From: Bolinopsis microptera
Taxonomy: Eukaryota; Ctenophora; Tentaculata; Lobata; Bolinopsidae
DNA: 60,000 nt
Assembly: GCF_026151205.1 (NCBI RefSeq)
Contig: NC_087079.1
Span: 2,577,730-2,637,729 of the forward strand
Direction: 5' to 3'
Part shown: positions 1 to 60,000 of the stretch, piece after piece
How the letters are laid out: each line of letters starts with the position of its first letter
How positions within the stretch are numbered: the first letter of the stretch is position 1
Notes under the pieces: generated by a model
Seen by the model: the letters and a program-made list of their open reading frames with translations, nothing else
What the model was told of the DNA's origin: nothing
Databases searched by the model: none
Position numbers and translations under genes: made by a program

Positions 1-2740
1 TATTATATTATATACATACATATCGTGCTCATTTTTCTTCAGTCTCTAACCTGTGTTTGGTCAGTTCATGAAGGATTTGTGATTTATCAGAGCTTACATC
101 ACTATATATCACTTCGATCTAGCATGTGTCGTATCCATTATTAAACGCAGTTAAGAGATCGTGTGTGAACAAAAACTCTCAACAACATCATGTCAATGAA
201 ACTCTAATTCACACCACAAAGAAGTCTCCACAGCGTACAATAAATTATCAAACTAGTGGCGGACATTTCATTCAGTTAGTTTTAACCAGAATTTTTGCTT
301 CGAAATGAACTTTCCGGCTAAAATAACATAACATTAAAAACGTTTTCTTTAAGTCTATAATTATTGTCACACTTTGTCATTCGTTCTCTGAACTCCCAAT
401 ATCAAGCGTGAACACTACAATCTCTGAATGGCTATATAAAAGCAAGGCAAGTAGTTTATGCCATATAAGGTTCCCTTCCCAAAGCAATATACACTGAAGC
501 TATAGGTCAGAGGTATTACATTAAGTACGGGACTTTATTACCTGCTTACGTTTTGTTGGTCTACTGTGTTTAGTGCAACTTTCAGTGTTTAGTGAGACTA
601 GTGGAATCATCATGTCACGTTGTGTGTGACGTCATCATGTCACGTGGTGTGTGACGTCATCATGTTTATAACCACGTGGTGTCCTATATCGGAAGGTTAA
701 TATAGTCTAGCTGAAATAGATACAGTGTCACCCCCCCCCCCCCTACAGTGGTTTAAATAACTAGTTTACAGGTAGTACCTGGTGGTTTAGTGATGTGCCC
801 GAGATAGTCCTTAGTTCTGCTATATCTGCAGAGGTATATTGTTAGTTTATTAGACACAATTACAATATACTGTAGTTTATTAGTTACATTATATATAATA
901 TATGTTAGACGACTCACTGTGGCAGTTTGTTTTAACCAGTCAACTTCTCCGTTCTTGGCAGTGTCGAAAGCTTCTTCAGTCAGGAGTCTCTCTTTCTCAT
1001 TCTTCTTCAAAATTGATTATAGCAATATTCATAGTACAGTCAAGAGACAACAAAATCCTCATAATATTCAGCATCTGGTGACCTTAATCTATAATTCGAA
1101 AATTAATTATTTTCTTAACTCAGTGCCCTGACATACCCAATCTTTACATTCAGTGGAAACACTTTGTTAATTGCTAACTTTATATTACACCTCAATTAAT
1201 TCCCCCTTCTTGCGCTTACTGTACTTTACTGTTGAATCTAAGTGATTGCATCCAGTAAGTTGCTTCATAGTTTCATAACATTACGATTTGTTACGTATTA
1301 TATATATTTTATTTGTCGCCTTTGCTTCTATCTTTATAGCCCCTCCCAAGATTTTTCGTTATTTTTCTTGCTTTGCTTGCTCTATTTGTAGTATTCTGTT
1401 ATTGCCCTGCCCACACGATCAGTGCTATGGGGGACAAGATATTATAACCATTAGATCTGATCTTTTTGTTAGAGTTATTCAGAGTGTTTGTTACACAAAT
1501 GTTGCTTATTTTGCCTGTGTTTTCTGTAGTTTGAGTATGCTTACACACTCCTCCTGCCAAACATTGTGTAACAGTTGAAAGTATATATTGCAGTAATGTA
1601 ACTATGTAGTATTATTACTTAATATTGTAAACTGTCCCATGTATCATGACACTATTTTCCACTTCAGTAACTCTCCAACAAAGTAAACGCTTTAAGTCTT
1701 TATTTCTAGATTATCTCTTTAGTTGTGGGGTTGTATTAAGTTACGTTATAATGGCTTGAGTGATATGAACATGTCAGCGCCCTGTCAGCCTGGTCTCATC
1801 TCCCTTCAAACAATTAACAATTAGCTCATCTTTTCAGACTTGTTTAACTGACATTGAGGTTCTGTCCAGTTTTATAGTTCAATATGGTACACGTTTTTAT
1901 CATTATTGATTGTTATTCATATTTGTATTATTAACCTATAAGGGCATATTTTAACACACCTCTTTCGCTTTAAGTTGTATACTGTTATTGTCTATTGAGA
2001 CACATATAATGATGTGATGATCATATAAAAAAATCTTTATAAAAATTTCACCAACTGTATGATGTGTTGGTGTTGATGCAGTACCTACTAGATGATGGAT
2101 ACCCATTACCCGGTCTAATATGCCTTTAAATATCTTAACAAGTGAGACACTACAACTTGGCACTACAGATCTTTACTTTATCTATACAGATAAAGTATAA
2201 ATACTTTTGTGCTCCAAACTCTTTACATTGAGCCCCGTTAAGTCTACACAATATAACCGTGTTGTAAAGCTGTATAATTGTAAGGTTGTTTGTGGTTGCG
2301 TTTGTGGCTTTGTTTTCATAAGTTCCCTTATACCTGTTTAGTGTTTACACGGGTTACCGTTTGTAACTTACCTGGTTAACATTGGTTAATTAACATGTAC
2401 AATATGTATTAAACATCTTTATAATTGTTAATAGATCTTGCTACCATTGTTTCTCCCTTGTAAAAGTATCTAGTTCTTTCAGCCTTTGTGTGGCTTAGTT
2501 ATAGTGTATAGTTATAATAATATGATGTAATAAAACCATAAGATACACGTTTTACAGTAGGTGAAAATTACTGGCCACGTCAACATTAAAAATATCAACA
2601 TGACTACAGTACTATTATATTGTAAAAGTTGGCGGTTAGTTAAAAATTAATTAATTGTCCTTACTTACTTGTACTTAAAAAGGCCTCCTCCTATTCGTTG
2701 GAGTGGCCTGCACCACATAGTAACTCCTTTCTCCGGTATA
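1..2740. other. Intergenic or intronic DNA, no gene recognised
   Basis: I see no exon series that I can defend here. The stretch is AT-rich, has a C-run near 730 and a TATATAAAAG box at about 432-441 that could be a core promoter without a recognised gene. Open frames in this stretch lack ATG starts, family motifs or flanking splice sites. The missing 5' exon(s) of the large Rab gene could lie anywhere upstream of 10391. Confidence 0.5.
607..684. promoter_or_regulatory. Cluster of E-box and CRE palindromes
   Basis: Two TGACGTCA (CRE/ATF) sites at 627-634 and 652-659 alternate with CACGTG E-boxes at 641-646 and 673-678. The same composite is tandemly repeated at 5941-6080 and recurs near 4255, 13090 and 30973. 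Known: CACGTG binds bHLH factors and TGACGTCA binds CREB/ATF bZIP factors. Function here is inferred only from the motifs. Confidence 0.45.
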
Positions 2741-2926
2741 TTAGACCTCTCCAATGTACCCTTGTTGTTCTGCATCTTCTATCGTGATGTTATCGACACC
2801 TGTGAAGATTGCTGCATCCTCCCGGACACATGACAACCAGTTTTTCCGAGGTCTACCTCTTGACCTTTTACCATGCTTTGGGATCCAGTGCAGAAGATAG
2901 TTAAAGATAGTTAAATTGTCCACCAA
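2741..2926 (-). pseudogene. LINE C-terminal remnant
   Basis: The minus-strand frame reads HWIPKHGKRSRGRPRKNW followed by an acidic helix-like stretch. A W..GKR.RGRP..W segment is typical of the end of the polyprotein in RTE/Jockey-like non-LTR retrotransposons. No reverse transcriptase core lies next to it and there is no ATG in context, so this is a dead fragment. The family call rests on that short motif. Confidence 0.55.
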
Positions 2927-3333
2927 TAATTATTATAAGCGTATATCAAATGCTTCAAATTGTATTATTATAGACTATCAATCCCAACCTACCCAATGCT
3001 TCTGTCATTAATTTTTCAAGTTGTTGCTAGAACATACCCACAATACTAAGCAATTTTGGAATTATATCGGACCTGAAAAATATTTTGTTGCGTTAAAAAG
3101 TTCATATTTCTATTTTGAACGTTTCGTTTGATGAATGAGCATGTCGAGATGTGCGGTGCGAGTATACATAATCAACATAATTATATATATGGTTGTTTTT
3201 AGCGAGAATTGATCAAAATACCCCAGAACTGTCCACAAGAGCCTGGTGTTTTCTAGAACAATTAATTGTGAAGTAATAGTGAGAATATCACGTTACACAT
3301 ACCCCCCCCCCCCCTGACACACAGCGAGCCGCT

Positions 3334-3406
3334 CTAACTGAGACGTGGTAGTTTTCTAATCAACTCGTCCCAGTGGGTCTCACAGGTGTTGGTTAGTCCG
3401 CAAAAC
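3334..3406 (-). CDS. Possible last exon of an unknown minus-strand gene
   Basis: On the minus strand a strong acceptor (tttattccag) is followed by an open frame reading FCGLTNTCETHWDELIRKLP and a stop at 3334-3336. The peptide looks protein-like, with two Cys and an amphipathic helix. I found no convincing partner exon upstream at higher coordinates. It may be chance. Confidence 0.2.
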
Positions 3407-4613
3407 CTGGAATAAAAGTAAAACATCTGCTCGGCTAACACTGACTCTTAACTCTCACACACTTTGCGTTAGTATCAGCTGTTCCGCCTGTTCACTTTGT
3501 ACGGGGTTTAGTGTCACGTGATAGACACTCCATATAAGGAGTGTCACGTGGTATAAAGTATCACGATGGTCATGAGTTTAACGTGATATAATCATAATAT
3601 GACATCATGAAACTCTGAGTTGCACTTTATTTCAGTTCGTTTGTCCCTCACTTTATTTAATGATCATTAGTTCGAGACTGAGCAGTATGAGTCACGAGAC
3701 ACAGTCTTGTTGCACTGGTCACGTGACATTACACATTACAGATGATCAGGTGACATGACGACCTCTAAACATTAGGCTGAAAGTTGTTATCACCCTCAAC
3801 TCCAGACTTCAGTGTTAATTGACGTTAGTGCTCCTTCATCGAGTGTAGTAGTACTATATATAATATATTATAGTAGTAGTAGTAAACTCGACAACTATAT
3901 TAAGTGTGGGTGGTAGAGGGGGTAGAGGGTGGTTGAGGTGCGTCTTGTACTGAAACGAAACTAAACACAATACATTAACCTTAATATTCTTGTTCGTCTC
4001 ACGCAGAATGAAACTCCTTCTGATATTATCAGGGAATAACCATTACGGGATCCTTAATTGAAGCTTTATTTAACTGCTCATCAGGGTACAGTACCCTGAA
4101 CATCAGGGTACTGCTACAGTTGTTACGGCTGTTTGGAGCAATATCCAGCTATATAACAGCTGTATAAGGATCACGTGACAATGTGTTGTGGCCCTTTTTT
4201 AGAATAACTTTTAGTATTCTAAAAATTGAACACTCTGTGTTTCGTGTTTTTGTGACGTCACATCAAGTGTTGTGACGTCATACCATAACGTTCTTTTGTT
4301 GTAGAATGTTGAGAGGACTATGTAGGAGGAGTAGTGTAAACATACAGCATGTTCACTAGACAGGTAGTACACAGTGTACAATCATGTGTACATGCTGCAT
4401 ATACAGTAGCAGTTGTGAGGAAATTTAGAAGATCATTTTCACGACATTTTATAGCAGTTTGTGTTTATTTGAATTAGAATATCACTGTGGGAAGTTTCTA
4501 GAGTACTTTCTAGAGTACTTCTAAACAAACACTTCCTCACTCACGTTTGTCTAAGGTGACTACCTGTTTCCGGGGTTGCAATGGTGTTTTGTAAAGTTAG
4601 AACCACACGCTAT

Positions 4614-4688
4614 ATTTTAGCTATATAATATTAGCTATATTTTAGCTATATTTTAGCTATATTTTAGCTATATTTTAGCTATATTTCA
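4614..4688. repeat. 12-bp tandem repeat (TATATTTTAGCT)
   Basis: About six copies of a 12-base unit containing TTTTAGCTATA. It is short and near-perfect; no function is evident. Confidence 0.8.
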
Positions 4689-5082
4689 ACAACAGTTCTT
4701 CTATCCTAACATCTAGTTTCACACGTCAAGAAACATTAGCTAAGATACTAAGAATTAAGAATACCCAGTTTGTAATGAACAGCAGTAACCTGACGCAACT
4801 AATAATTGTAGTTCATTATTTGTGACAGTTGGTTTACGACGCTTGATTGGTTTGTGACCTTTGATTAAGGTTATGTCGTAAGTTAATAGTTCCAACTTGG
4901 ACTAAGTGCTTTACTCGCGTCATAATATTGGGGGCCTCGAGCCAGCATTTCGTTTATTTGTTGCATTCACTGACCTTGATGATAACTCAGCTCTAGTTTG
5001 ATATTCTGTTGCAACATGTCCCCTGACACTGATGATCAGAGAGAGAGTCTCGTTATTGATAGTGTGATTCCTAATTAACATT

Positions 5083-5550
5083 ACCTAGCCCATACTACCT
5101 CGCCCATACTACCTCGCCCATACTACCTCGCCCATACTACCTCGCCCATACTACCTCGCCCATACTACCTCGCCCATACTACCTCGCCCATACTACCTAG
5201 CCCATACTACCTCGCCCATACTACCTCGCCCATACTACCTCGCCCATACTACCTCGCCCATACTACCTCGCCCATACTACCTCGCCCATACTACCTCGCC
5301 CATACTACCTAGCCCATACTACTTAGCCCATACTACCTCGCCCATACTACCTCGCCCATACTACCTAGCCCATACTACCTCGCCCATACTACCTCGCCCA
5401 TACTACCTCGCCCATACTACCTAGCCCATACTACCTCGCCCATACTACCTCGCCCATACTACCTCGCCCATACTACCTCGCCCATACTACCTCGCCCATA
5501 CTACCTCGCCCATACTACCTCGCCCATACTACCTCGCCCATACTACCTCT
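5083..5550. repeat. 14-bp minisatellite (CGCCCATACTACCT)
   Basis: About 33 head-to-tail copies of CGCCCATACTACCT. The only recurring variant is AG for CG at the unit start (for example near 5086, 5199, 5311, 5366 and 5422). The 14-base period is not a multiple of three and no frame is kept, so this is non-coding satellite DNA. Confidence 0.95.
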
Positions 5551-5940
5551 CCAGTCATTATACCCGTTATAAGCTAGCAGTGAATGAAGAGTTCCCAGGC
5601 TCCACAATACAAGCCCTACACTCCCCTACACCTGATAGGGGAGTATTGAATGAGTATAGCTGGTACAAGCAGATTGGACTTTAGTCGATAGCAATACCCC
5701 TCCTCAACCATTAATTATACCTTATTAGGAGCGCGCGAACACGCAGTCTCATATCTCCCTCAGATGCAGATCCTCCATCTGATTGGTATCAGCTAGCACG
5801 TGTTCTTATTACAGTGTCTGAGTGGCTGTTAGCACGTGGTGTGACATGCTTTACTTGTTCACCACCCACTACAGCTACAGAGGGTGATAATGTGCTCATG
5901 TTTCATGTCCAGGACGGCTTTATCTCTTTACTTACGTCAT

Positions 5941-6080
5941 TATCACGTGGTGTGACGTCATGTCACGTGGTGTGACGTCATGTCACGTGGTGTGACGTCA
6001 TGTCACGTGGTGTGACGTCATGTCACGTGGTGTGACGTCATGTCACGTGGTGTGACGTCATGTCACGTGGTGTGACGTCA
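5941..6080. promoter_or_regulatory. Seven tandem E-box/CRE units of 20 bp
   Basis: Seven near-identical 20-base copies of the unit tgtcacgtggtgtgacgtca. Each carries a CACGTG E-box and a perfect TGACGTCA CRE palindrome with fixed spacing, so all 14 sites lie on one helical register of two turns. This could be an enhancer-like array or simply a minisatellite that happens to contain both motifs. It lies 4.3 kb upstream of the first recognised Rab-gene exon. Confidence 0.6.
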
Positions 6081-7802
6081 CATTTAGTTTCATTAAAATA
6101 AGTGCTTGTACTATAAATCTATTGCCTCAATACTTGTGTTGCTAGGTTACTGACTGGGCTCTTCTGTTCTGGTTATTGTTATGTTCCTCTCAAAGTTTCA
6201 ACATTCCACAAATAATTTGCTACCTTGTTTACATGGATACTTCTGATTATCATTAAGACTCTTTCCGGACAAGTTAAGGATCACTCTGCGCCCTTGAAGG
6301 TAGCATGCATCTATTTAACAAAATAGGGACAGTTTTTTAAGAAAAATTTGCGAATTACAATTAAAGAATTAAATGAACACCGTTCTCAGAAAATGTGCGA
6401 ATTACGCTTGAATAACGAGTACAATAGGAAATAAGCTGGATAGACGATTGGAGCAGCAGTTACATAAATAATTTAAGGAATTTGTTGATCGTTATATTTC
6501 GCGGTGTAACGGTGTTTATTTCATTTTACAGTCCGACTTTTGAACATTTATCTAAAAATCAATCAACTACTGAAGCTTGCTTAGAAATTTGTTTTAAAGT
6601 TTGCTTTAAAAATTCAAAGAAGATAGGATAAATAATAAATATATACATACTATTCAATAATCTAAGCAGGAGCGTGCAAAACAGTCTATGTTCATTGTTT
6701 ATAATGACTTGGAGTAATTTAAGTTTACTTCATCTCTATTCTCATATGACTCCCTTATCTTTATTTTTACCATTTCTGGGAAATTCATATCAGCCCTCAG
6801 GCCTTGTCGTTGTTGCCAGTAATTGTTATTGTCAAGTCAAGCTAGAACTTAGAAGTTTAGCTTTTCTGTAATGGGATTTGCATCATCATAATACGAGAGC
6901 TTTCCTCAGACATGTCAATATCACTACCATTAAACTCTGAAGATGGAGCTTTATTGTAAGGTTCTGTTATTTTCTAGCACTTACACTCTTCAAATAATGT
7001 AACAATCTGCAACTGAACTTGAAGCATAAAATAATGTGATATCACAGAAATTCCCGATGTAAATTAGAATGCTTTTCTAATTAATAGTACGCGCCCTACA
7101 CTTGGGATAGTAGATTAAAGGCGAGTGTGGTTTGTATTTATTTATTTTCGCAACACCACTCTCTCATGAGAACCGGTTATTGTTTCTCCACCCGAAATAG
7201 AAACACAGTAAAAGGGTTCGGGTACACTCAATCAATACAAAGAGATTTAATGTGTTATTTTACCTTTTTGTTTGAAGAAGAGGGATCTCTTGCTCCCCCT
7301 TCTTTCTTTAGCCACTGTAATACGTGTTTCTCAGAACGACTTCTTTTCTGTTTGAGTTATCAGCCCGCTTCAGCTGTGGAGCTATAACACTTCTATTCGT
7401 GACGTATATAGTCGTAGTACAATTGTGAGCTTTTGTGTTCTTTCTCTTTTGTTTCTTGGTAGCACTAAATTCTCATGTGGGCAGTCTTTTGAGACACTGT
7501 CTTTTAAAATGTCTGAAATATAACTCAGCTTACTGAAATATAATTCAGTGTGACCAGTCTGGCAATTGTAAATATGATACCTATTATTATAATTATTTAC
7601 TTATATTAATTGTTATAATTATTTACTTTTGACTAACCATGACGTCATTAGCACATTTAATAGTTAAAAGTTTTTCTAAGCTTGACGGTTATGAAATACA
7701 TGGCTCATCACAGCTAACCATTAATTGGGGGGCCGGGGGGGGGGGGTGTCCCCCTCCATTAATATCGTAATTATAAAGCGTTCCCATCAAGTTAAATCAT
7801 TT
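6081..7802. other. Non-coding DNA, no gene recognised
   Basis: Contains several 60-90 codon open frames without ATG context, splice partners or family motifs. A small G/C-rich inverted stretch (about 7722-7764) has ATTAAT on both sides of a G-run and a C-run; it could be a degenerate relative of the foldback element next to it. Confidence 0.45.
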
Positions 7803-7806
7803 TTAA

Positions 7807-7871
<65 letters not shown>

Positions 7872-9045
7872 AATGGGTATTTTTTTGTGAAACTTGATTT
7901 CTAGATAGCAATTGACCAACAAACTTAGACCAGTGACCGAACTTTTGAGGGGGTCCCGGACCCCAACCGCCAAACGGTGCGCGCATGGCAGCCACGCCCA
8001 TATTTGGTCCAAATTAGGCCCAATTTAGCCAAATACCCTGAACATGCCCAAAACCAAGGTTTATGGTGCTTTACTTGTAGCTAGTGGTCTCCTGAACTCG
8101 TATATGAAATTTCATCAAGATTGGACGAAAAATGACTGAGTTATGAGCCAAAAACCATATGCCCATATTTGGGCATACGCACCAAATTTGGTAGATTTCG
8201 GCCCATAAATTGGTCAAATATCAATATTTTTGAATGAAACTTACTTTATATGAAAGGTAAGCCTAAACTACATAAGTACATATTATCTGTAAGTTATAGC
8301 TTTATATCTGTTTAAATGTGGATACTAAGGCGAAAAAACCACAAAAAATGAACTAAATTGCCCATATCTGGGTTTGCGATATTTGCGGAATTGATCTCAT
8401 TAAAATTGTAACAACTCAATCAGTTTTCAAAATTTTTGCATGAAATTTTCGGAATCGACTCGAAATCGCATTTCCACATTATTTTAAATACGGATTTTTG
8501 ATTTAGGCCTCCAAACAAATTTGGCGGCCAAATTCTGAATTTTTGTGAGATAATTTTGGAATTTGGCCGCCAAATTTTTTTGTTGTTTTTTTCGCCTTAG
8601 TATCCACATTTAAACAGATATAAAGCTATAACTTACAGATAATATGTAGTTTAGGCTTACCTTTCATATAAAGTAAGTTTCATTCAAAAATATTGATATT
8701 TGACCAATTTATGGGCCGAAATCTACCAAATTTGGTGCGTATGCCCAAATATGGGCATATGGTTTTTGGCTCATAACTCAGTCATTTTTCGTCCAATCTT
8801 GATGAAATTTCATATACGAGTTCAGGAGACCACTAGCTACAAGTAGAGCACCATAAACCTTGGTTTTGGGCATGTTCAGGGTATTTGGCTAAATTGGCCC
8901 TAATTTGGACCAAATATGGGCGTGGCTGCCCTGCGCGCACCGTTTGGCGGTTGGGGTCTGGGACCCCCTCAAAAGTTCGGTCACTGGTCTTAGTTTGTTG
9001 GTCAACTACTATCTCGAAATCAAGTTTCACAAAAAAATATCCATT

Positions 9046-9078
<33 letters not shown>

Positions 9079-9082
9079 TTAA
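7803..9082. mobile_element. TTAA-flanked foldback element with poly-G/poly-C ends
   Basis: The element occupies 7807-9078 and is bounded by TTAA on both sides (7803-7806 and 9079-9082). The left end is a run of 63 G and the right end a run of 31 C. Inside these, two arms of roughly 500 bp (about 7870-8340 and 8575-9047) are near-perfect inverted copies, with a 230-bp centre that differs. No transposase frame is present; the pro-rich frames are read through the homopolymers. TTAA duplication is a mark of the piggyBac and Kolobok superfamilies, so a non-autonomous member of one of these is likely, though G-runs of this length at the termini are unusual. Confidence 0.8.
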
Positions 9083-9367
9083 CTAAATGTGTTGAGATAG
9101 ATCTTGTAGAAATAAAGAATATAATAAATGTGTGATCAAGCCCTCCAGAGGCTCTGTTCTCGAAATAATTATGTAGTTTGATAATTAGTTTTAGTCACGT
9201 GACCATGGTTAGTGGTTACCACGTGACCGTGATAAGTATAACCCGTAACATTGACCATTCTTTTGGCATTAGTTTTACCACGGCTAACACTTGTAACGAG
9301 TAATTATGCCATATTTGGTCATGTATACCAGGTGTAGTACCGGTGCTGCTCGCTGCGGCCTGGTTCA

Positions 9368-9976
9368 ATATAGCACTCTAAAAACTTACTGTTTAGTCAC
9401 TGTGGGACCTGGATCAGAAAATATAGCACTCTAAAAACTTACTGTTTAGTCACTGTGGGATCTGGATCAGAAAATATAGCACTCTAAAAACTTACTGTTT
9501 AGTCACTGTGGGACCTGGATCAGAAAATATAGCACTCTAAAAACTTACTGTTTAGTCACTGTGGGACCTGGATCAGAAAATATAGCACTCTAAAAACTTA
9601 CTGTTTAGACTTTAGTCACTGTGGGACCTGGATCAGAAAATATAGCACTCTAAAAATTTACTGTTTAGTCACTGTGGGACCTGGATCAGAAAATATAGCA
9701 CTCTAAAAACTTACTGTTTAGTCACTGTGGGACCTGGATCAGAAAATATAGAACTCTAAAAACTTACTGTTTAGTCACTGTGGGACCTGGATCAGAAAAT
9801 ATAGCACTCTAAAAATTTACTGTTTAGTCACTGTGGGATCTGGATCAGAAAATATAGCACTCTAAAAACTTACTGTTTAGTCACTGTGGGATCTGGATCA
9901 GAAAATATAGCACTCTAAAAACTTACTGTTTAGTCACTGTGGGACCCGAATCAGAAAATATAACACTCTAAAAACT
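9368..9976. repeat. 53-bp minisatellite
   Basis: About 11.5 copies of a 53-base unit beginning tatagcactctaaaaactt and ending ggatcagaaaa. One copy near 9607 carries a 10-base internal duplication. Variation is limited to a few positions (GGGACC/GGGATC, CAC/AAC), pointing to recent amplification. It is non-coding. Confidence 0.95.
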
Positions 9977-10074
9977 ACTATTTTCAGTGATATAATATGT
10001 AGTAATTAGTTACTAGTATTTTAAATGGTCAATGATTATTAGAATGAAGTAAAGTCTCTATTTTTATTCCAGGA

Positions 10075-10390
10075 ACCTGGTCTGCTATGAAAACAGTTTC
10101 AATTAAAAATGAGGTGGTGTAAAAAGAGATTCACTTTCAATTTAGAATAAGCTGGTTCAAGCTTATAAGTATTAAAAGAGTTTCACTTTCACTTCAGAAT
10201 GAGTTGGGTCTGCTGTGAAAAAGTTAATCTTTAATTATTCAATTAACGACGACCTCGGTCACTATTACACTTCAGAATAAGCTGGTTCTGGTGTAAAAAA
10301 ATTTCACTTTCACTTTTATTTCACTTTCACCTTATGTCACTTCAGAGTGAGCTGTGTATGAAATTAGTTTCACTTTCACTTTAACTTCAG
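10075..10390 (+). repeat. Degenerate repeats copying an exon's acceptor region
   Basis: Four or five diverged copies of a block made of TTTCACTTTCACTTCAG followed by AATGAGCTGGGTCTGCTG-like sequence (for example near 10135, 10190, 10270 and 10350) precede the real exon at 10391, whose first bases are the last copy. Each copy brings a pyrimidine tract and an AG. They look like tandem duplications of the intron-exon junction that then decayed. Confidence 0.65.
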
Positions 10391-10473
10391 AATGAGCTGG
10401 GTCTGCTGCTGGGTGAGATGACCACGACAGCAGCGGAGGAATGGTTCATGATGATAGACACCGATGAGGATGG
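10391..10473 (+). CDS. Rab-gene exon 1 found: EF-hand helix and loop start
   Basis: Follows acceptor ttcag. Reads [19 protein letters not shown] then MMIDTDEDG, the helix and first half of a canonical EF loop. Ends in phase 2 at gtaata. It starts in phase 0 without an ATG at its head, so at least one more 5' exon is expected. Confidence 0.85.
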
Positions 10474-13400
10474 GTAATAAGTTTTCTTTAAATTAATAAA
10501 GATACATTAATTAAGTTAACTGGATTTACAAAATTATTAGTAGACGTTATTCCTGCTATTTGCATATTTTCTTAGAGTAAGAGTTGATAATTTATCTGTT
10601 TTCATATTACGGATCAGGTTAGGTCTGGTAGATAGGTAGATAGATCGTATTCTCCAGAAGTAGACCTGCAAATCCTATATATAATCTGCACCTCTAAACC
10701 CTTATAAGCTTATAGCACTGTAACACGGTATAGATACCTTTTCAACTCTGAAAATAATGTGGGGTTAGTGTTACTAAACGTGGGGCTGAGTTTTAACTTG
10801 TTTCAGGTACATTGGGTTCAGAGAGATGGAGGAGTATTGTGTGGGGAAACTAGCCTTCACTAAGGAGCAGGTAATTAATTAATTAGCGAGCAATTAGCAG
10901 GTGGTTAACTTGTGATTTGTTAATAAGAAGTTTGCTGATCAACACTAACTATTCAGCAAGCTTTTTGACACTATTTTTTTCGATTAAGTACCCAAAAGAA
11001 TTGAGTGCTCAAGTTTTATAAATATATTATTTGGTAAAACCCAAAGACTGTAGTATAGCAAGGTATAGTGTAGGTAAGCAATATTGATATGAATAAAACG
11101 TATATCTTCCGCTTATTCGCGTGATTTTCCCTTTGTAATTGAATTCTGTGTAGAACTATAACATATAATATAGGTGAGCCTTGTCTAGCTGTAAAGGTGG
11201 TTTATTATGTTCTGTAGAGTGTTCTAACTTATGTGAGGTAGGTTAATAACGTTTATATATTCTCTTAAATAACAATAACATTATAATAATAAACATTAAA
11301 CATCACTTTCCATGCTTATTACAATAACAGTTACCTATCAGGTAATAATAAAGATTTGTCAGATGGTGCTAATAGATTAATATTAGCATGCGCTGCTTCC
11401 GGCTGAATTTGTCATCAGAATAACGATATCTCTCGATAATTCTGTTAAACTTAAAACTAACATAGCAGTCACTTATCTGATATTGTAAAGATAAATTAAT
11501 AAAATATTACTTGCTGATTTGAGCCTTCCCTATATAATAATATAACAAAGTGTTCAGCTAAGATTAATAAGGAGCAAGTAGGTATAACTTATATGGTTTT
11601 CTAGGAATAGTGTTATTGAATTAGGGTAAGTCGAGTTGTGTTGTCTTTATAAAGGAGCAGTTAGTCTGACAAATAAGATTAGCATTTGTTATACTCCTTA
11701 TAGATCTGCATTAAATTGTCGGGGCCTGAAATTTGAAGGTTTTATTACTGGCCTGAATGAATATTTTTGAGGGTTGCATATTTAAAAATTGGTTCAAACG
11801 ATTAGATTATGATAGATCATCAGTTAAATTTTTTACATCAACTGTCTTTTTCTTTAAAAAGGCATAAGATGTATAGAAGTGCAGAAGGAATTGAGAATGG
11901 GTATAGCAGGTAGCTAAGTTTTTCGTACGGTGTCACAAAGCAAAACATGCATAACCCTCCGCATACTTTATTTTAATGCATATTTTCTGCGCGCAGAGCA
12001 GTTATGGTGTAGTCGCCATGGTTACCCTCCGCATACGTTTGCACGATTTGACGATTGATCGAATTACACTTCCGATTGCGCGCGGCGCCAATTGATTTAG
12101 ATAACACGCGATTTCCCGGATTTTATACATTACATGTGACATGTGTTAAGTAGCCCACGCTTTTCTTTATTTGATCATTGATCATGATGCGGTACAACAT
12201 ACTAACTTCTCGTTTTGTTGTGAGTGCTTGATTTGTTATACGAAATGGACCATAAATGTTATTATGAGTTGCATTAGTATTACCTGCTACGGATTTCACG
12301 ACTTTTAACTGCATATCACCACACAGGCGCAGGCGCTACGGTGTCCGGTCATTTAACTTTTTAAATTTGACTAATTGACAATGGCAACCCCTCCATTTTG
12401 TGTTCCGTAGCGCCCCAAGAATGGTGAATAAAGAACCATTATTTAATATTTTGACCAACATGAAACTATCGTTAATTTAAATTTTAAATTTTAAAAGGCA
12501 TGACAATCACTACGGTTGATGGAAATCTAGCGTCCGCTAACCGGCGCAATTCTTGTTAAAGAAGTAATGCAGGTAGTAGCTGGACGAATTCGACGAAATG
12601 TTAATTCTCTCATTATGAACTTTTAACATGTTTTTAGCAATTAATGTACCGATGTACTTAATCATTCGCATTTTATTCAACACCAACATAATCTCAATAA
12701 ATGTAATAGATTTGTAATCAGTTTTAAAGTCGTGCATTAAAGAAAGACCAACTAAAATACATTATGTGGCTGACAAACAATGACCTGTTGTAGTAATTAT
12801 ATTACTAACCTAGCCCAAAATGTCGTGTAGTGAAATGTCCCTTTATTTACTTCCCCAGTACCCAGATTTTCCCTCTTGTATTACATGTAATCCTCCCTTA
12901 GGTAGCGGACGTGTTTGCGAATTTAGACAAGTCTGACCTGGGTAAGATTAGTAAACACAACTTTATGGAGGGACTACAAGAGTTCGCAGCTAGCAACGGG
13001 GTCACTGACTTCTCCGAGTTAGCGGACAGTTTTGATCTCCATAACTACGATGAGACTCCTACTGTTCTTACCCCGGTAAGTGAGGGAGTGTGACGTCATA
13101 CCACGTGACATGACGTCATACCACGTGACATGACATCATACCAAGTGACATAAGGTATCGAGTTTCGTCAAACCACAACCTCAGAGCCCGAATACATGTC
13201 AACCATGATGATATAAAGATATAAGATCGAGCTAAACGTTACAAATTCTCACTGAAAGACAGTTTACGTTACCCTGGCCATCCCCCAGGACTACGAGGGA
13301 CCCCTGGACCCCTCCAAGCTAGACGAGATAGTGTACGAGGAGAATAGCTCTACAGCAGCAAGGAAACTTACCTCCTTCCCTTCCCTTGATTTCGATACTT

Positions 13401-16400
13401 GGACTGATATGTTACGGCGACTGGGTGCACTTGAAACTTTCGAACAGTCAGTACTTAAATTCCTTAGATTCCTTGTCAAGTTATATTTTTATTGGTCATT
13501 TTTAGTAGTATTATTGTTGGGATTTTATATTAGGACAAAATGCGCTTATCTTATCATGTCATTTCCTCCTGACAAAATTATTAAAGTAACTGCTACTAAC
13601 CTCTTGCCCACCCCAGTAATGAGGGTCTCAGAGAGATGTACTACACAGCCCGAGATAAGTGTCCCCACGTGCTGCCTAAACTAGAGGACTTCATACGAAG
13701 TATCATTGCAGAACGTAACAATCAGAATCAGATGAAGGCTAGCATGGAGGACGTTCTTAACAGGTAATTTTATAGCAGGGTGGTGTGTTTATGAAGGAGC
13801 AGTGTGGTGTGTTTGTGAAGGAGCAGTTTAGTTATTCGTCGAGACATCGTTCGTGATTCCTTTTTTGTTGAGGCGCACTTTATGATTCAATATAATATTT
13901 TAAGGGTTTGTTGTGAATGTTTGAAAATATTCCCACAGTCCTCTAAAACACAACATCTCTTGTTATAAAACATCCCAAACACGTAAATAGTAATTCATGT
14001 GTTGTTGTATATCTGATCCGTGTTCAACCACTTGTTGAACCAACTGATCAATCACAACGCAGCATCCCAGCTAACCAGCCAATCAGAACACAGTATCTCT
14101 TCACGTGACACATGAGGTGTATTGACAGATACACTCGCATGAGAAGTCTTGTGTTTCCATGCGGTCTTCTCATTGGTTAACGACGTGTCACGTGACTGTT
14201 TCCGGCGATCTGACTGGCTGTTTGGATTTCAGTAATGATTACATGGAGTGTGTACTGTGTAGGTATAAATGTAGAGGTGCTATATTTGAACTCGGAGTAC
14301 ATTGTCATGGGGAGAAGTTTAAATAGTGGAACTTATAGTGGTACTGAAACTGGTTTTATAGCATTCGTCTACATCTGAAAATCAGAATCATCAAATAATA
14401 ACAGTGGAGGGAGTGATCGTTGAGTTTTAGAGGAAGCAGAGCCAGTCGAGTAACTTAAAAATATATATCTGAAATATAAGACGCTGCTAATCTCTTCTAA
14501 TCCTCCACAAAGTTCAAGTTCAATAGTCCCCCAGAGCAGGGTCGCCTGACTGACTGGGTCACACCACATGTCGCTCTAAATGTAACACTAACTCTTTAAT
14601 TCTGTGTCACTACATTATCCTGTCTCGCTCTGTGCAGGTTCATATTGCCAGGATTATTATATTGTACTGGAAACATGTCTGAAATCACCTTTATATTGTA
14701 GACTAGTAGTAGTAGTAGTATTGTAGAGTATCTCACCCCGATTGTCGCGACAATCGTTTCTTGTCTCAGTATCTTATAATTAAGATGGGGGTACTACAGG
14801 TAGTAGTCAGTCTGGGGTATTGTCTGGGGTATACTGGGGTATTGTTTCCTGCAGTCCCCAGACAAAGTGTGTTCTTGAGGGCGGGCTATTTCATTATCTA
14901 ACTTGAAAGAGAATTCGCAATTGTCGCGACAGTCGTTTTAAAAAATACAATGACCACGGGACCTTGTGAAATATTTATCCAAGTTTTTGTTATGCACCGC
15001 TCTCCCAAGATTTTCGAATTGTGTACGTGAGAAAATATACAGATTCATTACTGAAATGGGATTTGTAAAATTTAACATGCAACCAATGTACGAGCTGGAT
15101 GATTTAAGTAAACATTGATACAGGAACGGTAGTTGCAGCTATGCCACATACATATTACATATTACATGTTATTACGTTTTTCTCAACGATGTAGTTGTCA
15201 AGATTTGGGCCTAACGCTCTCATTAGTTAATATAAACATGGTAATGAATTAGCGTTGTTTTCTTCATGAGTCTAAGCTGTTCTGGTTTGTCCAATGACTT
15301 CTATTATCTTTCTAGCGACTCTATATCTTTAGCGCCCTACATATTGAGGATTGAGTGTTACTCCCACTTTGAAAACTCGTTAGCGATTATGACCATCTGT
15401 TTGAAAACTCAACCAAAGAAATATTAGTGCATCAAATTTTTGCCTCAACATTCGTTGAATTGAGATGTTTGTGCATATTGTACGTAACGCGCGAGAACAA
15501 AGTGACATTGAGATTTTACAAACGTTACAGATTATTATATGCGTGTTCGAGCTAGCTAGCTGCGCGCGTTATTTGTTGTTAGCAGTTCAGTTTATTTCAG
15601 TGGTATTTTGGCGCGAAGACGACCAGTTTGGTTATCCGTTTCACCCATTAACCAAATCATTGAGCAGGATGTCAGTTAAAAACGCAAGAATAAGAAATCC
15701 TATCCTAACATTGGTGGTAGTCACCAGTGCTATCGATATCCCCAATATTACTACTGGAAACATATCCACACAGCTGAATGACAATGTTATTTCAGGAGGC
15801 AGCAAGCGTATGATACACATTTGGAGACTCTAGAGTCTGAGATGAAACTAGACGCCAACTCCCGCAAATACTCAACTCAAATGGTAAATATGTTTGTAAT
15901 GTAAAATTCATGGATCTTATTTCGGTAGCTATTCCAGATTCCCATTCCTTCTGACCTAAAACTCGATTTTACTGTTTATATTATCAACACTCGTGTATTC
16001 TTGTGTAAATAAACACTCCATTTCAGAACCAAATACGTCTAGATCTGTCAGAGTTAGAAAAGGTGCAGGAGTTAGAGATGATAAAGTCTAAGTGGATGGA
16101 ATCAGAGATGAAGTGCAAAAAGGTACGTGCAAGTTTCAGGGAGTTTTCTTAGCATGGTTTAGGGAGTTTAGTTACCATGGTAATGTATGAGTAGTTTTAC
16201 TGCTGCGAGCTTTTCATCATCACTTATCATATTATAACAGACAGGCACGTGTCATGAAGTTGAAAAGTATAACACCCATCCATATGTATGATTCAGATTT
16301 CATTGTACCATTTACCATTGCTTATAAATTACATAGGTACACTGAATTATGAGACTTGTTGAAACAGTTTCAAAATGTTTTGATTTTAGTTACATTTCCT

Positions 16401-18124
16401 ACATAGATAAAAATATGTAGTGGTAAATCAAAAGTTCAGTCAATAAAACTAGAAAAATAATATATTTTATTTGAAAACAGAAAAATAATGAAAGCCATCT
16501 ATTGTTCCCTCTCAACAATTGTACCCGAAAGCGCTCCAATGAACGTCACAACGGCTATAGACCATATGACTAGGCGACGTCTTCTCCACCGTTTGTACGT
16601 CAAATGTGGACTGTGTAATGTAGCCTCGCTCTGTAAAGATAGCCGGGCATCTCCAAATATAAGTTCCGCTTAAAGTAGCAGTTATCACTGGTATAGAGAC
16701 AAATCCACACTCTGCAATGTTGATTTGTTTCCAAGCTGTTCCATATTCGTAACTCTGCCATCTGTACAATCCAGTCTCGCTAAATCCTGACACGCCAGTG
16801 CAGGTCATTGCACAGGGTGCAGGATGAGATTTACCGTCAGGAGTATTTACGATCTTCAGTTCGCTTGAGAGACTGAGGTTTAATGCCATCACTGTCATCA
16901 GCCAGCCGAGCAGTTTCATCTTAGAAGTTCAAACGAGTTGGATCTTTACCACGAAGACAAGATGTTTGTATCAGATTAAGGAAATAAAATTTATAATTTA
17001 TTTGAACTGGTTCAACTTTTATTTGTATGCGTAAGTCTTATTGTGAGGCAGATGTAATTCTATTGTGGATTATATTTGTGACGCGACAAATCGGTATAAT
17101 TAAAATACGGCCACTATGGGGACAATTGTAGCAGCTGCTGGGCAGTAAATTAAGTGTTTTGTTTTAACAATAATATCGCCACGGTTGCACCACGCACGCA
17201 ACTAATTATTTCACTAACAGATAATAGTACTTTACATGAAAATAAGAGTGGTGTACGTGACCATTATATTACGTACAACTATAAGTTAGAATCAATAAAA
17301 CTAGGAAAATTTATTTATAATCCATTAAAAAAGAAACGTCATGAGCCTCTCTTGTTCTTTCTCAACAATTGTACCCGAAAGCACTCCAATGCACGTCACA
17401 AAGGTTATCTACCATTTGAGTAGGTGTTGCTTTCTCCACTGTTTGTACACTATTATAGCCATTCTCTACGAAGATAGACGGACAGTCACCACGATAAAAC
17501 CCGCTTATCGTAGCTATAATGACTGGTCTAGTTACAAACCCACATTCTTTAATGTTGAGCTGCTTCCATGCTCTTCCGAGCCTTCTCCCGAACCGGACGA
17601 GTAACTCCTCCAACTGTAGCCACCAGTATCGCTATATCTCGACACACCAGCACAGGTTATTGCACAGGGAGCAGGATGAGATTCACCGTCAGGAATACTC
17701 GTTATCTTCAGTTCTAACAAGAGTGTACAGTTAAATAGCATCACAGTCACCAGGCAACCGAGCAGTTTCATCTTGGAACGAGTCTCTACCACGTAGACAA
17801 GCTATTTGTATCAGCTTAAAAGAAATAAAATTTATTTGGGTAAGTTCAACTTTTATTTGTTTGCGGAAGTCTTTGATCGTGTTGTAATTTAAATTAAAGC
17901 TGGTTAGAGAGTACAGATGTCTCAATTCTATTGTAGATTATATTTGTGACGCGACGGATCGTTATAAGCAAAATACAGCTGATATAAAGGTAAGGGCTCT
18001 TTTACCATAGCAGCTGTTGGGCAGTAAATGTGTTTGTTAAAAATGTATTCGTGGAGTAAAAGCTTTTAGTCAGGGAAAATTAGCAGGAACCATCTGAGAG
18101 GCTTCTCTTTGCAGGAATTTTGTG

Positions 18125-18157
<33 letters not shown>

Positions 18158-21100
18158 ACTAGCTAGATCACGTCATTTTCTCCCGGCGACTGACCAACAT
18201 AATGGAAATATAAAATACGACAGTTTCAATGTTTGCCCTGGTAAATACTAAATAATATACTCTAGTTTCTCTGGTAAATACTAAATAATATGCTATAGTT
18301 TGTCGTCAATTACTCGACAAATGATCACTTTAGGGTATATGTTTCCAAAATTGGTATTTGTTAATCATGGGGTCACCAAAACGGAAGCAAAGCATGACTT
18401 AGTTTCAAAAGACCCTGTGAAATATTAAACGCCCTTTTTAAAAAAGCTGCTACAGACTCATTTTAGTTGGAAAGGGGCATGAGGCACGTACTGTAGTTCG
18501 AAAACTTAAGTTCTCCAGTAATCAACGCTGTCGAACTAGGGTACGCGACGTGTCGAACTAGGGTACGTGTAGCCCCCCCCCCCCTACGTGGACCATAATA
18601 GAGCATTAGGACTTTAGGACAATACTTAGCTTTGGGAACCAACGCTTTTAGCGTTTAAATTCAATTAATAATTAATAATTAATTCTGCCATCTGCTACTT
18701 ATAAGCAACTCTACAAGTAAATATAAAGTTAAACTCATCTCTGTGAGGTGGTATCTGGATAACTTTGAGGACTGTAAAAGAAGGGCGCGCTATTTCTCGG
18801 ATCTTACTGCTACCACCTGGTGCAACCACGATGTACCTGACCTCTAGTTAGTTATTGACTTCAAGATTTGCAGAATCATCGTCCACCTGTTACTTCTAGT
18901 GATTTAATTACTGCGATACTCCGCTTATAATTAAATAAGACTTTGCAGCCATCTCCGAGCAGTTCGTACTTCGTATTTATTTCAAAACTAGATCGAATAA
19001 GAAGGTTCCTGTGGGGAAGCTACCAGCAGTCTGTCACTGCTGACTATTCGGCTCTGTTGGGTGATCTGAAGATCTTGAGCACGCCTGTGGTGTTGCTGGT
19101 CCCGCACCATGTGCCTTGACCTGCTCTGGTGTCTCAAGATACAACGAGATTGGTTATTAAGTTACTATAACAGTCACTACTTCTGGCAAAGAGAAACTTA
19201 GCAATTCTGTGGAGTTTCACAGTGGAGGACACAACAGCTACTCACTTCATCATGTGTGATGTGTACTGGGGTTCGTTACAATTCTGTTGAAAAGACACAC
19301 GGTGATATTTTGTGCTTACTTACTTACGACCAGTAAGTAGTAACCAATGTGACGTGTGTTGAACTGCGAATAAGTACAACTGCTGAGAAGAAACAAGAGA
19401 TTATATTTTACATATTATCTTCTTGTTAAAGTAAATCTGGATATAAATTTTACCTGTAAAACAAAGTTTGTTTTTATTCTCTTCCAAAAATTATCGGAGA
19501 AAATAATATCTCCAAACTTAATAAATGAGATGTTTTTACTGAAACTTACAAACTAGTACAAGTTCACTTTAAATATCCTATTTGTTACAAAATGCAAGTA
19601 AATTTATGATTATATAACTGATTACAAGTGTATTGAAACTTCTATCAACTTAAAACCTTTTCCATGAAAATCAGATCCCTACTCAAAAATATTGATCAAC
19701 TACGCGAAGATGTAGAAATATAAGACAAGTACGATGTAACGTTTTTGAACGAGACCAACTGCAAACTAGGAGAATAGCCAACATAATTAACGACGTCACA
19801 TTAGATTGATTCCACAAACCGTTTATCCAGGATCCAATTCGAATAACTAAATAGTATCGAAAAATTATTTTTAAAACAAAAAATTGTGCTAAGGCACAAT
19901 TTTTTGTTTTAAAAATTATTTTTTTAAAGTAGTACCTGGATTGGTGACAAGCACGGTTAAATAGTTATATTAGTCCAAGTTAAAGTTGTATTAAGAACAT
20001 TCTCATAATTCTTGTGCTTTATCCAATGTGGTATAAAATGTACCCTGCTCTGGGTACGGCGCTATGGTAACCATGGTAGCAGGTGATGTAGATTGTGGGG
20101 AGATGTTGATTGAAAGCTATCAAGCTATCAAGTTATTTTTTCCCGGAAATAATTTGTCAACGATATCCCGGTAAATAAAAAACATTTACAGGTACGTTAA
20201 CGTATGGGGCATACCCAGTACCCACATTTCAAAGCTAGACTGCGTTGCTAGGCTGCGTTGCTAGGCTGCGTTGCTAGGCGGCGTTGCTAGACTGTGTTGC
20301 TAGGCTGTGTTGCTAGGCTGCGTTGCTAAGCTGCGTTGCTAGGCTGCGTTGCTAGGCTGCGTTGCTAGGCTGCATTGCTAGGCTGCGTTGCTAGGCTGCG
20401 TTGCTAGGCGGCGTTGCTAGACTGTGTTGCTAGGCTGTGTTGCTAGGCTGCGTTGCTAGGCTGCGTTGCTAGGCTGCGTTGCTAGGCTGCGTTGCTAGGC
20501 TGCATTGCTAGGCTGCGTTGCTAGACTGTATTGCTAGGCTGCAATGCTAGGCTGCATTGCTTGTCACAGCACTGCACTCAGATTGGCTCGCTGCAGCAGG
20601 CACACTACTTTCACATCACAAGCTGTAGTACTGTAGTAGTAAGACCCTGATTTTACTGTAGTAAGACCGTAGCGAGAGGTTCAATCAGAACTGATTAGAA
20701 GACCTCTTGGCTAATGAATATTGGCACCAGAGGACCATGCAAGACATTAGAAGGTTAAATTGGTTGCGTGATCCTCCTCCCAATCAGTGCAGCTTGTTCT
20801 GTGTTTAAAGTTCTGAAGCTTTATATAAACCTCATTATCCCTTATTTGGGCTGTTTCCTCAGCTTTATTCACATTCTGCCACAATGCCCTATTAGCCTGT
20901 GAATGTAGACGATCAGCCGTTATTCTCGGTTTCTTTTCACAAAAACACTGTCAGATGTCACTTGTATGGCTGTGTGTATCATCTGGTTCCTGATAAACCC
21001 CTTACATTTACTTACATTTGTATATTTATAAACGGTGCTCGTTTTTGTGGCATCCTTCTTGGTGTCAGCCTTCTTTATTTTTCTTGATTCACAATAAATA

Positions 21101-24100
21101 ACCAATAAGAGATCATAGTACTACTGAAGAGTAGGTCAAGGTGTGCCTGGTAACTTAGTATTTAGTAAGCTATAATACCCACTACCCAGTAAGTGTACCT
21201 GTTTAGCTAACTATTACCCACTATTACGGGCTCCCCACACTAACGCTCACATAGAAATAACTGTGTTTATTGTTACCTTGCCGGTCCTACTTCAACTTAA
21301 TGTAACACCGCATAGTTTGTTGTTGTTGTTGTCGGCCTTAGTCACTATAAACAGAGTGCTTTTAGCTAATCAGCTGACAGATGTTCTGTCACGTGTCATT
21401 TTTACTCGCATCCCTATGACACCATGAAGTGAAATGCAGAGTTTTGTGTCCTTGTTTTAAGTAAACATAAAGTTTAACAATGTTTAACTTTATGTTTACT
21501 TAAAGTTTATTGTTCAAGAGTATAAGTTATTACAATGAATGTTATAGATCAAGTTGCAGGCCCACAATAATAAATTACTATTAAGGTATAATACAAGTTA
21601 TGCAGCTACTACTACTATGCAGCTACTGTATTGCAACTATGTACTGCTAATAAAGCCCACACTCGGCCTCTAAAACTCGGCCTCTATTGTCCTCAAATAC
21701 CCTGCTTACCCTGCTTATTCTGCTTATTTTAATTGTAACAGTAATGCTGTAACATTTTATAACATGCAGCTATAACATGCTCTTGCATTCTCAAGGTAAC
21801 TTGCCTCGGTTTTCACCTGTCATTTACCTTGTTTCACTTTGTCTGTCGAGAGCCATGATGCTCCCTACTGAACACTAAAATAACATTTTTAACATTTTAT
21901 AACATGCTATAACAATTAACATGCTCACCGGTCGACTAAAGGTAACACATGATTTACAAGCTCTTAAGACAGTCTGTTCTCAAAGTTTTTTGTTTTCCTT
22001 TCCATTTTCCAGCTTTAAAGTGTAGACAAAGTTTTCCGGCGGTATTTTAATGTTTTAGCTTTTCCGTTGGGTAGAGACAAAACTACTGGAGCTGTTAGTG
22101 GAGCCTAGTTTTCCGTTGGGTAGAGACAAACCTACTGGAGCTGTTAGTGGAGCCTAGTTTTCCGTTGGGTAGAGACAAACCTACTGGAGCTGTTAGTGGA
22201 GCCTAGTTTTCCGTTGGGTAGAGACAAAACTACTGGAGCTGTTAGTGGAGCCTAGTTTTCCGTTGGGTAGAGACAAAACTACTGGAGCTGTTAGTGGAGC
22301 CTAGTTTTCCGTTGGGTAGAGACAAAACTACTGGAGCTGTTAGTGGAGCCTAGTTTTCCGTTGGGTAGAGACAAAACTACTGGAGCTGTTAGTGGAGCCT
22401 AGTTTTCCGTTGGGTAGAGACAAAACTACTGGAGCTGTAAGTGAAGCCTAGTTTTCCGTTGGGTAGAGACAAAACTACTGGAGCTGTAAGTGAAGCCTAG
22501 TTTTCCGTTGGGTAGAGACAAACCTACTGGAGCTGTTAGTGGAGCCTAGTTTTCCGTTGGGTAGAGACAAAACTACTGGAGCTGTTAGTGGAGCCTAGTT
22601 TTCCGTTGGGTAGAGACAAACCTACTGGAGCTGTTAGTGGAGCCTAGTTTTCCGTTGGGTAGAGACAAAACTACTGGAGCTGTTAGTGGAGCCTATAGTT
22701 TTCCGTTGGGTAGAGACAAACCTACTGGAGCTGTTAGTGGAGCCTAGTTTTCCGTTGGGTAGAGACAAACCTACTGGAGCTGTTAGTGGAAGCCTAGTTT
22801 TCCGTTGGGTAGAGACAAACCTACTGGAGCTGTTAGTGGAGCCTAGTTTTCCGTTGGGTAGAGACAAAACTACTGGAGCTGTTAGTGGAGCCTAGTTTTC
22901 CGTTGGGTAGAGACAAACCTACTGGAGCTGTTAGTGGAGCCTAGTTTTCCGTTGGGTAGAGACAAACCTACTGGAGCTGTTAGTGGAGCCTAGTTTTCCG
23001 TTGGGTAGAGACAAAACTACTGGAGCTGTTAGTGGAAGCCTAGTTTTCCGTTGGGTAGAGACAAACCTACTGGAGCTGTTAGTGGAGCCTAGTTTTCCGT
23101 TGGGTAGAGACAAAACTACTGGAGCTGTTAGTGGAGCCTAGTTTTCCGTTGGGTAGAGACAAAACTACTGGAGCTGTTAGTGGAGCCTAGTTTTCCGTTG
23201 GGTAGAGACAAAACTACTGGAGCTGTTAGTGGAGCCTAGTTTTCCGTTGGGTAGAGACAAACCTACTGGAGCTGTTAGTGGAGCCTAGTTTTCCGTTGGG
23301 TAGAGACAAAACTACTGGAGCTGTTAGTGGAGCCTAGTTTTCCGTTGGGTAGAGACAAAACTACTGGAGCTGTTAGTGGAGCCTAGTTTTCCGTTGGGTA
23401 GAGACAAAACTACTGGAGCTGTAAGTGAAGCCTAGTTTTCCGTTGGGTAGAGACAAAACTACTGGAGCTGTAAGTGAAGCCTAGTTTTCCGTTGGGTAGA
23501 GGTATTAAGGAAACGTCTGTTTGGTAGCAACAGTTTACTGGTTTACTCGAACGTACATGAAATTAAGCGAACCAATGCCCTAATTGTACTCTAGACAAAG
23601 CTAAACTAAGTTAAACCAGCAGTTTAAGCTAAATTAATTTGCACCAGCAGTTTTAGCGTACTCTAAAACCCTCCAAATGGAAACCCTGTTCTCTAAAACC
23701 CTCCAAATGGAAACCCCGTAGAATCACTCTCTGAAGGAACTATAAATGCTAAATAGGTGCTGCTCTTGTATTCTCTCTCTGGTGGTCCTAGTTATTGTGT
23801 GCCCTCACTGCGACTCTCCCCTCGCTAGAACCCTTTGTACTCGCTCTACTTCGTTTGAGACTCTCTTCGCTTCGTCAAATTTACTATTTACATATAATTA
23901 TACTGTAGCGGAACTCTGCACTAGTTATTAGAAACTCTTCCGTAGAAAATCTTTCTTGGGCCGAATAATGAACATGCTCAATGTGTGTTTGCACTTTGCT
24001 TAATGTGATATATATATATTTTATATATATTTTATAGTCACCAGCTGGTCGTTGACTCATGTTAGAAACTAATTCTCTTTTTGCTCTGTTCAAATGTGTT

Positions 24101-27100
24101 TTCTCTCAAGATCTGAATTTGACCAACTATAATAGTACGGTATAATCTCAAGAGGTAGATGCCAGAGAAAATAAAACACAGTGCTGACGTTCGTTGTTTC
24201 TGAAAGTATAAGGAAGCTCCTCTGATGACATCTCCAACCTCCTCCGGGATCTGCTCCCTGTCCTCCCTCTCCGACCTCCACTCTTCAGATGACGAGGTGT
24301 TCAGTAAACCTGACCACCAGACCCCCAACAACTCAGGTCACGTGTCCGATATTGACCTATCAAAACCTTGGAGCTCTAACCCCGATCTGTCAGCCAGATC
24401 TATCATGTTGGATACCAGCAATCTGAGCTTGTCAGTCGGCTGGAACCTCCACAACCCGGCACCAACTGTTATTATACCCAGACCTCGGCGCAAACTGGCC
24501 CCCAACACCCCCACCCATAGTGTAGTGGGTGGGGGTGCTACCCGCCCCGCTGCCACCAGGAACCTCAATCACATGATCATGATGAACCAATCTGAACCGG
24601 GGGATGTGTCCCGGCCTTGTGTGAGGCGGTGTTCATCTGGAGACCAGTTCCTGGAGAGATTGAGTTTGAACGCGTGGAGTGGGTGGGATAGTAGACCTCC
24701 TGATAGGTCTAGTAGTGCTGCACAGCTCCTACATCCTCCTTACCAGGTTACTTGTGTTACACTTATAGTTTATTGTGACCCATCTATACCCGCCACCACC
24801 ACTGTTTATTTAAATATTTTAATGTTTCATGTTATTCAATATACAGCACCACTTTACAACAAATTCTGTACCTACCAAAAATCCCGCTCACATAGTCAGC
24901 TCCCCTAGATTTCGCAATGTTATTTAACTTATTAGATCCTAGATATCAAAATTTACTCGGGTACACTTTATCACGACTCTTAAATTTCTCGAAACCACGC
25001 CCTTTTCGACCTTTTTTTCTAGAGTATCTCAGCTTCTGATAGAGAAACAAAGCTCAGATAAACACCAAAATGCGCGCAACGGCCCTCTAAAATCATTTTG
25101 AGCGCACAAATACCTAACAGTTGTCTAACAGCCAGACAATAGCAGGTTAATAGCCATTTTAATCAGAGACAACACAACTGCCTAAAATTGCTGTATGTGC
25201 GACAAATTTGAAGAACAAACATCACAATTAAGCTGAAACATTCGCCAAATTTGCATCCTATAGGTACTCTCAGTTTGGATTATTCAACAGTGTATATAAA
25301 GTAGTGTATAACGTTGCTTTACATATTTGTTGGGTGTAACATAACAAATAACTTGCAAGGTCAATATCTTACACTAAGCTTCCAATCAATTCAAGATGTA
25401 TAAATATAGATTCACCCTCATAGAGGGTTTTAAAATTATATGTGCAGAATGACTGGGGCTAGTTGAGCTGATGATGAGTATAATTGAGTGAGAGTTTCCA
25501 ATATTTTAACACAATACTAATCGACATTAACGCTAAAGATTAGGATTAACACATTTGCTGAAGATTAGAATTAACACATTCGCATTGTCCACATTGCAAG
25601 TTTCAACACATTGTGTGTATGGGCGAAAGTGACTCAATTTCAATCTGTTAGGGGTTGTAAACCAGTTGACTAGTTATTCATTTGCAAAGATTCATCCTCT
25701 CTTCATTTTTAATAAAATATCGATATTATTAAAATTCGCTGCATCATAAAAGTAATTATACTTTCCGATGTTTTTGATCATGATGTTACGTCATGAAAAA
25801 CGTTTGGCCCTGACCATAGTTGTGGGTATATTCAATATTCATGTCGATCTCAGCCGGCTTAATAGCCGACGCTTACTTGTGTTTCATTATGGCTATTAAC
25901 CGGCTATTAGCTGGCTATTAGCTGGCTAATAACCGGCTATTAGCCTGCTATTAACCGGCTATTAGAGGGCTGTTACCGTAACAGCTGTAAAATAGCAGGT
26001 CGGCATTGTGCCATTTTACAAAACTTAATGAGTTAAAGCATGAACCATGCTAATTGCTCAAATTTAGTGATTAGTTCTTTTTCTTTTCAATTTCCGTACT
26101 ATAAAACTATTGAGAAGTGTTTTGTTGTTGTGGGTAAGGTAAATGGAGTACAATAGAGGTTGTGAACTCTGAAATTTTAGGCAATGTCTTAGAAAAATAT
26201 TTGATTTTGAAATAAATTATAGGACCTTTGGCAAAGATTTGCTGACTGAGTAACATCATCTGCTTGACCCATCTCTTTTGGATTTTTCATATCTCTGATG
26301 ATAAAGATTGAAGAAGTTAAAAAGTCACACAGACGGAAGGTGAACGGGTACAAAATAAAGTGTATTCCTTCATTGACCGGAACACGATTGTGTGATATTA
26401 CAGAAGAGGTGATATTACAGAACTTGAAGATGTAATTGTTGCTCATTAAGTGCCACTCGCATGCTTAATTAAGTCGATTGCTCAGCAACCACTACTCTAA
26501 GGCCCTAAGTGTATTCACAGCACTTATCTATCATACATTATGTATACATTATACATATTGCACACATTTTGATGAGCACATGAGCTCTAGGTATCTCAAT
26601 CAGAAGCTGAGATACTCTATAATGTGAGTCGCGAAATGGGTGCGGTCGAAAAAGGGCGTGGTTTTGAGAAATATAAGAGCGGTGATAAAATGTACACGAG
26701 TCAATTTTGTTATTTAGGGTCTAATAAGTCTAATTGCATTGAGAAATCTCGAGGAGCCGACTATGTGAGCGGGATTGTTACACCAAACCATCATATTCAC
26801 GGTATCGCTACAAAAGTGTCGTGTTATTAGTTTCAGGTGCATGTTGTCGTACGATAAACCTGTTTTTGTATTTAGAAACAAAATACAAGTTGATGCTAAT
26901 ACGTATAGGTATAGTAGAGGTATAGTAAATCTAGCTTTAATTTTCAGGTATAACTTTATAACAGGCTCTCACAACCCCTCTTTTCAGCACGAGTCTAGAA
27001 TACAGGAACTGATATACGGTGACAACGACGCACGCTCAACCATCTCTCAACTCAAAACTGTTAGTTTTATGTTCTTAGTTGTTAATATTTTGGGGGGAGG

Positions 27101-30100
27101 GGGTGATCTTATTTTGCATCCTGTTAAAGATCCCTTTAGTCTCATCTTTTCTTCATCTCATGGAGCTACCCTATAAGTACACAATATTTGATCCTCTGAA
27201 CCAGGGTTCTCAAAACTTATGTATTCACCTCATTCATCACTCACTGAGTAACTTAATTAATAGGATAATTCTCGATTAAATTAAATAATTAATTTATACT
27301 TACACTCAAATCAACGTCTTAATTGTACGTATCAGTAATATAACGAGTTTAAGAATCCTAGCCAATCACTTAAATCGTGCTTATTTTCAGATACATTCTA
27401 TTTTCAATTTCCTGCTTTCGATACATATTCCACTTTAGTTAGCTTTTGTAATAAGTGTTGCCATAGTACCTAACTGTCTACTTTCTGCATGTTTCACAGT
27501 TGCTTCGCATAGTTTGAATATTTTGAATAGTTTTGATTCCTAAACAAACTCTCCGAGGTAAGCTGAAACCAACAAATTCCATGAATTTTATAAAAATCGT
27601 CCGCAAAAGAGCCCAGTGCTCAAGAGAGGCTAAGTAGGTCACATGTTAGCCCCCCCCCCTCATTAGCATGTTAGCTAATGAGTGTAATGATGGCCAAATA
27701 TTTAGCGTAAATCCTGCCTGATCATGGGTAATTATTAGCTTGTAATTCTGTATTACCGGTTATTAACTGATCTCTATAATAGTCTGCAGTCGGTGTGCCA
27801 GCCAATAACGAGAGATTTGCCAGCTAACTGACCAATCAGCGCGCGTCTTGTTAGCACGTGGGCGCCGGTATTTTGTAGCTGCGATAGTTTAACCTTACTT
27901 CATTTCACGAAAATGCCATTTTTTGAAGCAGGTTTTATTTTCACTGTGTTGGTATTAGTGTAGGGTACAGAGATGGTGAAGTATAAATATAAGTGAGTTG
28001 AACGGTTCAATATCCCTAATAAATCATTAATTAATCAGTAATATGCACTATTTGTAACACTGTGAAGAGTAGAGTTGTAAAGTACAGACAGGAAGCAGAT
28101 CCCATACACCTCATCACTCATTGTAGTGTACATACAATGTACTCACCGTGTACTAGTCCCCAGTATTCATAGTCATAACTCTAGCTGGGGTTACATTACT
28201 CTGTTTTAGCACCGCTTTTTAATCGCTTCTACTCGCGTAGTATGTCCAGTGTGTTGCTTTGTTTTGTTTAAGATAAGGGTTGTGGTGCGCTGCTGTGGGT
28301 GGACTCATAGTGGTTGGGGTTGAAACTAACAGCTTCTATTAGCTTAACCAGACTTACTGAAAAAGATTCCGTTTTATATTCTAATCTTGAGACCCTCGTA
28401 GAGCATCAGAGCAGCTCAATAATATTCGATGAAGGAAGATGATGATATCTCGACTGAGATAGTGCGGAAACAAGATGGTACTAAACAGGATGATATTAGT
28501 ACTTTTAGGCCTATCAGTCCACCAGGTAACTCACCTGTAAGCTCTATTGATCGTGAAGAGGATTTCAAATCTGCAAGCGAAAACATAGATCTCGTGAACA
28601 CATTGAGTCAAGGTAGCAGCAGAAGCTCCGTAAAGATCGTCAAGAAGATCAACATTGATCCCAACTTTGCTAGCCTTGTCAACTCCCAAGAGATTGAGCA
28701 AGACAGTTCAAGCTCACTTGAGGAGGATGAAGATCTGTTGATGAAGGAGCCCGTGTTGTCTGGAAGGCTTTTGCCGAGCCGCGCATTGCATGCAGAGGAG
28801 AATGATCAGTGGACACAACTTGTTAATGGGTTTGATACGAGATATATTAAAGGCGGAGGTAGTAGAAGTGGTGGTGGTAGAAGTGGTGGTGGTGGTGGTA
28901 GAAGTGGTGGTGGTGGTGGTAGAAGTGGTGGTGGTGGTAGTAGAAGTAATGGAGGTGGTGGAGGTGGTGGCGGTGAAATGGGGTATTACAACAGGGACAG
29001 AAGAAGATGGAGCGAGCCTGAAGTGATAAGGAACCGCCGACACTCCAGCACTTCAGAGCTAACATTAGAAGTGAGTACGCTCAAACTTCTTAGACTACTT
29101 TGTCGGTTTGTTCCACGGAGCACAGACAATAGAATCGTGGAGTTATTGTAATTTGTAAGTTATTGCAACTATTTGGGTTTTGCAAATTCAACCGACATTG
29201 CAAGTTGCAGTTGTCATGTTTTAACGTTTCCCGCTACAGTCCACAGGATCTTAAAATACACATACAATACAATTATGTGCTAATTATATCAACACTCTGC
29301 TAATTTCCTGTTAATCTATTATTACAATAAAAACCATCTATAATTATCCTAAAGACCGGTTGATACAGATTAGTGGATAACGGTTATTATGAAAGCATTT
29401 CAAATATCCGCGTTGCCATGACATCAGGAACAGATCCCACTAAAGATTCCACACCTTCATACTGTTAAGGATTAATGACAGGACAAATACTGCACTGCTT
29501 TGTTATATCAAGCACTCATCAGCAGTGAAGTATAATTCCGGCTGGAATCCCTGTCTCCTTGAGTAGGTGTAGTTTGTGAAGGAGCACCCTGTGTCACAAT
29601 AAGAGTAGTGTGTACTATTGTCCGGGGTGTTTGTCCAGTTTATTGCAACACACGCTGTGTAGATCCTGCACTTGCGCAACTTTTACCCACTGCCTTTGTT
29701 TAGTTTAATTTACTCTGCTGTTTTGTGTTCTGTGCTCTTATCAGCTTCTGTGTGGTTGCTATGATACGATATCACAGTGAAAACAGTGTCTACATTGCTG
29801 AAGGACGTTCTGCCAAAAAACGCAAAGATCGAAATCGCAGGATCAAAATCAGTCCCAGCAACGTGAGTTTTCTCTCCCCAGCATGACTGCAGCGGAGACT
29901 ATTTATGATTTCAACCCTATATTTGATAGTTATCCTGTACTAAATCCGATGTGATGATGTGATACCTAATCTTACTCACAGAACCTACCAGTAGTAACTA
30001 GAGACGGATCATTTGTAGAAAATAATTGCGAAAATAATTCCCCTCCCCTGGTCATCAACAAATAATTTGGATATTGAATATGATTCTATCGTCATAATAC

Positions 30101-33100
30101 TAGAGTCTATCCTTAAAAATATTATTATTTAAGTTGAAACTAGATAGTATTTTATAGTTCTCTACATACCAGGAGATCTACTGAACTACCGCTAAAGTCC
30201 TACTCGTCTATAAAATACGTGTAAAGTTACTCTCTACCTCGCCGCTACTAAGCTGGCACTCTCACATTCTGCTCTTTAAGTTCCGCTCTGCTTATCAAGA
30301 TTCTAACGGATTCCTCGAAACAACGCTCCTTCATGACTATCTAGATTTCTTTGAAATAATGCCATTTATTTCCCGGTAATTTATAAATTTATTCCTAAGA
30401 ATTAAGGAACATTATTAACCCTACACTCTACTTCCTAATAAGTTTGCTAGTCTGCCGATGATAGTTGATGTTGGAGCACCTTGTTCTAGTGCTTATCGCC
30501 GCCCCCTACCCCTTGCTGTACAATACATCCAATCAACCGAACTTAACAACATGAAGATACTGGAGAGTAGTGTAACTAGTAGTGTAACTAGTAGTGTAAC
30601 TAGTAGTGTAACTAGTAGTGTAACTAGTAGTGTAACTAGTAGTGTAACTAGTAGTGTAACTAGTAGTGTAACTAGTAGTGTAACTAGTAGTGTAACTAGT
30701 AGTGTAACTAGTAGTGTAACTAGTAGTGTAACTAGTAGTGTAACTAGTAGTGTAACTAGTAGTGTAACTAGTAGTGTAACTAGTAGTGTAACTAGTAGTG
30801 TAACTAGTAGTGTAACTAGTAGTGTAACTAGTAGTGTAACTAGTAGTGTAACTAGTAGTGTAACTAGTAGAGTAACTATTACAGAGGAATCAACTCTTCG
30901 GCAGGAAGTGCACATCACTTCTGGTCTTCACGTTCGCAGTCTTTCTATAGGACGTACAACGCGTAACGTGCGTGACGTCAGGTCACGTGGTTTGACGTCA
31001 CGTGAGAGCGCCGCCGCGTGCACGTGCACAGATGAAGATCAGTTAGACGGTACAAGAAGGGAAGCTGAAGAGTCGAGTGACTTTACTCGTCGCACGCTGC
31101 AAGCTCTTCGGGAGGATGGTGGGTTGTCAAGGCTGTCTAGGATACAACTTCTCGCTTTGTTATCTCTGTACAAAGCCAAGAAACTCTCTCATTCCATGGT
31201 ATTATATTAGATATTCTTTACAAGTATGTCACCAATTTAGTTTGTTAAGTCTGACTATTTTACTTTTATATTTAAAATACTACTTATTTACCAACAATAA
31301 ACATTATCATTGCTAAATTTTAGGAAAAATCAGTTTGATTACTGAAAAGGAGAGCCTCCTCAACTGTACTTGTTGGTAAAGCGTTAAAATGTAATAGCCT
31401 TGTTGTTCTTATTTCCTCGTTGTCGTCTGTCGATTTATTGGCAATCACTATTGTTTTTACTTGTCCTTGTTGAATAATTGGATACCAAAGGAGACTTGAG
31501 GAATTGAGGGACAGTAGTCTTACACAAAAGTATGTGATCTACACAGTACACTGTAGATTCTAAAGTATGTAATCCACACTGTAGATTCTAAAGTATGTGA
31601 TCTACACTGTAGAAGTGTAGATTGTAAAGTATGTGATCTACACTGTAGAAGTGTAGATTCTAAAGTATGTGATCTACACTGTAGAAGTGTAGATTCTAAA
31701 GTATGTGATCTACACTGTAGATTCTAAAGTATGTGATCTACACTGTAGAAGTGTAGATTGTAAATTATGTGATCTACACTGTAGAAGTGTAGATTCTAAA
31801 GCATGTGATCTACACTGTAGAAGTGTAGATTCTAAAGTATGTGATCTACACTGTAGATTCTAAAGTATGTGATCTACACTGTAGATTCTAAAGTATGTGA
31901 TCTACACTGTAGATTCTAAAGTATGTGATCTACACTGTAGATTCTAAAGTATGCGATGTTCACTGTAGATTCTAAAGTATGTGATCTACACTGTAGATTC
32001 TAAAGTATGTGATCTACACTGTAGATTCTAAAGTATGCGATCTACAGTCTACACTGTAGATTCTAGAGTCGAAACGTACACCAGCTGATGGACAATCAAA
32101 CATTTAACAAATTCCTGAGATGCTGACAGTTTTTAAGAACAATAGCCTTCCAAAGACTTTACCTTCGTGAGCACAGTTAACATTTCTTGATAATGTTTTC
32201 GATGTTGTTAATTTTGATTTTATTTGTAACGGGTGTATAGTAAGTCACAATTTTCTCAAATTGAAGTTGTATTGGCCTTCTGGTCACAGTTTGTAATATT
32301 TATACAGTGAAAGTGCTTTAACCCATATATAATAGGATAATACATGTAATATCATGGGTAGATCAAGTGGGAGGTATAGTAGATGGATGACATTTTTTGA
32401 TACCCATTTGTGGTGGTTGTCAGCTGTTCTCAGCTGCTTACCTGCCCTTGCTCGCGCAGTTGCTCTCTGTGCTGCATTAGCTGCATTGAAGACATTAGCC
32501 AAGAGGGAAGCCAGGAGAAACACCTCACGACACGTGCAGCGCACTCTTAGCACTTGTGATATAGATCAGGTGCTGAGAAAAGCTAAACTACGTTCCAAGG
32601 AGGGCGCATACCATACTTTCTTCGACTGTCGGGATAGATCTGAGGAAGAGAGGATAGCTTTCAAGGAGATCTGGGAGGAGTTGAAAGAGAAAAGAAAAGC
32701 AAATCCTAACGAATTTTATTTTATTAGGAACAATAATATTGTAAGCTCTGAAGAAAACAGTGTGTCAGGCCCGCCTGACTAAACTTTAACTGTTTCACAA
32801 TCTTCACCACACATGTTTGTTTCTACTTTCTATTCATAACTTTGTTTTAACGGGTACATGTAATTATGCCGGGCACAGTTCCTGTGTATTTATACCGTGT
32901 TTGGTTTCCCGTAATATTTAACAGATGGTGGCAACCTTTTACACTATTTTAATTTGTATCCTTAATATTTGCTGTACTCTGTAAAGTTTGAAAAGTATCT
33001 AATTAATTAACTAATTGATTTATAGATTGATTTATTAACCACTCTGACATGTGTTTGTTGCAGGAAAACCTAGAGCTGCAACATTTGATAGCTAACAGTC

Positions 33101-36100
33101 AGAACTCCCTTCTCGAGAACAAGGAGCGTATTTCGATACTCAAAAACAAGGTAACACCACCACTAAATTCACCAGATCTATATCAATTATGTGATTCTGC
33201 TTATGAGTGCCAGTTGAATTCTTAAATGTATTTAAAATGTCCATTTAACTCGGCTTCACAAGTTAAACATGTTCCCTCCCAAAGATGCAAGCTATTATCT
33301 CACTCACACCCCTTCTCAGATGCAAGAGCAAGCTCACTTGTTGCTGTGTGAGACAGGTCAGAAACAAGCGCTGCAGCAGGATAATGAATCGCTCAGGAGA
33401 CAGTTTGAGGGGCTCGCGTTAGTAGAGCAAATACTTTTCATTGTTTTCTTAAATTAATGCAAATGCTTATTCCACTTGCCATGGTAAAATGCCCGTACAT
33501 GGTAAAATGCCCATATATGGTATCAGTCCACTAACCTTGACCTCACCACCGCAGGAAGATGAAGGATGATTTACAGGACGAGAAGGACTCCCTGGAGATG
33601 AAATACCAAACCCTCCTCAACAGCTCTACTAAACCTAAGACGATAGAAACCAGCACTCCTAGAGCCAATAAGAAGAGACATAGACGCAGGTTAGACAAAC
33701 TTGTTTTCATGGCAACCATCTACTTAATATCTTCTTATGTCTGTGTTCTCTATCTTATTGTCTTTTGCTGGTATTGATCGTTATTTTTCTGATTACTGAA
33801 AATCAATCTATTCGTCTTCATATTTAAAACAGATTATTGAATTACCGATTAATTAACCAGGGGTGCAGGGTCAGGCTCACTGAACCAGTCCGGGTACACT
33901 TCCTCAGAGGAGGAAGTAGGAGGAGGAGGAGGGGGCCCTGTTAACGGCTCCTCTCGCACTGACTCCGCTCTACCTGAATCAGAGCCTTCCTTCTCCAGAG
34001 GTAATGTTTTGCAAGATACTCTTCTTTACAGCTGGTACACTCAGTCATACTTACTTTTTAGAGATACAATGTTTGTTTACTTTCTGTTAGATCCCTGTAT
34101 TCTGAAAACAGAAACTCAACAACTCCAAACAATTATAGAGAATAGTTACGACAGTTACGAAGCTGGGGAATCTCCGGTAAAACACTATTCAGTAGACGGA
34201 GATGGGGTTATCTGGAAGAGACCTCTTCAATCTTCTATAAATCACGCGCATCCTCTCATGGCTTCCACTATGAGGTATTTTCACAGAAATTGTTTGGGTT
34301 AGATTTAAAGATTTTATCTCTGTTCTACGCATTTAAATATGCATGTTTTTGACAATATAAGTTTATTAAATTCATCTTTTTAATTCCTATCGAATATCAA
34401 GGGTATCGTAAATCTTAATGCTTAAAATCATGTATTTTTTAAACCACTCACGATTAGTTTCAAACCCAGCATCAGTTGTCTCATTTCTGCATTGAAGTCA
34501 CTGGTCAATATACATTGTTGTAAATTATATTGTTATATATTATTCTATTTGTTTTCCAAAAATTGAAGTCACTGCTCCTTCATAAAGTCTTCACCTCAGA
34601 TATAGTCCCAGTGTTACCAGTGATGATTGTGGACAAGATAGCGGATACCATATTCCTACTTCAGATTGCTCTACCAAACCTTACTCAGTGAGTATTCATA
34701 ATCATAATCAAAAGTTAGTATCTAATCCTTTTGCTGATATTGCGCTTTAAGAAATCTAAAATCCAAGCTGTTTGGATGAAAGCTTCACCTTCAAGTGAGA
34801 ATTGTTATTCTTAGAATTCCGATAGAACCTAATTAGAGTAACCAAACAGGTGTGTTCGGTAACCTCACTAGAAGGGAGACAACCTGAGCGTGTGTTTAAA
34901 GTAGTGTTGCTAGGCGACAGTGCGGTTGGTAAATCCTCTTTTATCATGAGACTGTGTCACAACAGGTTTCAAGCTGCTTTTCAACCTACCATCGGAGTAG
35001 ATTTTCAGGTTAGTTTTTAGTTTTAGTTAATAGTTTTTAGTTTTTAGTTCAGCAATACTCACAATACCCATATATAGACTGTAACTGCTAATGGATTAAT
35101 TAGAGAGATTAGTATTATATATAACAATTTGGTATTGGCCATAGTTCACGATTTTGATCACCACAGTTATATTGACATATGTTTTAGATAATTCTCATGT
35201 TATGAACTTATTAAACAACAAGTCTAGAGTTATTGAGTAGTTAATAACACTCTGATACAGGTAAAGACGATGTTGATACAAAACACAGTAGTGTCGCTCA
35301 GCTCTGGGATACCGCTGGACAAGAGAGGTGCCGGCTATTTTAATTTACCCTTATTTTAATGTATTATTATCATTATCACGTGTAACCAGTAACCACGTGT
35401 GACGTGTGACCAGTAACCAGTACGTGTGATTTATGCAAGAGGCGTCAAATTATAGATGCCTTATACTATTAAACACAAATGCTCCTGCATAATTAATAGC
35501 ATTAATTAAGAGTCGGTAAATTGGGAGAGTCTGACTTGGTAGATTGAAATGATCTACAGTACTATGGTTAACAAGTAACATCTTCAGATTCAGGGCAATC
35601 ACTAAGTCTTATCTACGTAGAGTAGATGGAGTACTTCTTATGTATGATGTTACCAGGGAATCAAGCTTCAGGAACATCCGTGATTGGATTCAGAGTATTG
35701 AGGTAAGATGCTTAGTTAGTTATACATACTACTACTACTAGTTTTATTACGATCAAATTATGATTTGTTGTTGCGATAGGTGTACAGTTCACTATTGGCC
35801 CTTAAAATGGTCTTAGCTGTATTCTGTTTAGGATAGTGCTGATGTTACTATTGGCAAATCACCAAACAGACAAAACAGACAAAACAGACAAAACAGACAA
35901 AAGGTCACTTCCTCATTAAACTTTCAAATATTTTATGTTTTTCACACATTGAATGGGAAATTAAACTTACTGGGCTTATCTTCTTGTTGAATCTATAAAA
36001 TTTACGTTATGAGAAATCAGGTACAAGTTTAATTCCATTAACTTATCTTTTGCAGCTCGTTAAATCGAACATAGTTCGATAGATAATAATCTTACCGTAA

Positions 36101-36961
36101 GCTTCAAAGACAGAGCCATGTTTATCTACAATCTAATAAACGTGTACCATATTAAACTATTTGTAGACATTACCAATTCCAAAGGATAAAGGGCTACAGT
36201 TTCGAAACTTTAAGTTTGTTCTTGACTAGCTTAGTTCAGACCACAGAGTTCCGTACCTCTAACCTGATCAATTATATTATTATGATATATAATCTATCAG
36301 TGCTCTTTATCAACAGATGACAAGTCCAATTCCAATACAATCATCACTGAGACATGCAACAAATAAAAATAATTACTAATTAATTTAACTGCTTTATATT
36401 ATAGTTGATAAATAATTGTTTCAGGAAGAAGACGAGGCGCCGACTATCATGTTACTTGGCAACAAAGCAGATCTCATAGCAACTGGAGATCAACCCCGGG
36501 CTGTTAAAACTGTTGACGGGGAATCTTTAGCCAGGGTTCGTGCTAAAATAAGCTGATCGACCAAATTAAACTATTTTTTCGATCTAGAAGTTTCTATCTC
36601 ACATTTCAAAGCAGAACCAAATATCACGTCTTTCGGTGAAAAAAGTATCTTAATATTTTGTTTTTATTATAGACAAAGCTCCACTAAAAAGTTGCTAATT
36701 GTGAAATGGCGATATTTAAATTTACTGTCGTTATACTTGTACAAGTTGTGAGCTAACTATAGATAACTGCAGGAGTATAACGCAATGTTTTGCGAAGTCA
36801 GCGCTAAGAAAGGAACCAACGTTCAGGACTGTTGTGAGGACCTTACAAGATCTCTGATGAAACGGGAGAATCAGAAAATAGCCCAAACGAACATCAATAT
36901 TGTGCCAGCTTCTAAGGACAGATCGGTACTATCAGATAAATCCTGTACAATCTGCTCCTGA
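10391..36961 (+). CDS. Large Rab GTPase, EF-hand/coiled-coil/Rab (RASEF/CRACR2/Rab44 type)
   Basis: Twenty-two exons, joined by GT-AG introns with matching phase at every junction but one, encode about 1,393 residues from the first exon found. Order: EF-hand pair (residues about 1-90, loops DTDEDGYIGFRE and [12 protein letters not shown]), a conserved RLGAxxxFE segment and coiled coil (about 130-270), a Ser/Pro/Gly-rich linker (about 271-936), a second coiled coil (about 937-1040), a Ser-rich hinge, then a Rab domain (about 1195-1370). Rab motifs: [10 protein letters not shown]-loop, PTIGVDF switch [21 protein letters not shown]. Known relatives are large calcium- and GTP-regulated Rabs in vesicle traffic. 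The 5' start exon was not found. Exon 19 is one base short, so the copy as given is frameshifted before WDTAGQER. The linker exons (24213-31198) are assigned by phase, not homology. Confidence 0.85.
10807..10870 (+). CDS. Rab-gene exon 2: end of EF loop 1
   Basis: Completes the loop as G-Y-I-G-F-R-E, giving D, D, D, Y, and E at EF positions 1, 3, 5, 7 and 12. Continues [15 protein letters not shown]. Acceptor tttcag, donor gtaatt, phase 2 to phase 0. Confidence 0.9.
12902..13075 (+). CDS. Rab-gene exon 3: second EF hand
   Basis: 58 codons, phase 0 at both ends. VADVFANL then loop [12 protein letters not shown], with N instead of E at position 12, which usually lowers calcium affinity. Followed by an acidic stretch ending VLTP. 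Donor gtaagt is a consensus site. Confidence 0.9.
13289..13446 (+). CDS. Rab-gene exon 4: linker to coiled coil
   Basis: Acceptor cccccag. Reads [20 protein letters not shown] and ends [10 protein letters not shown], a segment that resembles the part of CRACR2/EFCAB4 proteins just after the EF hands. The donor gtcagt at 13447 is the only good site giving the phase 2 that the next exon demands; the open frame itself continues past it. Confidence 0.75.
13617..13763 (+). CDS. Rab-gene exon 5: start of first coiled coil
   Basis: Only phase 2 entry avoids stops. Reads [35 protein letters not shown] and a helical run ending EDVLN. Acceptor ccccag, donor gtaatt. Confidence 0.85.
13764..15795. other. 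Intron of the Rab gene
   Basis: Two-kilobase intron with a small direct repeat of GGTGTGTTTGTGAAGGAGCA-like sequence near 13785-13825 and two TGTCGCGACA palindromes (near 14745 and 14922). A 122-codon ATG frame at 15468-15833 overlaps the next exon in another frame and is judged spurious. Confidence 0.5.
15796..15883 (+). CDS. Rab-gene exon 6: coiled coil
   Basis: Acceptor tttcag, donor gtaaat. Reads [19 protein letters not shown] with heptad-like spacing of Leu/Met. Phase 2 in, phase 0 out. Confidence 0.85.
16027..16122 (+). CDS. Rab-gene exon 7: coiled coil
   Basis: Phase 0 to phase 0, 32 codons: [20 protein letters not shown] and a further basic/acidic helix. Acceptor tttcag, donor gtacgt. 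The next phase-compatible exon is 8 kb away, across an intron that contains other genes. Confidence 0.88.
16512..16919 (-). CDS. Small secreted Cys/Trp protein, intact copy
   Basis: Single-exon ORF of 135 codons with ATG at 16919. Begins [20 protein letters not shown], a typical signal peptide. The mature part has [30 protein letters not shown] and ends [11 protein letters not shown] Cys-Thr-Gly segment, then W..Y, then a CGF...P....SLSG segment recalls a family of small secreted proteins seen in invertebrates and fish that I cannot name, so no function is given. An AATAAATTATAAATTTT box lies about 70 bases upstream. The gene lies inside an intron of the Rab gene on the opposite strand and has a tandem sister at 17362-17771. 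Confidence 0.75.
   Translation of the reverse strand: MKLLGWLMTVMALNLSLSSELKIVNTPDGKSHPAPCAMTCTGVSGFSETGLYRWQSYEYGTAWKQINIAECGFVSIPVITATLSGTYIWRCPAIFTERGYITQSTFDVQTVEKTSPSHMVYSRCDVHWSAFGYNC
17056..17088 (-). promoter_or_regulatory. Conserved upstream block of the secreted-protein gene (copy A)
   Basis: A 33-base block ending in gtgacgcgac is kept almost unchanged 5' of both sister genes (17056-17088 and about 17922-17955), while sequence around it has diverged. It lies about 140-170 bases upstream of each ATG, so a shared promoter element is a fair inference. Confidence 0.45.
17362..17771 (-). pseudogene. Small secreted Cys/Trp protein, frameshifted sister copy
   Basis: ATG at 17771 starts [19 protein letters not shown], again a signal peptide, followed by [20 protein letters not shown]. 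The frame then breaks between about 17570 and 17600. The rest continues in another frame as [18 protein letters not shown] and ends [10 protein letters not shown], parallel to the intact copy. The break fits loss of one base (or gain of two) in a region of SG/EG codons. The 5' and 3' flanks are also duplicated, so this is a tandem gene duplication of about 0.85 kb. It could be a pseudogene, or a sequencing error in a real gene. Confidence 0.7.
17922..17955 (-). promoter_or_regulatory. Conserved upstream block of the secreted-protein gene (copy B)
   Basis: Second copy of the block described at 17056-17088: caattctattgtagatta followed by tatttgtgacgcgac. Confidence 0.45.
18126..18157. repeat. 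Poly-G run of about 32
   Basis: Uninterrupted G homopolymer. It resembles the termini of the TTAA foldback element but has no TTAA next to it and no matching arm. Confidence 0.9.
19861..19922. repeat. Perfect long hairpin
   Basis: Two 29-base arms, perfect over about the inner 23, read toward a TAAG loop; arm core AAAACAAAAAATTGTGC. It lies in an intron of the Rab gene and would fold in either strand. Confidence 0.85.
20233..20562. repeat. 13-bp minisatellite (GGCTGCGTTGCTA)
   Basis: About 25 copies of GGCTGCGTTGCTA with variants ACTGTGTTGCTA and GGCGGCGTTGCTA. The variant order recurs in blocks (near 20277 and 20407), showing block duplication inside the array. Confidence 0.95.
20563..22057. 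other. Intron sequence, no gene recognised
   Basis: AT-rich non-coding DNA. The paired open frames around 20900-21105 on both strands have no family motif or splice partner. Confidence 0.5.
21457..21504. repeat. Near-perfect 24-bp inverted repeat
   Basis: TTTAAGTAAACATAAAG and its reverse complement meet with almost no loop. It is AT-rich and likely cruciform-prone. Confidence 0.85.
22058..23501. repeat. 49-bp minisatellite
   Basis: About 29 copies of a 49-base unit containing ttttccgttgggtagagaca and ctactggagctgttagtgga. The period is not a multiple of three, so the open frames here are artefacts. A doublet of variant units (gtaagtgaag) at 22437/22486 recurs at 23421/23470. That is 20 units apart after four inserted bases, so part of the array seems to have been duplicated as a block. 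Confidence 0.95.
23644..23718. repeat. 31-bp direct duplication
   Basis: Two adjacent copies of a unit containing ctctaaaaccctccaaatgg. Confidence 0.85.
24213..24746 (+). CDS. Rab-gene exon 8: Ser/Pro-rich linker
   Basis: Phase 0 in and out, 178 codons, donor gttact. Composition is Ser, Pro, Asp and Asn rich with [30 protein letters not shown] and [17 protein letters not shown], typical of a phosphorylated disordered linker. An upstream AG at 24206 would add two codons. Membership in the Rab gene rests on strand, phase and position. Confidence 0.65.
24881..26776. mobile_element. Non-autonomous DNA transposon with ~190-bp TIRs
   Basis: The left arm (about 24881-25070) and right arm (about 26590-26776) are diverged inverted copies that begin CCCGCTCACATAGTC and share GTATCTCAGCTTCTGAT and CCACGCCCTTTT blocks. 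The 1.5-kb centre has no transposase frame but carries a 10-11 bp repeat of GGCTATTA(G/A)C at about 25855-25980. No clear long target-site duplication; AT flanks each end. It lies in the intron between Rab-gene exons 8 and 9. Confidence 0.7.
25855..25985. repeat. Short repeats of GGCTATTAGC/ACC
   Basis: Roughly eight imperfect copies of ggctattaaccggctattag-type sequence, inside the long-TIR element. Confidence 0.75.
26988..27059 (+). CDS. Rab-gene exon 9: short helical linker exon
   Basis: 24 codons between acceptor ctcttttcag and donor gttagt, phase 0 both sides: [14 protein letters not shown] then [10 protein letters not shown]. It is too short to stand out by length; splice signals and phase support it. 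Confidence 0.6.
27060..28434. other. Intron of the Rab gene
   Basis: AT-rich sequence with a C-run at 27651-27659. No exon or element recognised. Confidence 0.5.
28435..29070 (+). CDS. Rab-gene exon 10: acidic and Gly-rich linker
   Basis: 212 codons, phase 0 at both ends, donor gtgagt. Begins [15 protein letters not shown], has acidic [15 protein letters not shown] and a Gly/Ser/Arg repeat (about 28852-28977, [14 protein letters not shown]-like). It then ends [20 protein letters not shown], which looks like a basophilic kinase/14-3-3 type Ser cluster. An in-frame ATG at 28429 sits just before a modest acceptor (gatgaag), so an alternative start is possible. Confidence 0.65.
29761..29862 (+). 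CDS. Possible alternative first exon of a short Rab-gene isoform
   Basis: ATG at 29761 opens 34 codons ([15 protein letters not shown], then a basic KKRKDRNRR run) ending at consensus donor gtgagt in phase 0, which fits the next exon (30443). As an internal exon its entry phase would not match exon 10. An internal promoter that drops the EF hands is thus possible. Confidence 0.35.
30443..31198 (+). CDS. Rab-gene exon 11: (SSVT)n linker exon
   Basis: 252 codons, phase 0 both ends; acceptor after a pyrimidine tract (ctacttcctaataag), donor gtatta. After about 40 residues comes a 12-base tandem repeat translated as about 26 SSVT units, then [15 protein letters not shown] and a C-terminal helix [18 protein letters not shown]. 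The Ser/Thr tract would be disordered and a target for phosphorylation or glycosylation. The exon also carries E-box/CRE sites in its coding sequence at 30973-31006. Confidence 0.65.
30565..30876 (+). repeat. 12-bp coding minisatellite (AGTAGTGTAACT)
   Basis: About 26 almost perfect copies. The 12-base period keeps frame, so copy number changes add or remove SSVT units. Only the last copy differs (AGTAGAGTAACT, giving SRVT). Confidence 0.97.
30973..31006. promoter_or_regulatory. E-box/CRE composite inside coding exon
   Basis: TGACGTCA at 30973-30980, TCACGTGG at 30983-30990 and TGACGTCACGTGA at 30993-31005 lie within exon 11 and match the tandem unit of 5941-6080. A promoter-like repeat appears to have been captured in the exon, or the exon doubles as an enhancer. 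Confidence 0.4.
31528..32064. repeat. 28-bp minisatellite with a mirror segment
   Basis: About 15 copies of tctaaagtatgtgatctaca ctgtagat, some lengthened by gaagtgtagat. Because GATCTACACTGTAGAAGTGTAGATT contains TCTACACT and AGTGTAGA, the longer units can fold as hairpins. Confidence 0.9.
32354..32782 (+). pseudogene. Retroelement ORF1-like fragment in an intron
   Basis: ATG-initiated frame of 142 codons ending TAA. The first third is hydrophobic ([19 protein letters not shown]), but the last part, [17 protein letters not shown] and [20 protein letters not shown], resembles the C-terminal domain of LINE ORF1 proteins (helix, then K/R-rich, then FxIRxxxIV). It cannot be a Rab-gene exon because it ends in a stop. 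It may be a young LINE fragment or a small orphan gene with one membrane segment. Confidence 0.45.
33064..33150 (+). CDS. Rab-gene exon 12: second coiled coil
   Basis: 29 codons, phase 0 both ends, acceptor tttgttgcag. [19 protein letters not shown] then [10 protein letters not shown] shows regular hydrophobic heptads. Confidence 0.85.
33320..33417 (+). CDS. Rab-gene exon 13: second coiled coil
   Basis: Acceptor ccttctcag, donor gttagt, phase 0 to 2. [20 protein letters not shown] and [13 protein letters not shown] continue the coiled coil. Confidence 0.85.
33555..33689 (+). CDS. Rab-gene exon 14: coiled-coil end and basic segment
   Basis: [20 protein letters not shown] closes the helix; [12 protein letters not shown] is a basic patch that could bind membranes or act in nuclear import. 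Acceptor accgcag, phase 2 to 2. Confidence 0.85.
33861..34000 (+). CDS. Rab-gene exon 15: Ser/Gly-rich hinge
   Basis: [19 protein letters not shown], a run of six Gly, then [16 protein letters not shown]. Acceptor ttaaccag, donor gtaatg, phase 2 to 1. Confidence 0.8.
34091..34274 (+). CDS. Rab-gene exon 16: hinge before Rab domain
   Basis: Acceptor ttctgttag. Reads [34 protein letters not shown] and [11 protein letters not shown]. Phase 1 to 2. Confidence 0.8.
34600..34687 (+). CDS. Rab-gene exon 17: hinge before Rab domain
   Basis: Acceptor cacctcag, donor gtgagt. [19 protein letters not shown] and on to KPYS. Phase 2 to 0. Confidence 0.8.
34850..35008 (+). CDS. Rab-gene exon 18: P-loop and switch I
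   Basis: 53 codons. Strand beta-1 [18 protein letters not shown] holds the G1 P-loop [23 protein letters not shown] holds the switch I Thr (PTIG) that coordinates magnesium. The residues fit an active GTP-binding Rab. Phase 0 both ends. Confidence 0.95.
35261..35327 (+). CDS. Rab-gene exon 19: G3 box, one base short
   Basis: Reads [13 protein letters not shown] in the incoming frame. The following [10 protein letters not shown] (G3 motif with catalytic Gln) is in the next frame. The exon is 67 bases; neighbouring phases require 68. The break sits at the CTCAGCTC stretch near 35296-35302, where one C of an expected CTCCAG seems missing. No other acceptor or donor in reach repairs it. Either a real loss-of-function allele or an assembly/sequencing error. 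Confidence 0.9.
35588..35702 (+). CDS. Rab-gene exon 20: switch II to helix 3
   Basis: [20 protein letters not shown], then [19 protein letters not shown]. This is typical Rab sequence after WDTAGQE. Phase 2 to 0. Confidence 0.95.
36425..36535 (+). CDS. Rab-gene exon 21: G4 box
   Basis: [20 protein letters not shown] contains the NKAD guanine-specificity motif. Phase 0 both ends, donor gttcgt. Confidence 0.95.
36773..36961 (+). CDS. Rab-gene exon 22: G5 box and prenyl tail
   Basis: [20 protein letters not shown] contains the G5 motif (EVSAK). The C-terminus is [15 protein letters not shown] and stop TGA at 36959-36961. Two Cys at positions -5 and -2 suggest geranylgeranylation, although CXXCX is not one of the usual Rab endings (CC, CXC, CCXX). 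Confidence 0.93.
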   Translation, partial: EYNAMFCEVSAKKGTNVQDCCEDLTRSLMKRENQKIAQTNINIVPASKDRSVLSDKSCTICS

Positions 36962-38132
36962 CGAATAATAAGTACTTTCTTTTAGTTTGTGTATATTTGT
37001 AAGTAGATGTGTTTACAGTTACTAGGTCATGGAATGGGAGGTAATTGAAGTTGTTTTTGAAATTTCACGATTATTTTGTCCTGAAATATAGATATTATAA
37101 TTTGATTGAGATTTTCCACCTTTTTGCCATCTCAAAAGTGTGGGTATACCTATATCATGACGCAGCAATTTAACTTGATAATTTAATGTTTGAATTAATT
37201 TGTGATTTACGTCTTTTCTTATGACTTATCAAGAGTTGATTGTTCTTATCTGACTTAAATACAATTTAACTTAGGTCAGAATTTTGTGATGTTTGAATCT
37301 TGAGTTTTTGTAGTTAAGTTAAATGTTTACTTGATTAGATAAGACGGATTAAGATGGTTAAGAATTATTTAAATGGTTTATCGAAGACCAGCAACCAAAA
37401 GTAATATATTTGTATTTGTAGATTTGTTTACTTTTAGTGTTTTTGTCTCTGAAAATTGAACTGTCTGTTTTCTAGGGACGAGTAGATAAAATTTGAACTT
37501 AATATTGCGATTAATTGTGTGAATTTGTTGGGCGTTTGACAAATGTATCTGTAGAGCTTGACTTGCTGATGGCTTTCAAATATAATTTATAATTACATAA
37601 GCCATTCATGATTAAACAATGATATTATTTTAGAGCAGATATTTAGGTTATCAGACTATCAGAACCGCATTCTTATTAAAGTTTCAGAAAACACATCAGA
37701 TTAAGCATGGTATGTACTAATACTATAAATAGATTTAAATAGTTTTAGCTGTTTCAAAAGATAATTTATTATATTCGAAAGTGTTCACTGTTCTTTTATT
37801 TAATTGAATCCAGATATTTCTTCTTTAAAACATTGAGAAACACCGCAATAGATAGTGATAATTGATACTGTACATAATATTTACATAAATGAGCGAAGAA
37901 AGATTACCAAAACAATATTGTATAGTAGTTAAATTATAGCATATTATTAGTATTAACAACATAAGAATAATTTGATAACTAAAAAGAAAATAAGACAATC
38001 TTTAAAAAATAGCTGTTATTCCAAGCCATGTTATTGTTAGCCATAATAATAAAATCCTACATATCTGTAAAAAATCTGATAAAACTGCGTATAAAAAGCT
38101 TATATGAAATGATGAAATGCTTAATGAAATAT
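36962..38132. other. Intergenic region between convergent genes
   Basis: AT-rich 3' flank of the Rab gene and the kelch gene, which converge here. An ATTAAA near 37676 is a possible poly(A) signal for the Rab gene. No open frame of note. Confidence 0.5.
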
Positions 38133-38138
38133 TTTATT
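38133..38138 (-). terminator. AATAAA poly(A) signal of the kelch-like gene
   Basis: Minus-strand AATAAA about 100 bases past the stop codon at 38236. Confidence 0.6.
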
Positions 38139-38235
38139 AGATTCTTATCTAATAAGATCAAGAATAATGATGATTATATCTATACTGTAAAATAATTTGT
38201 GTAAGACAATCCGTATAATTACTGTATAAGAAACC

Positions 38236-38371
38236 CTAAATGGTGCAAGACGAGGCACCTGCCCTGCAAAGTACCATGTTGCCACATCTCTGCCATTTGT
38301 TCTCTTTTGGATCGAACAGTTCCACTGTCCTCAGTCTGTCCGTGCAATCGTATCCACCGAGCACATAAAAT
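38236..38371 (-). CDS. Kelch gene exon 6: kelch blade 6 and stop
   Basis: FYVLGGYDCTDRLRTVELFD, KENKWQRCGNM and stop TAG at 38236-38238. Acceptor ggcgtttcag. Confidence 0.9.
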
Positions 38372-40658
38372 CTGAAACGCCGATGTGATTGGTTAAAAAA
38401 CTTAATTGGAAACGATTAAAACTATTTTGATTTAACTGCATTTATATTTCATGTTGATGAAAGGCTGGAACTCAGAAATAAAATACAAACAAACAGCCGC
38501 TTACTTGTTGTCGAGAACGGCCGATCCGGGCCAGGCTCTGACGGTGCCCATGCTGGCTACAGGGTACCATCTGTCCACTCTGGGCTCGTAACACTCGCAC
38601 AGCCCAAAGAAGTTGCCCAGCTGTCTGTTCCTCCCACCAGCCAAATAAATCTTGCCGTCAATGTTACCGGCGGAGGCTCCCGATCTACCTATGTTCAGAC
38701 TCATGCAGTATTGCCACTTTCCCTCCCGAGGGTCTAACGCCTCCACTGAGTTGTGCTGCATGTAGTTGTTGTAGTTGTCGTGTCCTCCGATCACGTAGAT
38801 CCGATTGTCCACTGTTGTGGCACAAACCCCACTTCGAACCATGTTCATTGGTGTGGAGGGTATCCACATGTTCTTTGTCTCGTCATAGATTTCAGTACTG
38901 TTGTGACAACGTTGGTTGTTCTCTCCACCTATCGCATACATTACTCCTCTGCATATTGCTGATGCTCCTGAAATTAGATTTACTTTATATTTGTGATTTC
39001 TCAGTTTGAATATCCTTTCTAATATTGGACAAATTTGTCGGAACGAAACTGTAAGAATAAACAGATAGGGTACTTACCAAAAGATCGAGGTGTAAGAAGT
39101 TTGCTGACGTTAGTCCATCTGTTGAACTGAGGACTGTACCGTTCCACCTCGTCCAGGTAGAGTGTTTCTGACCTGCTGGCCGGATTCTCTCGCTCCCCTG
39201 TAAGCTCCTTGATAAAGCTACTTTACTTTTGAGTATAACACCCCTTCAGAGTCTTACAAATCAGCAAAATATGCTCGAAATATCTAAATGTATTTTAAGT
39301 TAAAGTACTAGTAGGCCAAACCTCCAAGACAGTAGATGTGATTGTTGATTGAAGCCATGGCCACCGCAGTTCTCTGTGACTTCATTCCTTCCAGCATGTT
39401 CCAAGAATTTGAGTTAGGATCGTAACTTTCCAACGAAGAGAGACAGGAGTCTCTGTTACGACCTCCGACTACGTAAATTGTTTCTTGGGGAAACCATCTG
39501 ATGGAAAAGTACACTGAAATCTCAAATTGCAAGAAACAGTTTAGAATTTATTCCACATAAAGATTTCAATTGTTTTAACAAATGATAAACATTCTTGAGT
39601 ATTAGACAGTTTATAATTATTGAACTGATCAAATTTACCTGGGAAAAGAAAGGGTATCTTCCGTCAACGAACCGAGCAATCTCCGCTTGGAACATCGTTT
39701 GCCGAGATTGGATAGAAATTTCTCACAATCTTCAGGTGATTCTAATAGTTGGGGTAATTTGTCGACCAGTCTCTGTATATATGAAGTGTTGGTGAAATGA
39801 AGGAGTCTGATGTTTTTTAGAATTTCGTTGCTGTGTTCGCTTCTATTCTTCAAGTCGTGTTGTAGCCACTTTAGGGCGGCGTAAAGTGGCACATGTTCTG
39901 ACCTTACTCGCAGGAAGTCAAACTTTAGAATATCGATTAAATCGAATAGTTCCATATCCAGAAATTCATCGCCATCAATTATTTTCTCAAAATTATCAGT
40001 CAAAAAGTTGGTCGCAGTTTCTCTTAGCTCTTCCAAGAACAGTTTTTGGGCAAAACTTCTGATATTGATAACATTGCTATAGTCAATCTGTTGAGCTAAA
40101 AACTTTGAACAAGTTTGCTTTAAATCCTCGATCTGAAGCATCGATGAAGCTCCGACTAAATCCAAAACATTGGATTTTGTCACGACGATCTCCCGCGTGT
40201 ACATGTAATTCATGACACTCGCCCAAGTAGCACTTGAAATTCCTTTCAAATGTATTTCTTTACTTTTACTCTCCTTCATCCCATTAGTAAACATTGCCCG
40301 AAGATACGGACAATTTGCTGCTAAAACTACTTTATGAGCAGGAAAGTTGTCGTTTTCACAACATATTGTAATGTCACTGAGTTGTTCTGATCTTCGTAAG
40401 TCGTCAAGTCCCTGAAAAATCAATTTAGATATTGTAAAGGTTCCTGTTTTAGGATGAATTATCGACATCATTAACTACCAACTAAGTTAATGATTGAATG
40501 TCATTTCAATGGCAGTGGGTTCAAACTCAAAAGGGGCTGAGACAAAAAATTCGAATTATAATAACCTTTAGGTAATTGTTGGAGGTAAAACTATCTGATC
40601 CGTCAATAAATTTGTCGTCATTGTGGTTGAAGTAATCATTGTTGTGGTTTAAAGTCAT
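38236..40658 (-). CDS. Kelch-like BTB-BACK-kelch protein
   Basis: Six exons (40658-40566, 40411-39639, 39497-39322, 39197-39078, 38967-38505, 38371-38236) join in phase to 587 codons including the stop, the usual size for a KLHL protein. Residues about 32-140 form a BTB domain (QLSDITICCENDNFPAHKVV), about 145-245 a BACK domain (ALKWLQHDL), followed by six kelch blades marked IYVVGG, IYCLGG, MYAIGG, IYVIGG, IYLAGG and FYVLGG. Known role of the family: substrate adaptor for cullin-3 ubiquitin ligases, BTB binding CUL3 and kelch blades the substrate. Which family member it is I cannot say. All introns are short with consensus ends. It converges with the Rab gene. Confidence 0.92.
38505..38967 (-). 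CDS. Kelch gene exon 5: kelch blades 3-5
   Basis: Three blades with GG doublets, conserved Tyr and Trp (TKNMWIPSTPM, EGKWQYCMSL, VDRWYPVASM). Acceptor aatttcag, donor gtaagc, phase 1 to 2. Confidence 0.93.
39078..39197 (-). CDS. Kelch gene exon 4: kelch blade 2
   Basis: GERENPASRSETLYLDEVER, YSPQFNRWTNV and LLTPRSFG. Acceptor gcttacag, donor gtaagt, phase 1 to 1. Confidence 0.9.
39322..39497 (-). CDS. Kelch gene exon 3: kelch blade 1
   Basis: WFPQETIYVVGGRNRDSCLS and LESYDPNSNSWNMLEGM, then IYCLG. Acceptor ttccatcag, phase 2 to 1. Confidence 0.92.
39639..40411 (-). CDS. Kelch gene exon 2: BTB and BACK
   Basis: Starts after a strong acceptor (ttgatttttcag) with GLDDLRRSEQLSDITICCE. Contains the whole BTB (HKVVLAANCPYLRAMF) and BACK domains, ends SLTEDTLSFP at donor gtaaat. 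If transcription starts in the intron, ATG 40471 would give a protein with 20 other N-terminal residues. Confidence 0.93.
40566..40658 (-). CDS. Kelch gene exon 1
   Basis: ATG at 40658 gives MTLNHNNDYFNHNDDKFIDG and a short Ser/Asn-rich N-terminus to NNYLK, donor gttatt. Phase 0. The frame is open upstream of the ATG but without another ATG. An alternative ATG at 40471 lies within the following intron. Confidence 0.7.
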
Positions 40659-41288
40659 ATCGCAAAATAACTGTTCGTTCTGCAGAAGGTTTAAGATTAT
40701 ATAGAATAACAGTGCCGGAGCAATCGAATAGTGGTACACGTATAACTATATAAAAATAAAAACGAGGGCGAAGCGAAATGATTATTTTCAATTAGAAAAG
40801 TGGTTAAAGTTTAAACTATAAGAAGGCACTAGAGTAGTAATACTAATAGTATAGTGGTTAGCGGCTACAGGTTACACGACACAAAAGCGAACGCAGCACT
40901 ACGAGATCGTTGTAGTTGTACTATATAAATCCAAATTTTAACAGGGATAACCCAAAGATTTTCAAAATAGTGATTCTATATGAATAAACGTATATAAAAT
41001 CAACAAATTCGCTGATAAACAAAATTTAAACCATGTTTACGATTTAAACGCTATAATGCTGTTTATACTTTTATAGGTTGACAAAAACTGTAGCGTTTCC
41101 ATAACATACTTGTATTTTGAATGTACGTCATGGTATGCTCCTTCGCAAAGTTATTTAGCTTACGCCTTATAACCTTCTAAAATTTGTGCTGCGCGCGGCG
41201 CTGCGGGAAAAAAATGCAAAATGCACCGCAACTGCATGCATGAATATGATCGAGCTCTTAGTTTTACTAATTTGCTCGCCCAAAAATT

Positions 41289-41533
41289 ATTACCTGGGGA
41301 CCCCAGGCTATTATATTTATGTTTATAATCATAGAGATTAGGCGGAATGACAGTTTAAGCGCCGCCCAGTAAAAAAAATTCACGTGACTTTGGTTTTTAT
41401 GGTTTTGCAGCCGTACAAAACGGTTTTACATAAACCCTAATCCCAACCCTAGCCCAAACTTTAACCCGCCTAATCTCTATTTTATGTTTATGAACATGAT
41501 AGCCGCCTAGCCGGCCTGAGGTCCCCAGGTACA
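41289..41533. mobile_element. Foldback/MITE element (ACCTGGGGACC ends)
   Basis: Inverted arms begin TACCTGGGGACC and run through AGATTAGGCGG at both sides, about 245 bp overall. Related fragments lie at about 54855-54935 and 56648-56728 (GGCGGAATGACAGT, GCGCCGCCCAGTAA). It has no coding capacity. Superfamily unknown. Confidence 0.6.
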
Positions 41534-42659
41534 CCGCGATTTAGATCAATTTAATATATATAATGGCTTTTACTAATTCGCTCATTAATCATACCTTTTT
41601 GGAATGATTAATGAGTTTAGCCAAATTGCCTAGGCCTAGGTGCCATATTTGATGATGCGAGGCTTTTGGAGCTTTAGTATTAGTAAGTGTAACATGTAAA
41701 TTGTCTCGTAATTTCAAATTTGACAAAATTGATCGTTGGTTTTTGTTGTATTATTTTGTCGTATCTTCGGTTCCTGGAATGAGATCATTTACATTCTGAA
41801 AATTTGTAAAAACCTTCCAATCTCGATTCACAATGTCAATCCTTCGCAGCTCGGTGAGGCACAGTGGTGCATTTTGCCGATCTACCGAGCTGAGAAGCAT
41901 TATTTGATGCGCGCGCGACCCAGTAGTGCATCGCGCTACAACTTCCAATCGGACTTTCAAAACTGCCCGAAAAACTTGGTGGATATTCAATATTGAAGTA
42001 CGAAGTAGGTATCCGTATACTTATAATGATGAAAATGACGCGGACGTTGCTTTGAGCTGTAATTTATAATGTTTGATGATTGGATATTGATAATGGATAT
42101 GCCTCAAATCTTTCGGACAGTCTTCTTTTAAATTTAAGTAAAAACTATCAGTAAGCTAACCAATTTTTGTTACAATTGGATCGAGAGAAAGTTACTCAAT
42201 AATGCATTTGTTTCAAGAATTTTGTGCTGGCCGAAATTAGCGCTATACTAAAAAACCATTCTACAGTCGGCAGTATACGCGCGGCTCACTGTCGATGGCG
42301 CACTACCTACTCAAAATAAACAATAATACATTTAGTATCGAACAAGTTTAGCACAGTTACAATTAAGTATTTAAATAGCCATCCAGCCAATCGAATAAGT
42401 TTTATAAAGGCAGTAGGAGAATATGCAAGTTGTGTCTCGGCTCTCATGAGCTGCTCTGGGCCGGGAATCGACTTTTCGTTCAAAATACAGGGATCTGGGA
42501 TCTAAACTTACAAAGTAATTAGCGTCAAAGAGTTGAAATAAATGAAACTTTTTTGTCAATTCTGCCAAAATTTCCGGACGTCCAGATTTTCACTTTCAGA
42601 AACCACCCCCCTCCCCCTGTCCGGATTTGTCCGAAATTCCAAAACCACCCCCTCCCTAG

Positions 42660-42900
42660 CTATTTGCCGGAGGTCTTAAGTAAATGGCCCCTTACCCAAT
42701 CTCTAACAAAAGCATGAGCATATGCTGAAACACTAACGAAAAAGTAGACCAACTTCCTTATATGGTCATATAACGTGATCGAGACAGCTTTTTGTTTCGC
42801 CAATATCTCACCAGGAGAGCATCTTAATGGAATTTCAATGGAGTCAGCGTCCGAAAATACGCCGAAAATACGTCAAGTTGGTTTCAACTGTTGGTTTCAA
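42660..42900. repeat. Dispersed repeat, copy 1
   Basis: Shares CTAACAAAAGCAT, TATGGTCATAT, GTGATCGAGACAG and CGCCAATATCTC blocks in order with 59430-59590. Confidence 0.65.
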
Positions 42901-43093
42901 GTGTAGAGTGTCAGTGATTCAATTTTAGCACGTTCGTGCTGATCCGCCAGGTGCTGATCCACCAGGTTACTTTCACTAGTATCATCTACGGCGTTCGAAG
43001 TTTCTACAGGTGGGTTAAAATGCATTATATCTGCAATCTGAGTTAAGGAAACATTAAGATACAACTTTAAAACAGCCAGTTAGCTCTTGCATG

Positions 43094-43858
43094 TCAGGGT
43101 CAGGGTCAGGGTCAGGGTCAGGGTCAGGGTCAGGGTCAGGGTCAGGGTCAGGGTCAGGGTCAGGGTCAGGGTCAGGGTCAGGGTCAGGGTCAGGGTCAGG
43201 GTCAGGGTCAGGGTCAGGGTCAGGGTCAGGGTCAGGGTCAGGGTCAGGGTCAGGGTCAGGGTCAGGGTCAGGGTCAGGGTCAGGGTCAGGGTCAGGGTCA
43301 GGGTCAGGGTCAGGGTCAGGGTCAGGGTCAGGGTCAGGGTCAGGGTCAGGGTCAGGGTCAGGGTCAGGGTCAGGGTCAGGGTCAGGGTCAGGGTCAGGGT
43401 CAGGGTCAGGGTCAGGGTCAGGGTCAGGGTCAGGGTCAGGGTCAGGGTCAGGGTCAGGGTCAGGGTCAGGGTCAGGGTCAGGGTCAGGGTCAGGGTCAGG
43501 GTCAGGGTCAGGGTCAGGGTCAGGGTCAGGGTCAGGGTCAGGGTCAGGGTCAGGGTCAGGGTCAGGGTCAGGGTCAGGGTCAGGGTCAGGGTCAGGGTCA
43601 GGGTCAGGGTCAGGGTCAGGGTCAGGGTCAGGGTCAGGGTCAGGGTCAGGGTCAGGGTCAGGGTCAGGGTCAGGGTCAGGGTCAGGGTCAGGGTCAGGGT
43701 CAGGGTCAGGGTCAGGGTCAGGGTCAGGGTCAGGGTCAGGGTCAGGGTCAGGGTCAGGGTCAGGGTCAGGGTCAGGGTCAGGGTCAGGGTCAGGGTCAGG
43801 GTCAGGGTCAGGGTCAGGGTCAGGGTCAGGGTCAGGGTCAGGGTCAGGGTCAGGGTCA
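43094..43858. repeat. (TCAGGG)127 telomere-like array
   Basis: 127 complete, uninterrupted copies of TCAGGG. All long open frames here (SG, RV, DP, LT dipeptides) are by-products of the hexamer. It differs from the metazoan telomere repeat TTAGGG by one base. The G-rich strand could form G-quadruplexes. The lack of any variant copy suggests recent expansion or a copy-number-collapsed assembly. Confidence 0.98.
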
Positions 43859-44134
43859 ATGAATATTATCAATCAGGGTCTCCAAATTTTACTTCAGCTG
43901 TGACCTGCTTGCTAATTATAAAAAAAAGCATAAAAGCATAGCCATAAACCTTGTTTCATGCTTTGTAATGGTTACGAGTTTAAATGCGTCTATATTAATT
44001 ACATAATACTGGATTATTATATTATTGTAAGCGAATAATGATCAAAAATGAAGTGAATTATTATGATTTATGAGGATGAAACCGAGTGTAACTTCCTTTT
44101 TTATACCGGGAAGTAATCAAAAGTGTGTTAATAT
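43859..44134. other. 3' flank of kringle gene
   Basis: AT-rich, no feature recognised. Confidence 0.4.
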
Positions 44135-44790
<656 letters not shown>

Positions 44791-44860
44791 CGAATTTAGA
44801 GAAAGCTAACAACTGTCCGCATGTAAACAGCTAATGGATGGAAGTTGTTGAAAAACGAAT

Positions 44861-44868
44861 GATCTTAT
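44861..44868 (-). promoter_or_regulatory. TATA-like box of the kringle gene
   Basis: Minus-strand GTTATAAGATC about 70-78 bases upstream of the ATG. Confidence 0.4.
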
Positions 44869-44883
44869 AACCGTATAACGCAG

Positions 44884-45118
44884 ACCTTTCGGATCGGCGA
44901 AATTATTATTTTCAGTTATAATGCACACCTGTGTGTTGCAACCACACAGAAGAGTGGAGCAACTTGTAATCCTGTAACTGGTTAAAACCTGGCACAACTT
45001 AGCGAGTTTAGAAGGTTTGAAATGTTATTTGTGCTCCCTAGGGTCTCTACTTCAAAAACAAATTGAGTGGATAATTTTTATGTATGTTTAAACCCGTGAC
45101 CACTCCCTTTTTAGAGAG
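44884..45118. repeat. Duplicated block, copy A (upstream of kringle gene)
   Basis: Shares ACCTTTCGGATCGGCGAAAT, CAGTTATAATGCACACCTG, GGTTAAAACCTGGCACAACT and later blocks in order with 45843-46328. Confidence 0.85.
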
Positions 45119-45610
45119 TGCAAGTGGGTTAGAGTTACTGAAAAGGATATAAGCACCTCAGGCCATCCCAATACCGGGAGAGACCTGCAGGGGGTCCCAA
45201 TGGTGAAAAATTGTGAAAACGGTGAAATTTTACAATGAAAACAAAATCATTCACTATTTGTCACCATTTTACACGATTTTTCACCATTGGAATGAAATTG
45301 AAGTCACTGGAAAAGAGCTAGAATTGGAGGGAAAAGTGATAATAGGATAGAGCTGTAGGTAACTGTTAGTAGCTTCAGCTGGACTTTGCTAGATGAGGAT
45401 GTACTGACATAAAAGTGGGCATATATTATAGTGAACGGGTACTGAAATGAGCTTAGCTAGAGATATATTGCGCAAAATAAGCACATTTTGTGATGACTGA
45501 CCACTGACCAAACTAACGACCTTCCATCTTCAGAACTTAATTTCCCGGCCGTCAGATAAGTACGGTGTACAGGAGATCTGAAGACATAATTACGGGAGCA
45601 GGTGATGATC
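45119..45610. repeat. Dispersed repeat, copy 1 (with internal hairpin)
   Basis: About 480 bases nearly identical to 48425-48908. Contains an inverted pair CCAATGGTGAAAAATTGTG / ...TTTTTCACCATTGG at about 45197-45290. It lies between the two copies of the 44884/45843 duplication. Confidence 0.9.
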
Positions 45611-45842
45611 GTTTTTTCAACAAGTGCAGTGGTTAAAAACGTTTCTTGTTCTGAAACCAACCGTTCAACTCCATACTTCCATAACAACTGAAAAACAAAA
45701 GTCGCTGGGGGATACGTTCTACGTACTGACTGAACCCGTAGGAATTACAACGAAACAATTAGGGCTGGTCGTGGCGGCTCATGGCGTACGCGATCATGAG
45801 GGATCACACACACAGACGCACACAGAAACACACAGTCACACA

Positions 45843-46328
45843 CCTTTCGGATCGGCGAAATTATTTGTGTCAGTTATAATGCACACCTGAATTGTGTGTT
45901 GCAAGTCCAAAGTCGGAGCATTTTGTTTCATCAAAGTGTTAAAAACCGAATTTAATGAGGAGCCTAGCCGTAAGATTATCAACATTGGATGCATGCAGTT
46001 ATACATAATTATAATGGTAATAATGGTAATAGTGGTAATAATGGTAATAACGCCCATGCATGACAAACTTCTTGTTATCATTTGAGCTTACTAAGAAGCC
46101 TGCAGGATGTTCGGAGTAGTAGAGGCTGTCATGAAGCTCGGTTTCTACCAAACTGAATTGAGTGGAGCAACTTGAAATCCTACATCTGGTTAAAACCTGG
46201 CACAACTTAGCGAGTTTAGAAGGTTTGAGATGTTATTTGTGCTCCTTAGGGTCTCTACTTTAAAAACAAATTGGGTGGATAATTTGTATGTATGTTTAAA
46301 TCCGTGACCACGCCCTTTTTAGAGCGTG
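45843..46328. repeat. Duplicated block, copy B
   Basis: Second copy of the kringle upstream block with about 220 extra bases after the GTGTGTTGCAA segment, including an ATAATGGTA short repeat (about 46010-46050). It is preceded by a CA-rich repeat (45807-45842). No kringle exon follows it. Confidence 0.8.
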
Positions 46329-46380
46329 GGAAAAATTTGCCCAAAATTATTGAAATTTGCCTATAATATTTAATGGGGGT

Positions 46381-46859
46381 CTCTAAATCAAGGTTGTTAA
46401 ATACGTCAAATTTTCGTGAAATAATACGACGTATTCGGTTCTGATAAAGAATACGTCGTAATACGCCGTAATACGGTAATTTCTATGGATTGTTAAATAC
46501 TTCCACGAATACGCCATAATACGTAATACGCTGATTTGTCAAAATTAAACATTACAGCTGCGCGCCACCCTCATCATTGATCATGCATTAAAGGAGTGCA
46601 GTTATACATGATAACTTAAATTTGTAATCAAATTTCATGGATAATATTAATCCGATAAGCTAACATTTTTTGCGAAATTATCAATTACATATTAATACAT
46701 ATTTAATGATTTTGATGTTCAGAATTTAAAGACCGTTCGCGATCAATTTCAACTTCAAGCCACACCTTTTCGTAATACGTCAATTTTCGAGGATTAATAC
46801 GTATTCGTATTCCAATACGTATTCCCTCCTAATACGTATTTAACAATCTTGCTCTAAAT
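46381..46859. mobile_element. hAT-type MITE with perfect 8-bp target duplication
   Basis: CTCTAAAT occurs at 46381-46388 and 46852-46859 around a 463-bp element whose ends are inverted (CAAGGTTGTTAAATACG and the complement of CAAGATTGTTAAATACG). The inside is rich in AATACGTATT-like words. An 8-bp duplication plus CAAG ends fit hAT. No coding. Confidence 0.85.
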
Positions 46860-47244
46860 GGCTTGAAATGATGACATCAGTATTACTAGAACATTATTAG
46901 CTCTTTCCACTGACCTCAATCTCATCGAGCAAATTCCGGCTTTAGCAACATTCAGTTACCTCCAGGCTCCAACTCTACCTTGTTGCTGCCCTCTTCAACT
47001 AATTGTAGCTTCTAGCCTGCCAGCTATCACCAGTATCCTCCAAATCTAAATTTTATAGCAACCTTTTGCTTCCTTTTGCAAAAAAGAGCTTTGATTGTAG
47101 GATGCTGATGCTATATGGATAGAGAAGAATGCATCTGGCGTTGCTGGAAAATGCTTAAGTTACTTGAAGAACACAAATGATTGGAGCAGGAAGTTATTGG
47201 CAGAAGAACTGGAATAGGAGGCTTCCAGTGGCAGCTGGATAGAG
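46860..47244. other. Short spacer between two hAT elements
   Basis: No gene or repeat recognised. Confidence 0.4.
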
Positions 47245-48199
47245 CAGAGGGTTAGGAACCGACCGGTCAAAGGTTTTGGCTGCCATACCGGAAAAGACCG
47301 GATATTTCGGTTTGCCGCATTTTTCCGGACCGGAACCGGGTAATAAGAAGAAGAAATTTAAGGCTGCCGGAAATTGCCGGAAAATTGAGATTAATCCTTG
47401 ATTTGGGTTTCCATTAATTATAATATTAAAAGCCATGTGGACACAATGAGAAAGTGCTTACAGTCCGACTAACTGTGTTCATGCTCTATTTCAAGTTTCG
47501 ACCGATTTTATGCTTTTATGCTCTGCGAGCAGCAATCACTTGTTGATATGTTGTGCGAGCAGTGCAGAGGTCACTGATTGATCTGCTGTATGAGCAGAGT
47601 TAGAAACGAGTCGGAATAAAATCAAAACGCACATTGCAAGAATTCACTGCTCTTTGCCTAGCACAAATGTACAAATTGCTTTAGAAGTAAAGCCCAAGAT
47701 CTAGCAGCCAGCTCTCATAAGTTCGTGGCGTCAATGTAACCGAGGATGATGTCCAAAGTTTTTAATGGCATAATGGCCTTTGTTTTAATCCTTAACATAA
47801 GGGGAGTAAGCAACGGGTTTGCTTACCACAATAAAGCAGGGACCCTCTGCTTGAAATGCTCATAAATGCTCATAAATAAAACATAAATGGTAGCTGTTTT
47901 GACTCTCTGTGTTACACAAAATCTCACATCAATGGGTCTTGAACATTCGCTGACAGATAACAAGCGACCGTTGAGGCGTGGAATTCACTGGTCACTGAGA
48001 GCACTGACTGGATGCCCTTTAGCAAGAATTTGGACAGAAATATACATTTCAATTTTCAGGAACATTTAAAAAAGAAATTTTCGGTTGAATATCCGGCCAA
48101 ATTCTTAGAAACCGAACCGAAACCGGAACCGGACATTAAAGCCGGATATCCGGCCCGGACCGGATTCAGGCGGATATCCGGTCAGTTCCTACAGAGGAT
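47245..48199. mobile_element. hAT-type non-autonomous element, 939 bp
   Basis: Ends TAGGAACCGACCGG (47253) and the complement of TAGGAACTGACCGG (ending 48191) are flanked by CAGAGGGT (47245-47252) and CAGAGGAT (48192-48199), an 8-bp target duplication with one change. Subterminal sequence is full of CCGGATATCCGG-like palindromes. No transposase frame is intact. A truncated right end of the same family sits at 53698-53782. Confidence 0.85.
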
Positions 48200-48209
48200 G
48201 CTGTAAAAA

Positions 48210-48424
48210 GAACTTGAGTTTGAGGGATCTGTTGGTTGGCTGGCTGGTGTATGTGGTAACGTACGACCCCCTCCCACGCTGCACGCAAGGTCCTTGTTTC
48301 AAATCCGGTCTGATTCATGTCGGCCAATCACTAAGATTCACACTCCCTGGCTAGTAGGACTAACCCCCTACAACTAGTATACAAGTATAGTGCCTTGGCA
48401 CAGAGTGCAAGGCGGTTACTGGGT
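48210..48424. mobile_element. tRNA-like SINE head
   Basis: GGTTGGCTGGCTGGTGTA (A-box-like) is followed about 55 bases later by GTTTCAAATCC (B-box-like), with CCTCCCACGC...CGCAAGGTCC between them as in tRNA-derived SINEs. It runs straight into the 480-base repeat, so the two may be one composite SINE. Orientation plus. Confidence 0.5.
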
Positions 48425-48908
48425 TAGGGTTACTGAAAAGGATATAAGCATTAAGCACCTCAGGCCATCCCAATACCGGGAGAGACTTGGGGTCCCAATG
48501 GTGAAAAATTGTGAAAACGGTGAAATTTTACAATGAAAACAAAATCATTCACTATTTGTCACCATTTTACACGATTTTTCACCATTGGAATGAAATTGAA
48601 GTCACTGGAAAGAGCTAGAATTGGAGGGAAAAGTAATAATAGGATAGAGCTGGAGGTAACTGTTAGTAGCTTGAGCTGGACTTTGCTAGATGAGGATGTA
48701 CTGACATAAATTAAGTGGGCATATATTATAGTGAACGGGTACTGAAATGAGCTTAGCTAGAGATATATTGCGCAAAATAAGCACATTTTGTGATGACTGA
48801 CCACTGACCAAACTAACGACCTTCCATCATCAGAACTTAATTTCCCCGTCATATGTCAGATAAGTACGGTGTACAGAAGATCTGAATATATAATTACGGG
48901 AGCAGGTG
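48425..48908. repeat. Dispersed repeat, copy 2 (with internal hairpin)
   Basis: Near-identical to 45119-45610, starting at GTTAGGGTTACTGAAAAGGA and ending ACGGGAGCAGGTG. Confidence 0.9.
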
Positions 48909-49690
48909 TAGTGGTACCAGCTGCGGGCTGAGTCTTATAATTTTTGAAATGGACGTGTTTGGACCATTTACTCGATAAGGCATAAGCTCTAAATCATGGA
49001 TCGCTGACAATTATGGTTTACTGAAGATCTTTTTTGGATTTATTAATAAAGGCTTTAAATAGCGCGCTGTCACGTGACTAGGGTTTTTACCGTTCGTAAC
49101 AGAAAGAAGTGGTCTCACGGAAGCCGTAACCAGTACAACCCTAAGAGTAACTCAGAATGTTTACAGAGTCATGAGTACCCCAGATAAAATTTTCAAATAG
49201 TAGTAATAAACCCGCATGTGCCTCAATAGGATATTACAAACATTTATTATATCAATTATCATTAAATAATTCAACAATATCAATAACTTATGGTTGATCC
49301 TTCACATTTAGTAAATATAAAAATATTGTTAATCTACACTACTGCACAAGAATAAATAATCTATATTATATAAATCAACTATATTATCTCCCCACTAAAC
49401 TCTTGTCATGTTTATTCAATAAATATCAAAAATCATAATAACAATATTTTCATACTATCAAAGCGGTAGAAATCCAAGTATTTTTATTACGCGGTGCGCA
49501 AGGAATTTCGTTTTAAAAATGTGTAGGTAAGATAAGCCTAATTGTGGCAGTGAAAGTTGAAAAATAAATTGCAGTGACTGACTGTTAAATGCATTATCGC
49601 TGTTCATTTACTTGACTGCACTAACGTTTAGGATTCTTGCAGCTGTTATATTTTGCTAGTATTTTGTTTAAAAGTTGTAAAGGACAAAGT
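48909..49690. other. AT-rich DNA, partly LINE 3' flank
   Basis: No open frame of note. The part next to 49700 is probably the 3' untranslated tail of the older LINE copy. Confidence 0.4.
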
Positions 49691-49699
49691 TCTGTCCGT

Positions 49700-50280
49700 T
49701 CACGAAAAGTTTTTTACGTCTAGTTTTTGTTTACCGAGTAAGTAACGTACAATGTTAAATGAATTAATGAGCTTATCTTGTAATTTAGGTACGTTAAAGG
49801 GAAGGATTTTATCTATTTCGTTTATCGTGTTGTTATATAATCGTGGTCCTACGTTAGAGATGCTATAATCGGTGATACGTAATCTGTTGAATTTAATTTC
49901 AAAATACTGTGGGTTTCTCCTTTCCGTTTGTCTAAGCGGTGACTTTTCAAATACAGATACTTGATGGTGCTACTCCCATATAAACTTTGGGCATCAAAGT
50001 TAGACAGCTTTTAGCAATGAGATTAGGAGGAGCCAAAATTTCTATTTTGTTGAATATGGATTTTGTGTGAGATGGCAGTTTACGTTTTTCTTTGTCGCAA
50101 AAATAGTTATGATATTTTGAATCAGTAGCGCGAATAGCTTTCTTTTGAGCAGAGAATAAAGACTGGATGGAATTTAAAGATTTAGTACCCCAAACAGTAG
50201 CGCAATAATACAGGTGAGATTGAATTGAGCTATTGTATAGCAATTTTTTGAGCTTTATTCGGAATGGAACTTTTAAGTTT
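49700..50280 (-). pseudogene. Older LINE copy, 3' part, frameshifted
   Basis: C-terminal reverse transcriptase region: YNSSIQSHLYYCATVWGT, FSAQKKAIRATDSKYHNYF, IEILAPPNLIAK, then after a frameshift near 49965 FNRLRITDYSISNVGPRLYN and a stop near 49700. A second frameshift lies in an A-run near 50250. The same part in the nested copy reads YNSFVQSHLYYCCTVWGT. Its 5' continuation is at 53571-53640, on the other side of the nested element. Confidence 0.85.
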
Positions 50281-53200
50281 CATCATTATTGATTGATTGA
50301 TTGAGGAGCACTACCCGAAGGCATTACTCGGCACTAACGCCTTAAAATCTTTAATTACAATCAAATATAAATATATGCACACAATGTATAAAGTATTAAT
50401 AATGTATAAAATATGATTATGCTATTAGCAAATTTAAATAGTACTATTAAGAATTTTAAATAACTCTTATCTCTTGACATAAATTTAGAACAGCGACACA
50501 GGGTCTGAAGAATGCGCGGTGATATTTTTATCTTTTAAAAGTTGTAAATGACAGTGAAATTGCGCGGTGTCGATAGCATTGTAAAAAATGCTCGAAGATA
50601 GTCATATTTTGTTATGAGGTTAAAGTTTTGTTGCTCGTTATTATGATCAACGTATGTTGTACCAAATTATTTAAATTTCTAAAAGTACGAAATTTGAGTT
50701 GTCCCAGTCCTTGTCATCCGGTTTATGTGCTTGTGCAGTAAGCACATGCTTGTTGACTGTAGACTTGAATGAATTTAGGAATTTGTCTTGTAGGCAAGTG
50801 GTGACATATTTTATGTCCTTGTTAATAATGTTGACTGTTTGGTTATATAACTTAGGCCCAATGTAAGAAATGCTCTTGTCTGAATTACATAAACGGTTAA
50901 ATGGTACTGCAAAGAACTCAGGTTCTCTTCTAGGTGCGTTTAAGTTTGAAACAGTGAACATTCTTATAATATTTGGTGGTGCAGTGTTAGAATAAACTTT
51001 GTGCATTAAGCATAATATACATTTAGCTATCACGTTCGGTAAAGCTAATACTTCTAGTTTATTGAAAATTTCCTTTGTGTGTGAAGGTGTGCTATTCAGA
51101 TCTTTGTCATAAAAATAGCGGTGGTATTGGTTATCTGCAGCGCGAATGCCCTTTTTCTGGGCCGAGAAGACTCTTTTAACGGAGTTTAGCGATCTTGTTC
51201 CCCAAACTGTGCAGCAGTAGTACAAGTGAGACTGAACAAAGCTGTTGTATATCAACTTAAGTGCTTTGTTAGGTACTGAGCCTTTGAGTTTGTAGAGAAT
51301 ACCCGCATTTCTAGATACTTTAGTGGCTAAATGTCTAATGTGGTGGGCCCAATTTAGCTTAGTATCAATGATCACGCCAAGAAACTTTTCGTGATAACTT
51401 TGCTTTAGTCGCTCACCTCCCATGTAGATTTCTATATCCTTAGTTTTCTTATTTGTAAAGATCATATATTTAGTTTTGCTAGCATTTAATTTAAGCCCGT
51501 TATTAGTAGCCCAATCAATTATCAAAGTCAGAATCTCATTCACTAATGCATTAAGTTGTTCAAATGTATCTGTACTTATTATTAGGTTTGCGTCGTCAGC
51601 GAAATAAATATGTTTAGCTAAATTACTAATCTGAGGAAGGTCGTTGATGTAGATTATGAACAGAATTGGTCCGAGAATGGAGCCCTGTGGTACTCCGTAG
51701 TTAAGTTTGAGGTGAGAGGACTTGCAGTTGTTGACGCTAACGTATTGCTCTCTATCGGTTAGATATGAGTGAAACCAAGATAAAGCCAACCCCCGAACTC
51801 CATAGTGCTCAAGTTTTCTCAGAAGAATACTGCTGTCAACCATGTCAAAGGCCTTGCTGTAGTCCAATAGAAGCAGTGCTGTGACCTGCTTTTTTTCTAG
51901 TGCCCTGTGAATATGGTTTTGGGCTTCTAGTAAAGCATGTTCGCAGCTGTGCCCAGCCCGAAATCCGTATTGAGAGTCAAATAGGATTTTCTCTGTCTTT
52001 AAGTGATCTAATAGTCGCGCTTGCATAATTTTTTCAAAGATTTTTGAGAAACATGAGAGTAGTGAGATAGGTCGATAGTTTGAAACTTCAGCACGTGACC
52101 CACCTTTGTGAAGTGGAACTACTTTCGCGATTTTTAATTTATGCGGAAACTTCCCCTGATGTAGAGACGCAGAGACTAGGCAGCTAAGCACTGGTGCAAG
52201 TATATTGCTCACTTTTTTCAGGGGAAGTATACTCATATCAGAAGTCGACTTAATCTTCAAACCCTTAACTATTTCAATTATTTCTGATGCGGACGAATCT
52301 TCTAGATTCATGCTCCGCTGGCATTTGCTATCTTGAGTTTCTGTTACGATAGTCCTGCCCTCAGAGCATACGAGACCATTTTCTCTCTTAAGAGTCTCAG
52401 CTATATAGCAGAAATAGTCATTGAAGCTATTCGCAATTTGCTGAGAATCTGTTATCTCGCTCCCATTATAGTTAATTTTGTTTATCTTAATTTTGCCTTT
52501 TTTCTTTCTGTTTAACAAGTTATTAACCATTTGCCATTGTTTTCTGCTGTCGCTAGAATATTTTGTAAAGTACGCGTTGTAATATTTGTTTTTGGCCTTA
52601 TCCACGTGTTTATTCACAAATTTCTTCATTTTCTTGTACCTAATATCATTTTCAGTGGTCGGGTTTGTGACAAAATCTTCATAAAATTTATTTTTGCGAT
52701 CACATGCGCACCGTAACCATTCTTGGATCCACGGCTTTGTGTTTTTACGGCGGCCTGGTTTACTCTTTTTTGCCTTAATTGGGAAATTTCGGTCGTATAG
52801 TTCACTATATTTTTTATCGAAAGCCTCAAATTTTTCATCTACAGAATCATAGTTATTAACCAAGTTCCAGTCTACCGCAGAAATGTCGTTCTCGAACTTT
52901 TGGATACTGTCATCGTTTATTACTCGAGAAGACATTTCTGTTGTATCTTCTTGAAGTTTACAACTGAGCCTATTCTGATCAACCATGATTGTGACAAAAG
53001 TTGCCAAGTGGTCAGAGATTGACTCAGAAATTACTCCCGATTTTGTAACAGCGTGGCAATTATTGACGAAAATATGGTCAATGATTGTCGCACTGTGATC
53101 TGTGACTCTAGTTGGTCTAGATATCACAGGAGCGAACCCATGCTCTGCTAGAGTGTCCACATACTTAGTGACAGAGTCTATTCTCCCGTAATCTAGTAGG

Positions 53201-53570
53201 TCTATGTTAGTATCACCGGCCAGTATGATATTTTTGTTTCGATGTCTTGCTAAGTTACGGAGGAAAATTTTTAATTGTTCAAGGAAACCATTCAAATCCC
53301 CACTTGGAGAGCGATATATATTACAGATTAACGCGTTTTTGTGCCCTTTCAAGGTAAGTTCTGCAACCAAGAATTCTCCTATCTTAGGATTATCGTGGCA
53401 ACATAGAGCGCTCTTAACGTTTATGTCAGATAATTCACATAGTTTTTTGTTAACATATATAACTAATCCTCCACCACGATTTGACGCTCTGGCGGGAGTT
53501 TGAACATACGGTGGATAGAAACCGTCTAGTTCGAGCTCCTCTCCCTGAAAAGGCAAACATTCCGTGTTAC
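50281..53570 (-). mobile_element. CR1/Jockey-type LINE, 5'-truncated, nested in an older LINE
   Basis: Element on the minus strand ending in a (TCAA)n tail at about 50284-50305, the type of short-repeat 3' end seen in CR1/L2 LINEs, preceded by a hairpin-like GTAGTGCTCC...GCCGAGTAATGCC 3' end. The 5' end is cut inside the endonuclease domain. It interrupts an older copy of its own family exactly between the codons for RNAGV and KLKSSIPNK. Confidence 0.85.
50671..53556 (-). CDS. LINE endonuclease/reverse transcriptase ORF, 5'-truncated
   Basis: 961 codons open without interruption. The N-terminal ~200 residues are the second half of an apurinic-like endonuclease (GDTNIDLLD, IDHIFVN, SDHLATF). 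The first catalytic segment is missing, and there is no ATG at the head. The reverse transcriptase follows at about 450-760: NYRPISLLSCFSKIFEKIM, QYGFRAGHSCEHALL, LLLDYSKAFDMVDS, YGVPQGSILGPILFIIYIND and catalytic YFADD. A C-terminal domain of LINE type (HLYYCCTVWGT) closes it. The intact frame says the insertion is young. Being 5'-truncated it cannot be mobile itself. Confidence 0.93.
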   Translation of the reverse strand: MPFQGEELELDGFYPPYVQTPARASNRGGGLVIYVNKKLCELSDINVKSALCCHDNPKIGEFLVAELTLKGHKNALICNIYRSPSGDLNGFLEQLKIFLRNLARHRNKNIILAGDTNIDLLDYGRIDSVTKYVDTLAEHGFAPVISRPTRVTDHSATIIDHIFVNNCHAVTKSGVISESISDHLATFVTIMVDQNRLSCKLQEDTTEMSSRVINDDSIQKFENDISAVDWNLVNNYDSVDEKFEAFDKKYSELYDRNFPIKAKKSKPGRRKNTKPWIQEWLRCACDRKNKFYEDFVTNPTTENDIRYKKMKKFVNKHVDKAKNKYYNAYFTKYSSDSRKQWQMVNNLLNRKKKGKIKINKINYNGSEITDSQQIANSFNDYFCYIAETLKRENGLVCSEGRTIVTETQDSKCQRSMNLEDSSASEIIEIVKGLKIKSTSDMSILPLKKVSNILAPVLSCLVSASLHQGKFPHKLKIAKVVPLHKGGSRAEVSNYRPISLLSCFSKIFEKIMQARLLDHLKTEKILFDSQYGFRAGHSCEHALLEAQNHIHRALEKKQVTALLLLDYSKAFDMVDSSILLRKLEHYGVRGLALSWFHSYLTDREQYVSVNNCKSSHLKLNYGVPQGSILGPILFIIYINDLPQISNLAKHIYFADDANLIISTDTFEQLNALVNEILTLIIDWATNNGLKLNASKTKYMIFTNKKTKDIEIYMGGERLKQSYHEKFLGVIIDTKLNWAHHIRHLATKVSRNAGILYKLKGSVPNKALKLIYNSFVQSHLYYCCTVWGTRSLNSVKRVFSAQKKGIRAADNQYHRYFYDKDLNSTPSHTKEIFNKLEVLALPNVIAKCILCLMHKVYSNTAPPNIIRMFTVSNLNAPRREPEFFAVPFNRLCNSDKSISYIGPKLYNQTVNIINKDIKYVTTCLQDKFLNSFKSTVNKHVLTAQAHKPDDKDWDNSNFVLLEI

Positions 53571-53640
53571 AATTACGCCAGCATTTCTAGATATTTTAGT
53601 CTTTAACTATTTAATGTGCTGGCTCCAACTAAGTTTTTAA
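53571..53640 (-). pseudogene. Older LINE copy, upstream scrap
   Basis: Minus-strand sequence reads KLSWSQHIK, stop, then KTKISRNAG, which matches KLNWAHHIRHLATKVSRNAG of the nested LINE. It is the 5' neighbour of the segment resuming at 50280. Confidence 0.75.
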
Positions 53641-53697
53641 TACAAGTTTTCCTGAACATTTTTGAGATTTCCGTTTGATATCAGGCAAAGCACCTTT

Positions 53698-53782
53698 TAA
53701 ACGGACCGAAACCAGAACCGGGATATTAAAGCTACATATCCGGCAGGAACCAGATTCAGCCGGATATCCGGTCGGTTCCTAG
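53698..53782. mobile_element. Right-end fragment of the 47253-type hAT element
   Basis: Shares CCGAAACC, CCGG(A)TATTAAAGC and GCCGGATATCCGGTC followed by GGTTCCTA with the right end at 48110-48191. The left end is absent. Confidence 0.75.
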
Positions 53783-54066
53783 CCCTATAAGGTATAAAAG
53801 TAACTTCAATTGATGTATTTTTGGATGATGATTCCGAAATCAGAATCACCCCCATGATTGATATGCAACATGGGGTCAAAACACTTTCTCGAGGGGTTAT
53901 GGGCACACAACTGTTCTGGTCATGCTAACTTCGCGCTTATTGTTAGGATTAAAGGGTTGGAGTTGGGATTTATGTTGCGTTTCAGAATGTTTGAACAATT
54001 ATTTAACTTCAATACGTCCTCAAATTTTGAATAAAATTACTCCTTAATGGTATGGTAATTGGTAAT

Positions 54067-54205
54067 CGTACTGTAGTGCGACACGTACTGTAGTGCGACA
54101 AGTACTCTAGTGCGAAGTCTGACAAAAACACCCTCTGTCGCACTACAGTACGTGTCGCACTACGATCCAGGTAGCGTACTCTAGTGCGACACAATATCCT
54201 GTCTT
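54067..54205. repeat. Inverted cluster of GTACTGTAGTGCGAC
   Basis: Three direct copies of gtact(g/c)tagtgcgac are followed by two inverted copies across a loop (agtctgacaaaaacaccctc) and then one more direct copy. The transcript would fold into a strong stem. Confidence 0.8.
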
Positions 54206-54854
54206 ATTTCCAAGTTCAGGTCAGATCCTCTTTCGCACTAGAGTGCCCTTCTTGTGGACCCGATTCGTCGGGTCTTTTCAGGTCACTTATTTCGAAGTAA
54301 TCTTGTGAACCCGATTCGTCGGTTTACGTCATGTATTTCGAAGTGATCCAAGTCCAACAACAACAACAACATAATGATGATATTTAAAATATTTAAATTT
54401 TATAATAACTTGTTTTTCATCGATTCGACAATATAGTTGAGTCCGATGATAGAAATTGAAATTAACTGAAATTAAAAAGTTGTCATATCCTTGACAATGA
54501 CAGTAAGTTCGCAGTGGAATAATTTTTGAAAAAAATTTAACGGACTTTAATTTGGACGAACCTTAAACGGACGGACATTATTTGGACGGACATTATGATT
54601 AAAATGAACGCTAGGGCCTCCAGTGTTCAATTAATGTTCGTTCAAATAAGGTCCGATATAAGGTACCTCACGACAATTTGTTTTAAAACAGGGGTTCCAG
54701 AAAACCTACTTCCCGATACTCGATCCTGAAACTTGAAACATTTTTTACAGTCGATTTGGTCAACGTCTAGACGCCCTGCAACATTTCAGCATTTCAGATC
54801 TCTAACTCAATTTTAACATAGTTTTTAAGGCACCTGAATATGGCGATTTTTTTA

Positions 54855-54935
54855 CTGGGCCACGCTCAGACTGTCATTCCGCCGAATCTCTATTCATATG
54901 TTTATGAACATGATAGCCTGAGGTCCCCAGGTAAG
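54855..54935. mobile_element. Fragment of the 41289-type foldback family
   Basis: TTTACTGGGCCACGCTCAGA, CTGTCATTCCGCCGAATCTC and GAGGTCCCCAGGTAA match one arm of that family. Confidence 0.6.
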
Positions 54936-54939
54936 CGAT

Positions 54940-55065
54940 TTTGGGTTCTTTGCCGAATTTCTTGTAGGTTTACAACCTACCAGGACGCGCGCCGAGTTGG
55001 ACTCGCGTATGGAACAGATATTTTACGAGTATCACCCGTTAACGAATTTCGTATAAGTATAACAG
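54940..55065. repeat. Block repeated in inverse at 59126-59220
   Basis: GTAGGTTTACAACCTACCAG, GAGTTGGACTCG, GGAACAGATATTTTACGAGT and ATCACCCGTTAA recur as reverse complement at 59126-59220. Confidence 0.8.
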
Positions 55066-55915
55066 TGCTGCCGCTGGCGAGTGGCGAGTATTTTGCGCAA
55101 ATTTCTTAAAAACCTCCACATATCTATTTCTTATTCCTGTCATCTTTGACAATAAATTAGAATGTTTTGAACTAAAAATAAATTTGCTGAACGACTTTCA
55201 ATAAGCCTTAATGCCTGAAAAACAGTAAAGGGGTATAATAGTATGAAAGGTATTATAAATATAAAGGCAACGGTCATGCTTGCCAGCACTCGAGCACTGT
55301 GATAATGGCGGCGGTTGTGCTTGCTAGCACTGTGATAATCCATATACAAAAAATATTCGTTCGCTAACCCTTGTCCTTGACTTTTTTGTGCCTACGGCAC
55401 TTGAGTTATGGATCGGGAAAAAATAACTACAGCATACGTACCAAACATAACTACAGCTAGCACACACCAAACATGATAATTACTGCAGCACGTACCACAG
55501 TTCGAGCTTGTATGATAAATTACATTTAGAGCCGTATAACAATTTTATATTCGCACCATTTGGGGCCCGTGAGTTGACTGGTCCGGTTGATCTCGTACAA
55601 GCGTTAGAAAGATAGGTTGGGTGTTAAAACATTCAAAACGCATTTGCTGGTCTATGCTAACTTTTCATTGACGTAATATAGTAATATTAATGCATTATAT
55701 CTCAACATTTATTCTTTATAAAGAATGTTAAACAATATCTTATTGTTTTTGGTATACGTTATATTTTACGCTCATGTGTCAACATTTTCACCTTTTAGTT
55801 TTATTGTCATGAAAATAAAAGACCTTCGCCTTCTCGCACTTCTTAACAAATATTGCTTATAAATACCAAATTGAGATTTATCAAGCATACTGTCAAACCG
55901 CAAAAAGTGTTCGAG

Positions 55916-56036
55916 ATGAAAGTCACTTACGCTGCTTGTTTTTTTGATCATCGCATATGGTTGATGATATTAATAATTCAGTTTGGTTCTATGAGCACGG
56001 CTAAAACAAACAGCGGATATTTTCACGATGTCAATA
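55916..56036 (+). CDS. Cys-protein exon 1: signal/anchor
   Basis: Chosen ATG is the first in this open stretch. Ends DVN at consensus donor gtaagt, phase 1. Confidence 0.6.
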
Positions 56037-59000
56037 GTAAGTTCAATAGTTCATTAACTTTCCAGTTTTTTCTTATCGACAAATAAAAATGTGTTGTATT
56101 TTGAACATTTTCAAATTGGCGGGTTAAATTTGGCGGATCTTCAGAAAATCCGCCATATTTTTAGCCGCCATTATTTTTACCGCGCCACAACATTACCCGC
56201 CATAAATATACGAACTAAGGTAAGGTATTCTACACTTAACCTTTCGTCCCCAAAACGGCGTTAAACCCACCCGCACCTACACGGTGGACTTGGAGCCATG
56301 GCGCCATGCCTGCTTTGATAACTCTTAGTCACTCTGTATGACTTTAAACATCAAGAAAACAATTCACTTAGAAGTCAAATTCTTCCAGGCAGTCTTACTC
56401 CAACTTGTGAGATTCAAAATGATAGAGGCTTTCTAAAATACGTCTGCGAAGAAATAGCGAACTCAACATCGCACTCTCGTGGATATGGTTTCTACAAATG
56501 TGTTAATTCATCACTATTTTATACGACCTTCATCGGTATAAACGAAAGGTATTATCTATATGTTTTTCCTCCCTCTCCATACCCTTCTCTATGTAGAGTG
56601 TACTTATTAAATTGAACGATTAAAAGTTATCAGACACTTATTGGTTTTTTACCTGGGTAACCCAGGCTATAATGTTCATAAAACCATTGAAGCTGCGGCG
56701 GAATGACAGTCTGAGCGCCGCCCAGTAATGATTGCGTTACCATCATCTACTTATCAGATAATCTGATACAAAAAGGATGATGATTAATCACTCTACACTC
56801 GACTGTCACGTGACTTTTAAACACGTTCTCTTGGTGGCCCTGAATGACTACCTTACAAGACATATTTATAACGTACGAAATGTGGCGGTTTTCCGAAAAT
56901 TTCGCCATATTTTCGGACCGCCAAAATTTCGGTCGTCGTAATAGAATCCGTCGCATTATCTTTTAGCTTATTTCAATGACTGTGCCTTCACTGCTTTATT
57001 TTGTTTCTAAAAAGTAATATCAAGTAAAATAAATAAATAAATTCTGGCATCTTGGGACAAATTATCACCACACCAATTGAATGTCAAGCAATACAGTTTA
57101 AATTTGCATTAAAATACATGTATGTGCTAACATGAAAGTCTTACAGCCTTAATACAGACTAAGTTTGAACATGATTTTACTTCTCTCTCTCTCTCTGTTC
57201 TGGTCAACGGTTTCTGGCCTCTTACTAAAAGATGGAGGCCTTCTCACCGTGCCCACAGAATGCAACTCCTGCTAGCTGCACGCCAGGACTCCCAAAGTAT
57301 ATACGAAATCATAAAATAATAAATATCAATGCAACAGACCCCTGGAGTCTTGAAGCTGTCACTACCTGTCTCAGAGCAAACCCACTTCCGTTGTAGTACT
57401 TCTGCGGGCAGACAAGGGACTTCCGAGCAAGGTCAAAGCCTGGGAGATATGTCTCTATGCGGAGATGGGCCTAGGTTGAGTTCCTAATATGGGATTTAGC
57501 GAAAGTTCCTGGTGAAGAATCCTTGTAGGTTACCCAAAAGGGTTTTCCCTATCCAGTCTTGTCGACTGTTCCACAAATTTGAAGATTATATGATTGTAGT
57601 TTACTGTTTTTAAGGTAGAGTTTACCAATTATCCTCATTCTGAACGTCATGATCTGGATGCACTTGCAGAGGAGGTGCTGGGATGTTTCTGCTTCTCCTG
57701 AAAAGTGTTCACAATCTTGCGTCTCGAAGTTGACATTGTTTGCCACGTTCTGAAAATAAGCTAGTGGGCTGTGACCTATCCTGAAAGCGACCATGTAAGC
57801 CATCTGATGTGAGTTCCAGAAAAATTAAAGTTCCTGTATTTATATTTGTGGAGGAACATCTCAAGTGGAATGTTCCTTTGTCACTGAGTGTGGCCTAATT
57901 GGGAGGAAGGGTTCTGGTCCTATGGGGATGTTGTTGGATTGATCGTCCCTTGCGAAATCGTCCGCTAGTTCTTTACCGTATACTCCTTCATGTCCTGGAA
58001 CGAAGTTTTGCTCGATGAGAATACCTAGTGAGTTGAGTTGGTCTGAGATGTTCAGAACGAACCTGGAGTTAAAACTGGTGCTGTTAAGCGCTTTAAATGC
58101 AGCCTGGGAATCTGAGATCCTAAGTTATCATTAGTCCAGATACTTGCCATTGTATAACGCAAATAGCGGGTACGATTTACTCAATGAACCTGAAGAAGGA
58201 ATATCTGTCCTGAAATGATACCATGTATGGTCGAGCTAAAAAATGAATCAAAAGTTAGAGTAAATCGTTAAACGTTGTATGTCCTATTTGCATCCCCTAA
58301 GCATTGCATTGATGTTTATTCCTGGTCCGGTTAGTTTTGCGTCTCAGAATTAAAGAGGTCCACTATGCTTTAGTGAGCTATGCTGTCCAACAGGGTACTG
58401 TAGATCTAAGGGTTCCCCGTGTAATGGGGCAGGCTGTGAAAAAGCATCTCTGCAGGATAGAACTGAATAGAACCAGTTGCAGTAGGGGTGTCAGTTAAAC
58501 ACTGCTGGCTACTAGATGATTGTAGAGCGTCCAGTCACACTTCAATGAAGAGTGTGGCAAAGCTAACCCGGTCCCCTGAAAAGTGGTTACTGGAGGAAGA
58601 AGTGCCAGGAATTCTCGCTATCAGTGTGTCCTCGTAGTCAGAGTTGACATCCCTAACACTGTCTTATCACGAGCCTGTGTCTAGCGTGTGTCAGCCCTAA
58701 CGCATTAGCTGTCTTAACTGAAAAGACCTGAAAAGTGGTTACTGGAGGGAGAAGTGCCAGGACTACTCATTATCAGTGTGTCCTTGTAGTCAGGATGAGC
58801 GAATTGGAATCCCTAGCTCTGTGGTGGGTGACTTCGATGGGACCTGAAAGCTGAAAGAGAATTTCCTGGTGATTTAATAGCTCTTAGAGCTATGTATCTG
58901 TGTCTAACGTATCGTCGTTTGTGTGTGTACTATCTTGTAACCTGATATCTGAAAGAGAAATTTCCTGGTGCTTGGTAGCTGTTAGTGTTGACTTCCTGGT

Positions 59001-59900
59001 TCCTATGGGAACTTTGAGTTGGCAAGTCCCAACCTTTGTACTCAACAAGAGAGCACACCACCCGTTAGTGCCAACCAGGCCACACCACGTGGAGGTTCGG
59101 GGAGGATTTCGTGACCCCATGATTTTACTTAACGGGTGATACTCGTAAAATATCTGTTCCATATATTGGACCGTCGACGAGTCCAACTCGTCCTGGTAGG
59201 TTGTAAACCTACAAGATTTTACCGAATTTCAGAAATTTCCTTACTGCTTATTGTCACAAAAAATGATGAAAAATACCCTTATTTTCTGTGACGTCCGAAA
59301 TTTGACGGTTTTTGTTCAATTTCGCCATATTTTCGGACCGCCAAAATTTCGGTCGTCGCAAATTAGGCCGCCATAAATATGTTTTGTAAGGTATTCAAAA
59401 TCCTAGCCCTCTAATCTGATCCCAACCCTAACCCTAACACAATTTCTAACAAAAGCATATGCTGAAACCCTAACCCTAACGAGAAATTAGCCTAACTTAC
59501 GTATATGGTCATATCACGTGATCGAGACAGTTTTTCGCCAATATCTCGCTAGGGGGCCCTTTTAGAAAAATCTCGAGGATCGACTGTAAAGTGATTTAGC
59601 ACGCTCGATACAAAAGGGGAAGGCTTTATCTTTAAAAACTTCTAGAGGTATCATATTATCTCAGTAACTATCCAGTGTCCAGTACTGTCCAACATTTTAC
59701 TGAGTCTGAAGATCACAATTTTGTAATAGCTTAATAAGTTAATAGCTATAGACTATACCTGTGTTATGTTTTCAGGAATAAATACGCTTCAGTCGATGAA
59801 CTATGCAGAAATGACTTACATCACTACCAAGCCTGTGGGATAGAATCAGCAATTCGTCAAATCAACCAATTTTCTAGTTTTGCAACCAGTTCTATGGCAG
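55916..59900 (+). CDS. Secreted or membrane Cys-containing protein, 5' part
   Basis: Three exons (55916-56036, 56389-56548, 59776-59900) join with matching phases (1, 2) and continue past the window in phase 1. ATG at 55916 opens MKVTYAACFFDHRIW and a hydrophobic run LMILIIQFGSM, a likely signal peptide or anchor. The following part, SLTPTCEIQNDRGF, YVCEEIANST, GFYKCVNSSLFYTTF, ELCRNDLHHYQACG, has five Cys and N-glycosylation sites, as in an ectodomain. I do not recognise the family. None of the three exons stands out by length; splice sites and phase carry the case. Confidence 0.6.
56389..56548 (+). CDS. Cys-protein exon 2
   Basis: Acceptor attcttccag, donor gtatta, phase 1 to 2. Contains three Cys. 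Confidence 0.65.
56648..56728. mobile_element. Fragment of the 41289-type foldback family
   Basis: ACCTGGGTAACCCAGGCTAT, GGCGGAATGACAGTCTGAGC and GCCGCCCAGTAATG match. Confidence 0.6.
56899..56939. repeat. Short block shared with 59312-59352
   Basis: TTTCGCCATATTTTCGGACC followed by GCCAAAATTTCGGTCGTCG is identical in both places. Confidence 0.85.
57549..58130 (-). pseudogene. LINE RNase H remnant
   Basis: Minus-strand frames read ISDSQAAFKALNS, then FVPGHEGVYGKELADDFAR, and after stops and shifts FRIGHSPLAYF, TSQHLLCKC. SDSQAA, PGH.G..GNE.AD and R.GH...HLL.C are in the order found in the RNase H domain of I-clade and related LINEs. Several stops and shifts make it dead. Confidence 0.75.
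58560..58830. repeat. 85-bp direct duplication
   Basis: CCTGAAAAGTGGTTACTGGA, GAAGTGCCAGGA and ATCAGTGTGTCCT appear in order near 58576-58640 and again near 58728-58795. Confidence 0.8.
59126..59220. repeat. Inverse copy of the 54940-55065 block
   Basis: TTAACGGGTGATACTCGTAA, AATATCTGTTCC and GGTAGGTTGTAAACCTACAA are the complement of that block. Confidence 0.8.
59312..59352. repeat. Short block shared with 56899-56939
   Basis: Identical 39-41 base block; sequence after it (GCAAATTAGGCCGCCATAAA) also recalls 56150-56210. Confidence 0.85.
59427..59590. repeat. Dispersed repeat, copy 2, with CCCTAA runs
   Basis: Same family as 42660-42900. Here it includes two short CCCTAACCCTAAC runs, the metazoan telomere hexamer. 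Confidence 0.65.
59776..59900 (+). CDS. Cys-protein exon 3
   Basis: Acceptor tgttttcag, donor gtaatg, phase 2 to 1. NKYASVDELCRNDLHHYQAC then GIESAIRQINQFSSF. Confidence 0.65.
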
Positions 59901-60000
59901 GTAATGAATAATGATTTTATCATAAAATAGAATTAGTTAATATATATATATCAGTGGCGTAACGAAGGGCCCCGTCGAGCCCGCTGTGCCGCGTATCCTC

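Follow-up and report, generated by a model that had tools for sequence, protein, structure and literature searches.

In the window, a 60,000-nucleotide stretch of the Bolinopsis microptera genome, a gene that looks from its translation like an ordinary member of the known RASEF/Rab45-type large Rab family is broken in frame by a single missing base within the exon carrying the G3 motif of its Rab GTPase domain. We consider this one-base deficit, with a probability of roughly 0.6, to be a deletion left behind in the consensus of the assembly; such a break is probably not part of the animal's biology, and no new mechanism is required. A consensus error is ranked first because the break is the one lesion in an intact 3′ part of the gene, the recipe used for the assembly can leave indels, and similar single breaks occur elsewhere in the same assembly. 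The initial annotation had offered three readings, a segregating loss-of-function allele, a recent pseudogenisation and a consensus error; all of them stand, and the one it listed last is the one placed first here. The features of the gene are as follows.

12902 to 13763, plus strand: three EF-hand-like N-terminal exons, with a Pfam EF-hand match below the cut-off
33064 to 34687, plus strand: six upstream exons, coiled-coil-like and linker, in phase (coiled coil by eye)
34850 to 35008, plus strand: Rab exon before the G3 exon, with the G1 motif, ending in phase 0
35261 to 35327, plus strand: G3 exon, 67 nt long and so one short of the 68 required, with the frame break near 35296-35302
35300 to 35301, plus strand: AG internal to the G3 exon; splicing to it would put the reading back in frame, with 14 residues lost
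35588 to 35702, plus strand: Rab exon after the G3 exon, holding a premature TAG (35623-35625) in the broken frame
36425 to 36535, plus strand: Rab exon carrying G4 (NKAD)
36773 to 36961, plus strand: final Rab exon, holding G5 (SAKKG) and the gene's natural stop

Exon borders were placed for 14 of the 22 counted exons, 11 of them in the 3′ part (33064-36961) and three at the N-terminus. In the 3′ part, where the entry phase of the first exon was assumed, the phases of the ten exons besides the G3 exon agree, their splice sites are AG acceptors and GT donors, the final exon closes with a stop codon, ten introns are retained, and the G1, G3, G4 and G5 motifs are all readable. The earlier statement that all 21 other exons fit by phase thus holds for these ten, in a gene for which only 14 of 22 exon borders are placed. 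The six upstream exons lie at 33064-33150, 33320-33417, 33555-33689, 33861-34000, 34091-34274 and 34612-34687, and the translation of 33064-33689 reads by eye as coiled-coil-like. The three N-terminal exons (12902-13075, 13259-13446 and 13617-13763) match the EF-hand profile PF13499 at 13.2 bits (E 0.12, cut-off 30) and may belong to the Rab gene as a candidate assignment; a scan of 13.7-33.1 kb for helical, charge-rich exons picked out a single candidate (31032-31118) and established no connection between the EF-hand and Rab parts. Mid-gene, at 30560-30870, a 12-base repeat codes for SVTS over and over in an open frame spanning 30419-31207. Elsewhere in the window, a long six-base repeat at 43057-43938 has several open frames on the two strands (DP, GQ, RV, SG and LT), and a 971-codon open frame on the minus strand (50674-53586) appears by eye to encode a LINE reverse transcriptase with endonuclease. 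Scans of the window for tRNA genes and Rfam families found nothing.

The borders of the G3 exon are exact, with an acceptor AG ending at 35260 and a donor GT beginning at 35328, leaving 67 nt. The exon is entered in phase 0, as the preceding exon finishes with ...TIGVDFQ, and it must be 68 nt long because the following exon gives a Rab reading only when two codon bases are carried in. These borders and neighbouring phases bear out the original observation that the exon is one base short. Translated in frame 0, its first 39 bases give 13 Rab-like residues, and its last 29 bases, completed by the opening base of the exon that follows, give ten Rab residues in a different frame, one base being common to both stretches. 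Against the Pfam Ras profile (PF00071), the piece 5′ of the break covers positions 1-50 of 162 (49.9 bits) and the piece 3′ of it positions 51-161 (115.3 bits); since the two pieces abut exactly at 50/51, the two-frame Rab match is not due to chance, and the proposal of two halves of Rab sequence in different frames is confirmed. The frame-0 peptide of the G3 exon used alone gave no match among solved structures. The Rab domain is accordingly not readable in one frame in the assembly: after VVSL, the uncorrected frame runs through 21 wrong residues into the TAG at 35623-35625, which precedes both G4 and G5 and has two further exon junctions downstream of it. This agrees with the prediction that the G3 motif and the Rab sequence beyond it would be lost in the frame as given.

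When the Rab domain, its break filled by a single X, was compared with solved structures, the top match was RASEF itself (2p5s, 'RAS and EF-hand domain containing', 179.7 bits), followed by Rab8A (136.6 bits), among the best 60 of 893 matches. With its two PF00071 pieces and RASEF as the nearest solved chain, the C-terminal domain is that of a Rab GTPase. The EF-hand-like, coiled-coil-like (by eye) and C-terminal Rab parts follow in the same order as in RASEF/Rab45, and large Rab GTPases are described as following a plan of EF-hand, coiled coil and Rab domain (PMC8303950, available text). Three features set the gene apart from RASEF/Rab45: the G3 exon that is one base short, the EF-hand match below the Pfam cut-off, and a C-terminus lacking adjacent cysteines. 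This C-terminus (36941-36961) reads ...SCTICS, with two cysteines that are not adjacent; adjacent cysteines are usual for Rab prenylation, and SCTICS fits no usual Rab pattern. A literature search on RASEF, Rab44 and CRACR2A returned no mention of a ctenophore among the matches listed, from which we do not claim that such work is absent.

Consensus sequences from PacBio CLR reads are left mainly with one-base indels. In a consensus error, the PacBio long reads would have left a one-base deletion in the consensus, short-read polishing would have left that deletion unrepaired, and the real gene would have a 68-base exon and yield the normal Rab domain of a RASEF-type protein. The B. microptera assembly comprises 265 Mb in 13 chromosomes and 346 scaffolds, with a largest chromosome of 26.2 Mb, an N50 of 20.8 Mb and a GC content of 38.5% (PMC11797021, Table 1), close to the 38.6% of the window. 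The available text of the study describing it (PMC10232365) places 97.23% of the assembly in chromosomes, gives the source as one adult from an F3 population, and lists wtdbg assembly, gap closing, haplotig purging, and polishing with Illumina reads and pilon; that text names both PacBio CLR and HiFi libraries without stating which was used for Bolinopsis. The break resembles a residual long-read indel in being the same one-base change, in leaving frame and motifs otherwise intact, and in having other single breaks for company in the same assembly, and it differs in that an error at the G3 exon is a candidate only. That this particular base is in error is inferred.

As a yardstick for such breaks, families with long single exons were examined across the assembly. 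Because the first-look ranking favours intact copies, all counts of breaks are lower bounds and not rates. For protein kinases (PF00069; 136 matches, from 127 of 769 first-look candidates scored), 17 truncated-looking loci, a subset of those present, were examined with a profile derived from those loci themselves, and abutting halves in different frames were found at two of them. The clearest case in the yardstick is L024, which shares 857 identities over 893 aligned bases with its intact tandem neighbour L040 and differs from it by one 1-base gap within the coding part, the remaining gaps lying 5′ of the ATG. The second, L026, has 704 identities over 882 bases, with one 1-base gap at the break in addition to in-frame gaps, small cancelling gaps and gaps near the 5′ end. 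For GPCRs (PF00001; 147 of 1683 candidates scored), 16 odd and four near-complete loci were examined; a single frame change, with the junctions read, was present at two of the 16 odd loci (L053 and L054), an in-frame stop at two others (L055 and L056), more than one change at L046, and an ambiguous reading at L043; at the other 10 of the 16, no break could be told apart from an incomplete profile match or an intron. An abutting HSP70 pair (C2:17252172-17252941) was dropped from the yardstick for having several breaks and lying, by eye, beside mobile-element sequence; the HSP70-like copy at this place (L020, C2:17252000-17253000) shows the same several breaks with mobile-element sequence alongside. 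Other families were scanned by eye in a weak test, with no further abutting single break among the matches listed. Two adjacent myosin-head matches, C3:9154012-9154203 and C3:9154255-9154485, cover the same profile positions (105-167 and 102-167) and are perhaps mutually exclusive exons.

One-base breaks are therefore a recurring background in this assembly. In the GPCR loci examined, in-frame stops are just as common as one-base breaks. Real decay in large gene families probably accounts for part of the background, since the in-frame stops at L055 and L056 are not explained by consensus indel errors. These stops fit real decay and so count against reading the G3 break as a consensus error, as does the fact that the broken kinases and GPCRs come from large families, in which genuine decay is plausible. 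The absence of further single breaks from the by-eye scans also tells against a consensus error, although weakly: the same scan would miss the G3 exon, as the Ras matches listed include its two neighbouring exons and not the G3 exon itself.

The chief competitor, distinctly less probable than a consensus error and held here only tentatively, is that the base is truly missing, either as a young loss-of-function allele, segregating and probably heterozygous, or through a very recent fixation that has made the gene a pseudogene. The broken frame and its stop are present in the sequence as it stands, and the in-frame stops at other loci demonstrate that this assembly contains genuinely broken gene copies. 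Against this reading, the 11 exons of the 3′ part show no further lesion, which allows little time since the break. Older forms of gene loss were rejected: a processed pseudogene, because ten introns persist in the 3′ part, and, for the part tested, an old unitary pseudogene, given one lesion in 11 exons and the motifs kept.

A true loss might also be tolerated, as a divergent and intact large-Rab-like gene (L003, C8:2683171-2684826, minus strand) lies on the opposite strand 45-47 kb past the window. Its G3 exon is intact and spans both intron positions that flank the G3 exon of the window gene, its best solved match is likewise 2p5s (135.8 bits, with Rab8A at 127.4), and an open frame ending in CCVIL near it was taken as its C-terminus. 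Being divergent and having different intron positions, L003 was rejected as a copy or recent duplicate of the window gene; it is possible that it serves as a functional backup. Tolerance is also suggested by CRACR2A, for which a natural short form without a Rab domain is described (PMC8303950, available text). The truncated product predicted here would resemble that form in combining an EF-hand and a coiled coil with no functional Rab domain, the difference being that the CRACR2A form is a natural isoform and the present case a frame break in an assembly.

The genome searched for further copies comprised 264.65 Mb in 232 contigs. A search of it at the DNA level for another haplotype or a recent duplicate of the region turned up, besides the window itself, only a 53-base match on contig C13 (85%) to 35000-35052, mostly intron. 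The three N-terminal exons matched only themselves in the genome (two first-look candidates). Pairs of matches with identical scores at C11:11303567/11341653, C13:4982550/5070304, C3:14376336/14635184, C3:15521599/C68:524 and C8:17780409/C162:4885 suggest retained haplotigs or recent duplications. For one glutamate-receptor locus of this genome, kainate receptors headed the solved-structure matches, and ML032222a, a Mnemiopsis protein, stood further down. A tight one-strand cluster of Ras-family matches was also observed at C1:12425539-12459122, many of which are intronless, as they are full length in a single open frame.

Rescue of a truly shortened exon by splicing or by frameshifting is very unlikely, even when both routes are taken together. 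In the first, the lesion would be real and bypassed, with the AG ending at 35301 joining the exon 34850-35008 in frame to LWDTAGQER and shortening the Rab domain by 14 residues. Seven AGs in the G3 exon were tested, and that at offset 41 does open the frame through to the natural stop; the only other open one, at offset 65, loses G3. A splice site that restores the frame, which the initial annotation named as an outcome that would undo its reading, therefore exists on paper, but it looks a poor acceptor, lacking a pyrimidine tract and having two other AGs just upstream. The product would, moreover, hardly be functional, as the residues skipped are those of what we take to be the switch I/beta-2 region of the Rab fold. 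Bypass by this acceptor is accordingly an improbable account. Programmed −1 ribosomal frameshifting across the break would yield a domain of the expected length, but a slippery heptamer (X XXY YYZ, with Y being A or T) was sought in 35201-35340 and none was found, making this the least credible explanation of all.

A residual consensus deletion, the preferred reading, carries a caution for gene-loss studies in general: when one long-read assembly shows a catalytic motif cleanly broken by one base, the reads need to be consulted before gene loss is called. If the deletion is real, the transcript would be a target of nonsense-mediated decay or would encode an EF-hand/coiled-coil protein lacking a functional Rab domain, because the stop at 35623-35625 lies upstream of two more exon junctions. 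That the deletion is both real and common, with the GTPase part of RASEF being lost, the calcium-sensing and coiled-coil part kept, and partial rescue through the internal acceptor at a loss of 14 residues, is a long shot. Were it true and frequent, a large Rab would be seen to lose its GTPase domain naturally in an animal lineage that branched off early, and the intact divergent relative nearby would offer a comparison.
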